Assembly: GCA_949291675.1 (NCBI GenBank) | Contig: CASEWR010000045.1 | Span: 1 to 47,003 of the forward strand | Reading direction: 5' to 3' | DNA from: an uncultured Desulfovibrio sp. | Lineage (GTDB): Bacteria; Desulfobacterota; Desulfovibrionia; Desulfovibrionales; Desulfovibrionaceae | DNA length: 47,003 nucleotides | Part shown: positions 1 to 47,003 of the stretch, piece after piece | Layout of the letters: each line of letters starts with the position of its first letter | Numbering within the stretch: position 1 is the first letter of the stretch | Notes under the pieces: model-generated | What the model was told of the DNA's origin: nothing | Database searches by the model: none | Seen by the model: only the letters and a program-made list of their open reading frames with translations | Translations under genes and position numbers: made by a program

Positions 1-105
1 TTCATCCTGGTGCTGAGCGGCGAGGCCACAGCAGAAGATGCAGCAAGGGAAAAGCGCGCCCCCACCCTCATGGTGGACAATCTGGGCCTCGCCCTGCCTC
101 ACTAG
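1..105 (+). CDS. HAD-superfamily phosphatase, C-terminal fragment
   Basis: The first 34 codons in frame 1 run open from the window edge to a TAG at 103-105. The residues FILVLSGEAT followed by an EDA turn, then PTLMVDNLGLAL, match the C-terminal end of HAD-IIA/NagD-type sugar-phosphate or phosphoglycolate phosphatases, which typically close with a VLTGVTTxED stretch and a final PDxVxDSLxxL. The catalytic DxD motif lies outside the window, so substrate cannot be inferred. The gene is convergent with the lactate genes and separated from them by the hairpin at 148-183. Family assignment rests on a short tail only. Confidence 0.55.
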   Translation, partial: FILVLSGEATAEDAAREKRAPTLMVDNLGLALPH

Positions 106-147
106 CAAAAGCTGTCAGGAAAGCTGAAAAACAGCCCAAGACACCAG

Positions 148-183
148 AAGGGGCCTGCCTCCCGTATGGGAAGCAGGCCCCTT
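148..183. terminator. bidirectional terminator hairpin
   Basis: AAGGGGCCTGC pairs with GCAGGCCCCTT, followed inward by a one-base mismatch and TCCC/GGGA around a GTAT loop: about 15 paired bases. It lies between the convergent HAD gene and the lactate operon and has short T runs on both sides, so it can serve both transcripts. Confidence 0.75.
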
Positions 184-258
184 TGCTATGTTCTCACAGT
201 GCGGTCAGCTCTGATGCGGGCGGCCGACTGTGATCCAGCCCAAAACCTGTATGACAGC

Positions 259-2418
259 CTACTTGGGCAGAATGTTCTCGGCGAGAAGTTCGGAGAGGTG
301 GGTCACCTTGACCCTGGAGCCGGCCTTTTCGGCATGACCGCGAATCTGCAGCACGCAGCCGGGGCAGTCCATGACCACGCGCTCGGCCTGGGTGGCGTCG
401 ATGTTCTTCACCTTCCTGGAGATAATCTCGGCAGAGATTTCCGGGAACTTGACGGAGTAGGTACCACCGAAGCCGCAGCAGATCTCTTCCTCGTTGCATT
501 CCACATAGTCAGCAGCAGCGCCGATGAGCTCGCGGGACTTGGCAGCGGCCTTGAGGGCGCGGCACTGGTGGCAGGAGCCGTGGAAGGTCACCTTCTCATG
601 GGTGTTGGTGAAGTCTTCGGGCTTCAGATCGAGCACGTCGCGGCAGAAGGTGCTGAGGTCCGTAATCTTGTTGACGAACTTCTCCAGCACGTTGGCGCTG
701 ATGTCGCTGTCATTGGCAAGATAGGTGGGGTACTGGAACTTCAGCGTGGAGCTGCAGCTTGCGCACAGGGAGATAATGTAGTCGTAGTTGCCATCAGCAA
801 AGGCGCGGATGTTCTGACGAGCCACTTCCTGCACGCCCTTGCGCTGACCCATCATGCTCAGGGGCAGGCCGCAGCAGGTCTGATCCATGGGGAAGTCCAC
901 GGCCACGTTGCGGGCAGCCAGGACCTTCACAGCGGCAATGAGCTGCTCGGGATAGATGAAGTCCTGAGCGCAGCCGGCAAAGATGGCCACACGGGCAACA
1001 GGATTGCTCACTCTGGGAGCAATGTTGGCCCACTGGTCACGGAAGGACTTCTCGGCGATGGCAGGCAGGGCCCTGAAGTCATGACGCTTCATGAAGATCA
1101 TGGGCAGATGGCGCATGAAGGGAGTACCACCGGTGACTGGCTTCTGGGCCTTGCTGGTGAAGCGCAGCAGGGAGTGGAAGAGCTTGCGGTTGGTCATGAC
1201 CATCTTCATGAGGGAGCCCATCATGTCGCCATTGCCGTCGTCCACAAGGCGGTTGCGGACTTCACGGATGAGCCTGGGCAGGTCAATGCCGCCTGCGCAG
1301 ACATTGTGGCAGGATTCGCAGCCCACGCAGTTCTGGCAGAGGTACTTGGCCTTGTCTTCACCATGGTACAGATAGGTGAGAATAAGGCCGATGGCGCCCA
1401 TGTAGATGTAGCCCATCTTGTGGCCGCCAATGAGGGTGAACACGGGGCAGACGTTGGTGCAGGCACCGCAGCGCACGCAGCGGAAGACCTGCTTGAAGAC
1501 GGGATCCTTCACGTACTTGGTACGGCCGTTGTCCAGGAAGACAATGTGCATGCTCTTCTGGCCTTCGGGGGAGCCGAGCCATTTGGTGGGACCGGCAACC
1601 CAGGACACATAGGAGGTGATGCGCTGGGCCGTGGCGTTACGGGGCAGGATCTGCAGGGCGATCATGGCCTCGTCGATGGTGGGGGTCAGCTTGTCGAGGC
1701 CCACCAGGACGGTGTGCACGCGGGGCAGGGTTTCCACCATGCGGGCATTGCCTTCGTTGGTGACAGTGGTGATGGCACCGCACTCGGCAATGGCGAAGTT
1801 ACAGCCGGTGATACCCATGTCGCCGGCAATGAACTTGCGGCGCAGCTGCACGCGGGCAACCTTGACCAGACGGTCAATGTCGGGGTCCTGCTTGACCTGG
1901 GTCACCTTGGAGAAGTCTTCGGCAACCTGGTAGCGGCTCAGGTGAATGGCCGGCATAACCATGTGGGAAGGCGTCTCGTGGCGCAGCTGAATGATCCATT
2001 CACCAAGGTCCGTTTCGTCCACGATGTAGCCGTCAGCTTCCAGCTTGTGGTTGAGCTGCGTCTCTTCACTGGTCATGGACTTGGACTTGATGATGCGCTT
2101 CACGCCTTCGCGTTTGGCGATGTCAGAGATAATCTGGTTGGCTTCCTCGGCAGTGGCTGCGCGATAGACATGGGCGCCGCGCTTCTCGGCTTCTGTCTTG
2201 AACTGCACATAGAGCTCTTCCATGTGGGCAGCGGCTTCGTCCTTGAAGTCGCCTACAGCCTTGATCAGGCCCTTCTCATCCACGTCACGCATAACTGCGG
2301 CGCGGTTGGTGCGGTAAAGCACAGCATAGTTGCCGAGAGTCTTGCGAAGCTGCTCGTCCTTGAGAGCTTCATCAATCTCTTTATGGTAGGAGCTGTAACT
2401 GTTGGGTGCTGTCTGCAT
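259..2418 (-). CDS. ldhH: L-lactate dehydrogenase (quinone) large subunit, LutB-LutA fusion
   Basis: A 719-residue cytoplasmic iron-sulfur protein joining the two larger subunits of the LutABC/LldEFG lactate dehydrogenase. Residues about 60-300 form the LUD domain. Two ferredoxin-like clusters follow: C314-x2-C317-x2-C320-x3-C324, and a Cys-rich second set from C361 to C374. The C-terminal half has two CCG cysteine-rich domains (TCCGLPL and ICCGFGG, each with a downstream Cys motif), as in LutA, GlpC and HdrB. Desulfovibrio lactate operons carry this same fused form of about 717 residues. Translation starts at 2418 with a GGAGG ribosome site that lies inside the end of lutC, three bases after its stop, so the two are translationally coupled. 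It feeds electrons from lactate to the quinone or electron-transfer pool. Fusion and family are clear; L- rather than D-stereospecificity is family inference. Confidence 0.9.
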   Translation of the reverse strand: MQTAPNSYSSYHKEIDEALKDEQLRKTLGNYAVLYRTNRAAVMRDVDEKGLIKAVGDFKDEAAAHMEELYVQFKTEAEKRGAHVYRAATAEEANQIISDIAKREGVKRIIKSKSMTSEETQLNHKLEADGYIVDETDLGEWIIQLRHETPSHMVMPAIHLSRYQVAEDFSKVTQVKQDPDIDRLVKVARVQLRRKFIAGDMGITGCNFAIAECGAITTVTNEGNARMVETLPRVHTVLVGLDKLTPTIDEAMIALQILPRNATAQRITSYVSWVAGPTKWLGSPEGQKSMHIVFLDNGRTKYVKDPVFKQVFRCVRCGACTNVCPVFTLIGGHKMGYIYMGAIGLILTYLYHGEDKAKYLCQNCVGCESCHNVCAGGIDLPRLIREVRNRLVDDGNGDMMGSLMKMVMTNRKLFHSLLRFTSKAQKPVTGGTPFMRHLPMIFMKRHDFRALPAIAEKSFRDQWANIAPRVSNPVARVAIFAGCAQDFIYPEQLIAAVKVLAARNVAVDFPMDQTCCGLPLSMMGQRKGVQEVARQNIRAFADGNYDYIISLCASCSSTLKFQYPTYLANDSDISANVLEKFVNKITDLSTFCRDVLDLKPEDFTNTHEKVTFHGSCHQCRALKAAAKSRELIGAAADYVECNEEEICCGFGGTYSVKFPEISAEIISRKVKNIDATQAERVVMDCPGCVLQIRGHAEKAGSRVKVTHLSELLAENILPK

Positions 2419-2421
2419 TGC

Positions 2422-3051
2422 TTAGTCCTCCAGGAGAAGAATGTGCAGGGCAAGGGGGCCATGAACGCCGACAGCACCGACGCATTCGATGTCGGCAGTA
2501 CGGCTGGGACCGGTGATAAGAGAGGTGAAGGAGGCACCCTGGCCGATGACTTCACGCATGATGTGCGCAACGGAAGGCAGATCGGGGTAGATGGTGGACT
2601 TCTTCAGCATGAGGACGCTGACTTCGCAGATCATACCGGCAAGACGCACATCTTCGTCCGTGGTGGGGCAAAGACAGGTACCGCTGGCAGCAACGCCTGC
2701 CACGGCCTCGTTGATACCGAGGTCGATACCGGCAGCGTACTTGCGCACGTTGTCACGCAGGCAGAGAATGCCCTTTTCCTGGCACAGGCCGTCAAGCAGG
2801 GCAAATTCTTCGTCACTGAGGGAAGGAGCTGCAATCACACGCTGCACGCGAGTGGGAACGCGATTGGGGCCGAGGGGACCCTTTTCAGTGCCCGGCTCGT
2901 CGGCCAAAAGCTCACAGGGTTCCTTGGAGAGGGTCAAATCCACAACGTATTTGAAGGCCTCTTCCCTGCTGGGGACTTCTGCCACAGTGGCAGCCACAGC
3001 TTTCGCCATTGCGGTAAATTTTTCGACAAGTTCGGGGTTGGTGTTGGACAT
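2422..3051 (-). CDS. lutC: LutC/YkgG-type lactate utilisation protein (LUD domain)
   Basis: A 209-residue LUD-domain protein, the small partner of the fused LutB-LutA protein encoded immediately downstream. The family motifs are seen near the C-terminus: a TGPSRTADIE segment and GVHGP...LHILLLED, typical of LutC/YkgG. The start at 3051 (MSNTNPELVEK) is preceded by AGGAG at a good distance; a longer reading upstream would begin in low-quality sequence and is not favoured. It is the first gene of a two-gene operon with a three-base gap to ldhH. Its exact biochemical role in the complex is unknown in the family. An 841-bp leader/promoter region lies upstream. Confidence 0.88.
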   Translation of the reverse strand: MSNTNPELVEKFTAMAKAVAATVAEVPSREEAFKYVVDLTLSKEPCELLADEPGTEKGPLGPNRVPTRVQRVIAAPSLSDEEFALLDGLCQEKGILCLRDNVRKYAAGIDLGINEAVAGVAASGTCLCPTTDEDVRLAGMICEVSVLMLKKSTIYPDLPSVAHIMREVIGQGASFTSLITGPSRTADIECVGAVGVHGPLALHILLLED

Positions 3052-3266
3052 GTAGATCTCCTGTGTCCTTGCAACTGTCAAGGCAAACGGATTTGGGTGA
3101 AAAACCGCCAATACGACTTGCCTGCACCACATGAAGGAGTAACGTAGGGCAGTACGTTCTTCATGCCCCGGAGCCGCTGAAAAAAGTGAAGCGAGACGGG
3201 GATAACGACTCCGGACACTGTAGGTACAAGACTTGTGAAAAGCAGGGAACGTAATAAAACACAGAC

Positions 3267-3285
3267 ACCCCGGTAAATCCGGGGT
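3267..3285. promoter_or_regulatory. inverted repeat in lactate-operon leader
   Basis: ACCCCGG-TAAAT-CCGGGGT, perfect 7-bp arms with a 5-bp centre, about 215 bp upstream of lutC. It could be an operator or a leader hairpin; there is no T run to make it a terminator in the leftward direction. Confidence 0.35.
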
Positions 3286-3355
3286 AACACAGTGTCATTG
3301 TTCCCCATTTTGCGGCAATGCTTGTACAGGCGCAAAACAGGCCTCTAAGGCGTGT

Positions 3356-3384
3356 TTGTTACAGTTTTTTTTGCATTTCGTCAA
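3356..3384 (-). promoter_or_regulatory. possible sigma-70 promoter for lactate operon
   Basis: Reading leftward: TTGACG (3384-3379), a 17-bp spacer with an A tract, then TAACAA (3361-3356). The -35 is good and the -10 weak. It points into lutC about 300 bp downstream. Inference from matching only. Confidence 0.25.
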
Positions 3385-3808
3385 GCTTGTTTCTGCATTT
3401 GTTCGAGAGAGCAAACGGCATGCTTCTTAGAAAAGGCATGATTCAAAAATGCAACACTGCACATCTTAAGGAATGACACTCTAGTTTCTTCGTCGCATGG
3501 CACATGCTTGCGCCTTTTTCTCTCTTTTTTGCTCTTTTTAGAGAAATTTTTCTGTCAATTGCACTGCTTGTACAGAGAACATTTTCATAAGATACCTGTG
3601 ATTGAGCCAGTCAGCATCCGCGAATAAACAAGTACAGCAATAGTTTTTTTGTTGACAAGGCCAGGGGAACACGCACTGCACCCCTTGCCTGGAAATGGCG
3701 CAACCCAGCTTCATTCCCTGCTTTCCCTGGCACAGGAAAGAGGGCATATATGCCCCTGTACACGGCCTGCACGGGCACGCTTTTCGAAAGGCAAGTGCAC
3801 ACGCAAAA

Positions 3809-3843
3809 GGCACAGGAAAGACGCGATATGCCTCTCCTGTGCC
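3809..3843 (-). terminator. terminator of the gcv operon
   Basis: GGCACAGGA and TCCTGTGCC form a 9-bp stem 50 bp beyond the gcvPB stop codon. Reading leftward the stem is followed by TTTTGC. The loop is long (17 nt), so efficiency is uncertain. Confidence 0.5.
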
Positions 3844-3892
3844 GTCAGTTGCAATGGCGCTGTGCAGGACAGAAAGTCCTGCATGCCTTGTG

Positions 3893-5338
3893 TTACATGT
3901 CTTCAGTCAGATGCATGCTGCGTGCAGCCTCGGTTTCATCCATGCGGGTTGCCGGCAGACCGCGGGGGGCTGCGGCAAGGTCTTCGGGGCTGGCCTTGCC
4001 CTGTGCCACGATGTCGGCCAGCGCATCGCAGAACGCATCAAGTGTCTGCTTGCTTTCCGTTTCCGTGGGTTCAGGCATGAGGCATTCATGCACGAGCAGG
4101 GGGAAGTAGATGGTCGGTGCATGGTAGCCGCGTTCGAGCAGCCCCTTGGCAATATCCAGGGCGCGCAGGCCATGGGGCGCAGAGGCCACGAATTCGTGCA
4201 TGCACAGGCGATCATAGGGGATGTCCAGGACATCCTTGAGCTTGACGCGCAGATAGTTGGCATTGAGCACTGCGTATTCGGCAACGCGCTCGATGCCTGC
4301 ACCACCAAGGCGCCAGATATAGGCCATGGCCCGCAGCAGCACACCGAAGCTGCCGTAGAAGGGCCCTATCCTGCCGATGCTCTGGGGGCAGTCGCTCAAA
4401 AACTCATAGCTGCCATCAGACTTGCGGGTGATGCGCGGAGAGGGCAGGAAGGGAATGAGGCGTTCGCACACGCCCACAGGACCGGCACCCGGGCCGCCAC
4501 CGCCATGCGGGGTGGCAAAGGTCTTGTGGAGATTCAGGTGCACCACGTCAAAGCCGGCGTCGCCCACACGCATCTTGCCCAGGATGGCATTCATATTGGC
4601 GCCATCATAGTAGACCAGTGCGTCAATGCCGTGCATGAGGGCCACGATTTCCTTCACATGCACTTCCATGAGTCCCAGGGTGTTGGGGCAGGTCATCATG
4701 AGGCCGGCAATGTTTTCGCCGTACTTCTCAATGGCTGCCCTGATGGCCGCGGGGTCAATCATGCCGTCTTTCGAGGCAAGCTCCACCACGGTGAAGCCGG
4801 CCATGGCGGCAGAGGCAGGGTTGGTGCCGTGGGCTGCATCGGGAATGAGCATGATGCGGCGATCACGCCCCAGGGATTTATGGTAGGCGGCAATGATGGC
4901 CACACCCGTGAACTCGCCATTGGCGCCGGCCATGGGCTGCAGGGTGAAAGCCTCCATGCCGGTGATGGCACACAGGCTGCGTTCCAGGGTGTAGAGCACG
5001 TGCATGGCGCCCTGACAGCCCTGGCCGTTGGCAAGCTGGGCCAGCATGGGGTGCAGGGAGGTGAAGCCGGGCAGTGCAGCGGCAACTTCGTTGATCTTGG
5101 GATCGTACTTCATGGTGCACGAACCCAGGGGATAGAAGTTTGCGTCTACACTGAAGTTTCTGCCTGCCAGCTGGGTGAAGTGGCGCACCACATCCAGTTC
5201 CGAGCACTCGGGCAGCCCTGCCGGCTTTGCGCGCAGCATGCCTTCAGGCAGGAAGGAGGCTGCGCCTTCAGCAGCAGGGGCCGGGGCAAGGCCCATGGCA
5301 CGGCGGCCGGGAACAGATTTTGAAAAGATGGTCTGCAT
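3893..5338 (-). CDS. gcvPB: glycine dehydrogenase (decarboxylating) subunit 2, P-protein beta
   Basis: The C-terminal half of the split P-protein of the glycine cleavage system, 481 residues. It carries the PLP lysine in the motif NLHKTFATPHGGGGPG (K272) and the family segments ANFYPLGSCTMKYDPK (66-81) and PDAAHGTNPASAA (166-178). With GcvPA it decarboxylates glycine and passes the aminomethyl group to the lipoyl arm of GcvH in the cytoplasm. Start at 5338 lies four bases after the gcvPA stop, so it is the last gene of gcvT-gcvH-gcvPA-gcvPB and probably coupled to gcvPA. Length and motifs are normal for the two-subunit form found in many anaerobes. Confidence 0.96.
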   Translation of the reverse strand: MQTIFSKSVPGRRAMGLAPAPAAEGAASFLPEGMLRAKPAGLPECSELDVVRHFTQLAGRNFSVDANFYPLGSCTMKYDPKINEVAAALPGFTSLHPMLAQLANGQGCQGAMHVLYTLERSLCAITGMEAFTLQPMAGANGEFTGVAIIAAYHKSLGRDRRIMLIPDAAHGTNPASAAMAGFTVVELASKDGMIDPAAIRAAIEKYGENIAGLMMTCPNTLGLMEVHVKEIVALMHGIDALVYYDGANMNAILGKMRVGDAGFDVVHLNLHKTFATPHGGGGPGAGPVGVCERLIPFLPSPRITRKSDGSYEFLSDCPQSIGRIGPFYGSFGVLLRAMAYIWRLGGAGIERVAEYAVLNANYLRVKLKDVLDIPYDRLCMHEFVASAPHGLRALDIAKGLLERGYHAPTIYFPLLVHECLMPEPTETESKQTLDAFCDALADIVAQGKASPEDLAAAPRGLPATRMDETEAARSMHLTEDM

Positions 5339-5342
5339 TCTC

Positions 5343-6719
5343 TTACCCCCTGGCCGCGCAAAGATCGTCCTGCTTCATCCAGGCAATGACGTCGAGCATG
5401 GCATCAAGCATGATGCCTGCCTGGCCGACGGTGTTCTTTTCCGTGCAGGCCACAATCAGCACATTGTCCATGCCAGCAAAGTCCCTGCCTGCGGGGTACC
5501 CGGGCACGCACTTGTGCCTGGCAAGGCAGCGCTGCACCAGCGTGTCTGCATGCACAGGCAGTCTGATGGCCACTTCGTTGCCATAGGGGGCAGCATTGAG
5601 CAGACTTGCGCCTGCAATCCTGCTCACGATCTGGCCGGCTGTGTAGTGAGCCATGGCAATGCTGTTCTCTGCCACGTCCTTAAGCCCCTGGGGCCCCATG
5701 AGGGAGAGGTAGACCAGGGCTCTCAAGGCGCAGAGATTCTGGTTGGAGCAGATATTGGAGGTTGCCTTGGAGCGGCGGATGTGCTGTTCCCTGGCCTGCA
5801 GGGTGAGCACATAGCCTGTGCGCCCTTCGGTGTCGTGGGTACGGCCCACCAGGCGGCCGGGCATCTGACGCACCAGGGACTTGGTGCAGGCCATGAGCCC
5901 CAGGTAGGGGCCGCCGAAGTTGAGAGGCTGGCCAAGGGACTGGCCCTCACCCACGGCAATGTCCGCACCCATGGCTCCGGGTGTCTTCAGCACGGAGAGC
6001 AGGACAGGGTTGACGGAAATGACGCTCAGGGCCTTTTTGGCCTTTGCAGCGGCAAAGACGTCACTGTAGTCCTCAACCACGCCGAAGAAGTTGGGATTCT
6101 GCACGGCAACGCCGGCAGTCTCCTCATCAATGGCAGCCTTGAGGGCTTCCTTGTCCGGGGCCCCGTCCTTCAGCGGCACCAGCACAAGTTCCATGGGCAG
6201 GTTGCGGGCATAGGTCTCCAGCATTCTGCGCCAGATGGGGTTGATACCCTCGTCCAGGACGATCTTGTGTTTCTTTTTGCCCTGGCGCACGCACATGGTG
6301 CAGGCCTCGAACAGGGCCGTGCCGCCGTCGTACAGGGACGCACTGGCACAGTCGAGCTCCATGAGCCTGGCAATGGCGGTCTGGAATTCATAAATGCCCT
6401 GCAGGGTCCCCTGTGAGCATTCGGCCTGGTAGGGGGTGTAGGCTGTCACGAAGGCGCTCTGACCTGCCAGAGCGTCCACTGCTGCAGGAATATAGTGATC
6501 GTAGAAGCCAGCCCCGAGGAAGGAGAGCACACTGGTGTTGCGGGCAGCAAGCTCCTCGCACAGGGTGCGCACTTCCTGCTCCGGCAGTCCTGCACTGGCC
6601 AGAAAGCTCTGGGGGCGCAGGTCCGGGGCTATGTCAGCAAAGAGATCATCAAGCGTGGCCACACCCACAGTCTTGAGCATGGCATCACGCTCGGCCTCAG
6701 TATGAGGAATGTAGGGCAT
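5343..6719 (-). CDS. gcvPA: glycine dehydrogenase (decarboxylating) subunit 1, P-protein alpha
   Basis: The N-terminal half of the split P-protein, 458 residues, beginning MPYIPHTEAERDAML, a typical GcvPA start. Internal family segments include SFLGAGFYDHYIP (about 84-96), TAYTPYQAECSQGTLQ and a Gly-rich TGYVLTLQAREQHIRR region near residue 280. It lacks the PLP lysine, which is in GcvPB. The start at 6719 has a GGAGGAGC-type site just upstream, and the gene is separated from gcvH by only 12 bp. The two P subunits act together as an alpha2-beta2 enzyme in the family. Confidence 0.96.
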   Translation of the reverse strand: MPYIPHTEAERDAMLKTVGVATLDDLFADIAPDLRPQSFLASAGLPEQEVRTLCEELAARNTSVLSFLGAGFYDHYIPAAVDALAGQSAFVTAYTPYQAECSQGTLQGIYEFQTAIARLMELDCASASLYDGGTALFEACTMCVRQGKKKHKIVLDEGINPIWRRMLETYARNLPMELVLVPLKDGAPDKEALKAAIDEETAGVAVQNPNFFGVVEDYSDVFAAAKAKKALSVISVNPVLLSVLKTPGAMGADIAVGEGQSLGQPLNFGGPYLGLMACTKSLVRQMPGRLVGRTHDTEGRTGYVLTLQAREQHIRRSKATSNICSNQNLCALRALVYLSLMGPQGLKDVAENSIAMAHYTAGQIVSRIAGASLLNAAPYGNEVAIRLPVHADTLVQRCLARHKCVPGYPAGRDFAGMDNVLIVACTEKNTVGQAGIMLDAMLDVIAWMKQDDLCAARG

Positions 6720-6731
6720 TGCTCCTCCGGC

Positions 6732-7115
6732 CTAGTGGGCTTCCTGCGCGCAGAAAGCTTCGTATGCAGCGGCGTCAAGCAGATCGCCGGGAATTTCGCT
6801 GACTTTGACCCTGTAAATCCAGCCTTCGCCATAGGGGTCCCTGTTGATGACTTCAGGAGCATTTTCCAGAGCCTCGTTCACGGCCACGACCTTGCCGCTC
6901 ACAGGGGAAATGAGATCAGAGGCTGCCTTCACGGACTCGATGGAGCCGCATTCGCTCTCTGCTGTCACCTCGTCATCAACTGCGGGAGCTTCCACATAGG
7001 TGATGTCGCCAAGGGAGTCCTGGGCAAAGGCAGTGATGCCGACAACAGCCTCGTCACCCTCAACGCGAACCCATTCATGGCTTTTGGAATATTTCAGATC
7101 TGCAGGATTGGACAT
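6732..7115 (-). CDS. gcvH: glycine cleavage system H protein
   Basis: A 127-residue lipoyl carrier. The lipoylation site is in [12 protein letters not shown] (K63), and the C-terminal half has the usual [12 protein letters not shown] and GEGWIYRVK segments. Start at 7115 is fixed by a strong AAGGAGGTG ribosome site. It shuttles the aminomethyl group between the P, T and L proteins. The lipoate needed for K63 is plausibly attached by the ligase encoded upstream at 8923-9930. The dihydrolipoamide dehydrogenase (L protein) is not in the window. Confidence 0.97.
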
Positions 7116-7225
7116 GGTGCACCTCCTTCGGCGCAAAAGAGTTTTGTGGAGTTGGCAGGAACATTCCACAGGGTTGCTGTCGGATACGTGAGGCCGGGGC
7201 TGCGGCAGTCCCGGCAAAAACAGAC

Positions 7226-8305
7226 TCAGCTGAGTTTGGTTCTGGCTGTGCCTGCCTTGTAGAAGGGCAGCGTGGTGACCTGTGCACTGAGCCCTGCTCT
7301 GGGAGTGACAATGGTGTAGGCTTCGGCATCGGCCCTGTCCGCCTTCACCCAGGCAAAGGCAATGGCCTTGCATAAGGAAGGTGCAAAGGTCCCGGAGGTG
7401 ACGCGGCCCACTTCCTCGCCATTGAGGGCAACTGTATCGCCATGGCGAGGGGCGCGTCTGCCTTCCACTTCCAGGGCAACAAGCTTCTCGCGCACGGTCT
7501 CCAGGCCTGCGCGGCCCACATAGTCTGCCTGGCTCTTCATCATGATGCCAAGGCCTGCTTCCACGGGAGTGTGCTCTGTGTCGAGCTCATGGCCGTAGAG
7601 GCACAGGCCTGCTTCCATGCGCAGGGTGTCTCTGGCACCAAGACCTGCGGGCTTCACGCGCTCGTCCCTGAGCAGGGCTTCCCACAGCGCAACGGCACTG
7701 GCGCTGTCAATATAGAGCTCATAGCCGAGCTCGCCGGTATAGCCTGTGCGGCTCACCTTCAGGGGCCTGCCCTGCCAGGTGGTGTCGCGGAAGGCGAAGT
7801 AGCCGAGGTTGTGCAGGTTCTCACCGAGGAACTCTTCCATGATTTCCACAGATTTGGGTCCCTGCAGGTCAATCTTGGCAGTCTTTGCGGAGATGTCTTC
7901 GCAGGTAAAGCCTGCCAGGCGGGAGCTCAGGACCTTGTAGTCCGTCTCTGCGCAGGCAGCATTCACAACGACCATGTAGCTGTCATTGCCGAGATTGTAG
8001 ATGATGCAGTCATCAATGACGCCGCCGCTTTCCGTGAGAATGAAGCCGTAACGGCAGCGGCCGGGAGCAAGCTCTGCCAGGGAGTGGCTCACGGCCTTCA
8101 TGAGCGCTTCTTTGACGCCCGGGCCGCTGATGATGAACTCGCCCATGTGGCAGATGTCAAAGACTGAGGCACTTTCACGGGTGTGTTTGTGCTCGGCAAG
8201 GATGCCCTCGTACTGTATGGGCATGTTCCAGCCGGCAAAGGGAGCCATTTTGGCTCCGTGGCTCTCATGCCAGGCAGAAAGAGGCGTGTTCAGGATATCT
8301 GCCAT
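7226..8305 (-). CDS. gcvT: glycine cleavage system aminomethyltransferase (T protein)
   Basis: A 359-residue tetrahydrofolate-dependent aminomethyltransferase, first gene of the gcv operon. It shows the family N-terminus ([22 protein letters not shown]), the [11 protein letters not shown] segment around residue 47, and the folate-site region [11 protein letters not shown] with [13 protein letters not shown]. Start at 8305 is preceded by AGGAGGG. It is followed by gcvH after 110 bp, the widest gap in the operon; no terminator is evident there. It releases ammonia and makes methylene-tetrahydrofolate. Confidence 0.96.
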
Positions 8306-8504
8306 CGTGTCCCTCCTAAAAAAACAGACTGTCCGCATGCCGGCAGGCATGAAGCGGGCGCTCTTCGTCCAAAAGTGAGCTGCTCAGTGACAGGGACTTT
8401 TCGGCAACAGCGGACGACACTGCTGCAGGCAACCATGCCGGGCAGCACTGCCGGGCCGCGATACACGCAGAAAGCCCGATCAGCACTCTTGATTTTCACC
8501 TGCA

Positions 8505-8532
8505 ACAATACTGTATCCAAGGGAAAAGTCAA
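8505..8532 (-). promoter_or_regulatory. probable sigma-70 promoter of gcvTHPAPB
   Basis: Reading leftward: TTGACT (8532-8527), 16-bp spacer, TATTGT (8510-8505), about 200 bp upstream of gcvT. Best match to a housekeeping promoter in this gap. Position and orientation fit the operon; not otherwise supported. Confidence 0.4.
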
Positions 8533-8873
8533 CGAAATCCCTTCGTGAAGTCTGTCTCTTGCCCTGTACTTTGCTCTTGTGTTCTTGTGAAAAAAATCTC
8601 AACAATGCAGTCTGCACAACACAAGCATGCACCTGCTGTCTTTTTCCTGTCCGGACTTCTGCAAACTTCCTGCAACCATGTGCGCTGTCAGCCTGCCCTG
8701 TCTCTACATTGCCTGCTTTTCCAGTGCCTGCAAAGCTGCTGATGCCGCACAGGCGCAACGGCACGCTGCCCCTGCAGGCCGCATGCTGCGAAAAAGCCTC
8801 ACACTGGCCCCACACAGGCCGATCTGCAGACTGGGCACACAGCTTGTGCCTGAGCCCCGTATGTCGCCGTTTC

Positions 8874-8917
8874 TTCCCCGCGTCTTCCCCGCTTTTTCCC
8901 CGCGTCTTGCCCGTTTC
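8874..8917. repeat. four 11-bp tandem repeats after lplA
   Basis: Consecutive units TTCCCCGCGTC, TTCCCCGCTTT, TTCCCCGCGTC and TTGCCCGTTTC, ending five bases from the lplA stop codon. Units 1 and 3 are identical. A minisatellite-like array in the 3' untranslated region. Confidence 0.8.
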
Positions 8918-8922
8918 TTTCC

Positions 8923-9930
8923 CTAAAAAACGCTGAGCAGAAACTCGCGCATGACCTGTGTGTCGCAGCCACTGAACCACTGGTCAAGATCAGCTCTGCC
9001 GGCCTTCAGGACAGCGTCAAGGGCATCAGCCATGCTTGTCTTCTCTGCTCTGCAGCCGGCAAAGCAGCCCTCAAGCACAGTGATGTCTGCCACGGCAAAA
9101 TAGTCCCCGAAGATGCGGCAGTCTGTGATGCGCCCCTTTTCCACATTGAAACGCACATCCACCCTGCCCCAGGGGAAGCGCTCAGACTTTTGCGCTGTGA
9201 ACTTCGGATTCTGCCCCATGTTCCAGGCCCAGCTGCCGTACTTTTCCCGCTGCAGCTCCTCTGCCCTGGCAAGAACATGGGCAGGAATCCTTCCCGGCAC
9301 AGCCCCTGTCTCCTTGCACAACGCCCGGCACAGGCTCTCAAGACTTTCCCCCGGGTTCCAGAACTCGCTGATATTGGCCACTCTGGCCCGCACTGAGGCC
9401 ACACCATGGGAGAGGAACTTGCCAGGGTCCGGGCTGAGGGCCCTGGTCATGTCCTCAAAGTTTGCCTGCACAAGCAGCGTGCCGTGATGCAGCACCCTGC
9501 CCTGTGCCAGACGCTGGGCAGATCCGGAGATCTTTCTGCCCTGCACTTCCAGATCATTTCTGCCGCTGATTTCGGCCTGCACGCCAAGACGGGCCAGGGC
9601 CCGCACAATGGGGGCAAGATAGCGGGCAAAGTCTATGCTGCCGCTCTCCTGCCTGCGCTCAAGAAAGGAGAAGTTGAGGTTGCCAGGGTCATGGTACACA
9701 GCGCCGCCCCCGGTGCTCCTGCGCACCACCGGCAGCTGGCGGCGCTCCACCTCGGCAGCATTGATTTCCTCACAGGCATTCTGATGCCTGCCGATGATCA
9801 CGGAAGGGGCATTCTGCCAGAGCAGGAAGTAGCGCTCGCTTTCAAGGCAGCTGAAGAAGGCTTCCTCCAGGGCCAGGTTACAGGCAGGGGATGTGCTGGT
9901 CACGCGGATGTATGTCAGTGCCTTGTCCAT
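8923..9930 (-). CDS. lplA: lipoate-protein ligase A
   Basis: A 335-residue ligase that activates lipoate with ATP and transfers it to lipoyl domains. The N-terminal catalytic domain shows SPACNLALEEAFF, the RHQNA segment, and the signature RRSTGGGAVYHDPGNLNFSF (about 90-109), followed by the substrate-lysine region GRKISGSAQR. A C-terminal accessory domain is present from about residue 240. Start at 9930 follows AAGGAGGAC. It lies upstream of and on the same strand as the gcv operon, whose H protein is its obvious client, although a 617-bp gap with its own promoter separates them. ATP-dependent ligase is favoured over the octanoyltransferase LipM because of its length and the C-terminal domain. 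Confidence 0.9.
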   Translation of the reverse strand: MDKALTYIRVTSTSPACNLALEEAFFSCLESERYFLLWQNAPSVIIGRHQNACEEINAAEVERRQLPVVRRSTGGGAVYHDPGNLNFSFLERRQESGSIDFARYLAPIVRALARLGVQAEISGRNDLEVQGRKISGSAQRLAQGRVLHHGTLLVQANFEDMTRALSPDPGKFLSHGVASVRARVANISEFWNPGESLESLCRALCKETGAVPGRIPAHVLARAEELQREKYGSWAWNMGQNPKFTAQKSERFPWGRVDVRFNVEKGRITDCRIFGDYFAVADITVLEGCFAGCRAEKTSMADALDAVLKAGRADLDQWFSGCDTQVMREFLLSVF

Positions 9931-9956
9931 GAATGTCCTCCTTACAGCGTAAAGTT

Positions 9957-9989
9957 CCCGGTTCCCGGCTGCAGGGCACGGGAACCGGG
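9957..9989 (-). terminator. 11-bp stem-loop in ribBA-lplA spacer
   Basis: CCCGGTTCCCG and CGGGAACCGGG form a perfect stem, 11-nt loop, just upstream of the lplA ribosome site. There is no good T run; it may be a leader structure of lplA rather than a terminator. Confidence 0.4.
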
Positions 9990-10022
9990 CACGCACAAGC
10001 TCCGGCTGCAGACAGGGCATGG

Positions 10023-10060
10023 AAAAGGGCGGCACAGAGAAGCCCCTGCCCGCCCCTTTT
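10023..10060 (-). terminator. terminator of ribBA
   Basis: AAAAGGGCGG and CCGCCC arms, with a T run on both sides (TTTTTT rightward, TTTT leftward). It lies about 50 bp past the ribBA stop codon. Confidence 0.6.
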
Positions 10061-10107
10061 TTGCAGATACTGCCTGCAGCCGTCATGCTGCGCCGGCTGT
10101 CAGCGCC

Positions 10108-11334
10108 TTAATGGCAGCGAATGCCGGTAAGTATGTGACCCATCTTGTTCTTCTTCACTTCCAGATAGTGCTCGTTGTCAGGGCCGGCTTCCATTTCAAT
10201 GGGCACGCGTTCCACGACTTCAAGGCCATAGCCGGCAAGGCCGACGATCTTCTTGGGATTGTTGGTGAGCAGGCGCAGCTTGTGAATGCCGAGGTCCACC
10301 AGGATCTGGGCACCAGTGCCGTATTCGCGCAGGTCAGCCGGGAAGCCCAGCTTCATATTGGCTTCCACAGTGTCCAGGCCCTGGTCCTGCAGGGCATAGG
10401 CGCGAATCTTGTTGGCAAGGCCAATGCCTCTGCCTTCCTGGCGCATGTAGATGAGGCAGCCTCTGCCTTCCTTCTCAATCTGGGAGAGGGCAGCGCCGAG
10501 CTGACCGCCGCAGTCGCAGCGCAGGGAACCCAGGGCATCGCCGGTCAGGCATTCGCTGTGCACGCGCACCAGCACAGGCTCGGGACCTGAGATGTCGCCC
10601 TTGACCAGGGCCAGATGTGTGCCGCGCTCAGTGGCGTTCTCGGAATTGCACTCATAGGCATGCACCATGAAGTCGCCGTAGCGGGTGGGCAGATGGGCAG
10701 TGGCCACGCGCTTCACGCTCACTTCGCCGTGATCCAGACGGTAGCGGATGATGTCATGCACAGAGGCGATCTTGAGACCGTGCTTTTCGGCAAAGATCTC
10801 AAGGTCAGGCATCCTGGCCATGGTGCCGTCATCCTTCATGATTTCGCAGATGACACCTGCGGGCTTGAGGCCGGCAAGGCGGGCAAGGTCAACGGACCCC
10901 TCGGTCTGGCCTGTGCGCTCAAGCACACCGCCGGGACGGGCACGCAGGGGGAAGATATGGCCGGGCATGACAATGCTTTCCGGACGGGCATTGTCTGCGA
11001 CTGCCGTGAGAATGGTGGTGGAGCGGTCAGCTGCGGAAATACCGGTGGTCACGCCCTCTCTGGCCTCGATGGAGACCGTGAAATTGGTGTGGTAGAGCGA
11101 AGTATTGCGCTCAGTCATGAGAGGAAGAGCCAGCTTGTCGCACAATTCCGGTGCCATGGCGAGACAAATAAGGCCACAGCAGTGATGTGCCATGAAGTTG
11201 ATGGCTTCGGGAGTGGCAAACTCAGCCGCTATAGTCAGATCACCTTCGTTTTCTCTGTCTTCGTCATCAACCAGGATAATCATCTTGCCCTGCTTCAGAT
11301 CGGCAAGGGCTTCCTCAATGCTGCACAATGGCAT
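10108..11334 (-). CDS. ribBA: bifunctional 3,4-dihydroxy-2-butanone-4-phosphate synthase / GTP cyclohydrolase II
   Basis: A 408-residue riboflavin biosynthesis enzyme. Residues 1-200 are the RibB domain, with [14 protein letters not shown] (20-33) holding the acidic metal ligands and the [19 protein letters not shown] loop. Residues 205-400 are the RibA domain, with zinc cysteines in [20 protein letters not shown] and the GTP-site segment [11 protein letters not shown]. Start at 11334 ([10 protein letters not shown]) has AAGGAG seven bases upstream; an in-frame ATG at 11361 lacks such a site. The two domains make both precursors of lumazine synthesis. It stands alone, without ribD, ribE or ribH nearby, and no FMN riboswitch pattern was seen upstream. 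Confidence 0.96.
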
Positions 11335-11653
11335 GGCAATACTCCTTCGAGATAGTGGCATGTGCCCGAAAAAAGGGTTGATTCCCCACTCCTTCCGCCT
11401 CTGGCTGCAGACAGTCAGGGGTGCAGGCTTTTCGCACAAAAAAAGCCTTCGGGTCAATACTAAGGACTTTTTTGCACAAGGCTAGCCCCCTCGTGCAAAG
11501 AAGGCAGCCTGAACGAGAGCTTTGGACGGGAGATACTGACGGGAGAGACGAGCGAGAGAGACGGACAGGGCTGCTGGCGCTTCCCCTGGTGCAGTCTGCA
11601 CCTCTCCTCCTCAAGCTCCGGGCCTTCTGTGCCAGGCTCTCATCTCCAGGCTT
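11335..11653. other. 319-bp trmL-ribBA spacer with two hairpins
   Basis: Two inverted repeats are visible: AGGCTTTT/AAAAGCCT at 11425-11448 and TTTGCAC/GTGCAAA at 11471-11499. Each is embedded in T- or A-rich sequence and may end the trmL transcript or lead ribBA. No gene is seen. Confidence 0.5.
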
Positions 11654-12136
11654 TCAGTTCCATTCCCCGCCATCAAGCACGCCGCTTGCTGCCAGGGCAA
11701 GATAGAGCACAATGCCGCAGCTGGTGGAGAGATTGAGGCAGCGCCCGTGTCCGGCAAGCATGGGAATGCGCACATGCAGTCTGGACAGGGCCTTCACGTC
11801 CTCGGGCAGGCCGGCTGTTTCCCTGCCAAAGAGCAGGATGTCATTCGCCTGAAAGGCAAATCTGTGCGCTGCTGCCCCGCCCTGTTTCGAGGAGGTGATG
11901 ACCAGGCGGGCATTGGGGCGCGTCGCATGCCAGTCAGCGCAAAAGTGTGCCATGTCCGGCCACACCTGCATGTCCACAAAGGGCCAGTAGTCAAGGCCTG
12001 CCCGCTTCAGATATCTGTCTTCAAGCTTGAAGCCCAGGGGCTCTATGAGATGCAGTTTTGTGCCTGTGACGGCACACAGTCTGGCAATATTGCCTGTATT
12101 TGGCGGGATTTCCGGTTCAAAGAGCACAACTTCCAT
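11654..12136 (-). CDS. trmL: tRNA (cytidine(34)-2'-O)-methyltransferase, TrmL/SPOUT family
   Basis: A 160-residue SPOUT methyltransferase. Family motifs are evident: the N-terminus EVVLFEPEIPPNTGNIARLC, LHLIEPLGF, the motif-2 region ILLFGRETAGLPED, and the knot segment IPMLAGHGRCLNLSTSCGIVLYLAL near the C-terminus. It modifies the wobble base of tRNA-Leu species using S-adenosylmethionine as dimer. The usual RSLNLS of the family reads RCLNLS here, a mild difference. The start at 12136 has a weak ribosome site (GAGACG). Downstream of the hydantoinase-like gene by 120 bp, same strand. Confidence 0.9.
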   Translation of the reverse strand: MEVVLFEPEIPPNTGNIARLCAVTGTKLHLIEPLGFKLEDRYLKRAGLDYWPFVDMQVWPDMAHFCADWHATRPNARLVITSSKQGGAAAHRFAFQANDILLFGRETAGLPEDVKALSRLHVRIPMLAGHGRCLNLSTSCGIVLYLALAASGVLDGGEWN

Positions 12137-12256
12137 GAGAACGTCTCTGTCAGGGGCAGGCTGTATGCAGAAGAATGCGCGTTAAAAAGAGCCAGGGAAT
12201 GCGTGGCACAAAATGCGCGCCAGCGGTGGCTCACTGTGCATAAGGCCTGCGTCTGT

Positions 12257-14113
12257 TCACAGAATGAGGCGGGTGGCAAGGCCTGGCACGACCTGGACAG
12301 TGACGCGCATGTCCTTTGCGCTGCTGCCATTGTCATTGAGCACGGCAAAAAGCTCTGAGTGCGTCACCTGCATGGGAGAGTTCATGATGCCGCTGCGGGT
12401 GAGCATATCCTTCAAAATGGCCAGGGCCCGCTCTTCCACATAGGGCAGGCTGGCATGGGCAGGCAGGGGCTCTGTCACATCCAGTTCAGGCACCAGCAGC
12501 TGCCGTTTGCCGGTATGGGCAAAGACCTGCAGGAGCGCCGAGGGCCGGGTCAGAGCTGCACCGGTGGCATTGGCCACATCGGCCATGGGCAACAGCACCA
12601 CCTCAAGCCCCAGGGCCTGCTGCAGCCGTTTGTGCACGCAGGCTGCAGGTCCGCCCACAAGGCAGATGCGCTCAGGCACAACATCGCTGTATTCCTTCAG
12701 CTCCTTCAGGGTGTAGACGGGTTTGGCATTGATGTCAGCCACAAGGGCCGCAATGGCGGCAGCTATTTTGCTGAGGGCATTGTCCACAGCCATGGCTGCG
12801 GCAGCCCTGGCAGACAGGCCAAGGTGCCTGCCAAGTGCCTCAAGACCGCGCTGTGAGGCTGCCACATCTCCTGCGCACTGGTCTGTCTGTGTCCCGCAGG
12901 CTTCCTGCTGTGTCCCGGACTCGTCGTCGCCCTGCGCTGCGGCATGAGCTCCAGTCTGAGCTTCACTCTGCATTTCAGTACGCTCTTCTGCAGCAGGGGC
13001 AGCGGGCACATCGGGAACATTGAGCACTTCGGGAGCATTGAGCACATTGAGGGCATCGAGCAGGGTGGCCTTCTCCCCGCCAAAGGCCAGGGCCCTGCCT
13101 TCACGCACAGGCCCTGTTTCAAGCACAGGACCGTGCGGGCCTGCTTCGATATGCAGCAGGGAGTCACCGCCCACACCAATGGAGCGTGTGGCCAGGGAGC
13201 GAATCAGGGTGCGTCTGCCCTCAACCCGCATACCGTCGCGATCCAGCACAGGCGAGCCTGCCACAAAGAGGGCAAGGTCTGTGGTCGTTCCGCCCATATC
13301 CAGGAGCAATGTGGGCTTTTCAGCCAGATGCCTGTCCAGGGCAAGGGCCCCCATGACACTGGCTGCAGGCCCTGAGAGCATGCTCTGCACAGGGCTGAGT
13401 CTGGCCTTTGTGAGGGGGAGAGCGCCGCCGTCTGCCTTGAGCAGGTAGATGTCGGCCGTGCAGCCCCTGCTGGCCAGCACAGAGCTTACGGCATCAGCAA
13501 AGGCCTTGTGCAGCCTGTGGGCAGCACTGTTGTAATAGGCTGTGGCCAGACGGCGGGGGAAGTTGAGCTCACCGCCCAGACGATGTCCCAGGGTGATGAA
13601 GGCGTCAGGCACAAGGCGGGCAACCTCCTTTGCCATGCGCTCTTCATGGGCAGGATTTCGGGGAGAGAACTTGCCCACACAGGCAAAGGCAGAAATACCT
13701 GCCTCCCGCATGCGCACAACATCCCTCTCCAGCACATCCAGCTCCAGGGGCTGCACTTCCACACCCCTGTGGTCCAGTCCGCCCGGCACAATGCTCACGT
13801 ACTCGCCCAGGGTGAAGCGGGACGGATGCAGGCCAGGACCTGCACTGACAAGAAGGCCCACAGGGTCCAGTCTGCCCTGCACTGCGGCATTGACCAGCAG
13901 GGTTGTGCCAAGGGTGATGCGCTGCACGCAAGCCAGGGCCCCTGCACCGAGCTTTGCCTCCATTGCTGCAAGCACTTCCTCAATGCACAGGGGAAGATTG
14001 TCGTGCCTGGTGGGCACCTTGGCGCTGGCAGTCACCCGCCCTGCCTGCACGCAGACAGCGTCTGTATGCGTTCCGCCGCAGTCAATGCTCAACACCGTGT
14101 CTCTGCTTGTCAT
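12257..14113 (-). CDS. hydantoinase/oxoprolinase (HyuA-like) family protein with low-complexity insert
   Basis: A 618-residue protein of the HyuA/oxoprolinase fold, with the two ATPase-type phosphate loops IDCGGTHTDAVCV (10-22) and LLLDMGGTTTDLALF (269-283), SMLSGPAAS (244-252) and the SIGVGGDS loop (311-318). Family members hydrolyse cyclic amides with ATP, often with a HyuB partner; no hyuB is present here, so substrate is unknown. Right after the conserved LLDALNVL turn is a non-conserved stretch (about 357-420) rich in Ala, Gln, Glu and Pro, encoded partly by imperfect 12-bp repeats; it resembles a flexible insertion. The GMRV...RTL...ATRSIG order and length otherwise fit. Start at 14113 has AGGG upstream. 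The stop precedes trmL by 120 bp. Confidence 0.75.
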   Translation of the reverse strand: MTSRDTVLSIDCGGTHTDAVCVQAGRVTASAKVPTRHDNLPLCIEEVLAAMEAKLGAGALACVQRITLGTTLLVNAAVQGRLDPVGLLVSAGPGLHPSRFTLGEYVSIVPGGLDHRGVEVQPLELDVLERDVVRMREAGISAFACVGKFSPRNPAHEERMAKEVARLVPDAFITLGHRLGGELNFPRRLATAYYNSAAHRLHKAFADAVSSVLASRGCTADIYLLKADGGALPLTKARLSPVQSMLSGPAASVMGALALDRHLAEKPTLLLDMGGTTTDLALFVAGSPVLDRDGMRVEGRRTLIRSLATRSIGVGGDSLLHIEAGPHGPVLETGPVREGRALAFGGEKATLLDALNVLNAPEVLNVPDVPAAPAAEERTEMQSEAQTGAHAAAQGDDESGTQQEACGTQTDQCAGDVAASQRGLEALGRHLGLSARAAAAMAVDNALSKIAAAIAALVADINAKPVYTLKELKEYSDVVPERICLVGGPAACVHKRLQQALGLEVVLLPMADVANATGAALTRPSALLQVFAHTGKRQLLVPELDVTEPLPAHASLPYVEERALAILKDMLTRSGIMNSPMQVTHSELFAVLNDNGSSAKDMRVTVQVVPGLATRLIL

Positions 14114-14725
14114 TGCCCTGACCCGGCCTGGCCCCGTCGCGCCTTACGCCATGGCGCCCCGGACCCTGCCGCCTCCGTAAATGTCTGCCGTGATGTCTGC
14201 CCAGTTGTCTGCCCATTCGCGTTCCCGGGTCCTGTCAGCGCTGCGCCAAAAGGCCCCGGGGCCTCGTGTTTCGGGCCTGCACAAGCTATCTGTTTGCCCT
14301 GCCCTTGGCAACAGGCAGGGACGGCCACAACACAGCCAGAAGACAGCCGAAACGCAGGCAGCAGACTGGAAGCATGCAGGCAGCATGCACACAGGCTCTG
14401 CAACAGCACAGACACAGCAGCCCTGCAGGGGAAAGGGCGTCTGCAAAAGGTGAATTCATGGGGATTTGAGGCTGTGCTGCACCTTGCGCAGGTCTGCAAC
14501 TTTCAATAGTATACAAGGCCGGAATTCTTTTCCCTGCCCCTGCAAAAACAGAGGCACGACAGGCACACACCCCGTACGGATTCAGGTCGTACGGGACTTT
14601 TCGTGCACTTCAAAAAAGCCTCGCGATCACCCCAGCCCGCATGGCCCTCCCCCAGGCGTCCGGGTCACTCGTTCCCCCGTGAGTGCAGGTTTTCAGAGGA
14701 AATTTTCATTAAGGATTTCTGAATT
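14114..14725. other. 612-bp divergent spacer, hydantoinase gene / ilvE
   Basis: No gene supported. It holds the perfect 14-bp palindrome AGGCCCCGGGGCCT (14251-14264), a CCCTGCC/GGCAGGG stem-loop (14297-14320), and the ilvE leader hairpin at 14571-14595. It must contain outward promoters for both flanking genes; none stands out. Confidence 0.5.
14571..14595 (+). promoter_or_regulatory. hairpin in ilvE leader
   Basis: CCCGTACG and CGTACGGG, 8-bp perfect stem with a 9-nt loop, followed by ACTTTT. It lies 130 bp upstream of ilvE and could be a weak attenuator or an operator. No leader peptide rich in branched-chain codons was seen nearby. Confidence 0.4.
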
Positions 14726-15649
14726 ATGCAAACGACTGAATTCATCTGGTTTGACGGCAAACTCGTCCCCTGGCAGGAAGCCCAGGTGCATGTGCTCACC
14801 CACGCTCTTCATTACGGCGACTCCGTGTTTGAAGGCATCCGCGCCTATGACTGTGGCGACAAGGGTTCCTCCGTGTTCCGCCTGAAGGAACACTCCCAGC
14901 GTCTGGTCAACTCTGCCAAGATTCTGCGCATGAACATGCCCTATACGGCTGACGAGATCTACAAGGCCTGCATCGAGACCCTGCGCGCCAACAAGCTCAA
15001 AGCCGCCTATGTCCGTCCCCTGGTCTTTGTGGGCTACGGCGAGATGGGTGTCTTCCCCGGCAAGAACCCCGTCCACACCATTATTGCTGCCTGGCCCTGG
15101 GGCGCCTATCTCGGCCCCGAAGCTCTGGAAAAGGGCATCCGCATCCGCACCAGCTCCTTCACCCGCTTCCAGCCCAACACCCTCATGTCCAAGGCCAAGG
15201 CTGCAGGCAACTATGTGAACTCCATTCTGGCCAAGATTGAGGCTGTGGAAGACGGCTACGACGAAGCAGTGATGCTCGATCCCACCGGTCTGGTCTCCGA
15301 GGCCACAGGTGAGAACATCTTTGTGGTGAGCAATGGCAAGATCAAGACGCCTCAGCTGACCAACACCCTCGGCGGCATCACCCGCGCCTCCATCATTGAG
15401 CTGGCCAGGGGCCTCGGCTACCAGGTGGAAGAGTATCCTCTCTCCCGCGACGAAATCTACATTGCCGACGAAGCCTTCTTCTGCGGCACTGCTGCCGAAA
15501 TCACCCCCATCCGCGAGATGGATCGCCGCGTCATTGGTGCCGGCCATGCAGGCCCCATCACCAAGCACCTGCAGCAGGAATTCTTCAAGGCTGCCAGGGG
15601 CGAGAATCCCACCTACGAGGGCTGGCTCGCTCCCTACACCATCGACTAA
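14726..15649 (+). CDS. ilvE: branched-chain amino acid aminotransferase
   Basis: A 307-residue fold-type IV PLP aminotransferase that makes leucine, isoleucine and valine from their 2-oxo acids with glutamate. The N-terminal HALHYGDSVFEGIRAY is diagnostic, as are YVRPLVFVGYGEMGV, the PLP lysine in SKAKAAGNYVNS (K158), and the phosphate-binding TLGGITRASI region. Start at 14726 follows AAGGA at about ten bases. A stem-loop (15667-15697) lies just downstream, before dnaX. Class and length are typical of bacterial IlvE; D-amino acid aminotransferase is unlikely given the GYGEMG and FEGIRAY motifs. Confidence 0.96.
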   Translation: MQTTEFIWFDGKLVPWQEAQVHVLTHALHYGDSVFEGIRAYDCGDKGSSVFRLKEHSQRLVNSAKILRMNMPYTADEIYKACIETLRANKLKAAYVRPLVFVGYGEMGVFPGKNPVHTIIAAWPWGAYLGPEALEKGIRIRTSSFTRFQPNTLMSKAKAAGNYVNSILAKIEAVEDGYDEAVMLDPTGLVSEATGENIFVVSNGKIKTPQLTNTLGGITRASIIELARGLGYQVEEYPLSRDEIYIADEAFFCGTAAEITPIREMDRRVIGAGHAGPITKHLQQEFFKAARGENPTYEGWLAPYTID

Positions 15650-15666
15650 CTGCATACCACCCCTCC

Positions 15667-15697
15667 GGGAGACCTCTGCACCTGGCAGGGGTCTCCC
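15667..15697 (+). terminator. stem-loop after ilvE
   Basis: GGGAGACC and GGTCTCCC, 8-bp stem with further pairing possible in the loop, 18 bp after the ilvE stop. No T run follows, so it may only reduce read-through into dnaX. Confidence 0.4.
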
Positions 15698-15751
15698 CCT
15701 GTCTGCCGCCCCGCCCATGTACGGCTGTTCCCGGGACTGACCAACATTGCC

Positions 15752-17992
15752 ATGAAACATGTTTCCCTTGCCACACGCTACCGCCCGCAGCTTTTTTCCG
15801 AAGTTGCCGGGCAGGACCTCATCAAGACCGTGCTCTCCAGAGCTGCGGCCGAGGATCGCGTGGCACCGGGCTATCTGTTCAGCGGAACGCGAGGGGTCGG
15901 CAAGACCACCCTGGCACGCATCTTTGCCAGGGCCCTCAACTGCGAGCACGCGCCCTGCGCAGAGCCCTGCAACAGCTGTGCGCAGTGCCGGCGTGTCACG
16001 GACGGCACCCACCCGGACGTCATTGAAATCGACGGTGCCTCCAACAACAAGGTCGATGATGCCAGAGCCCTGCGCGAGACCGTGGGCTTTGCGCCCATGG
16101 AGGGTCGCTACAAGATCTTCATCATCGACGAAGCGCACATGCTCACGCCCCAGGCCTTCAATGCCCTTCTGAAGACCCTGGAAGAGCCGCCGCCGCACGT
16201 GGTCTTCATTTTCGCGACCACGGAAATACACAAATTTCTCCCCACCATCCTGAGCCGCTGCCAGGTCTTCTCCTTCAGGCACCTTACCGAGGAGACCATT
16301 GCCACCCACCTTGGCAAGATTCTCGGCCTTGAGGGCATACCCTGTGAGGACAGTGCCCTGCACCTCATTGCCCGCAGGGCTGCAGGCTCTGCCCGCGACA
16401 GCATGTCCCTGCTCGACCAGGTGCTCTCCTATGGCAATGAGCGTGTCAGCAATGACACTGTGCGCACTGTGCTGGGCCTTGCCGGCATGGATGCCCTGGG
16501 CACCCTCTTTGACGCCCTGGCCAGACACGACTGCGCAGGCGCAGCCATGTTCACCAGGGAACTGGTCACCAGGGAAGTGGATATAGGCTTCTTCCTGCGC
16601 GAGCTTGTGGATCATTTCCGCTCCCTCTTTCTGCTGCGCCAGTGCGGCAGGGAGGCCGTGGCCAGGCTTGGTGTGCCCAATGTGGAGCTGGACTTTCTGG
16701 CAGGTTTTGCCAGCCGCTTCACGCCCTCCTATCTCCATGCTGCCTGGCAGATGCTCATCAACTCGCATCGCTCAGTGACCACCAGTCCCGAGCCTGCCTC
16801 GGCCCTGGACCTGCTCTTGGTCAACCTGGCCCTGCTGCCCCAGCTGCTGCCTGCCTCCCTGGTCCCCGATGCACCTGCAGCTCCTGCAGCTCCTGCTGCC
16901 CCTCTGCCTCCGCCTGCTGCGCCTGCAGCCGCGCCCCAGCCGGGGCCACAGTCCCTGCACCAGGCATCCCCCCGCTACGGCAGCCAGGCAGGCTGCACTG
17001 AAGCGCGCGAGGCAGGTCCTGCAGCACAGCCGCAGCCTGTCCCTGTCCAGGAAACACAGCCCGTGCGGCGCAACGCCGCAGCTGCGGCTCCTCAGACCAG
17101 ACAGCCCGGCCCGCAGACCCGTCCTGCGGCCCCTGAGACTGCCCATGCTGCCGCCCCTGAAGCCCGTCACGAGAGCCGTCCTGAAACCCGTTCTGCGACC
17201 AGAGCTCAGGTCCTGGCCCCTGCTGCGCAGGCGCCAGAGCCCCCGGTGCAGCCTGGGTCTCCAGTGCAACCAGGGCCCGGGACGCAGCAGCCTGGCAGCC
17301 AGCCCGTTCCTCAGGCTGCTCCTGCTGAACAGGCCACTGGGCATTCTGGACATCCTGGCCGGGAGACTCTGACAGCGCCAGAGCCTGCGCCAGCTTCCGC
17401 TCCGGAGCCACAGCCGGTCTCAGCCCCGTCTGAGTCTGCCGCAGAGAGTGCCGAAGTTGCCAGCCCGGCTCAGCCCGCGTCTGTCTCTGCTGCTGCAGCC
17501 ATGCCTGCACCGCAGCCTTCGCCATCGTCTGTTTCTGCAGTACCTTCCGCTGCCTGGAACGAAGCTGATGCGGGTGATGCGGATGACGGGGAAGACGAGG
17601 AGGACGAGAACAGCGAGTACGAAAGCATGGGCCGTGACATCGGTCCCCTGCTGCCGAACTGGGAAGCCTTTACAGAGTACGTGCACACGGACAAACAGGG
17701 CCCGCCGCCCTATATGGTCAAGGGCCTGCGTTGCGTGGCCATGGATGGCGATGTGCTGGATCTCGAATGCGACACGGAAAGCCTGCTTAGCTCCGTGCAG
17801 CGCTCCCAGGCAGCCCTGGAAGGCTCTCTTTCCCGTTTTCTCAGGCACCGGGTTCAGGTCAGAGTGGCTCTGTCCGAACTCGGCCGCAGCAGGAACGAGA
17901 CCCTGAACACCCCTGTGGTGCTCGACAGACAGGAACTGCGCCACTGCTTTGAGCTGCTCAATGCGCACGTGGATCACGTGCAGCAGCTGTAA
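15752..17992 (+). CDS. dnaX: DNA polymerase III subunits gamma and tau
   Basis: The 746-residue clamp-loader ATPase. Motifs: Walker A GTRGVGKTT (45-53), zinc cysteines C64, C73, C76, C79, DEAH box (126-129), sensor 1 around FATTE (154-158) and the SRC box (168-170). Domain III ends near residue 370. It is followed by a roughly 250-residue linker (371-625) of Pro, Ala, Gln and Glu with few hydrophobic residues, and then a folded C-terminal domain (PNWEAFTEYV onward) likely contacting the polymerase. No A-rich slippery heptamer was noticed, so a gamma form by frameshifting is not supported. The ribosome site is poor. It starts the dnaX-ybaB-recR cluster common in bacteria. Confidence 0.96.
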   Translation: MKHVSLATRYRPQLFSEVAGQDLIKTVLSRAAAEDRVAPGYLFSGTRGVGKTTLARIFARALNCEHAPCAEPCNSCAQCRRVTDGTHPDVIEIDGASNNKVDDARALRETVGFAPMEGRYKIFIIDEAHMLTPQAFNALLKTLEEPPPHVVFIFATTEIHKFLPTILSRCQVFSFRHLTEETIATHLGKILGLEGIPCEDSALHLIARRAAGSARDSMSLLDQVLSYGNERVSNDTVRTVLGLAGMDALGTLFDALARHDCAGAAMFTRELVTREVDIGFFLRELVDHFRSLFLLRQCGREAVARLGVPNVELDFLAGFASRFTPSYLHAAWQMLINSHRSVTTSPEPASALDLLLVNLALLPQLLPASLVPDAPAAPAAPAAPLPPPAAPAAAPQPGPQSLHQASPRYGSQAGCTEAREAGPAAQPQPVPVQETQPVRRNAAAAAPQTRQPGPQTRPAAPETAHAAAPEARHESRPETRSATRAQVLAPAAQAPEPPVQPGSPVQPGPGTQQPGSQPVPQAAPAEQATGHSGHPGRETLTAPEPAPASAPEPQPVSAPSESAAESAEVASPAQPASVSAAAAMPAPQPSPSSVSAVPSAAWNEADAGDADDGEDEEDENSEYESMGRDIGPLLPNWEAFTEYVHTDKQGPPPYMVKGLRCVAMDGDVLDLECDTESLLSSVQRSQAALEGSLSRFLRHRVQVRVALSELGRSRNETLNTPVVLDRQELRHCFELLNAHVDHVQQL

Positions 17993-18126
17993 GAACACAG
18001 GGCACTGTGCGCGGCATTGTCCACGTTATTTCACTGTGTACGACAGAAATTTCCGGACGTCCCCTGGTGCACAGACATGTCAGGGATTTTCCGGAGACCA
18101 AAACCAGCCCTTAAGAGAGGATTTTC

Positions 18127-18438
18127 ATGCGCAACATGAATGAAATCGTGCGTCAGGCACAGATCATGCAGAACAAACTTGCCAAACTTCAGGCCGAAGC
18201 CGAGCAGAAGACCTATGAAGCTTCCAGCGGTGGCGGCATGGTTAAGGTCACAGTCAGCGGCAAGCAGGTCATCCAGAGCCTGACCATTGACCCCGAGGCC
18301 GTGAAGGAAGGCGACGTGGAAATGCTGCAGGATCTGATCATCTCCGCAGTCAACGAAGCCTGCCGCATCTCCAGGGAAAGCCTTGAGCGCGAAATGCAGG
18401 TGCTTTCCAACGGCATTCGCCTGCCCGGGATGTTCTAG
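18127..18438 (+). CDS. ybaB: nucleoid-associated protein YbaB/EbfC
   Basis: A 103-residue small DNA-binding protein of the YbaB/EbfC family. It has the typical N-terminal helix MNEIVRQAQIMQNKLAKLQ, the GGGMVKVTVSGKQ strand region, and the C-terminal helix ending GIRLPGMF. The family forms tweezer-like dimers on DNA. Start at 18127 follows AGAGG. It sits between dnaX and recR as in many bacteria; its stop is two bases before the recR start, so those two are translationally coupled. Confidence 0.95.
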   Translation: MRNMNEIVRQAQIMQNKLAKLQAEAEQKTYEASSGGGMVKVTVSGKQVIQSLTIDPEAVKEGDVEMLQDLIISAVNEACRISRESLEREMQVLSNGIRLPGMF

Positions 18439-18440
18439 AC

Positions 18441-19052
18441 ATGGCCTGCGAACTGCCACAGGCTCTCCAGGACGTTGTCACCCGCCTGAGCCGTCTGCCC
18501 GGCATGGGCCCCAAATCCGCCCTGCGCGTCGCCATGACCCTTCTTGCCTGGCCAGAGGCCATGACACGGGAGCTCGGCAACAGCATTGCCCAGCTGCGCG
18601 ACAAGCTGCATCTGTGCAATCGCTGCGGCGGTCTTTCCCAGGATGTGACCTGCCCTTTGTGTGCAGACGCATCCAGAGCCAGGGATACCCTGTGCGTTGT
18701 GACGGACTGGGACAGTGAGCTGACCCTGGAGCGTGGCGGTTTCTATCGTGGCCAGTATCTTGTCCTCGGGGGCCTTATCTCCCCCCTGGACAGCTCCACT
18801 GCTGACAGGCTGAATATCGAACTTCTGGAACACAGACTTGCCGAGGGCGAGGTGCAGGAAGTCATCTTTGCCCTCGGAGCCACCCTGGAAGCCGAGAACA
18901 CAGCCTCCTTCCTGCAGGGGCTGATTGGCTCGCGTTTCCCCCATGTGCGTGTCTCCCGCCTGGCCCAGGGCATCCCCCTTGGCAGCGAGGTGAAGAACAT
19001 GGACATGGAGACCCTGCGCCAGTCCCTCAGATATCGCCAGTCTCTGGACTGA
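18441..19052 (+). CDS. recR: recombination mediator RecR
   Basis: A 203-residue RecR protein. It shows the N-terminal helix-hairpin-helix (LSRLPGMGPKSALRVA, about 14-29), the C4 zinc finger CNRCGGLSQDVTCPLC (about 56-71) and a Toprim domain beginning LCVVTDWDSEL, where most RecR proteins have VCVVED; the acidic residues are kept. It works with RecO (and RecF) to load RecA on gapped DNA. Start at 18441, two bases past the ybaB stop, with GGGA upstream. Confidence 0.95.
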   Translation: MACELPQALQDVVTRLSRLPGMGPKSALRVAMTLLAWPEAMTRELGNSIAQLRDKLHLCNRCGGLSQDVTCPLCADASRARDTLCVVTDWDSELTLERGGFYRGQYLVLGGLISPLDSSTADRLNIELLEHRLAEGEVQEVIFALGATLEAENTASFLQGLIGSRFPHVRVSRLAQGIPLGSEVKNMDMETLRQSLRYRQSLD

Positions 19053-19516
19053 TCCCGCCTCTCGCACGTCTTCCCTGCCCGTTCGCCCGGCAAAGGGCTG
19101 ACGGACACGCCCCAGAGCTCTGTCCAGGCAGACCGTCCGGCTGCTTCCGGCTGTTCACGCCCGTCAGACCGTACTCAGCAGAACGCACCCGGTCTTCTGA
19201 CTGTTCTTCTGGCCGTTCTTCTCCTGCAGACTCTTCTGCCCTGCCAGAAGCACTCACCATTTCCCATACCCGGGGAGCCCTTCTGTCTCTTCCTTTTCCT
19301 GCAATGGCTCTCCCCCGGGACAGAACCCCGCCCGGAAACACAGCCGGAAACACTCCCGGAAATTCACCACGAACCCCTCCTGGCTCCCATCCCGAAATCC
19401 ATTCCAGACCTTCTTTACACTTTGCTTCCTTCGCAACAGTACAGTCATATGCGCAACTTTGCACGCAAGCTGTGCTGCTTCACCGTTTTCTCTCCTCCGG
19501 GCCAGTAGAGATATCT
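19053..19516. other. 464-bp spacer upstream of the sigma-54 activator gene
   Basis: No gene supported, although an in-frame open extension of the activator reaches back to 19304. Contains the 12-bp triple repeat at 19331-19366. A weak housekeeping-type -35 (TTTACA near 19413) is the only promoter hint. No sigma-54 motif was found here. Confidence 0.5.
19331..19366. repeat. three 12-bp tandem repeats
   Basis: CCCGGAAACACA, GCCGGAAACACT and CCCGGAAATTCA in direct succession, about 150 bp upstream of the activator start. The shared core is CCGGAAA. One helical turn plus two bases spacing would suit an operator array, but chance slippage is equally possible. Confidence 0.6.
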
Positions 19517-21094
19517 ATGCACAAGCAAGAAAACAACAAGGCCATGTCTGCAGATCCTGCCGGCAATATTTCCATGGCTGCAGACAGGGGCACCAGGGCA
19601 GCGCACCCTGCCGGGTCTGACAGGACATCTTTTCTTGTCCAGCCTGACGGTGCAGGGCTTTTGCATGACAAGAAGGTTGTCCTGCTCGAATATCTGGAAC
19701 AGATCTTCAATGCCTTTAAAGAGGGCATCTGTATCTCCGATGCCGACGGCATTGTTGTCCACCTCAATGAGCGCCACGCTGAGATTACCGGCATCCCCCG
19801 CAATGAAATGCTCGGGCATTCTGTGATGGAATTTGTCAACAGGGGCACGTTCGATGTGGTGCTCAATCCCGAGATTATGCGCACAGGCCAGCCGGCTACC
19901 AGTGTGCAGACAGTGTCGGGAGGGCGCAAGCTCATCCTGGAGGCCTTTCCTGTCTTTGACAGGGACGGACACGTGGTGCTGTGCATGACCTTCATGCGCG
20001 ACATCACCATGCTCTCGTCCATGCGTGAGCAGCTTGATGCCCAGAAGGAACTGCTCACTGCCTTCCAGCAGCTGACCTCCTTTGGCGACGATCAGATCAT
20101 CTCCCTCAAGCTCCCCAAGATCTTCACCAGCAGGGCCATGGTCAATCTCTATGGAGAAGTGGATCGCATTGCCCGGACAGACGCCACTGTGCTCCTGCTC
20201 GGTGAGACAGGTGTGGGCAAGGACGTCATTGCCAGGCGCATCCATGCCGCAAGTCCGCGCTCTGACAAACCCTTCATCAAGGTGGACTGCGGCAGCATTC
20301 CCGAAAACCTCATCGAGACCGAGCTCTTCGGCTACGCGGCAGGCACCTTTTCCGGCGCCAGCCGCCAGGGCAAGGTTGGCCTCATTGAGGCAGCCTCCGG
20401 GGGCACCCTCTTCCTGGATGAAATCGGCGAGCTGCCCATGAGCATGCAGACCAGGCTGCTGCGCGTGCTGCAGGACTTCGAGATCATGCGCGTGGGCTCC
20501 ACAGTGCCAAAGCCGGTCAATGTCCGTGTTATTGCCGCCACCAACAAAAACCTGGAGCAGGCCATTGCCAACGGCGAGTTCCGCAGTGATCTCTACTACC
20601 GCCTCAAGGTGGCTGTACTTGCCATTCCTCCCTTGCGCGAGCGCAAGGCCGACATCCTGCCTCTGACCCGCATGTTCCTCAACTTCTACGGGCGCAAGTA
20701 CTACCGCAAGCTCGCCCTCTCCGGGGAAGCAGAGCAGCTCCTGCTCAAGCACAAATGGCCTGGCAATGTGCGCGAGCTGGAAAATCTGGTCCAGGGCCTG
20801 CTTGTCACCTGCAAGGGCTCGGAGATCCTCCCCCAGGACCTGCCCTTTGGCGCCAGTCCTCACAGGGAAAGTGTCGCCGCAAAGCCACAGGCGCAGGAGA
20901 TTTCTCTGGAAGGGCGCACCTACAAGGAAATCATGAAGGAGTACGAGAACAAGGTCCTTGTTGCCGCCATGGAGCGCTGGGGCAATATCGGCGATGTGGC
21001 CAGGCACTTCCAGGTGGACCGCAGCACCATCTTCCGCAAGGTCAAGGACCTGGAAAAGCAGGGGCTGATTAAACTGAAGCCGCAGCGCGGCTGA
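19517..21094 (+). CDS. PAS-domain sigma-54-dependent activator (bEBP), candidate sulfonate regulator
   Basis: A 525-residue enhancer-binding protein when started at the ATG 19517. Domains: disordered N-terminus, PAS sensor (about 55-165, [22 protein letters not shown] onward), AAA+ domain (about 200-435) with Walker A GETGVGKD (229-236), Walker B LFLDE (298-302) and arginine-finger region R356/R362, and a Fis-type helix-turn-helix (about 485-510). The sigma-54 contact loop reads GTFSGA (276-281) rather than GAFTGA. It activates RNA polymerase holding sigma-54 after sensing a small ligand through PAS. It is the only such activator in the window, and two strong sigma-54 promoters lie 2.8 and 8.3 kb downstream, in front of islA and the MFS symporter, so it is the prime candidate regulator of both. 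The ATG at 19544 is an alternative start. Confidence 0.88.
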
Positions 21095-21127
21095 GTCTGC
21101 CTGAAGCCGCAGCGCGGCCTTGTCTGC
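21074..21127 (+). repeat. 27-bp tandem duplication across the activator stop codon
   Basis: Two adjacent 27-bp units, each beginning CTGAAGCCGCAGCGCGGC and ending GTCTGC, differing at three or fewer positions (TGA in the first, CTT in the second). The first unit holds the last six codons and the stop; the second follows directly. Confidence 0.85.
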
Positions 21128-21138
21128 CTGATCAGGCA

Positions 21139-21166
21139 TGGTTGCAGACAAGGCCGTCTGCAACCA
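21139..21166. terminator. stem-loop after activator gene
   Basis: TGGTTGCAGAC and GTCTGCAACCA form a perfect 11-bp stem with loop AAGGCC. No T run; part of the transcription stop zone between the convergent activator and dehydrogenase genes. Confidence 0.5.
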
Positions 21167-21179
21167 GGCAGCACGTCTT

Positions 21180-21206
21180 GAGGGCATGCCAGAGAGGCAT
21201 GCCCTC
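21180..21206. terminator. second stem-loop in the convergent spacer
   Basis: GAGGGCATGCC and GGCATGCCCTC, perfect 11-bp stem with AGAGA loop, lying 14 bp after the previous hairpin. Probably a bidirectional stop with it. Confidence 0.5.
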
Positions 21207-21262
21207 ATTGGTTCTGCAACCATTGTTTCTGCCCCGGGGCTGAGGCAGGAAGAGAGACCGTT

Positions 21263-22129
21263 TCAGTCCCTGGTAACAAGGCTTTCATAGACAGCTGCGC
21301 AGTCCCTGGCACCAAGGCCCTTGTGCAGAGCCTGGTCAAACAGAGAGAGGGCAGTGGCAAAGAGGGCGCCTGGTGCAGACCAGCCATCTGCCATGGCGCA
21401 GCCCAGGGTGAGGTCCTTGTGGGCCAGTTCCAGGGCAAAGCGGGGAGTATAGTCGCCACTGGCCATCATGGGACCGCGCACATCCATCTGGAAGCTGTGG
21501 GCACCGGTATCGCCAATGAGTTCCAGCAATCTGCCGGGCTCAAGGCCTGCGGCTCTGCCCAGGGCAAGACCTTCAGCAAGCACAGCCAGGTTGGTCATGC
21601 CAATGAGATTGCTGATGAGCTTCACAGCGCAGGCGGCATCAATGGAGCCAACCATGTGCGGCACGCCAATGAGCGGGAAGATATCTGCCAGACGGGCAAT
21701 GGTGGCCTCGTCACCGCCGATGAACAAAGGTTCTTCTGCCTTTTCGGCATGCTGCGGCGTCTTGCCCAGGGTGCACTGCACATAGCCTGTGCCGCGCTCA
21801 GCTGCTGCATTGGCAAGGGCATGGGCTGTCGCCGGGTCAATGGTGCTGAGCTCCACATGGATGGCTGCGGGAGCAAGCTGTGCATAGAGGCCGTCATCGC
21901 CGAGCATGCAGTCACGCACATGCTCGGGTCTGGGCAGGCAGGTGAAGATGACATGGCAGGCAGCCAGCTCTTCCCTGCGCTCAGCTCTGCGGGCTGTGGG
22001 GCCTGCAGCCAGAACGGACTCTGCGCTGGCAGCTGTGCGGTTCCAGACAAGCACGTTTTTGCCTGCACGGACCAGATTGCGGGCAATGGGAGCCCCCATG
22101 GCTCCGGTACCAAGAAAACCCAGAAGCAT
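21263..22129 (-). CDS. beta-hydroxyacid dehydrogenase family oxidoreductase
   Basis: A 288-residue NAD(P)-dependent dehydrogenase of the 3-hydroxyisobutyrate/sulfolactaldehyde reductase family. It has the Rossmann start GFLGTGAMGAPIA (4-16), the STIDP loop (95-99) and the catalytic lysine segment AVKLISN (K170, N174). The substrate loop normally reading VSGG is replaced by CTLGKTPQHAEKAEE with a lysine at 123. Sulfolactaldehyde reductase YihU has an arginine at 123 in a similar GRT loop that holds the sulfonate (recalled, not checked). Given IslA nearby, a sulfonated aldehyde or hydroxyacid substrate is a fair hypothesis. Start at 22129 has AAGGAG. It is divergent from the amidohydrolase gene, with a 351-bp shared spacer. 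Confidence 0.8.
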   Translation of the reverse strand: MLLGFLGTGAMGAPIARNLVRAGKNVLVWNRTAASAESVLAAGPTARRAERREELAACHVIFTCLPRPEHVRDCMLGDDGLYAQLAPAAIHVELSTIDPATAHALANAAAERGTGYVQCTLGKTPQHAEKAEEPLFIGGDEATIARLADIFPLIGVPHMVGSIDAACAVKLISNLIGMTNLAVLAEGLALGRAAGLEPGRLLELIGDTGAHSFQMDVRGPMMASGDYTPRFALELAHKDLTLGCAMADGWSAPGALFATALSLFDQALHKGLGARDCAAVYESLVTRD

Positions 22130-22480
22130 ATGTTCTCCTTAAGAAAGCAATGGGACCAGGGCCAGTTGTCCTGTGCAGCACACAGGAAAAGGCGCCTGGA
22201 AATGCAGAGGAAAAAGACTCTGCACCAGGGCAAAGCAAAAACCATGCCTTTCATGGGCAGAGAACATATGCCGGCAACGGACAAGGATCCCAGTGTGGCA
22301 GCGCATGTGTCTGGCATGAAATTTGCTTAGCTTGTGAAACAGTTCATCAGACAGCCTTTGCAAGGCAGGCCGGACTGTTTCCCGGCGTCCATGGCAGGTC
22401 CGTGGCTCGTCTGTGGCACAGCCGGCACAAGGCTTCACATCATCACTTCTCTCTGTCGTTTATCACATCAGGGTACTGCT
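22130..22480. other. 351-bp divergent spacer, dehydrogenase / amidohydrolase
   Basis: No gene and no clear promoter. A TGGCAC near 22413 is followed by GC at a spacing two bases short of a sigma-54 promoter, so it is not called. Divergent regulation of both genes from here is possible. Confidence 0.4.
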
Positions 22481-23329
22481 ATGAAAATTTTCGATTTTCG
22501 TCTGCGTCCTCCGTACAAGGGTTTCACCAGACTCGGCCTCTACAATCCCCCCTGCAACGAGGGACTGCCCCAGAAGTATCACGGGCGTCCCAGCGAGGCT
22601 GCAAGGCAGAAGTCCATGGATCTGTTCTGGAAGGAAATGGATGAGGCCGGTATCTGCGGCGGTGTGGTCATTGGCCGTCAGGTGCCCAATGATGCTGCCT
22701 CAATCTCCAATGATGACATCCATGACATGGCTGTGGAATACCCGGACCGCATCATTCCCTTCGGCAGCCTTGATGTGAGCCGCGGCGTTGCCCGCACCAT
22801 GGACGAACTTGAGCGCTGCATTGAGTGGGGCTTCCGCGGCATGGCCCTTGAGCCCGCCTATTGTGAGCCGCCCCGCTTTGCCGACGCCAACGTCCTCTAC
22901 CCCATCTACGCCCGTCTGGAAAAGGCAGGTATCCCTGTCCTTCTGACCATGAGCTTCTTCCAGGGCAATCTGGACTATTCCAATCCCGCTGCAGCCCAGA
23001 GGGTGGCAGAAGACTTCCCCAACCTGCAGATCATCCTGGCACATGCCTGCTACCCCTGGATCCCCATGGTGATGAACATTCCCATCGTCACTCCCAATAT
23101 CTGGCTTCTGCCTGACCTTTACCTCCTCAACCCCGACGCTCCCGGCAGCGAGATGTACGGCCAGGCCCTGCGCTGGCTCAATGGCGAGCATGTGCTCTAC
23201 GGTTCTGCCTATCCCTGCTACAATCTGAAACAGGGCATTGAGGACGTGGAGCGCTTCAACCTCTCTGACGAAATCAAGGAGAAGTTCTTCCACAGCAATG
23301 CCGAAAAGCTCCTCGGCATCACAATCTGA
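22481..23329 (+). CDS. amidohydrolase-fold protein lacking the metal ligands
   Basis: A 282-residue TIM-barrel protein of the amidohydrolase-2 (PF04909-type) family. Where active members start with xDxHxH, this reads FDFRLRP, so both histidines are arginines (R7, R9). The strand-5 histidine region reads PVLLTMSF, without His; the strand-6 histidine is present (ILAHAC, H188); and the strand-8 aspartate is alanine in YGSAYP (A243, normally GSDxP). Only one of five ligands remains, so metal-dependent hydrolysis is unlikely. The barrel itself looks intact and full length, so it is a pseudoenzyme or uses other chemistry rather than a decaying gene. Start at 22481 follows CAGGG. It ends before a terminator at 23384-23419 and lies directly upstream of the islA promoter region. 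Confidence 0.75.
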   Translation: MKIFDFRLRPPYKGFTRLGLYNPPCNEGLPQKYHGRPSEAARQKSMDLFWKEMDEAGICGGVVIGRQVPNDAASISNDDIHDMAVEYPDRIIPFGSLDVSRGVARTMDELERCIEWGFRGMALEPAYCEPPRFADANVLYPIYARLEKAGIPVLLTMSFFQGNLDYSNPAAAQRVAEDFPNLQIILAHACYPWIPMVMNIPIVTPNIWLLPDLYLLNPDAPGSEMYGQALRWLNGEHVLYGSAYPCYNLKQGIEDVERFNLSDEIKEKFFHSNAEKLLGITI

Positions 23330-23383
23330 GCTGCCCCTGCCCCCCTTTCCTGAGATCTTCTCCTGCACTCTTCTTCTCTCCAG

Positions 23384-23419
23384 CCCCGGTATTTCAGAAT
23401 TTCCTCTGAAGAACCGGGG
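23384..23419 (+). terminator. terminator of the amidohydrolase gene
   Basis: CCCCGGT and ACCGGGG arms with inner TTCA/TGAA pairing, followed by TCTTTG, 55 bp after the stop codon. Confidence 0.55.
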
Positions 23420-23563
23420 TCTTTGTGTCTGTGCACCACAGGAGCACAGCAGGGAAAGGACAGAAGACGGGCAGATGGCGGGCAGAAGATGGGCAGAAGA
23501 TGGCCAGAGGAAGGACAAGGCCTGCATACCGACGCAAATGCTTTTCTGCACAAAGTCCTGCCA

Positions 23564-23582
23564 TTTGTGTTTTTTTGCACAC
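23564..23582. promoter_or_regulatory. enhancer-like inverted repeat 1 upstream of islA
   Basis: TTTGTG, seven T, GCACAC. It matches the right arm of the palindrome upstream of the MFS gene (29088-29107) at 18 of 20 positions. About 280 bp upstream of the -24 element. Confidence 0.6.
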
Positions 23583-23691
23583 CCTGTACGGACACAGGAC
23601 TGCTCATGTCACCATACTCTTTTGAAATCACGCTAAAAAATATCCATTCTGTGCTGCAGAAATGTGTGCCGGCTGCCGTGCGTGCCAGATT

Positions 23692-23711
23692 TTGTTGTTT
23701 TTTCGCAACAA
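23692..23711. promoter_or_regulatory. enhancer-like inverted repeat 2 upstream of islA
   Basis: TTGTTG-N8-CAACAA with a T-rich centre, perfect 6-bp arms, same arm spacing as the sites near the MFS gene. About 135 bp upstream of the -24 element. Confidence 0.5.
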
Positions 23712-23742
23712 GAAAAATTCTTTTCTGGTATCAAGGCATTAG

Positions 23743-23779
23743 AACAAATTTGTTGCATTTTTGCACAAAGCCATTTGTG
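23743..23779. promoter_or_regulatory. enhancer-like composite site 3 upstream of islA
   Basis: Three overlapping symmetries: AACAAATTTGTT (23743-23754), TTTGT...ACAAA (23749-23769) and CACAAA-GCCA-TTTGTG (23764-23779). The repeated half-site is TTTGTG/CACAAA. Its end is 66 bp upstream of the -24 element, a usual activator position. Confidence 0.55.
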
Positions 23780-23844
23780 AACTTTCTCACATCTGAATCA
23801 ACGAGATGACTGGTAGTGCATGACATTCCAGCAAGTTACAGATT

Positions 23845-23860
23845 TGGCACACACTTTGCT
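23845..23860 (+). promoter_or_regulatory. sigma-54 promoter of islA
   Basis: TGGCAC (23845-23850), five bases, TTGC (23856-23859), T: an exact match to the sigma-54 consensus with GG and GC 12 bp apart. Predicted start of transcription is near 23871, giving an 87-nt leader before islA. Confidence 0.88.
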
Positions 23861-23957
23861 TACAGGTACACAGGAAAGGCAACTTTCCCTGACCAAGACA
23901 TATCAAGACACATCCAAATCACCCATACATATTTCCAAAGCTTGGAGGCTTTAGATC

Positions 23958-26432
23958 ATGAGCGACGACGTCCTGACTCTCTCTCCCCAGGAAGAACGCG
24001 TTATCAACAAAAAGGTAAACCGCGAGGGCCGCGAGCGCGTCTACAAGATTCTTGAACGCAACCAGTTCACCCTTCCCTACGTTGACGTGGAGCGCGCCAA
24101 GTACTTCACGGAATCCATGAAGGAAACCGAAGGCGAGCTGCTGACCCTGCGCTGGGCCAAGGCTCTGAAGAACGTTGCAGAAAAGATCACTGTGTGGATT
24201 ACGCCTGACCAGCTCCTTGCCGGTCGCGTGGGCAAACTCGGCCGCTACGGCATCCTCTATCCTGAAATTGATGGTGACTTCTACCGCGAAGTGCTGGGCG
24301 ACCTCGAGCATCGTGACAAGAGCCCCTTCAAGGTTGACCCCGAGGACCTCAAAACTGTCATGGAAGAAATCGCCCCCTACTGGGAAGGCAAGACCTACCA
24401 TGAACAGCTCAACAAGGTTCTGCCCGCAGAACTGCGCAATGTGACCTACGACGACGAGCGCGGTCTGAAATCCAAGTTCGTGGTCAGCGAAACCTCTTCC
24501 TACCGCTCTGCACTGCAGTGGGTGCCGGACTACGAGAAGGTCCTCAAGCGCGGCTTCATCGACATCCAGAACGAAGTCAAGGAACGCCTGGCCAAGCTGG
24601 ACCTCGAGAACAGCGTGGACCTGTGGGAAAAGAAGCCCTTCCTGGATGCCATGTACATCGTGTGCGACGCCATCATGATCTGGGCCAGGCGTCATGCCGA
24701 CCTCGCCCGTGACATGGCCGCCAAGGAACAGGATGCCACCAGAAAGGCCGAACTTGAGCAGATCGCTGAAGTCTGCGAGCGCGTGCCCGCCTACCCCGCC
24801 CGTAACTTCCGCGAAGCCATGCAGTGCCAGTGGTTCGTGCAGCTCTTCTCCCGTATCGAGCAGAAAGCCAGCGCCATTATCTCCAACGGCCGTATGGACC
24901 AGTACCTCTATCCGTACTTCAAGAAGGATATTGAGGAAGGTACTCTGACCAAGGCTCAGGCCAAGGAACTGCTGGAATGCATGTGGGTCGAAATGGCTCA
25001 GTTCATCGACCTGTACATCAACCCCGAGGGCGTGGAATTCCAGGAAGGCTATGCACACTGGGAGGCTGTGACCATTGGCGGACAGACTCCTCAGGGTGAA
25101 GATGCCACCAATGACCTTTCCTATCTCTTCCTGGAATCCAAGCGCGAGTTCCCGCTGAACTACCCCGACCTCGCTGCCCGTATTCACTCCCGCACTCCCG
25201 AGCGTTTCCTCTATGAAGTGGCTCTGACCGTCAAGGACGGCTCCGGCTTCCCCAAGCTGATCAACGACGAGGAAGTTGTCTTCCTGAACAGCGTCAAGGG
25301 CTGCCCCGTGAGCGAAGCTCTGGACTACGCTGTGTCCGGCTGCACCGAGACCCGTATGCCCAACCGTGACACCTACACCTCCGGCTGCGTGTACGTGAAC
25401 TTCGCCACAGCTCTGGAAATGACCCTGTACAATGGCCGCATGCTCTACTACGGTGATGAGAAGCTCGGCCTTGAGACCGGCGACCCCACCACCTTCAAGA
25501 CCTGGGACGAATTCTATGCTGCCTACCGTGCCCAGCAGATCAATCTGCTGCACAAGGCCTTCCAGCAGCAGGTTATCGTCGATAAGCTGCGTCCTCAGCA
25601 CTTTGCAGCTCCTCTCTCCTCTGTGCTGCATAACCTCTGCATGGAGAGCTGCCTCGACCTGCACACCGAGAAGATCCCTGGTGGCGTTGATTACTCCTAC
25701 TTCGAGTTCCTCGGCTACGGCACCATCGTTGACTCCCTGGCCGCCATCAAGAAGCTGGTCTACGAAGAAAAGAAGCTCACCATGGCCCAGGTCATCGAAG
25801 CCTGCCGCGCAGACTTCAAGGGCTACGAGCCCATTCGCGAAATGCTGAGCCATGCTCCCTGCTACGGCAACGATGATCCGTACGCCGACTCCATTGCCAA
25901 GGACGTGGACCGCATCTGCCAGCTCGAAGCCATCAAGAGCACCGAAGAACGCGGCGTGCATGTGGACGTGCGCTACGTGCCCATTACCTCTCACGTGCCC
26001 TTCGGCCAGGTTGTTTCCGCAACCCCCAACGGCCGTCATGCCTGGACAGCTCTCTCCGACGGTACCTCCGCATCCCACGGTGCTGACTCCAACGGCCCCA
26101 CCGCAGTGCTGCTGTCCAACTATCATTCCAAGAACTACGACCTCATCAATCGCGCTTCCCGTCTGCTCAATCTGAAGCTGTCCCCGAAGAGCGTGGCTGG
26201 TGACGCCGGCACCAGGAAGATCATGAACATCATCCGTACCTGGTGCGACCTCAAGCTCTGGCACCTCCAGTTCAACATCGTCAACAGGGAAACCCTCCTC
26301 AAGGCCCAGGAAGATCCGGCCAGCTACCGCAACCTGCTTGTGCGTATCGCCGGTTACAGCGCCTACTTCTGCGACATCTCCCGCTCCCTGCAGAACGACA
26401 TCATTGAACGTACTGAGCATGAGGACTTCTAG
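23958..26432 (+). CDS. islA: isethionate sulfite-lyase, glycyl radical enzyme
   Basis: An 824-residue glycyl radical enzyme that cleaves the C-S bond of isethionate (2-hydroxyethanesulfonate) to acetaldehyde and sulfite. The thiyl cysteine and base are in SGCTETR (C462, E464); the glycyl radical loop is [10 protein letters not shown] (G799). Compared with the Bilophila enzyme as I recall it (R189, Q193, W374, C468, E470, G805), every residue I can place recurs exactly six positions earlier: R183, Q187, W368, C462, E464, G799. This favours IslA over choline, glycerol or hydroxyproline lyases. Start at 23958 follows GGAGG. It is driven by the sigma-54 promoter at 23845 and followed by its activase after a structured 264-bp gap. 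Sulfite released would feed dissimilatory sulfite reduction, encoded elsewhere. Confidence 0.94.
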
Positions 26433-26455
26433 GTCCGAAAGCCATCTGCCTGACA

Positions 26456-26482
26456 GCTGCTGTACATCTGCTGTACAGCAGC
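26456..26482 (+). other. stem-loop 1 between islA and islB
   Basis: GCTGCTGTACA and TGTACAGCAGC, perfect 11-bp stem with a 5-nt loop, 24 bp past the islA stop. No T run follows. Probably an mRNA-stabilising or processing structure. Confidence 0.55.
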
Positions 26483-26503
26483 AGGAAGCGTAAGTACTTT
26501 ACC

Positions 26504-26554
26504 GGAGAGGCCCATAGACACAGTATCCGTACATGTCCGTGAGCCTCTCCTTTT
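26504..26554 (+). terminator. stem-loop 2 with T run between islA and islB
   Basis: GGAGAGGC pairs with GCCTCTCC, followed at once by TTTT. The loop is 31 nt. Looks like a leaky intrinsic terminator that would lower islB relative to islA. Confidence 0.5.
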
Positions 26555-26558
26555 CTAC

Positions 26559-26600
26559 GCAGTGTACGCGTAGTGAACGCGTTTTCTTCACGTACACTGC
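26559..26600 (+). other. inverted repeat 3 between islA and islB
   Basis: GCAGTGTACG and CGTACACTGC, perfect 10-bp arms 22 bp apart. Could be RNA structure or an operator; it lies about 97 bp upstream of islB. Confidence 0.45.
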
Positions 26601-26696
26601 ACATATTCTTTTTGACAGCTTTTCTCTGTACTGCATGCATGTTGTGCAGAGCAGCATGACCAGCTGCATGTCCAGCTGCAAGACAAGGGACTCTTC

Positions 26697-27608
26697 ATGT
26701 CTGCCATGATCGATGACGAACAAAAAGAAGGTATAGTCTTCAACATCCAAAAATTCAGTGTGCATGATGGTGAAGGCATCCGCACACTGGTCTTTCTCAA
26801 GGGCTGCCCCTTGCGCTGCCGCTGGTGCAGTAACCCTGAATCCCAGCGCATGCAGCCGGAACATGCCTTCAACCCCTCCCGTTGTATCACCGCTGCGCTG
26901 TGCGGCCGCTGCCTTCAGGCCTGTCAGACCGGTGCCCTGAGCCTGATGGAAGGGCTGATCTGCTTTGATGCCCGCAAGTGTGCCCAGTGCATGGCCTGTA
27001 CCGAAGCCTGTCCTTCCGGAGCCCAGACAAAGTACGGCTCTGTCATGAAGGTCAGAGACATCCTCGATAAGGTTGAGCGCGACGGCGCCTTCTTTGCCCG
27101 CTCCGGCGGTGGCCTTACCCTTTCCGGCGGTGAAGCTCTGGCCCAGTTTGACTTTGCGCTTGCCCTGCTGCGCGCTGCCCGCAAGCGTGCCCTGGACACC
27201 ACCATTGAAACCTGCGGGTACTACCCCTACGAGCATATGCACGCTGCCTGCGAACAGCTGAACAAACTCATCATCGACATCAAGATGCTCGATCCTGTAA
27301 AACACAAGGAGTATACAGGGGTTGACAACGCCCGCATTCTTGAGAATTTCAAACGTGTGGTTCAGGATTTCCCGGATCTGCCCATCCTGGTGCGCACTCC
27401 CGTCATCCCGGGCGTGAACGATTCCGACGAGGAAATCCAGGCCATTCGCGACTTCATCCCTGTGCGTCCCAATATCGAGTATGAGCTGCTGACCTATCAC
27501 AGACTCGGACAGCCCAAGTACAGCTATCTCGGGCGCGGCTACGGCCTGGATGTCGATCTGGTGGCTGACAAGGAACGCATGCAGCATCTGCGCAAGATGG
27601 TACGCTGA
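26697..27608 (+). CDS. islB: isethionate sulfite-lyase activating enzyme (radical SAM)
   Basis: A 303-residue glycyl-radical-enzyme activase. The radical SAM cluster cysteines are C37-x3-C41-x2-C44 in GCPLRCRWC. An inserted ferredoxin-like domain carries two further four-cysteine sets (C63, C69, C72, C76 and C95, C98, C101, C105), as in activases of the choline, glycerol and isethionate lyases. SGGEAL (about 140) is the usual SAM-contact region. It reductively cleaves S-adenosylmethionine and abstracts hydrogen from IslA G799. Start at 26697 follows AAGGGA. Separated from islA by three stem-loops, which would reduce its expression relative to islA. Specificity for IslA is inferred from position. 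Confidence 0.93.
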   Translation: MSAMIDDEQKEGIVFNIQKFSVHDGEGIRTLVFLKGCPLRCRWCSNPESQRMQPEHAFNPSRCITAALCGRCLQACQTGALSLMEGLICFDARKCAQCMACTEACPSGAQTKYGSVMKVRDILDKVERDGAFFARSGGGLTLSGGEALAQFDFALALLRAARKRALDTTIETCGYYPYEHMHAACEQLNKLIIDIKMLDPVKHKEYTGVDNARILENFKRVVQDFPDLPILVRTPVIPGVNDSDEEIQAIRDFIPVRPNIEYELLTYHRLGQPKYSYLGRGYGLDVDLVADKERMQHLRKMVR

Positions 27609-27767
27609 CACCCCATCTGACAGTGCCAGAAGCTGGCCCCTGGTCACGCTTTTCACATAACTGACATGTGCCGCACTCCGAACCACGGAGGCGCGGCACA
27701 CCTTTTCTGAAACTCCCGTCTGCATGAGGCCGGATGAGGCCCGTTGCCAGGCAGGTCCGAGGACAAT

Positions 27768-28658
27768 ATGCCATCACTGTATCTTGGTCTGCTCACAGCG
27801 CTGTGCCTGACAAATTTTGCCGGCAATTCCATCTTCTGCCGCGCGGCACTGATCTTCAACAACATGGGGCCGCTGCAGTACACAGGTCTGCGCGCCCTCA
27901 TTGCAGCATCCATCCTGGTGCTCTTATGCCTTGTAAAGATCATTCATCCCCGCACTCAGGGCGGAAATATCTGGCATGACATCTGGCAGGAAAGCAACTG
28001 GACCGGCGCCCTGTCCCTCTTTGCCTACATGATCTGCTTCTCCCTGGGCTATGTCGGCATTGATTCAGCCCCAGGCACGCTCATCATCAATATGTGCGTG
28101 CAGTTCTGTATGATAGGCTGGGGCTTTATGCACGGCATTCACCCCAACAAGCGCCAGTACACAGGCTTTGCCATTGCCACAGCAGGCCTGATCATCCTCC
28201 TCATGCCAGGCCTCTCGGCTCCGCCCCTGCTCTACTCCCTCTTCATGGCTGGCACAGGCTTTGCCTGGGGAGTGTTCAGCATCAGCGGACGTGATGCACA
28301 TTCAGCAGCGCTGGCAACTGCGGGCAACTTCTGCAGAGCCGCCATTCCCGGTTTCTTCTGTCTGGTGGCAGGCTTCCTGCTGGAGGGAACAGCCGAGCCC
28401 CTGGCCTGGCTCTTTGTCTTTGCCGGTGCTCTTGCCTCCTCTCTGGGCTATATTCTCTGGTATGCCATTGTGCCCCGCTACTCGCTGGTAAATATCTCCA
28501 TCATCCAGCTGGCAGTACCAGTCATTACCGCCATCCTGGGTACCATCTTCCTCTCCGAAGTCATCACTATGCGCCTGGTCATTGCCGCAGCACTCATCCT
28601 GGGCGGCATCACTCTGGCCATCAAGTCTGCAGCCCATCACAAGGCAGCAACCAGATAG
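27768..28658 (+). CDS. DMT-superfamily permease (EamA domains)
   Basis: A 296-residue inner-membrane protein with about ten hydrophobic segments in two EamA-like repeats, of the drug/metabolite transporter superfamily. Segments such as LYLGLLTALCLTNFAGNSIF at the start and the SEVITMRLVIAAALILGGI close are typical. Start at 27768 follows GAGGAC. It lies 159 bp after islB with no terminator between them, and is followed by the strong terminator at 28734-28794, so it is probably in the islA-islB transcript. Family members export or import small metabolites and substrate cannot be read from sequence; in this context isethionate entry or export of a product such as acetate or sulfite are possibilities. 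Confidence 0.85.
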   Translation: MPSLYLGLLTALCLTNFAGNSIFCRAALIFNNMGPLQYTGLRALIAASILVLLCLVKIIHPRTQGGNIWHDIWQESNWTGALSLFAYMICFSLGYVGIDSAPGTLIINMCVQFCMIGWGFMHGIHPNKRQYTGFAIATAGLIILLMPGLSAPPLLYSLFMAGTGFAWGVFSISGRDAHSAALATAGNFCRAAIPGFFCLVAGFLLEGTAEPLAWLFVFAGALASSLGYILWYAIVPRYSLVNISIIQLAVPVITAILGTIFLSEVITMRLVIAAALILGGITLAIKSAAHHKAATR

Positions 28659-28733
28659 GCAAGCCCTGACAGGCAACCCAAGTCACAGCAGATTGCCCTC
28701 TTTTTCACAAAAACTCGTTTCCCAACATCAGTC

Positions 28734-28802
28734 AGGTCCCCGGACAGACTGCCGTCGCGAATTTGCATCACGACTGCGTCACTTCCGGGGACCTTTTTTT
28801 TG
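28734..28802 (+). terminator. strong terminator of the islA-islB-DMT transcript
   Basis: AGGTCCCCGGA and TCCGGGGACCT form an 11-bp stem (28734-28794) with a long loop, followed by a run of seven to eight T. Confidence 0.8.
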
Positions 28803-29067
28803 TACAAAAATCCTCTTTTTAAACTGTGTTTTCGTGACTTCTTTCCGCTTGCACTTGCCCGCAGAAAAGAAGGGAGCCAGCAGTCAGCGCTTTTCTGAGA
28901 AGCAGCAGTAAAAGCTAATAATTCTCATTTCTTTAACAATGTTACACACTCCGCATCAGCTGCCTGCCAGGGATACATGCCTTTGCCCGGACGCTGCTCG
29001 TTGCGAGTCCTTGCAGCAGTGTTTGTCACTCTTTTTGAAATGCAAATGGTGTCCGGCAGCACAAAAC

Positions 29068-29107
29068 TTGTGCAAAAGAACACAAAATTTTGTGTTTTTT
29101 TGCACAA
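29068..29107. promoter_or_regulatory. 40-bp near-perfect palindrome, probable activator site
   Basis: The arms are 20 bp each with no spacer and a single mismatched pair. Left arm starts TTGTGCAAAA and ends ACACAAAA; right arm starts TTTTGTGT and ends TTTTGCACAA. Each arm is itself a TTGTG-N8-CACAA inverted repeat, so it reads as two adjacent dimer sites. It lies 327 bp upstream of the -24 element of the MFS promoter, at enhancer distance. Confidence 0.75.
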
Positions 29108-29358
29108 CACACAGAAGAGCTCATATTATAACACATTGAAATTACTTATACTTTTTGATATTTTGCAGGGCTTATGAAAAATCAATCAAGCTCATGCCGC
29201 ACCACAGCATTAAATAATTTCATAAAAATTTTCAATATCTTAACTAAAAGCCATTGTGTGCATTTGTGAAACATACCTCTTGTGCAGCTGTGCAACAGGG
29301 TGCCTGGTGAACTGTGCACGAATGCACATCACAGAGGAAACATGTGTTCTCTCGCTAA

Positions 29359-29373
29359 AAAATTTTGTGTTTT
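29359..29373. promoter_or_regulatory. second half-site copy near the MFS promoter
   Basis: AAAATTTTGTGTTTT, identical over 15 bp to the centre of the 40-bp palindrome (29084-29098), and 61 bp upstream of the -24 element. Confidence 0.45.
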
Positions 29374-29433
29374 CAAGCGACTAACATGACATTTTGAACG
29401 AAGTCTGTCCCATGGAGAAAAGTTGTGTGGTTG

Positions 29434-29449
29434 TGGAACGCTTCTTGCT
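29434..29449 (+). promoter_or_regulatory. sigma-54 promoter of the MFS symporter gene
   Basis: TGGAAC (29434-29439), five bases, TTGC (29445-29448), T. One deviation (A for C) from TGGCAC-N5-TTGC, correct 12-bp spacing between GG and GC. Start of transcription expected near 29460, about 103 nt before the ATG. Confidence 0.8.
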
Positions 29450-29562
29450 TTCCTGCTAATTGTGAAAATTTGAACGGATCCACACACCCCTTGCTTGTTT
29501 ACCCCTAGCGCTCGGATCAGGTGCGCACAACATCCGACGCCGAAACTTATCAGGATTTCACC

Positions 29563-30921
29563 ATGGAACACGAACTCACCCATGAACAGCAGAAAAATCT
29601 GCGTCGAGTCGTCATTTCGTCCGTTCTGGGCGCTGTCATTGAATGGTACGACTTCTTCCTGTACGGCGTTGTCGCCGGTCTGTTCTTCAACCAGCTGTAT
29701 TTCCCTGATTTTGACCCCCGCATCGGTACGATGCTGGCTTTTGCAACCTTCGCGGTCGGTTTCGTTGCTCGTCCTCTTGGCGGTGTCATCTTTGGTCACT
29801 TCGGTGACAAAATCGGCCGCAAGAAGATGCTCATTCTGACCCTGGAAATCATGGGTACAGCAACAGTCTGCATCGGCCTGATCCCCACCTACGAATCCAT
29901 CGGCATCTGGGCTCCTCTCCTGCTCATCCTCTGCCGTCTTGCCCAGGGCATTGGCCTTGGTGGTGAATGGGGTGGCGCAGTCCTCATGTCCTTTGAGTCT
30001 GCTCCGAAAGCCAAGCGTGCCTTCTACGCATCTCTGCCGCAGATTGGCATGTCCATTGGCCTGATGCTGTCTTCCGGCGTCATCGCTGTTCTGAGCGCCC
30101 TGTGCAGTCCTGAAGCCTTCCTGAACTGGGGCTGGCGTATCGCCTTCTTCCTCAGCGCCATCCTGCTCGTCATCGGCTCCTATATGCGAATGACCGTCCA
30201 GGAAACCAAGGACTTCTCTGATGCCAAGCACAAGGTTGCCGAAAACGAGAACAAGTTCCCCCTGGTCGAAGTCTTCAAGAAGTACCCCAAGATGGTCCTG
30301 GCAGGCATGGGTGCCCGCTTCATGGACGGTGTATCCTTCAATGTCTTCGCAGTGTATTCCTTGAGTTACCTGACCCAGCAGCAGGGCATCCATCGAGATG
30401 CAGCCCTTTCCTCCCTCATCATTGCTTCCGCAGTGATGACCCTGACCATCCCGCTCTGGGGCCAGTACGCTGACCGTCTCGGCAAGGCCAAGGTCTTCGG
30501 TTCCTGCGTCTTCCTGCTCGGTATCGTCAGTTTCCCCGCCTTCTGGCTGCTGCACAACTTCGCATCCAGCTTCCTCGTGGTCACCCTGACCCTGACCCTG
30601 GTTTTTGCAATCTTCCACGCCGGCCAGTATGCCACCATGGCTTCCCTCTTCTCTGAGTGCTTCCCGGCAGAAGTCCGCTACTCCGGCATCTCCTTCGTCT
30701 ATCAGTTCACCGCCATCTTCGCTTCCGGTCTGACCCCCATGATCGCTACCGCACTGACCGGCTGGAACGGTGGTGAACCCTGGTATCTGTGCATGTACTT
30801 CCTCTTCTGGGGCTTTGTCAGCTCCTACAGTGCCTATGTCCTCAATCGCATGGGCAAGAAGATGCGCGCAGAGCATGCCGCAGAAGAAGCTGCCAGAAAG
30901 GCTGCCGAACAAGCTGCCTGA
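29563..30921 (+). CDS. MFS metabolite:H+ symporter (MHS family), candidate isethionate importer
   Basis: A 452-residue, twelve-segment inner-membrane transporter. The MHS signature is clear: SVLGAVIEWYDFFLYG at the first segment, the MFS loop motif GHFGDKIGRKK (78-88) and RLAQGIGLGGEWGGA in segment 4, as in the proline/betaine, alpha-ketoglutarate, shikimate and citrate symporters. The C-terminal tail is Ala/Glu-rich. Start at 29563 is chosen because the homologous region begins just after it; a GTG at 29521 is in frame. It is transcribed alone from a sigma-54 promoter with upstream sites like those at islA. Co-regulation makes a C2 sulfonate such as isethionate a likely substrate, in place of the TRAP importer described in related bacteria. 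The family alone would not predict this. Confidence 0.88.
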   Translation: MEHELTHEQQKNLRRVVISSVLGAVIEWYDFFLYGVVAGLFFNQLYFPDFDPRIGTMLAFATFAVGFVARPLGGVIFGHFGDKIGRKKMLILTLEIMGTATVCIGLIPTYESIGIWAPLLLILCRLAQGIGLGGEWGGAVLMSFESAPKAKRAFYASLPQIGMSIGLMLSSGVIAVLSALCSPEAFLNWGWRIAFFLSAILLVIGSYMRMTVQETKDFSDAKHKVAENENKFPLVEVFKKYPKMVLAGMGARFMDGVSFNVFAVYSLSYLTQQQGIHRDAALSSLIIASAVMTLTIPLWGQYADRLGKAKVFGSCVFLLGIVSFPAFWLLHNFASSFLVVTLTLTLVFAIFHAGQYATMASLFSECFPAEVRYSGISFVYQFTAIFASGLTPMIATALTGWNGGEPWYLCMYFLFWGFVSSYSAYVLNRMGKKMRAEHAAEEAARKAAEQAA

Positions 30922-31033
30922 TGTTGCCATACGACTTCGGATGTTCTGGCCCCTGACAGTCCAGCCAGCCTGACAGGGGGCGTCTGGAACAAGACCGGGC
31001 ATCCGAAGCTCCTCCTCACTGGGTAACATATGA

Positions 31034-31069
31034 GAAACCCGCTTTCGTTTCCAGACGAAGGCGGGTTTC
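31034..31069. terminator. terminator between convergent MFS and ADH genes
   Basis: GAAACCCGC and GCGGGTTTC with additional TTCGT/ACGAA pairing after a mismatch, loop TTCCAG. It serves both converging transcripts. Confidence 0.7.
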
Positions 31070-31164
31070 CCTGTTCTGTATTCTGCTGATCTGTTCCACC
31101 AGCGCTGATGGTGCGCCGGCACTGTCTGGACGCTGTCTCACTCCCCCTGCCCAGGGCTTCGGGT

Positions 31165-32283
31165 TCAGAGTCTGGCAGCGTATATGGCCACAATGTCTTC
31201 GAGGCTCAAAGGCACATAGTTGTTGGCCAGAAGGCGCTGCTGTGTGGCCAGCACATTCTCGGCAAAGGTCTGCACGTCTTCCTGTTTTATGCCGTACTCG
31301 TGCAGAGACTTGAGGGGCAGTACTACCGAGAGCAGTTCGCCCAGGCGATCGAGCACGTCTTCCTCCGCGCAGCCAAGCTGTGCTGCCAGCAGGGAGAAGA
31401 GCTCTGCAAGTCTGCCCTGCACTCCCTTGCTCTGGTACATCCTCAGCACCTGGACAAAGACCGAGTAGTTGGCCTCCCCGTGGGGCACATGACAGCTGCC
31501 GCCCAGCGGGTAGCTCAAGGCGTGCACGGCAGCGCAGCCGGCAGTGCCAAAGGCCAGGCCGGCATAGGTGCTGGCCAGCAGAAAGTCAGGCAGGAGCCCG
31601 GTGCGGGCCTCCTTTCCTTCCCTGGCAATGGTCTGGTAGCCACCGAGGATCATTGCCATGGCCCTGCAGCTGAAGAGACGGGTGAAAGCTGTGGATTTGC
31701 CAGAGAGAAAGGACTCCACAGCATGGACCAGGGCATCAATGGAACTGGTGGCAAAGACCGCATAGGGCAGCCTGGACAGCAGTTCCGGGACGAGCACGGC
31801 CTTTGTGGCATACATGGCCTCGGAGACCAGGCCCATCTTGGTGCCCAGACTGGTCCTGTTCAGGATGGCAATATTGGTGACTTCACTGCCTGTGCCACAG
31901 GTGGTGGGCACGATGATGAGTTCACAGTGCGCAGACAAGCCTGCCATGTCCGCGTTGAGGTCGTCCACACGCCTGCCCCTGGATGCCACGGTAAGTACCT
32001 TGGCAATGTCAATGACTGTCCCTCCGCCCATGGCAAAAAGCCTGCGGCAGGGCATAGTTTCCATACGCTCCAGGATGGCATTGACCATGACATCAGTCGG
32101 CTCGCCGCTGCCATAGTCTTCCTGCCAGATGCAGCGGGCATCGGGGCAGAGCTCCCTGAAGAAGGGCTCAAAGATATACCTGTTAGTGAGGATGATGTCG
32201 TCAGGGCCGGGTGCGAAGGCCTCTGCAAACTCTCGACAGCTTACAAAGGAATAGATGTCCGGCCTGCATTTGATTTCCAGCAT
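31165..32283 (-). CDS. iron-containing alcohol dehydrogenase, 4-hydroxybutyrate dehydrogenase-like
   Basis: A 372-residue group III (iron) alcohol dehydrogenase. NAD motif GGGTVID (86-92), VPTTCGTGSEVTN (125-137), and the four metal ligands D183, H187 (SSIDALVHA), H254 (AVHALSY) and H268 (VPHGEANY). It closely resembles the clostridial 4-hydroxybutyrate dehydrogenase as I recall it across the whole length, including the end NNYxPxSxEDIV. Start at 32283 has AAGGAAAG upstream. It converges on the MFS symporter. In Bilophila the sulfoacetaldehyde reductase SarD is also an iron ADH, so isethionate formation from taurine-derived sulfoacetaldehyde, acetaldehyde reduction and succinate-semialdehyde reduction are all open. 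Confidence 0.85.
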   Translation of the reverse strand: MLEIKCRPDIYSFVSCREFAEAFAPGPDDIILTNRYIFEPFFRELCPDARCIWQEDYGSGEPTDVMVNAILERMETMPCRRLFAMGGGTVIDIAKVLTVASRGRRVDDLNADMAGLSAHCELIIVPTTCGTGSEVTNIAILNRTSLGTKMGLVSEAMYATKAVLVPELLSRLPYAVFATSSIDALVHAVESFLSGKSTAFTRLFSCRAMAMILGGYQTIAREGKEARTGLLPDFLLASTYAGLAFGTAGCAAVHALSYPLGGSCHVPHGEANYSVFVQVLRMYQSKGVQGRLAELFSLLAAQLGCAEEDVLDRLGELLSVVLPLKSLHEYGIKQEDVQTFAENVLATQQRLLANNYVPLSLEDIVAIYAARL

Positions 32284-32607
32284 GATCTTTCCTTCTTTTC
32301 CGGGGGAAGTCGTCAGGACACAATCAGGGGAACAGCCTGCCTGGCGTGCACAGCATGGTACCGGACAGCCTGGCAGCAGGGGACTGACACCCATGTGCAG
32401 ATCATCTTCCCGCGCTACTGAAAAGTCAAATGTCCGCACCATATGCGCCTGCTGTGTGCGACCTTCCCTGCTGTCTCCCGCCTGCACTGCCCATTCTTCT
32501 CCGTATTTCCACCCTTCTTCCACCAGCAGGAAAGGCCGCCTTCTGCAGTATGCAGAAGACGGCCTTTAACGTCAGGCAGGCACAGGTCGCGCCTGATATA
32601 CTACTGT
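32284..32607. other. 324-bp spacer between the GlcG/HbpS-like gene and the ADH
   Basis: Holds the terminator at 32531-32567; the rest is upstream sequence of the ADH gene without a recognisable promoter. No sigma-54 motif was found on the leftward strand. Confidence 0.5.
32531..32567. terminator. terminator of the GlcG/HbpS-like gene
   Basis: AAAGGCCG then CTTCTGCA pair with TGCAGAAG then CGGCCTTT, one mismatch, 3-nt loop. About 40 bp past the stop codon. Confidence 0.7.
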
Positions 32608-33120
32608 CTACTTCTTGAAGGAAGCCTTGAGAGCTGCCACGCCGGCCTTGGCCACGTTGGTGTCTTCAGCCACGGAGCCGCCACTGCAGCCGATGGCGCC
32701 GATAATCACACCGTCAGCATTGGTGAGCAGCTCGCCACCGCCGAAGATGACCAGTCTGTCATTGGTCACTTCAATGCCGAAGAGCTCACCGCCGGGCTGG
32801 GCAGCCTTGCCGAGATCAGCAGAGGACATGTTGAACAGACGTGCAGTCTCCGCCTTGCCGATGGAGATGTCGATGCTGCCCAGGAAGGCACCGTCCATGC
32901 GCATGAAGGCCTTGAGGTTGCCGCCGGCGTCCACAACGGCAATGTTCATGGGCACACCCTGTGCAACAGCCTTGGCAAGAGCACCCTTGAGAACGACTTC
33001 AGCCTGGGCCTGGGTCAGGTCGCCGGGCAGCTGGCATTTGGCAAATTTGGCATCAATGGCAGCCTGTGCAGGAAGGGCAAGCACCAGGGAAAGCAGAAGA
33101 GAAGCGAACAGTGTACGCAT
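32608..33120 (-). CDS. secreted GlcG/HbpS family protein
   Basis: A 170-residue protein with an N-terminal signal peptide (MRTLFASLLLSLVLALPAQA, cleavage expected after AQA) and one GlcG/HbpS (DUF336-type) domain: NIAVVDAGGNLKAFMRMDGA, GIEVTNDRLVIFGGGELL and IGAIGCSGGS are the family signatures. Some members bind haem or accompany glycolate and propanediol pathways, but most are uncharacterised. Start at 33120 follows GGAGG. It lies 324 bp downstream of the ADH start on the same strand and has its own terminator, so it is a separate unit. A periplasmic location is inferred from the signal peptide. Function unknown. Confidence 0.82.
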   Translation of the reverse strand: MRTLFASLLLSLVLALPAQAAIDAKFAKCQLPGDLTQAQAEVVLKGALAKAVAQGVPMNIAVVDAGGNLKAFMRMDGAFLGSIDISIGKAETARLFNMSSADLGKAAQPGGELFGIEVTNDRLVIFGGGELLTNADGVIIGAIGCSGGSVAEDTNVAKAGVAALKASFKK

Positions 33121-33525
33121 AAAAAACCTCCGTACCTTCGGAATGAGGAGACATGCTACGCCAGCCAGAGGCAGGACGGACAGACACTGCCTGCAGGCAG
33201 GCTGACACAGAAACAAGGAAATCTTCTCCTTCCGTCAGGGTACACTTTCACGACGCAAAAGCAAGTTCCGTGTTCTTTTTTCCTGCCCTGTTTGTTCAGA
33301 CAACCAGGCTCACAACAACGTCCATGTCAGCTCCGCAAAGGCTGTCAGACGGCCTCTGAAGGCGGCAGGGCTTGCGACAGCTCCCCCTGCTCTTCCCCCT
33401 GGCTGCTGTCAGGCACGTTTTCTGGCAAAAACAAGACCGCACCATCTGCCGGCAAACATCAGCAAATGGTGCGGTCAGCTCAGTCCACGCGGCTGACGTG
33501 GTCTGACAGGAACGCTGGCTTCAGT
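33121..33525. other. 405-bp spacer between gatA and the GlcG/HbpS-like gene
   Basis: No gene. Holds one copy of a 19-bp repeat (33341-33359). A sigma-54-like GGAAC...TTGC on the leftward strand near 33255-33270 has the wrong spacing. Confidence 0.4.
33341..33359. repeat. 19-bp repeat, copy A
   Basis: GCTGTCAGACGGCCTCTGA, identical to 36883-36901. Contains TCAGA/TCTGA symmetry on the leftward strand. Confidence 0.8.
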
Positions 33526-34989
33526 CTAGGCTGTGCGCATGGGGCTTCCTATGGAGGGCAGCTTTCCTTCCAGGGCGCTGCCAACGGCAAGGATGTCTGC
33601 CTCGGCAAAGGGTCTGCCGATGAGCTGCAGGCCCACAGGCTCGCCGCTCTCTGCCAGGGTGGCAGGCAGGGCAAGGCTGGGCAGGGCTGCCAGGTTGATG
33701 GGGCAGCTGTAGGCGTCCATGAGGATGTTCTGCAGCGGGTCCTCGATATGGAAGCCGATGGGCCAGGCAACAGAGGGTGCCACAGGGGCAAGCAGGCAGT
33801 CGCAGCTGCCAAGGGCTGCCAGGAACTCATCGCGCACCAGTCTGCGCACCTGGGCTGCCTTCTTGTAGTAGGCATCATAGTAGCCTGCCGAGAGCACGAA
33901 GGTGCCGAGCATGATGCGACGCTTGACCTCATCGCCAAAGCCTTCCATGCGGGAGCGGGTATAGAGCTCCTGCAGATCCTTCGGATCGCTGGTTCTGTGG
34001 CCGTAGCGCACGCCGTCAAAGCGGGCCAGGTTGGAGCTGGCTTCTGCCATGGCGACAATGTAGTAAGCGGAAATGGCAGCGCTTGTGCTGGGCAGGCTCA
34101 CGTCCACAGTCTTTGCACCAAGGTCGTGCAGCGCGTCGATGGCTGTGCTGATGCCCTTGCGCACTGTGTCAGACAGGCCTTCACCAAAGTATTCCACAGG
34201 CAGCCCTATGGTCTTGCCGGCAAGGTCTGTGGCCCCAAGGCCCTGCAGGTAGTCCGACACCTCTGCAGGAGAGGAGGTCATGTCGCGGGGGTCATGACCT
34301 GCGATGACGGAAAGCATGCGTGCGCAGTCTTCCACAGTCCTGGTGAGGGGGCCAACCTGGTCCAGAGAGGAGGCATAGGCAATCAGACCGTAGCGGGATA
34401 CTCTGCCATAGGTGGGCTTGAGGCCCACGCAGCCGCAGAAGGCTGCAGGCTGGCGGATGGAGCCGCCTGTGTCAGAGCCTAAGGAGGCAAAGCACTGGCC
34501 TGCTGCCACGCTGGCAGCAGAGCCGCCGGAGGAGCCGCCGGGCACCAGATCCGTATTCCAGGGATTGCGGGTGACCTGGTAGGCGGAGTTCTCCGTAGTG
34601 GACCCCATGGCAAACTCGTCCATGTTGTTTTTGCCCAGGATGATGGCGCCGGCATTGCGCAGCTTCTCCACCACAAAGGCGTCATAGATGGGCTGGAAGC
34701 CCTCCAGAATGCGCGAGGCTGCCGTTGTGGGCATGTCCTTTGTGACCAGGGCATCCTTCACAGTCACAGGCACGCCCCACAGAGGCTTGCTCGGATCAGG
34801 CCCCTGCTCGTCCATCTGCTGGGCCTGAGCAATGGCGTTCTCGGCATCCACATAGAGAAGCGCATTGATGTCGTCTTCTGTTTCCAGAATGCGCTCAATG
34901 CAGGCTGCCGTGGCTGCTGTGGCCGTGAGTTCTCCCTTCTGCAGGGCGCTGGCTGCTTCGCTGAGGGAAAGGCTTGTTATGTCTTCCAT
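33526..34989 (-). CDS. gatA: Asp-tRNA(Asn)/Glu-tRNA(Gln) amidotransferase subunit A
   Basis: A 487-residue amidase-signature protein that frees ammonia from glutamine for the GatCAB complex. The Ser-cisSer-Lys triad is present: K78 (PVTVKDAL), S153 (PGGSSGGS) and S177 ([10 protein letters not shown]), one residue earlier than in the staphylococcal enzyme. Start at 34989 follows GGAGAG. It is downstream of gatC with a 22-bp gap. gatB is not in the window and must lie elsewhere, an arrangement common in this group. It corrects mischarged Glu-tRNA(Gln) and/or Asp-tRNA(Asn). Confidence 0.95.
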
Positions 34990-35011
34990 TTTTTATTCTC
35001 TCCAGATGACC

Positions 35012-35305
35012 CTACACGATTCTGGGCACAATGAAGTAGTTTTCATCCTTTTCCGGAGCATTGGCCAGGACCTGCTCGCGGGTGCGCACATGAACAGCCT
35101 CGTCCTTTCTGTACTGAATGTCGTGCTGGGCAGGAGAATACAGGGGGGCGACGTTGCTGGTATCAATAGTGTTCAGCACTTCCATGTACTCGACAATGGA
35201 ACTCAGCTGTTTCGAGAAGCGCTCCACGTCCTCGTCGCTCAGACGCAGGCGGGCAAGCTGGGCAAGATGCTGGACATCTTCCCTGGAAATCCTGTCTTGG
35301 GACAT
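35012..35305 (-). CDS. gatC: Asp-tRNA(Asn)/Glu-tRNA(Gln) amidotransferase subunit C
   Basis: A 97-residue GatC, the small clamp that holds GatA and GatB together. Family features: the N-terminal ISREDVQHLAQLARLRLSDE helix pair, the LSSIVEYMEVLNTIDTSNV segment and the C-terminal ENYFIVPRIV tail. Start at 35305 follows AAGGAT. It is the first gene of the gatC-gatA pair. Confidence 0.95.
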   Translation of the reverse strand: MSQDRISREDVQHLAQLARLRLSDEDVERFSKQLSSIVEYMEVLNTIDTSNVAPLYSPAQHDIQYRKDEAVHVRTREQVLANAPEKDENYFIVPRIV

Positions 35306-35356
35306 CTGTTGCTATCCTTTTGTCTCTGCACATGCAATGCACATGCGTATGCTTTT

Positions 35357-35375
35357 ACTGGCATGACGTGCCAGT
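35357..35375. promoter_or_regulatory. inverted repeat upstream of gatC
   Basis: ACTGGCA-TGACG-TGCCAGT, perfect 7-bp arms, 52 bp upstream of gatC. Operator-like; a short stem-loop is equally possible. Confidence 0.4.
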
Positions 35376-35526
35376 CTGACTGTTGAAGAAAGGCTGCTGT
35401 GCCGCTCCTGCCAGACGCCCCCGAAGCTCATTCTGCTCACACTCCGAATCACTTCGATCACTCAGGGGACGTCGCAAAAGGCAGAAACGACTGTTTTTCA
35501 AACCATGAGCTGCTGAAAGACCCGGC

Positions 35527-36861
35527 CTAGAAAGCGCCAGGCAGGCTCAGCTTGTGTGAGGAATGGGGAGTGGTGCGAATGATGGGCCCTCTGGGCTGTG
35601 TCACCGGGCGCTGCACAGTGCCGCCTGAGCCCAGCGGTGTGGTTTCAAGCTCGGCAGGTGTTGCTGCGCGCTCACTGGCCCTCTCCACAGCCTCAGCCCT
35701 GGCTCTGAGCAGCGCAGAGGCATCCACCAGGCTGGAGCCTGCGACACCGGGCTGCACCATGAAGAGCTTCTGGGTGGCCTTGCCGCGGGAATCATAGCTG
35801 ATGGGGGCCAGCACAAAGTTCATGAGCGCTGCCTGTCTGGCCATGGCGCAGACTTCTGTGGAAGCCGGACGGCCCTTGATGTTCAGGCGGCTGGCAAAGC
35901 GCACAAAGTCATAGCCCAGAGCGCCCCAGAAGGTCGCATAATTTGTTTTGGTCAGAGAAGCCGGTGCACGTGAGGCCACATAGGCGCTGGGGTAGGCCAC
36001 CAGTGCGTACTGGTTGGCATTCTGGGTACCACGGGTATTGTAACCGTCCCAGAGCATGGTGCCGAACATGTAGAGGCGATCCTCGCCATTGCTGGCAAAG
36101 GCTGTATGCACAGAGGAAAGCCTGCGCCAGGAGTCAGGCAGGAAAACTGCCTCAAAAGGCGTCTGCGGTGTCAGCACACCTGTCGCCTCGTCCTGGATCG
36201 GGTTCACATAGGGCTTGGCAATGTTGCCCCAGGAATCCGGAGAGCCTGTGACAGTGATGCGCTGTAAAATGACGTTCTCAGCTGCAAGCTTCTGCTCAAG
36301 CAGCGAGGTGATGGTCTGGGAGTACTTGTCCTGGGGACCGAAGGAAGCCATGGTGCTCACGCCGAGCTTGTCCACGGCGAGTTCCACAATGGCATTCACC
36401 TGATCGTTCATACTGGGGAAGAAACGCCAGGCTGCTGTGCCTTCATCACCGGCAGGCAGCTCGGGCATGAAGGCAAAGGTCGCCTTCCTGTCCAGAATGC
36501 CGGCCTGCTTCATCTGCAGGTAGGCGGATTCCGTGAGCGGGCCGCCAATAACGGAATTCTCAGGCAGGGCTGCCAGGGTCTTGAGCCAGGCACCTTCCGT
36601 ACGCACGACCTGCACCTTCACAGGCGCCGAGGCAGGCTGCTGCTGTGCGGCAAGACGTGCACCGGAGGTCAGGCTGCTGACAATGCTGGCCAGCTGTCCG
36701 GATGGCACCACCAGGGCAACTGTTGTGGTCCTGGGCTGTCTTGGTTTCGGAGGTTCCTTCTTAGTCTGCTGCAGAAATCCGGGGAATGCGCAGCCGGCAA
36801 GCAGAGCCAGACTGCAGATGAGAAGCATGGTCAGTATGGTGCGGGGAAATGAGCGTGTCAC
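35527..36861 (-). CDS. lipoprotein with periplasmic-binding fold (LpoA-like)
   Basis: A 444-residue lipoprotein: signal peptide with lipobox LAGC (C24), a proline/lysine-rich tether, then a type-1 periplasmic-binding fold starting TTTVALVVPSG and containing VIGGPLTESAYL and DGYNTRG segments. Similar proteins are annotated as penicillin-binding protein activators or branched-chain amino acid binding proteins. No ABC permease genes are nearby, which favours an LpoA-like cell-wall role, but binding-site residues cannot be judged here. Start at 36861. One copy of the 19-bp repeat lies 22 bp upstream. Its 3' end precedes gatC by about 220 bp. Confidence 0.65.
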   Translation of the reverse strand: MTRSFPRTILTMLLICSLALLAGCAFPGFLQQTKKEPPKPRQPRTTTVALVVPSGQLASIVSSLTSGARLAAQQQPASAPVKVQVVRTEGAWLKTLAALPENSVIGGPLTESAYLQMKQAGILDRKATFAFMPELPAGDEGTAAWRFFPSMNDQVNAIVELAVDKLGVSTMASFGPQDKYSQTITSLLEQKLAAENVILQRITVTGSPDSWGNIAKPYVNPIQDEATGVLTPQTPFEAVFLPDSWRRLSSVHTAFASNGEDRLYMFGTMLWDGYNTRGTQNANQYALVAYPSAYVASRAPASLTKTNYATFWGALGYDFVRFASRLNIKGRPASTEVCAMARQAALMNFVLAPISYDSRGKATQKLFMVQPGVAGSSLVDASALLRARAEAVERASERAATPAELETTPLGSGGTVQRPVTQPRGPIIRTTPHSSHKLSLPGAF

Positions 36862-36882
36862 GGCTGTGCATCCTTACACAAA

Positions 36883-36901
36883 GCTGTCAGACGGCCTCTG
36901 A
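36883..36901. repeat. 19-bp repeat, copy B
   Basis: GCTGTCAGACGGCCTCTGA, identical to 33341-33359, located 22-40 bp upstream of the lipoprotein start codon. Confidence 0.8.
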
Positions 36902-36966
36902 TGATGCAGGCCCCCGGGCAGCAGGTTTGTTGCGTGTCGTCTAACAGTGTTGTCCTTGCAGACACG

Positions 36967-37005
36967 AAAAAAGGGCTGGCTGTCCATCAGGCAGCCATAC
37001 CCTTT
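36967..37005 (-). terminator. probable dnaK terminator
   Basis: Reading leftward, AAAGGG-TA-TGGCTG pairs with CAGCCA-G-CCCTTT and ends in six T. It lies about 215 bp after the dnaK stop, so the transcript has a long 3' tail. Confidence 0.6.
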
Positions 37006-37221
37006 GTAGTATACACATTGCCGACACGCAAGGAGGCAGAGCGCGTCAGAGCAAGGTGATGCACTGTGTTGCAGTCTGTGCACCGTAGCAGAGAGAATCT
37101 TCTCACCTGAAGAACATGAAAAGGCGCTGTCCGAAGGTCGTCTGAAGCACGTCCGGTACTCGCCCGATAGTCGTTCACAGACTGCCCTCCGGACAGCGGG
37201 ATGTTCCTTTGGGGGAGATGT

Positions 37222-39150
37222 TTAGTTCTTCACTTCGGTGAAGTCAGCGTCCACAACGTCGTCGTTGTTTCTGCCGCCAGCCTGGGCTCCGCCCTGAGCG
37301 CCACCCTGAGGACCGGCTGCACCCTGGGGACCTGCCTGGGCACCTGCATTCTGCTGCTGGTAGAGCTGCTCGGCAAGCTTGTGAGAAGCAGTGGCCAGGG
37401 CGTCAGAAGCAGCATTGATGGCTGCCACATCTTCGCCTTCCATGACCTTCTTCAGGTCTGCGATGCGGGCTTCCACGTCGCTTCTGGTCTCGGAGGTCAC
37501 CTTGTCACCAAGGTCCTTCAGGGACTTTTCGGTGCCGTAGATCAGGCTGTCAGCCTTGTTGCGGGCTTCGATGACTTCCTGCTTCTTCTTGTCTTCGCTG
37601 GCATGGCTTTCAGCTTCCTTCACCAGGCGCTGGATTTCCTCTTCGGAGAGACCGGAAGAAGCGGTGATGCGGATGGACTGTTCCTTGCCTGTGCCGGTGT
37701 CCTTGGCAGAGACGTTCACGATACCGTTGGCGTCAATGTCGAAGGTCACTTCAATCTGCGGCACGCCGCGGGGCGCCGGAGGAATGCCGGTGAGGTCGAA
37801 GCGGGCCAGGGTCATGTTGTCCTGGGCCATGGGACGCTCGCCCTGCAGCACGTGGATGGACACGGAGGGCTGGTTGTCAGAGGCAGTGGTGAATACCTGG
37901 CTCTTCTTGGTGGGGATGGTGGTGTTGCGGTCGATGAGACGTGTGAACACACCGCCCATGGTCTCGATGCCGAGGCTCAGAGGCGTCACGTCAAGAAGGA
38001 GCACGTCCTTCACATCGCCCTGGAGGATGCCGCCCTGAATGGCAGCGCCCATGGCAACCACTTCATCGGGGTTCACGGAACGGTTGGGTTCCTTGCCGAA
38101 GAACTCGGTCACCATCTTCTGCACCAGAGGCATACGGGTCATGCCGCCGACCAGGATGACTTCGTTGATTTCGCTGGGAGCAAAGCCTGCGTCGGCCAGG
38201 GCCTTGCGGCAGGGCTCCTTGGTGCGCTCGACAAGGTCAGCCACCATGGCTTCAAAACTGGCGCGGGAGAGCTTCATGACCAGGTGCTTGGGGCCGGTCT
38301 GGTCAGCAGTGATGAAGGGCAGGTTGATGTCGGCTTCCATGGAGGTGGACAGGTCTTTCTTGGCCTTTTCAGCAGCTTCCTTCAGGCGCTGCAGAGCCAT
38401 GCTGTCCTGGGTCAGGTCGATGCCGTTGTTCTTCCTGAACTCGTCAGCCATCCAGTTGATGATGCGCTGGTCAAAGTCTTCGCCGCCAAGGAAGGTATCA
38501 CCGTTGGTGGCGCGGACTTCAACAATGTTGTCGCCCACTTCCAGGATGGAGATATCGAAAGTGCCGCCGCCGAGGTCGAACACTGCGATCTTCTCGTTCT
38601 CCTTCTTGTTGGCTCCATAGGCCAGAGAGGCAGCCGTCGGCTCGTTGATGATACGCTTGACTTCAAGGCCTGCGATACGGCCGGCGTCCTTGGTGGCCTG
38701 ACGCTGAGCGTCGTTGAAGTAGGCAGGCACAGTGATGACAGCTTCTGTCACCTTCTCGCCTAAATAGGCTTCAGCGTCAGCCTTCAGCTTGGCCAGAATC
38801 ATGGCAGAAATTTCAGGGGCGCTGTAGATGCGGCCGTCCACTTCCACACCGGCGTCGCCGTTGGCACCGCTCTTGATGGTGTAGGGAGAGCTGCCCATCC
38901 AGCGGTCAACTTCGGGGCTGTCAAACTTGCGGCCCATCAGACGCTTGATGGCGAAAATGGTACGGGTGGGGTTGGTCACGGCCTGTCGCTTTGCAATCTC
39001 GCCAACCAGACGTTCCTTGTCAGTAAAGGCAACAATGGAAGGGGTGGTACGGCCACCTTCGGAGTTGGTGATGCATTTGGCTTCTGTGCCCTCCATGACG
39101 TAGACACATGAGTTGGTCGTACCAAGATCGATACCAATAATCTTAGACAT
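37222..39150 (-). CDS. dnaK: molecular chaperone DnaK (Hsp70)
   Basis: A 642-residue Hsp70. The ATPase domain starts [13 protein letters not shown], with [21 protein letters not shown] and [15 protein letters not shown] loops; the substrate-binding domain starts near residue 390 ([16 protein letters not shown]); the C-terminal lid ends in a Gly/Gln/Ala-rich tail and a [10 protein letters not shown] peptide, which recruits cochaperones in relatives. Start at 39150 follows AAGGAGG. Neither grpE nor dnaJ is in the window, so it stands as its own unit. No CIRCE element was seen upstream; a direct repeat of GAAATTTTC lies close to the ribosome site on the leftward strand. Confidence 0.97.
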
Positions 39151-39601
39151 ACTCTGTACAGCCTCCTTAACTTAAGGAAAATTTCAAAGAAAATTTCTAT
39201 GTTTTGTTCTGTGTGATTTGTGCGGGTTTCGTGCAGCAGCTTGTGCGCTGCACTCGCTGGTCATTCATTGGTTGCCCAATATGTAAGACATTGTTTGCAG
39301 TAGTGAAGTCCTGCCACAGAAAATTTTTTGTCCGGCATTGCTGTGACAGCAGGCCCTGGCAGGAGCTGCAGACCGGGGCATGCCCTGCCGGCAGCTCCAG
39401 AGCACGCCTGTCACCCTGCCCTGCTGCTGTTCATGGCGCCCCTGCAGGGCCCTGCACACGTGCAGCAAGGCAGGCGCACCATGCCAACTGCCTGCAACTT
39501 CTGACAGTTCGGCAAAAGGCTCCTGAAAAAAATGCAGAACAGCCCGGGACTGCAGTGCATACCCGGGCTGTTTGTATATGTATTTCTGAGCGGCTATGAG
39601 G
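39151..39601. other. 451-bp spacer between ppx and dnaK
   Basis: dnaK promoter region. Features: two GAAATTTTC copies (about 39177-39198), a small ATTGG-TTGC-CCAAT repeat near 39265, and the ppx terminator at 39538-39573. No CIRCE or clear heat-shock sigma motif seen. Confidence 0.5.
39538..39573 (-). terminator. terminator of the polyphosphate operon
   Basis: AACAGCCCGGG and CCCGGGCTGTT, perfect 11-bp stem with a 14-nt loop; reading leftward a T-rich tract follows within a few bases. About 30 bp past the ppx stop. Confidence 0.75.
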
Positions 39602-41188
39602 TCAGAACCGTCCTTCAGGCTCTGTGAAATCAATGCGCATGTCTTCACCGCACAGCTTTTTGAGCCTTTCTTCGCAGCGCATGAGGCGGCTGCGCTCAAT
39701 GGGGGCCTGGCCCTTGCAGTGGATCTCGAGCACGCAGACCTTCTTGTCCCTGGTGAAGCGTGCTGACGTGACCAGCTCGCTGTGACTCTTGTCCAGTGCC
39801 TCGGCAATGGTCAGGAAGAGGGAGTTCACCCGCACGAGCTCCTTTGTCCTCTCGTCAAGCTCCGTGTAGACGCTGTGTTTCTTGCCTGGCTTTGCCCTGT
39901 GGAAGTAGGCAAGTGCTGCCATGAAGCGCACTTCCCTCTCGCCAAAGCCGAGCAGCTCGGAGTTGCTGATCAGATAGTGGCTGTGCGCATTGTGATTGGA
40001 GAATGCGATGAAGATGCCGATGTCATGCAGCAGCGCTGCATAGTGCAGAAGCTCGCGAACCTCATCGTCACAGTCATGCAGGCCTGCAGCCTTTGCAGAA
40101 TCAAAGAGCTCCAGGGAAAGGTTGCTGATATGGCGGGAATGCGCTTCCTCGAAGCGGCAGCTCCTGCCAAGACGCAGCACACTCTTTTCGCGTATGCTTT
40201 TGTTGGAGTATGCCTGTGCTCCGGGGCAGAAACGCTCGACATATTCGTTCACCATGCCGTCGCGCAGGCCCCTGGAGGTGATGTAGGCAGTGTCGAAGTT
40301 CATTTCTTCGAGCACTGTCTGCAGGATGGCTGCACCAGGCACAATGACGTCCAGGCGCTTGAGGTTGAGGCCGGGCAGCTGGGCTCGCTCAGCCCTGGAG
40401 CGGGAGCAGAGCTCCTTCACACAGCGGCACAGGCCACGGTAGGAGAGCACAGTGGGGGTGTCGGGAGCACTGGTGCCGCTGCCGAGCAGAGCCGTGATCT
40501 GGGCCAGGTTCTGGGCAGTGCCCGAGCTTGCCACAAGCTGGGGAATGTTCAGTCTGGCCATGCGGCGAAAGGCATGGACACCGGCATTGCGCACATACAT
40601 CTTCATGCTCTCGAAGACCTTGCTGCCCACGGGTTTCTCACCTGTGGGGAACATGTTGGCAAGCCTGACACAGCCTATCTTCAGGCTGTCCAGCTCTTCG
40701 GCATGATTGGTGGAGGCAGCTGCCATTTCCGTGGAGCCACCGCCGATATCCAGGTAGAGGCGCAGGTTTGAGCTCTGCTCCCAGCCTGAAGCCACACCGC
40801 GCCAGATAAGGCGGGCTTCTTCACGGCCGGAGATGATCTCAAAGTCTATGCCCGTCTTCTCCCGCACCTGCTCAAGGAAGGCCTCGCCATTGTCTGCGTC
40901 ACGGGAAGCGGCTGTGGCCATGGCCACATACTCCTCGACCCCGTAGCCGCGGCACATGTCTGCAAAGGAGCACAGACTCATCATGGTGCGCTCCATGGCA
41001 GCAGGCTGCAGCCTGTGGCTGGCAAAGGCGCCTTCGCCGAGCCTGACCATCTGCTTGGCCTCATTGAGCACACGCACGACACCCTGGGCGGTGATGCGGG
41101 CCACCAGAAGACGCAGAGAGTTACTTCCCAGGTCTATGAAGGCCACGACCCTTCCATTCTCACCAATTTCGCCTAACAAAGCCGCCAT
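39602..41188 (-). CDS. ppx: Ppx/GppA phosphatase with C-terminal HD domain
   Basis: A 528-residue exopolyphosphatase / pppGpp phosphatase. The N-terminal sugar-kinase-fold domain carries FIDLGSNSLRLLV (18-30), ISGREEARLIWRGV with the catalytic glutamate, and LDIGGGSTEM. A C-terminal HD region (about 340-500) has LLHYAALLHDIGIFI and AYFHR. It removes terminal phosphates from polyphosphate and/or pppGpp; which one cannot be told from sequence. It overlaps the upstream HD-protein gene by 16 bp and ends at the terminator 39538-39573. As last gene of ppk - HD protein - ppx, it points to joint control of polyphosphate synthesis and breakdown. Confidence 0.9.
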   Translation of the reverse strand: MAALLGEIGENGRVVAFIDLGSNSLRLLVARITAQGVVRVLNEAKQMVRLGEGAFASHRLQPAAMERTMMSLCSFADMCRGYGVEEYVAMATAASRDADNGEAFLEQVREKTGIDFEIISGREEARLIWRGVASGWEQSSNLRLYLDIGGGSTEMAAASTNHAEELDSLKIGCVRLANMFPTGEKPVGSKVFESMKMYVRNAGVHAFRRMARLNIPQLVASSGTAQNLAQITALLGSGTSAPDTPTVLSYRGLCRCVKELCSRSRAERAQLPGLNLKRLDVIVPGAAILQTVLEEMNFDTAYITSRGLRDGMVNEYVERFCPGAQAYSNKSIREKSVLRLGRSCRFEEAHSRHISNLSLELFDSAKAAGLHDCDDEVRELLHYAALLHDIGIFIAFSNHNAHSHYLISNSELLGFGEREVRFMAALAYFHRAKPGKKHSVYTELDERTKELVRVNSLFLTIAEALDKSHSELVTSARFTRDKKVCVLEIHCKGQAPIERSRLMRCEERLKKLCGEDMRIDFTEPEGRF

Positions 41189-42135
41189 GTAATCTCCCTT
41201 GCAAACAGCTCCATGAACAGGTCCCCCTTGGACCGTGCCCTGCGGGCATGTTCTATAAGACCTGCATGTACTCCCAGAGCCCCCTCGATTTCAAGAATGA
41301 CTGTGTCCCTGTCATAGTGGACGTGCAGGCTCTTGACTTCGCCTGTGTGGCCAACATCCAGGGCATCGCCAATGCGCAGCAGTGCGGCACAGACACTGAC
41401 GCCAAGCCTGTCCTGCAGGGACAGGGCAGCAAACTCCTCATGGGCGAGAGAGGGCCAGGCCTTGCGATGATAGCGGCCAATCAGGGCGGTGCGGCAGCGT
41501 TCCTGTGCAGGAACAAGGCTGATGAGCCCGGCAACGAGCTCTGCAGTCACAGCGTCATCGACAGTCTTTTTCTGCAGCATCAGGGCGAGGGTATTGCGAT
41601 GGTGCTTCTTCATGCCGAAGACCTGGCCGATATCATGCAGCAGGGCGGCACAGGAGAGACGATCACGCCAGATGGCCGGCAGCCCGTGCAGCTTGGACAG
41701 CGCATCATAGAGCTCAAGGGCAAGCACCTGCACTCTGCAGCCGTGGCGCAGGGCCTCGGCAAGGGCGGCAGATGCGTCTTCAGGCTCCTGATCAGCGCTG
41801 CTCTCCCCCTGCCCTGTGGCTGGGGCCTCCATGCCGGCCAGCAGGGAACGAATATGTACGCCCAGAGCTGTGACTGCCTCTGCCAGGCTGTCCGGACAGG
41901 AGGCAGTCTCTGTCTGTGCTGCAGCCACAGCGGCTGCAGGCCGGGCCTGCCCGGGGTCCTGCTCCGGGGCCACATCTGCAGCAGGCGCTGCGGACTGTCC
42001 CGGGACCAGGGCTGCTGCCTGTTCCTGGCCCTGATCTGCGGGTTCAGTCAGGGAAAGCGAAGGGGAAGAAGAAGAAGAAGAAGAAAGCTGTGTTGTCGTG
42101 TTGTCTGCTGTTTTGGAAGATGTTGTCTTGCTCAT
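41173..42135 (-). CDS. stand-alone HD-domain protein, Ppx C-terminal-like
   Basis: A 320-residue protein when started at ATG 42135. Residues 1-120 are low complexity (a run of Ser encoded by GAA/TTC repeats, then Ala/Gln/Pro/Glu). The rest is an HD domain with CAALLHDIGQ as metal motif, and a C-terminal part (YHRKAWP, ALLRIGDALD, VHYDRDTVILEIEG) that parallels the C-terminal half of the adjacent Ppx (YFHRAKP, FLTIAEALD, TRDKKVCVLEIHC). It therefore looks like a duplicated Ppx regulatory/HD region without the phosphatase domain. It lies between ppk and ppx and overlaps ppx by 16 bp. Phosphohydrolase activity is possible since the HD pair is kept; substrate unknown. The start is uncertain because the ribosome site is poor. 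Confidence 0.75.
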   Translation of the reverse strand: MSKTTSSKTADNTTTQLSSSSSSSPSLSLTEPADQGQEQAAALVPGQSAAPAADVAPEQDPGQARPAAAVAAAQTETASCPDSLAEAVTALGVHIRSLLAGMEAPATGQGESSADQEPEDASAALAEALRHGCRVQVLALELYDALSKLHGLPAIWRDRLSCAALLHDIGQVFGMKKHHRNTLALMLQKKTVDDAVTAELVAGLISLVPAQERCRTALIGRYHRKAWPSLAHEEFAALSLQDRLGVSVCAALLRIGDALDVGHTGEVKSLHVHYDRDTVILEIEGALGVHAGLIEHARRARSKGDLFMELFAREITWRLC

Positions 42136-42309
42136 ATTTTTGATCTGCAGGGAATGCTGTCTGCCCCTGAAAAGACGGAGCAGAGTCCTGATGGTGTGCA
42201 CAAACGGGACTCCTTCGGCGTCAGCCTCAGAGAGGCCGTGAAGAAGAGGGGACAAGAATGTCCCGAGAGACGTGACAGCTGGCCATGACAGCTGTCCTGA
42301 AAGACAGAG

Positions 42310-42354
42310 AAGGCTTGGTGCATGCATCCTGAAAGGGCGCATGCACCAGGCCTT
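42310..42354 (-). terminator. 16-bp stem-loop between ppk and HD protein gene
   Basis: AAGGCTTGGTGCATGC pairs with GCATGCACCAGGCCTT apart from one position, 13-nt loop, 48 bp past the ppk stop. No T run follows leftward, so it probably attenuates or protects the ppk mRNA. Confidence 0.55.
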
Positions 42355-42401
42355 GATGTCTGTCCTGATATCTGCCTGAACACCTGTGTTGCGGCAGGGG
42401 C

Positions 42402-44753
42402 TTAGTTTTCGCTGTCGTCCTTTTTGGAAACGGCTTCCTTCAGCAGCATTTCCTGGGCATTGATGAAGGGACCGTCAGCAGGGGCTGCAACTCGTGTATA
42501 GGTGCCTTCCGGATTTTCGTTCCAGGCCTGCTGGTTGTCAGCTATCTGCCAGCCAAGGACATGGTCGCGGATGTAGGCCTTGTGCTTCTCATCCAGGATG
42601 GGCACAAGCACTTCAATTCTGTGATCCAGGTTTCTGGGCATGAGGTCGGCACTGCCGATGTAGATGATATGTTCGCCCCCGGCGCGGAAGTAGTAGGCGC
42701 GCACATGCTCCAGGAAGCGGCCCACAATACTGGTGACCGTGATGTTCTCGCTCACTTCCGGGATGCCGGGACGCAGGCAGCAGATGCCGCGCACAATGAG
42801 ATGGATCTTCACACCGGCAATGGAGGCTCTGTACAGGGCCTTGATGGTGCGCGGGTCCACAAGCTGGTTGCACTTGAGGATGATCTCACCGCCACCCTGC
42901 TTTCTGTGCAGGGCTGTTTCGCGGTTGATGAGGTCAAGGATGCCCGAACGGGTGGTGACAGGGGAGACCAGGAGCTGGCGGTAGCTGTTGCGCACGGCAT
43001 AACCGGTCATCACATTGAAGAGGTCTGTCACATCCTCGCAGATCTCTCTGTTACAGGTCAGAAGACCCATATCCGTGTAGATCTTGGCTGTAGAGTGATT
43101 GTAATTGCCTGTGCCGATGTGGACATAGCGCATGAGACCTTCGGACTCGCGACGCACAACCAGACAGAGTTTGGCGTGAATCTTCATGCCCACAAGGCCG
43201 TAGACCACATTGACGCCTGCAGCTTCAAGCTCTTCAGCCCAGGTAATGTTGCGTTCCTCGTCAAAACGGGCCTTGAGTTCAACGACTGCCGTGACCTGCT
43301 TGCCGCGTTTACGGGCCTCTACCAGGGAATGTACAATGGGAGAGTTGTTGCCAACGCGATAGAGCGTCTGCTTGATGGCCACCACAGCGGGATCTCTGGC
43401 GGCATTGCTGACAAAGTCCAGCACTGTGGAGAAGCTCTCGTAGGGGTGATGCAGCAGCACGTCTCTCTCGCGTATCCTGGAGTAGAGATCCGTATTGAGA
43501 GCGAGCACGCTGCCGGGAGTGCTGCTGATCTTGAGACCGGGCCTGTCCACACCGTAGAGGGGCATGAGGTCAGCAAAGGCCATGGGACCGCGCACAGTGT
43601 AAATCTGGAAGGGCTTGAGGTTGAGCTTGTCGATGAGGAACTCGCGCACATCTGCGGGCATGCCGTGGGCGGTTTCCAGGCGCACGACCTGGCCGAAGCG
43701 GCGTTGGTCCACCAGGTCCTTCACGGCCTCAAGCAGGTCATCAGCCTCGTCTTCTTCAATTTCCACGTCTGTGTTGCGGGTGATGCGGAAGACACCGCAG
43801 GACTCTACCTCATAGCCGGGGAAGAGCTGGCCAAGGTGCGCTTCCACCAGGTCTTCGAGCAGCAGGATGTCCATGTCACGCATGTTGCTGACCAGACCGA
43901 GCTCGACATAGACCTTGCCTTCCTTACCTTCCTTGCCGTCCTTGCCGTCCTTGCCGCTCTTGCCTCTGGGCACGAAGATGAGCCTGGAGACATTGCTGGG
44001 GCAGCGCACGCGGGCAAAGTGCCTGTTGCCGTCCTTGTCGTTGAGCAGAACCAGGAAGTTCAGGCTCACGTTGGAAATGGTCGGGAAGGGATGGGTGGGG
44101 TCAATGGCCTGAGGTGTCAGGACAGGATAGATTTCGTTGTTGAAGTACTCGGCCAGGTAGCGCTGCTGCTTCTCATTGAGGTCGTGATAGCGCACAACAC
44201 GCAGTCCCTTGTCTGCGAGCTGGCCGCACAGCTTCTTGCGCCAGTGATCCTGACAGATGGCAGTGCTCTTCATGACCCTGCGGCGGATTTCAGCCAGCTG
44301 TCTGGCCTGACTCATGCGGTCAGGGCCTGAAGGAGCAGCACCGGAGCGATACTGACGCAGCACGTTGGCCACGCGTACCATGAAGAATTCGTCCAGGTTA
44401 TTGCAGAAGATGCACAGGAACTTGAACTGTTCGAGCAGAGGCAGGTTTTTGTCGAGACCGCATTCCAGCACTCTGTCGTTGAATTCAAGCCAGTTGATTT
44501 CCCGGTTGATATACAGACCGGGACAGTCCAGGTCGTGCAGTTCGCTTTCCAGGCAGGATTCGAGTTCGGGGATATCCATAGGGCAAACGGGAGTCTTCCT
44601 GCCTTCGGCCTGCTGATTGCTCATCTCTTCTTCCTCCCGGCTCTCTGCGTCTGTTCTCTGCGCCTCTGCACAGTGCGTCTGCGGCAGTTCGCTTTCTGCC
44701 TGCGTACTGCCGGATGGCTCATTGTCCTGGGACTGATTGCTGATGTCACTCAT
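42402..44753 (-). CDS. ppk1: polyphosphate kinase 1
   Basis: A 783-residue PPK1 that builds polyphosphate from ATP. The catalytic histidines align with E. coli H435 and H592 at a constant offset of 91: H526 in KIHAKL and H683 in RFLEHVRAYYF. HIGTGNYNHSTAK (545-557) and the N-terminal LYINREINWLEFN are also diagnostic. Two oddities: an acidic, Ser/Gln/Glu-rich N-terminal extension of about 60 residues, and a collagen-like insert of Gly-Lys-Asp/Glu triplets (264-280) encoded by 9-bp repeats. Start at 44753 follows GGAG; an internal ATG (M44) is possible. First gene of the ppk - HD - ppx operon. A Pho-box-like repeat lies about 280 bp upstream. Confidence 0.95.
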   Translation of the reverse strand: MSDISNQSQDNEPSGSTQAESELPQTHCAEAQRTDAESREEEEMSNQQAEGRKTPVCPMDIPELESCLESELHDLDCPGLYINREINWLEFNDRVLECGLDKNLPLLEQFKFLCIFCNNLDEFFMVRVANVLRQYRSGAAPSGPDRMSQARQLAEIRRRVMKSTAICQDHWRKKLCGQLADKGLRVVRYHDLNEKQQRYLAEYFNNEIYPVLTPQAIDPTHPFPTISNVSLNFLVLLNDKDGNRHFARVRCPSNVSRLIFVPRGKSGKDGKDGKEGKEGKVYVELGLVSNMRDMDILLLEDLVEAHLGQLFPGYEVESCGVFRITRNTDVEIEEDEADDLLEAVKDLVDQRRFGQVVRLETAHGMPADVREFLIDKLNLKPFQIYTVRGPMAFADLMPLYGVDRPGLKISSTPGSVLALNTDLYSRIRERDVLLHHPYESFSTVLDFVSNAARDPAVVAIKQTLYRVGNNSPIVHSLVEARKRGKQVTAVVELKARFDEERNITWAEELEAAGVNVVYGLVGMKIHAKLCLVVRRESEGLMRYVHIGTGNYNHSTAKIYTDMGLLTCNREICEDVTDLFNVMTGYAVRNSYRQLLVSPVTTRSGILDLINRETALHRKQGGGEIILKCNQLVDPRTIKALYRASIAGVKIHLIVRGICCLRPGIPEVSENITVTSIVGRFLEHVRAYYFRAGGEHIIYIGSADLMPRNLDHRIEVLVPILDEKHKAYIRDHVLGWQIADNQQAWNENPEGTYTRVAAPADGPFINAQEMLLKEAVSKKDDSEN
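43915..43968 (-). repeat. 9-bp tandem repeats inside ppk1
   Basis: Consecutive 9-bp units of the form TTGCC(G/T)TCC on the + strand, two of them (43933-43950) identical, encoding alternating Gly-Lys-Asp and Gly-Lys-Glu. In frame, so unit number can change without breaking the protein. Confidence 0.85.
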
Positions 44754-45238
44754 CTGCGACTGCTCCTGATCGTCGTTCTGACAAGTATGTTCGTCAGTGC
44801 TGTTGTGCTGTCTTCAAGGCTGCTGTGTGCTGTCCCGTATGCTGTCCAGTGTACGAAACCATCACGGACAACACAGCAGAAGCTCTTCTCATTCCCCGGA
44901 AAACATGCCTGTCTCCGTATGTCCTTCCCCGCAGAACAAGCCTGCAAGGGAGAATACAGGACACGTGCGTCCCCCGGAAAAGTCGCACAAGTCTTGCTTG
45001 CAGCCTGTCACCTGTCAAGTCAAAAACTTGTGACAATACGGTGACAAAGCTCCTGATCCACCGTTGTTCATCCCCTGGTCAGCCCCCGCTTGTGCAGGAT
45101 CTGCACAGTCAGGAAAACAGCATGAACAGATGACATTTCTTTCTCCGCACCCTTCCTGCACACTCTTCTGCAGAGCAAGAGATGCCTTGCCAGCTGCAGG
45201 CTGCTGCAGCACAATATCAGGGCAATATCAGGGCAACA
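44754..45238. other. 485-bp spacer upstream of ppk1
   Basis: No gene. Contains the Pho-box-like direct repeat (45030-45047) and further TGTCA/TGACA half-sites between 45004 and 45030. The rest is leader sequence of ppk1. Confidence 0.5.
45019..45047 (-). promoter_or_regulatory. Pho-box-like direct repeat upstream of ppk1
   Basis: Reading leftward: TTGTCAC-CGTA-TTGTCAC, two identical 7-bp units at 11-bp period (45047-45030), then after four bases the weaker TTTTGAC (45025-45019). This is the layout of PhoB sites (CTGTCAT, 4 bp, CTGTCAT). About 280 bp from ppk1. Confidence 0.5.
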
Positions 45239-45691
45239 TCAGCTGTGCAGTGCCATCTTCAGAAAGATCATGTCCCTCAGCATGTGATCATCTTCAAAGA
45301 TGGGATGGTCATAGTTCTCCACAAAGAAGTCGGGCACACTGTGGGAACGCACAAAGCCGCAGTGCTCATAGAAGGCAAGGGTGGCACGACTGTCTCCGGT
45401 TCCCACCAGGAGCGTATGCCCTCTGTTCCTGTATCTGTCTGCAACAAAGGCCACCAGGCGCGAGGCATAGCCCTGGCGCTGTCTGTCGGGTCTGGTGGCG
45501 AGGTTTTTGAGCTCCCAGACGCCGTCGCCCTCCCAGGTGACAATGCACACGGACACAACGTCAGGGTCGCACAGAGCAAACATCTCTCCCCTGTGCAGAT
45601 AACGTTCGATCATGCTCATCTGCTCGTCAGCAAGGAGCAGGAGCTCTCTGAAAGCAAGTCTTTCCTGGTCTGGTATCTCGATGATGTGCAT
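45239..45691 (-). CDS. GNAT-family N-acetyltransferase
   Basis: A 150-residue GNAT acetyltransferase when started at 45691 (MHIIEIPDQERLAF). The acetyl-CoA motif A is LATRPDRQRQGYASRLVAFV (about 71-90), with RQRQGYA as the R/Q-x-x-G-x-A loop; motif B is AFYEHCGFVRSHSVPDFF. Substrate unknown; similar small proteins include Bacillus YkkB-like acetyltransferases. It stands alone between ppk1 and the rRNA operon, just downstream of the rrn terminator on the same strand. Start chosen by AAGG upstream; a longer reading would run into the terminator hairpin. Confidence 0.82.
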   Translation of the reverse strand: MHIIEIPDQERLAFRELLLLADEQMSMIERYLHRGEMFALCDPDVVSVCIVTWEGDGVWELKNLATRPDRQRQGYASRLVAFVADRYRNRGHTLLVGTGDSRATLAFYEHCGFVRSHSVPDFFVENYDHPIFEDDHMLRDMIFLKMALHS

Positions 45692-45761
45692 AGGCCTTGC
45701 GAGCACACACAGGGGCGGCAGGCTCGCCGGGAGCGCCGAAAGCCATGGTGGGCAGATATGG

Positions 45762-45797
45762 AAAAAGCCCCGGAGCAATGCTGCTCAACGGGGCTTT
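45762..45797 (-). terminator. rRNA operon terminator
   Basis: AAAGCCCCG...CGGGGCTTT with inner GAGCA/TGCTC pairing; reading leftward it ends in TTTTT. It lies a few bases after the 5S 3' end. Confidence 0.85.
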
Positions 45798-45802
45798 GAA
45801 GA

Positions 45803-45918
45803 ATCTTGGCAACTACCTACTTTCCCACATGAAGATATGCAGTATCATCGGCGAAAAGGAGCTTAACTTCCGAGTTCGGAATGGGATCGGGTGTACCCGC
45901 TTCTCTATGGACACCAAG
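45803..45918 (-). rRNA. rrf: 5S ribosomal RNA
   Basis: Read on the leftward strand: it starts TTGGTGTCCATAGAG, carries the conserved CCCGATCCCATTCCGAAC core and AAGTTAAGC, and ends near GTAGTTGCCAAGATTC. Length about 115 nt. Ends are approximate by a few bases. It follows 23S after about 48 bp and precedes the terminator at 45762-45797. Confidence 0.95.
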
Positions 45919-45966
45919 GAAATTTTTCAAAATATATAATTGACAGGGAATGTGAGAGGTAATGAG

Positions 45967-47003
<1,037 letters not shown>

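Follow-up and report, generated by a model that had tools for sequence, protein, structure and literature searches.

Gene content of the locus

The window, namely the whole 47 kb stretch of contig CASEWR010000045.1 that was analysed, comes from an uncultured Desulfovibrio sp., a gut-type sulfate reducer whose whole genome of 3.07 Mb encodes RpoN (one match) and DsrB. An activator gene on the plus strand (19517..21094; 525 aa; PAS, AAA+ sigma-54 interaction and HTH domains; PF00158 222 bits, PAS_9 43 bits) is followed by a minus-strand gene for a beta-hydroxyacid dehydrogenase family protein (21263..22129; NAD_binding_2/NAD_binding_11 in Pfam). The remaining genes lie on the plus strand and encode an amidohydrolase 2 family protein (22481..23329; PF04909, 121 bits), a glycyl radical lyase assigned below to HpsG (23958..26432), the radical SAM activating enzyme HpsH (26697..27608; NF048010, 460 bits against a cut-off of 430), an EamA/DMT-type membrane protein (27768..28658; PF00892, 59 bits), and a putative MFS importer resembling the metabolite:H+ symporters (MHS) of family TC 2.A.1.6 (29563..30921; PF00083 and PF07690 over cut-off); this protein scored 408.8 bits with TIGR00883 against a cut-off of 443.45. 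Likewise, the dehydrogenase reached 128 bits with the sulfolactaldehyde reductase model NF012005, below the cut-off of 348; its homologues are found in 12 of 28 hpsG loci. Homologues of the EamA/DMT protein occur in five Mailhella IslA-type loci and in L033, a relative in which the seven-gene order recurs and each of the three units has a sigma-54 site.

Identity of the lyase

The lyase carries the glycyl radical hallmarks Cys462, Glu464, and Gly799. Compared with PDB structures, it scored 1561 bits with 6lon, 1201 with 5ymr, and 1152 with 7kq3, an isethionate sulfite-lyase. We take 6lon to be the structure of HpsG, an assignment for which the paralogue pair L080/L057 of Bilophila speaks. In the tree the lyase was placed within the HpsG clade (27 rows), and its Ile676 occupies the position of Phe682 of IslA, where Ile is found in 27/27 members of the HpsG clade and Phe in 42 of the 52 other sequences. 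Phe682 is an active-site residue of IslA according to the pertinent passage of PMC8473560. The gene name islA, given in the sequence-only reading, thus gives way to hpsG, since structure matches, tree, and active-site residue all speak against an IslA identity. The lyase is very probably HpsG, with DHPS sulfolyase catalysis predicted from sequence, and because it groups with HpsG and not with IslA, DHPS is the likely substrate, in place of the isethionate first suggested.

An isethionate regulon with isethionate sensing, as originally proposed, draws on the close paralogy of HpsG and IslA, both of which have the equivalents of Arg189, Gln193, Trp374, Cys468, Glu470, Arg678, and Gly805. The NCBIfam model NF048011, whose name says dehydratase, gave 1478 bits with the window lyase (cut-off 1000) and scored both kinds of enzyme alike; it was dropped as an arbiter as IslA-type proteins matched it equally high. 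This reading is nevertheless highly improbable, given the excess of 409 bits for 6lon over the isethionate sulfite-lyase structure, the clade, the residue at the Phe682 position, and a separate IslA-type gene on contig C9 of the same genome, for which 7kq3 is the best structure.

Sigma-54 promoters

A consensus scan predicted a sigma-54 promoter, TGGCACACACTTTGCT, at 23845..23860 on the plus strand, ahead of the hpsG ATG at 23958, with a score reached in 3 of 1000 dinucleotide shuffles of its upstream region. A sigma-54-like promoter, TGGAACGCTTCTTGCT, was predicted at 29434..29449 on the same strand, ahead of the MFS ATG at 29563; this element is weak on its own, as 25 of 1000 dinucleotide shuffles of its upstream region reach its score, but gains support from L033, where TGGCCCGAAATTTGCA lies some 142 bases upstream of the MFS gene, almost at the corresponding position (located by scanning, the MAFFT alignment having misplaced it). 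Both elements had been reported in the sequence-only reading, and the scan recovers them where it put them. The amidohydrolase gene has a sigma-54 site of its own that was overlooked there, TGGCATGAAATTTGCT (22312..22327, plus strand), 169 bases upstream of its ATG and with its score reached in 2 of 1000 shuffles; similarly, TGGCACGGAGTTTGCT lies upstream of the amidohydrolase gene in L033. On the minus strand, a possible site facing the dehydrogenase gene, AGGCATGGTTTTTGCT (22234..22249), was suggested by the consensus scan, and L033 has a minus-strand site at a differing distance. A sigma-54 site within 260 bases of the hpsG start is present in 21 of the 23 other loci with enough upstream sequence. 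Among the 23 loci, L029 and L034 of the HpsG clade lack the promoter and the operator as well.

Operators shared by the lyase and importer genes

The inverted repeats resembling TTGTG-N8-CACAA that had been noticed before both units are real. The predicted operators upstream of hpsG include TTGTGTTTTTTTGCACAC (23565..23582; 15.1 bits), aligned to TTGTGTTTTTTTGCACAC in L033, TGTTGTTTTTTCGCAACA (23693..23710; 12.9 bits), with a similar element aligned in L033, and TGTTGCATTTTTGCACAA (23751..23768; 22.3 bits), the top match of the window; the repeats before the lyase depart from TTGTG-N8-CACAA by one mismatch (23565 and 23775) or two (23751). Upstream of the MFS gene lie TTGTGCAAAAGAACACAA (29068..29085; 15.7 bits) and TTGTGTTTTTTTGCACAA (29090..29107; 18.5 bits), both exact, and TTGTGCAGCTGTGCAACA (29280..29297; 14.5 bits). 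The exact repeat is present 10 times in the genome of 3.07 Mb (2 for the reversed control), and the copies at 29068 and 29090 are two of the 10.

The bit scores derive from an operator matrix built from sequences upstream of hpsG in other genomes, with the window and the L025 upstream region excluded; the seedless motif search was dominated by A/T runs until a third-order background was used. When the matrix was applied blind to the 47 kb window, its five best matches all lay in the hpsG and MFS control regions, which bears out the earlier claim of upstream sites common to the two units, and in L033 the top 8 matches all lay in the same two control regions. Thirteen sites of at least 11.5 bits are present in the window (4 before hpsG, 6 before the MFS gene, 3 elsewhere), as against means of 0.10 and 0.28 in shuffled hpsG and MFS control regions, respectively, with 0/1000 shuffles matching the observed counts. 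Over the whole window, 31 sites with up to two mismatches compare with a shuffle mean of 23.3, and 8 of 100 shuffles reach 31, which is not significant; it is the clustering of the repeats and not the whole-window count that carries the weight. The spacing was assessed in 20 hpsG upstream regions (window, L033, L014, and L025 left out), where TTGTG-N8-CACAA with up to two mismatches gave 21 matches in 17 of the regions against a shuffle mean of 5.7 (0/200 shuffles reach 21) and other spacings (5-7, 9-11) gave 4-11 matches. The looser TGTGC-N6-GCACA with one mismatch was uninformative genome-wide (359 matches per strand, control 54).

The operator is absent from L024, L029, and L034 (3 of 23 HpsG-clade loci). 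Within the window, the amidohydrolase upstream region holds no operator above 7.8 bits despite its strong sigma-54 site, and upstream of the activator gene there is no sigma-54 site and nothing above 9.0 bits. Further operators of the same genome, at C119, C238, and C75, have no strong sigma-54 site nearby and were kept out of the regulon.

The CRP consensus is TGTGA-N6-TCACA, with a geometry equal to that of TTGTG-N8-CACAA. Sites for a CRP/FNR-family regulator would share this spacing, and the element at 23775, TTGTGAACTTTCTCACAT, is CRP-like. The seedless motif, however, is TGCA-N4-TGCA, whose inner position holds C (0.75) in preference to A (0.08), and it accompanies sigma-54 sites and the activator family, which makes a CRP/FNR origin of the repeats very improbable.

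The activator and its paralogue

The activator has the loop GTFSGA, a variant of the GAFTGA loop, and a C-terminal HTH matched by HTH_28 (25.6 bits, cut-off 25), with HTH_50 below cut-off. Its recognition helix, VDRSTIFRK, is conserved in a clade (support 100/100) of 16 distinct genes, 11 of which adjoin hpsG. This linkage agrees with the earlier proposal that the PAS activator is the likely regulator. The link is not exclusive, since activators of the hps type are also found in five IslA-type loci of Mailhella. In L027 and L028 promoter and operators are present with no activator relative within 22 kb.

The IslA-type gene on contig C9 lies alongside a paralogous activator, 47% identical to that of the window with the helix kept as VDRSTVFRK, and is preceded by operators of 14.8, 18.5, and 13.2 bits. 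The window operators could therefore serve the C9 activator, or both, so that the DHPS and isethionate systems would be cross-regulated. The same operator is found in 4 of 17 IslA-type loci with an activator in the locus and in 4 of 34 without one, so that either paralogue may bind at the window sites. Against such cross-regulation, the window activator is the one whose clade is linked to hpsG, and the flanks differ (TTGTGCA vs TGATGCA/TGTTGCA), yet both flanks are found among hpsG sites. Cross-regulation is thus possible but the less likely case.

The importer

The MFS protein probably imports DHPS, as predicted from its genomic setting. In other hpsG loci a second cluster of operators precedes an importer operon, which has TRAP genes in L010, L013, L021, and L025, and the MFS gene stands where these TRAP importers stand; its 70%-identical relatives lie no more than 3 kb from hpsG in G114, G068, and G017. 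Such placement makes it unlikely that the MFS gene, while controlled together with the lyase, carries another cargo, for example the C4-dicarboxylate suggested by Kazakov et al., even though members of the family are given as carriers of shikimate, citrate, and other organic acids (profile models; PMC4641369).

Proposed mechanism and significance

The gene families, predicted promoters, shared operators, their conservation, and the linkage of activator and lyase, all read from sequence, make a DHPS-respiration regulon of one PAS-AAA+ activator, RpoN, hpsGH-DMT, and the MFS importer quite likely. Most likely, a single sigma-54 activator jointly turns on the presumed genes for DHPS import and cleavage. 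We infer that the PAS-AAA+ protein senses DHPS or a related metabolite, DHPS being the presumed inducer, and that it binds the paired TTGTGCA-N4-TGCACAA operators 85-370 bases upstream of the hpsG and MFS promoters. It would then drive RpoN-RNA polymerase at the sigma-54 promoters of two units, hpsGH-DMT and the MFS importer, and probably at that of the amidohydrolase gene too. DHPS would be taken up by the MFS importer and split by HpsG, activated by HpsH, into sulfite and hydroxyacetone, and the sulfite would be respired via DsrAB.

DHPS derives from sulfoquinovose, the sugar of plant sulfolipid, and its respiration yields H2S in the gut. Once operator and activator clade are defined, circuits of the hpsG type, with their importers, would be recognisable in uncultured genomes. 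Two readings are also corrected, as the islA of this locus is hpsG and the 'pyruvate formate-lyase regulon' of 2015 belongs to sulfonate respiration. More tentatively, one family of sulfonate-lyase activators may use a common TGCA-N4-TGCA operator code, so that unrelated importer types (TRAP, MHS, ABC-type in L027) would be swapped in behind one operator-promoter module and, where a genome has paralogous circuits for DHPS and isethionate, each would read the other's sites.

Comparison with known systems

A literature search found, among the matches listed, no paper on sigma-54 control of hpsG, and a search for HpsU gave no match. The layout of the window, with an activator beside the lyase operon, a sigma-54 promoter, and a conserved palindrome, is of the DVU2827 type, the likeness being by description. 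The D. vulgaris lyase is read as IslA/IseG (DVU2824 is presumably IseG), whereas the window lyase is HpsG and has an activator clade of its own, and the window MFS gene is a separate unit, not in an operon with the amidohydrolase gene. The resemblance extends to a one-component sigma-54 activator (loop GAFSGA there) beside a glycyl radical enzyme operon, then named pyruvate formate-lyase, to sigma-54 promoters and predicted DVU2827 sites in front of both this operon and the amidohydrolase gene, and to the importer gene, which in D. desulfuricans and D. piger is an MHS-family MFS gene in place of the C4-dicarboxylate (TRAP-type) one (Kazakov et al., 2015; PMC4641369). Likewise, in D. piger DSM 749 an MFS transporter adjoins IseG, the isethionate lyase (Xing et al., 2019; PMC6453916). 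The sequence-only reading knew of no prior description of the arrangement, but the passages cited already contain activator, lyase, amidohydrolase, and MHS gene in the 2015 scheme and an MFS gene beside IseG.

The Bilophila hpsG locus L080 has an orthologous activator, a sigma-54 site, and operators; unlike in the window, no MFS relative was found in that locus. The HpsGH system of Bilophila wadsworthia was reportedly described by Liu et al. in 2020. It comprises the same lyase and activase and is induced by DHPS, with a four-gene cluster expressed specifically on DHPS and, in SQ-degrading microcosms, hpsG up 83-fold and hpsH up 93-fold (PMC8397734). Similarly, IseG/IslA clusters combine a paralogous lyase, an activase, and an MFS or TRAP importer, with isethionate as the substrate there and DHPS as the predicted one here, and a PAS regulator gene is listed beside islAB in B. 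wadsworthia (PMC6453916, PMC8473560, PMC8667426). The novelty of the arrangement is modest: it adds a member to the regulatory scheme known since 2015, one type of importer having been replaced by another.

Lyase identity and substrate

The region from 19517 to 30921 encodes a PAS sigma-54 activator (19517..21094, +), a divergently transcribed beta-hydroxyacid dehydrogenase, an amidohydrolase, a glycyl radical enzyme (23958..26432, +), the activase of this enzyme, a membrane protein of the EamA/DMT type and a putative MHS-like MFS importer (29563..30921, +). All seven genes occur with the same order and strands in L033, a locus of an uncultured Desulfovibrio. Judged from sequence, this is a real, conserved and predicted DHPS regulon. 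The sequence-only reading had called the lyase gene islA, acting on isethionate; its structural matches, its clade and an active-site residue speak against this name and make HpsG, the DHPS sulfolyase, very probable. The closest solved structure is 6lon (1561 bits), which we take to be HpsG; 5ymr follows with 1201 bits, and 7kq3, listed as an isethionate sulfite-lyase, with 1152. Two paralogues in one Bilophila bin have 6lon (L080) and 7kq3 (L057) as best matches, and the window lyase shares 81.7% identity with L080 and 60.9% with L057. As B. wadsworthia carries both HpsG and IslA, 60.6% identical (PMC8397734), L080 and 6lon are identified as HpsG. In the lyase tree, the window enzyme and L080 share one 27-row clade (SH-aLRT 100, quick method), and the position of the IslA residue Phe682 (PMC8473560) is Ile in 27/27 members and Phe in 42 of the 52 others. 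NCBIfam NF048011 (named sulfopropanediol dehydratase) does not separate HpsG from IslA, as both types score alike and above the cut-off; annotation by this family may therefore mislabel both.

The same genome has two further such lyase genes, one IslA-like (contig C9, 61%) and one partial (C137). The latter, cut off where its contig stops, follows an amidohydrolase gene and has close by an opposite-strand membrane gene that is TRAP-like by eye (L096).

Sigma-54 promoters and operators

The sigma-54 sites claimed before the lyase and MFS genes are present. TGGCAY-N5-TTGCT-type sites lie 113 bases upstream of hpsG, 129 of the MFS gene and 169 of the amidohydrolase gene, their scores being reached by 3, 25 and 2 of 1000 dinucleotide shuffles, respectively. 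L033 has a site at each of these three genes. Of the 23 further hpsG loci for which 250 bases or more of upstream sequence are available, 21 have a site within 260 bases of hpsG. The genome encodes one RpoN. In sulfoquinovose (SQ)-degrading microcosms hpsG and hpsH (activase) transcripts were 83-fold and 93-fold higher (PMC8397734); a limited literature search turned up no report that hpsG is under sigma-54 control. A further sigma-54-like site (22234-22249, -) faces the dehydrogenase gene (21263-22129, -), which would bring the units possibly under sigma-54 control to four. The dehydrogenase itself scores 317 bits against PDB 9k2j and 143 against the next structure.

An unseeded search keeping motifs with G or C found ttgTGCAaattTGCAcaa in 20 hpsG upstream regions, the window, L033, L014 and L025 being left out. 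These regions fit the resulting matrix by construction, and hence only the window, L033 and regions not upstream of hpsG count as tests. Among ~47,000 window positions the five best matches (23751, 29090, 29068, 23565 and 29280) bear out the inverted repeats claimed upstream of the lyase and MFS genes, and each of the top eight in L033 falls either upstream of hpsG or in the DMT-MFS intergenic region. A pattern count made without the matrix gives TTGTG-N8-CACAA 21 matches in 17/20 training regions (shuffle mean 5.7; 0/200 reach the count), and spacings of 5-7 and 9-11 give 4-11 matches, a much weaker enrichment. The matrix scan found no such operator upstream of the window's amidohydrolase and activator genes.

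Elsewhere in the genome (L098 1390-1491; C154 near 9890), a group of three sites resembling the operator (16.2, 13.8 and 14.2 bits) spans ~100 bases, about 200 bases before an ORF with a flavin-dependent dehydrogenase-like start; no strong sigma-54 site was found near them.

Importer units

Second operator clusters precede TRAP-domain genes in L010, L013, L021 and L025, and a short-chain dehydrogenase with an ABC-type binding protein in L027. Across 149 Desulfovibrionaceae genomes, including this one, an MFS relative occurs in 14 (1e-100) and a lyase in 48 (1e-200). MFS and hpsG-like genes lie at most 3 kb apart in G114, G068 and G017; MFS and IslA-like genes (62-63% identical) lie at most 5 kb apart in G114, G040, G137 and G089. 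At 19 other MFS loci, scanned over ~1.5 kb before the MFS gene or the amidohydrolase gene adjoining it, operators were found in 7/10 at MFS identities of at least 60%, 1/1 at 53% and 0/8 at 52% or below. A second MFS gene in the genome (L113, C20:2690-4036; 61% identical) is preceded by a sigma-54 site that matches perfectly, TGGCACAATGATTGCA, and by a single operator-like site, with no lyase in the stretch examined around it.

Activator clade

In a 44-row tree the window activator falls in a clade with 100/100 support. Its 17 rows represent 16 distinct genes, the window activator having been entered twice. Eleven of the 16 are in hpsG loci and five in Mailhella loci with an IslA-type lyase (four placed in the lyase tree, the fifth too short); activators adjoining IslA-type lyases form neighbouring branches. 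The Mailhella cases are possibly regulator exchange. The recognition helix, DRSTIFRK, is near-identical across activators, which fits a common TGCA-N4-TGCA core and means that some cross-talk may occur. An activator relative is present in 10/28 hpsG loci, many on short contigs; none was found within 10 kb either side of hpsG in L027 and L028.

The five Mailhella loci (L050, L053, L063, L075, L084) also hold a DMT relative, and in L050, L053 and L075 operator-like sites together with a strong sigma-54 site are found ~3.2 kb upstream of the lyase gene. The Bilophila activator (L080, 18148 onward) reads GTFSGG at the GAFTGA position, with an unusual last residue.

Comparison with known systems

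The proposed regulation was right in outline, with sigma-54 sites, common operators and an hpsG-linked activator clade. New here are the predicted link to DHPS, the recognition of an hps activator clade, the predicted operator common to importer units of different types, and a third, predicted sigma-54 promoter before the amidohydrolase gene. A PAS regulator adjoining islAB has been listed (PMC8667426), and Xing et al. 2019 identified the lyase IseG and, in D. piger DSM 749, an adjacent MFS gene (PMC6453916). The arrangement itself, claimed as undescribed, had been predicted: the DVU2827 regulon of Kazakov et al. 2015 comprises activator, lyase operon and amidohydrolase gene, with an MHS-family MFS gene in two species, and was interpreted there as pyruvate and C4-dicarboxylate metabolism (PMC4641369). 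Loci L100-L103, ordered amidohydrolase, MFS, activator, share their amidohydrolase-MFS order with that regulon (PMC4641369).
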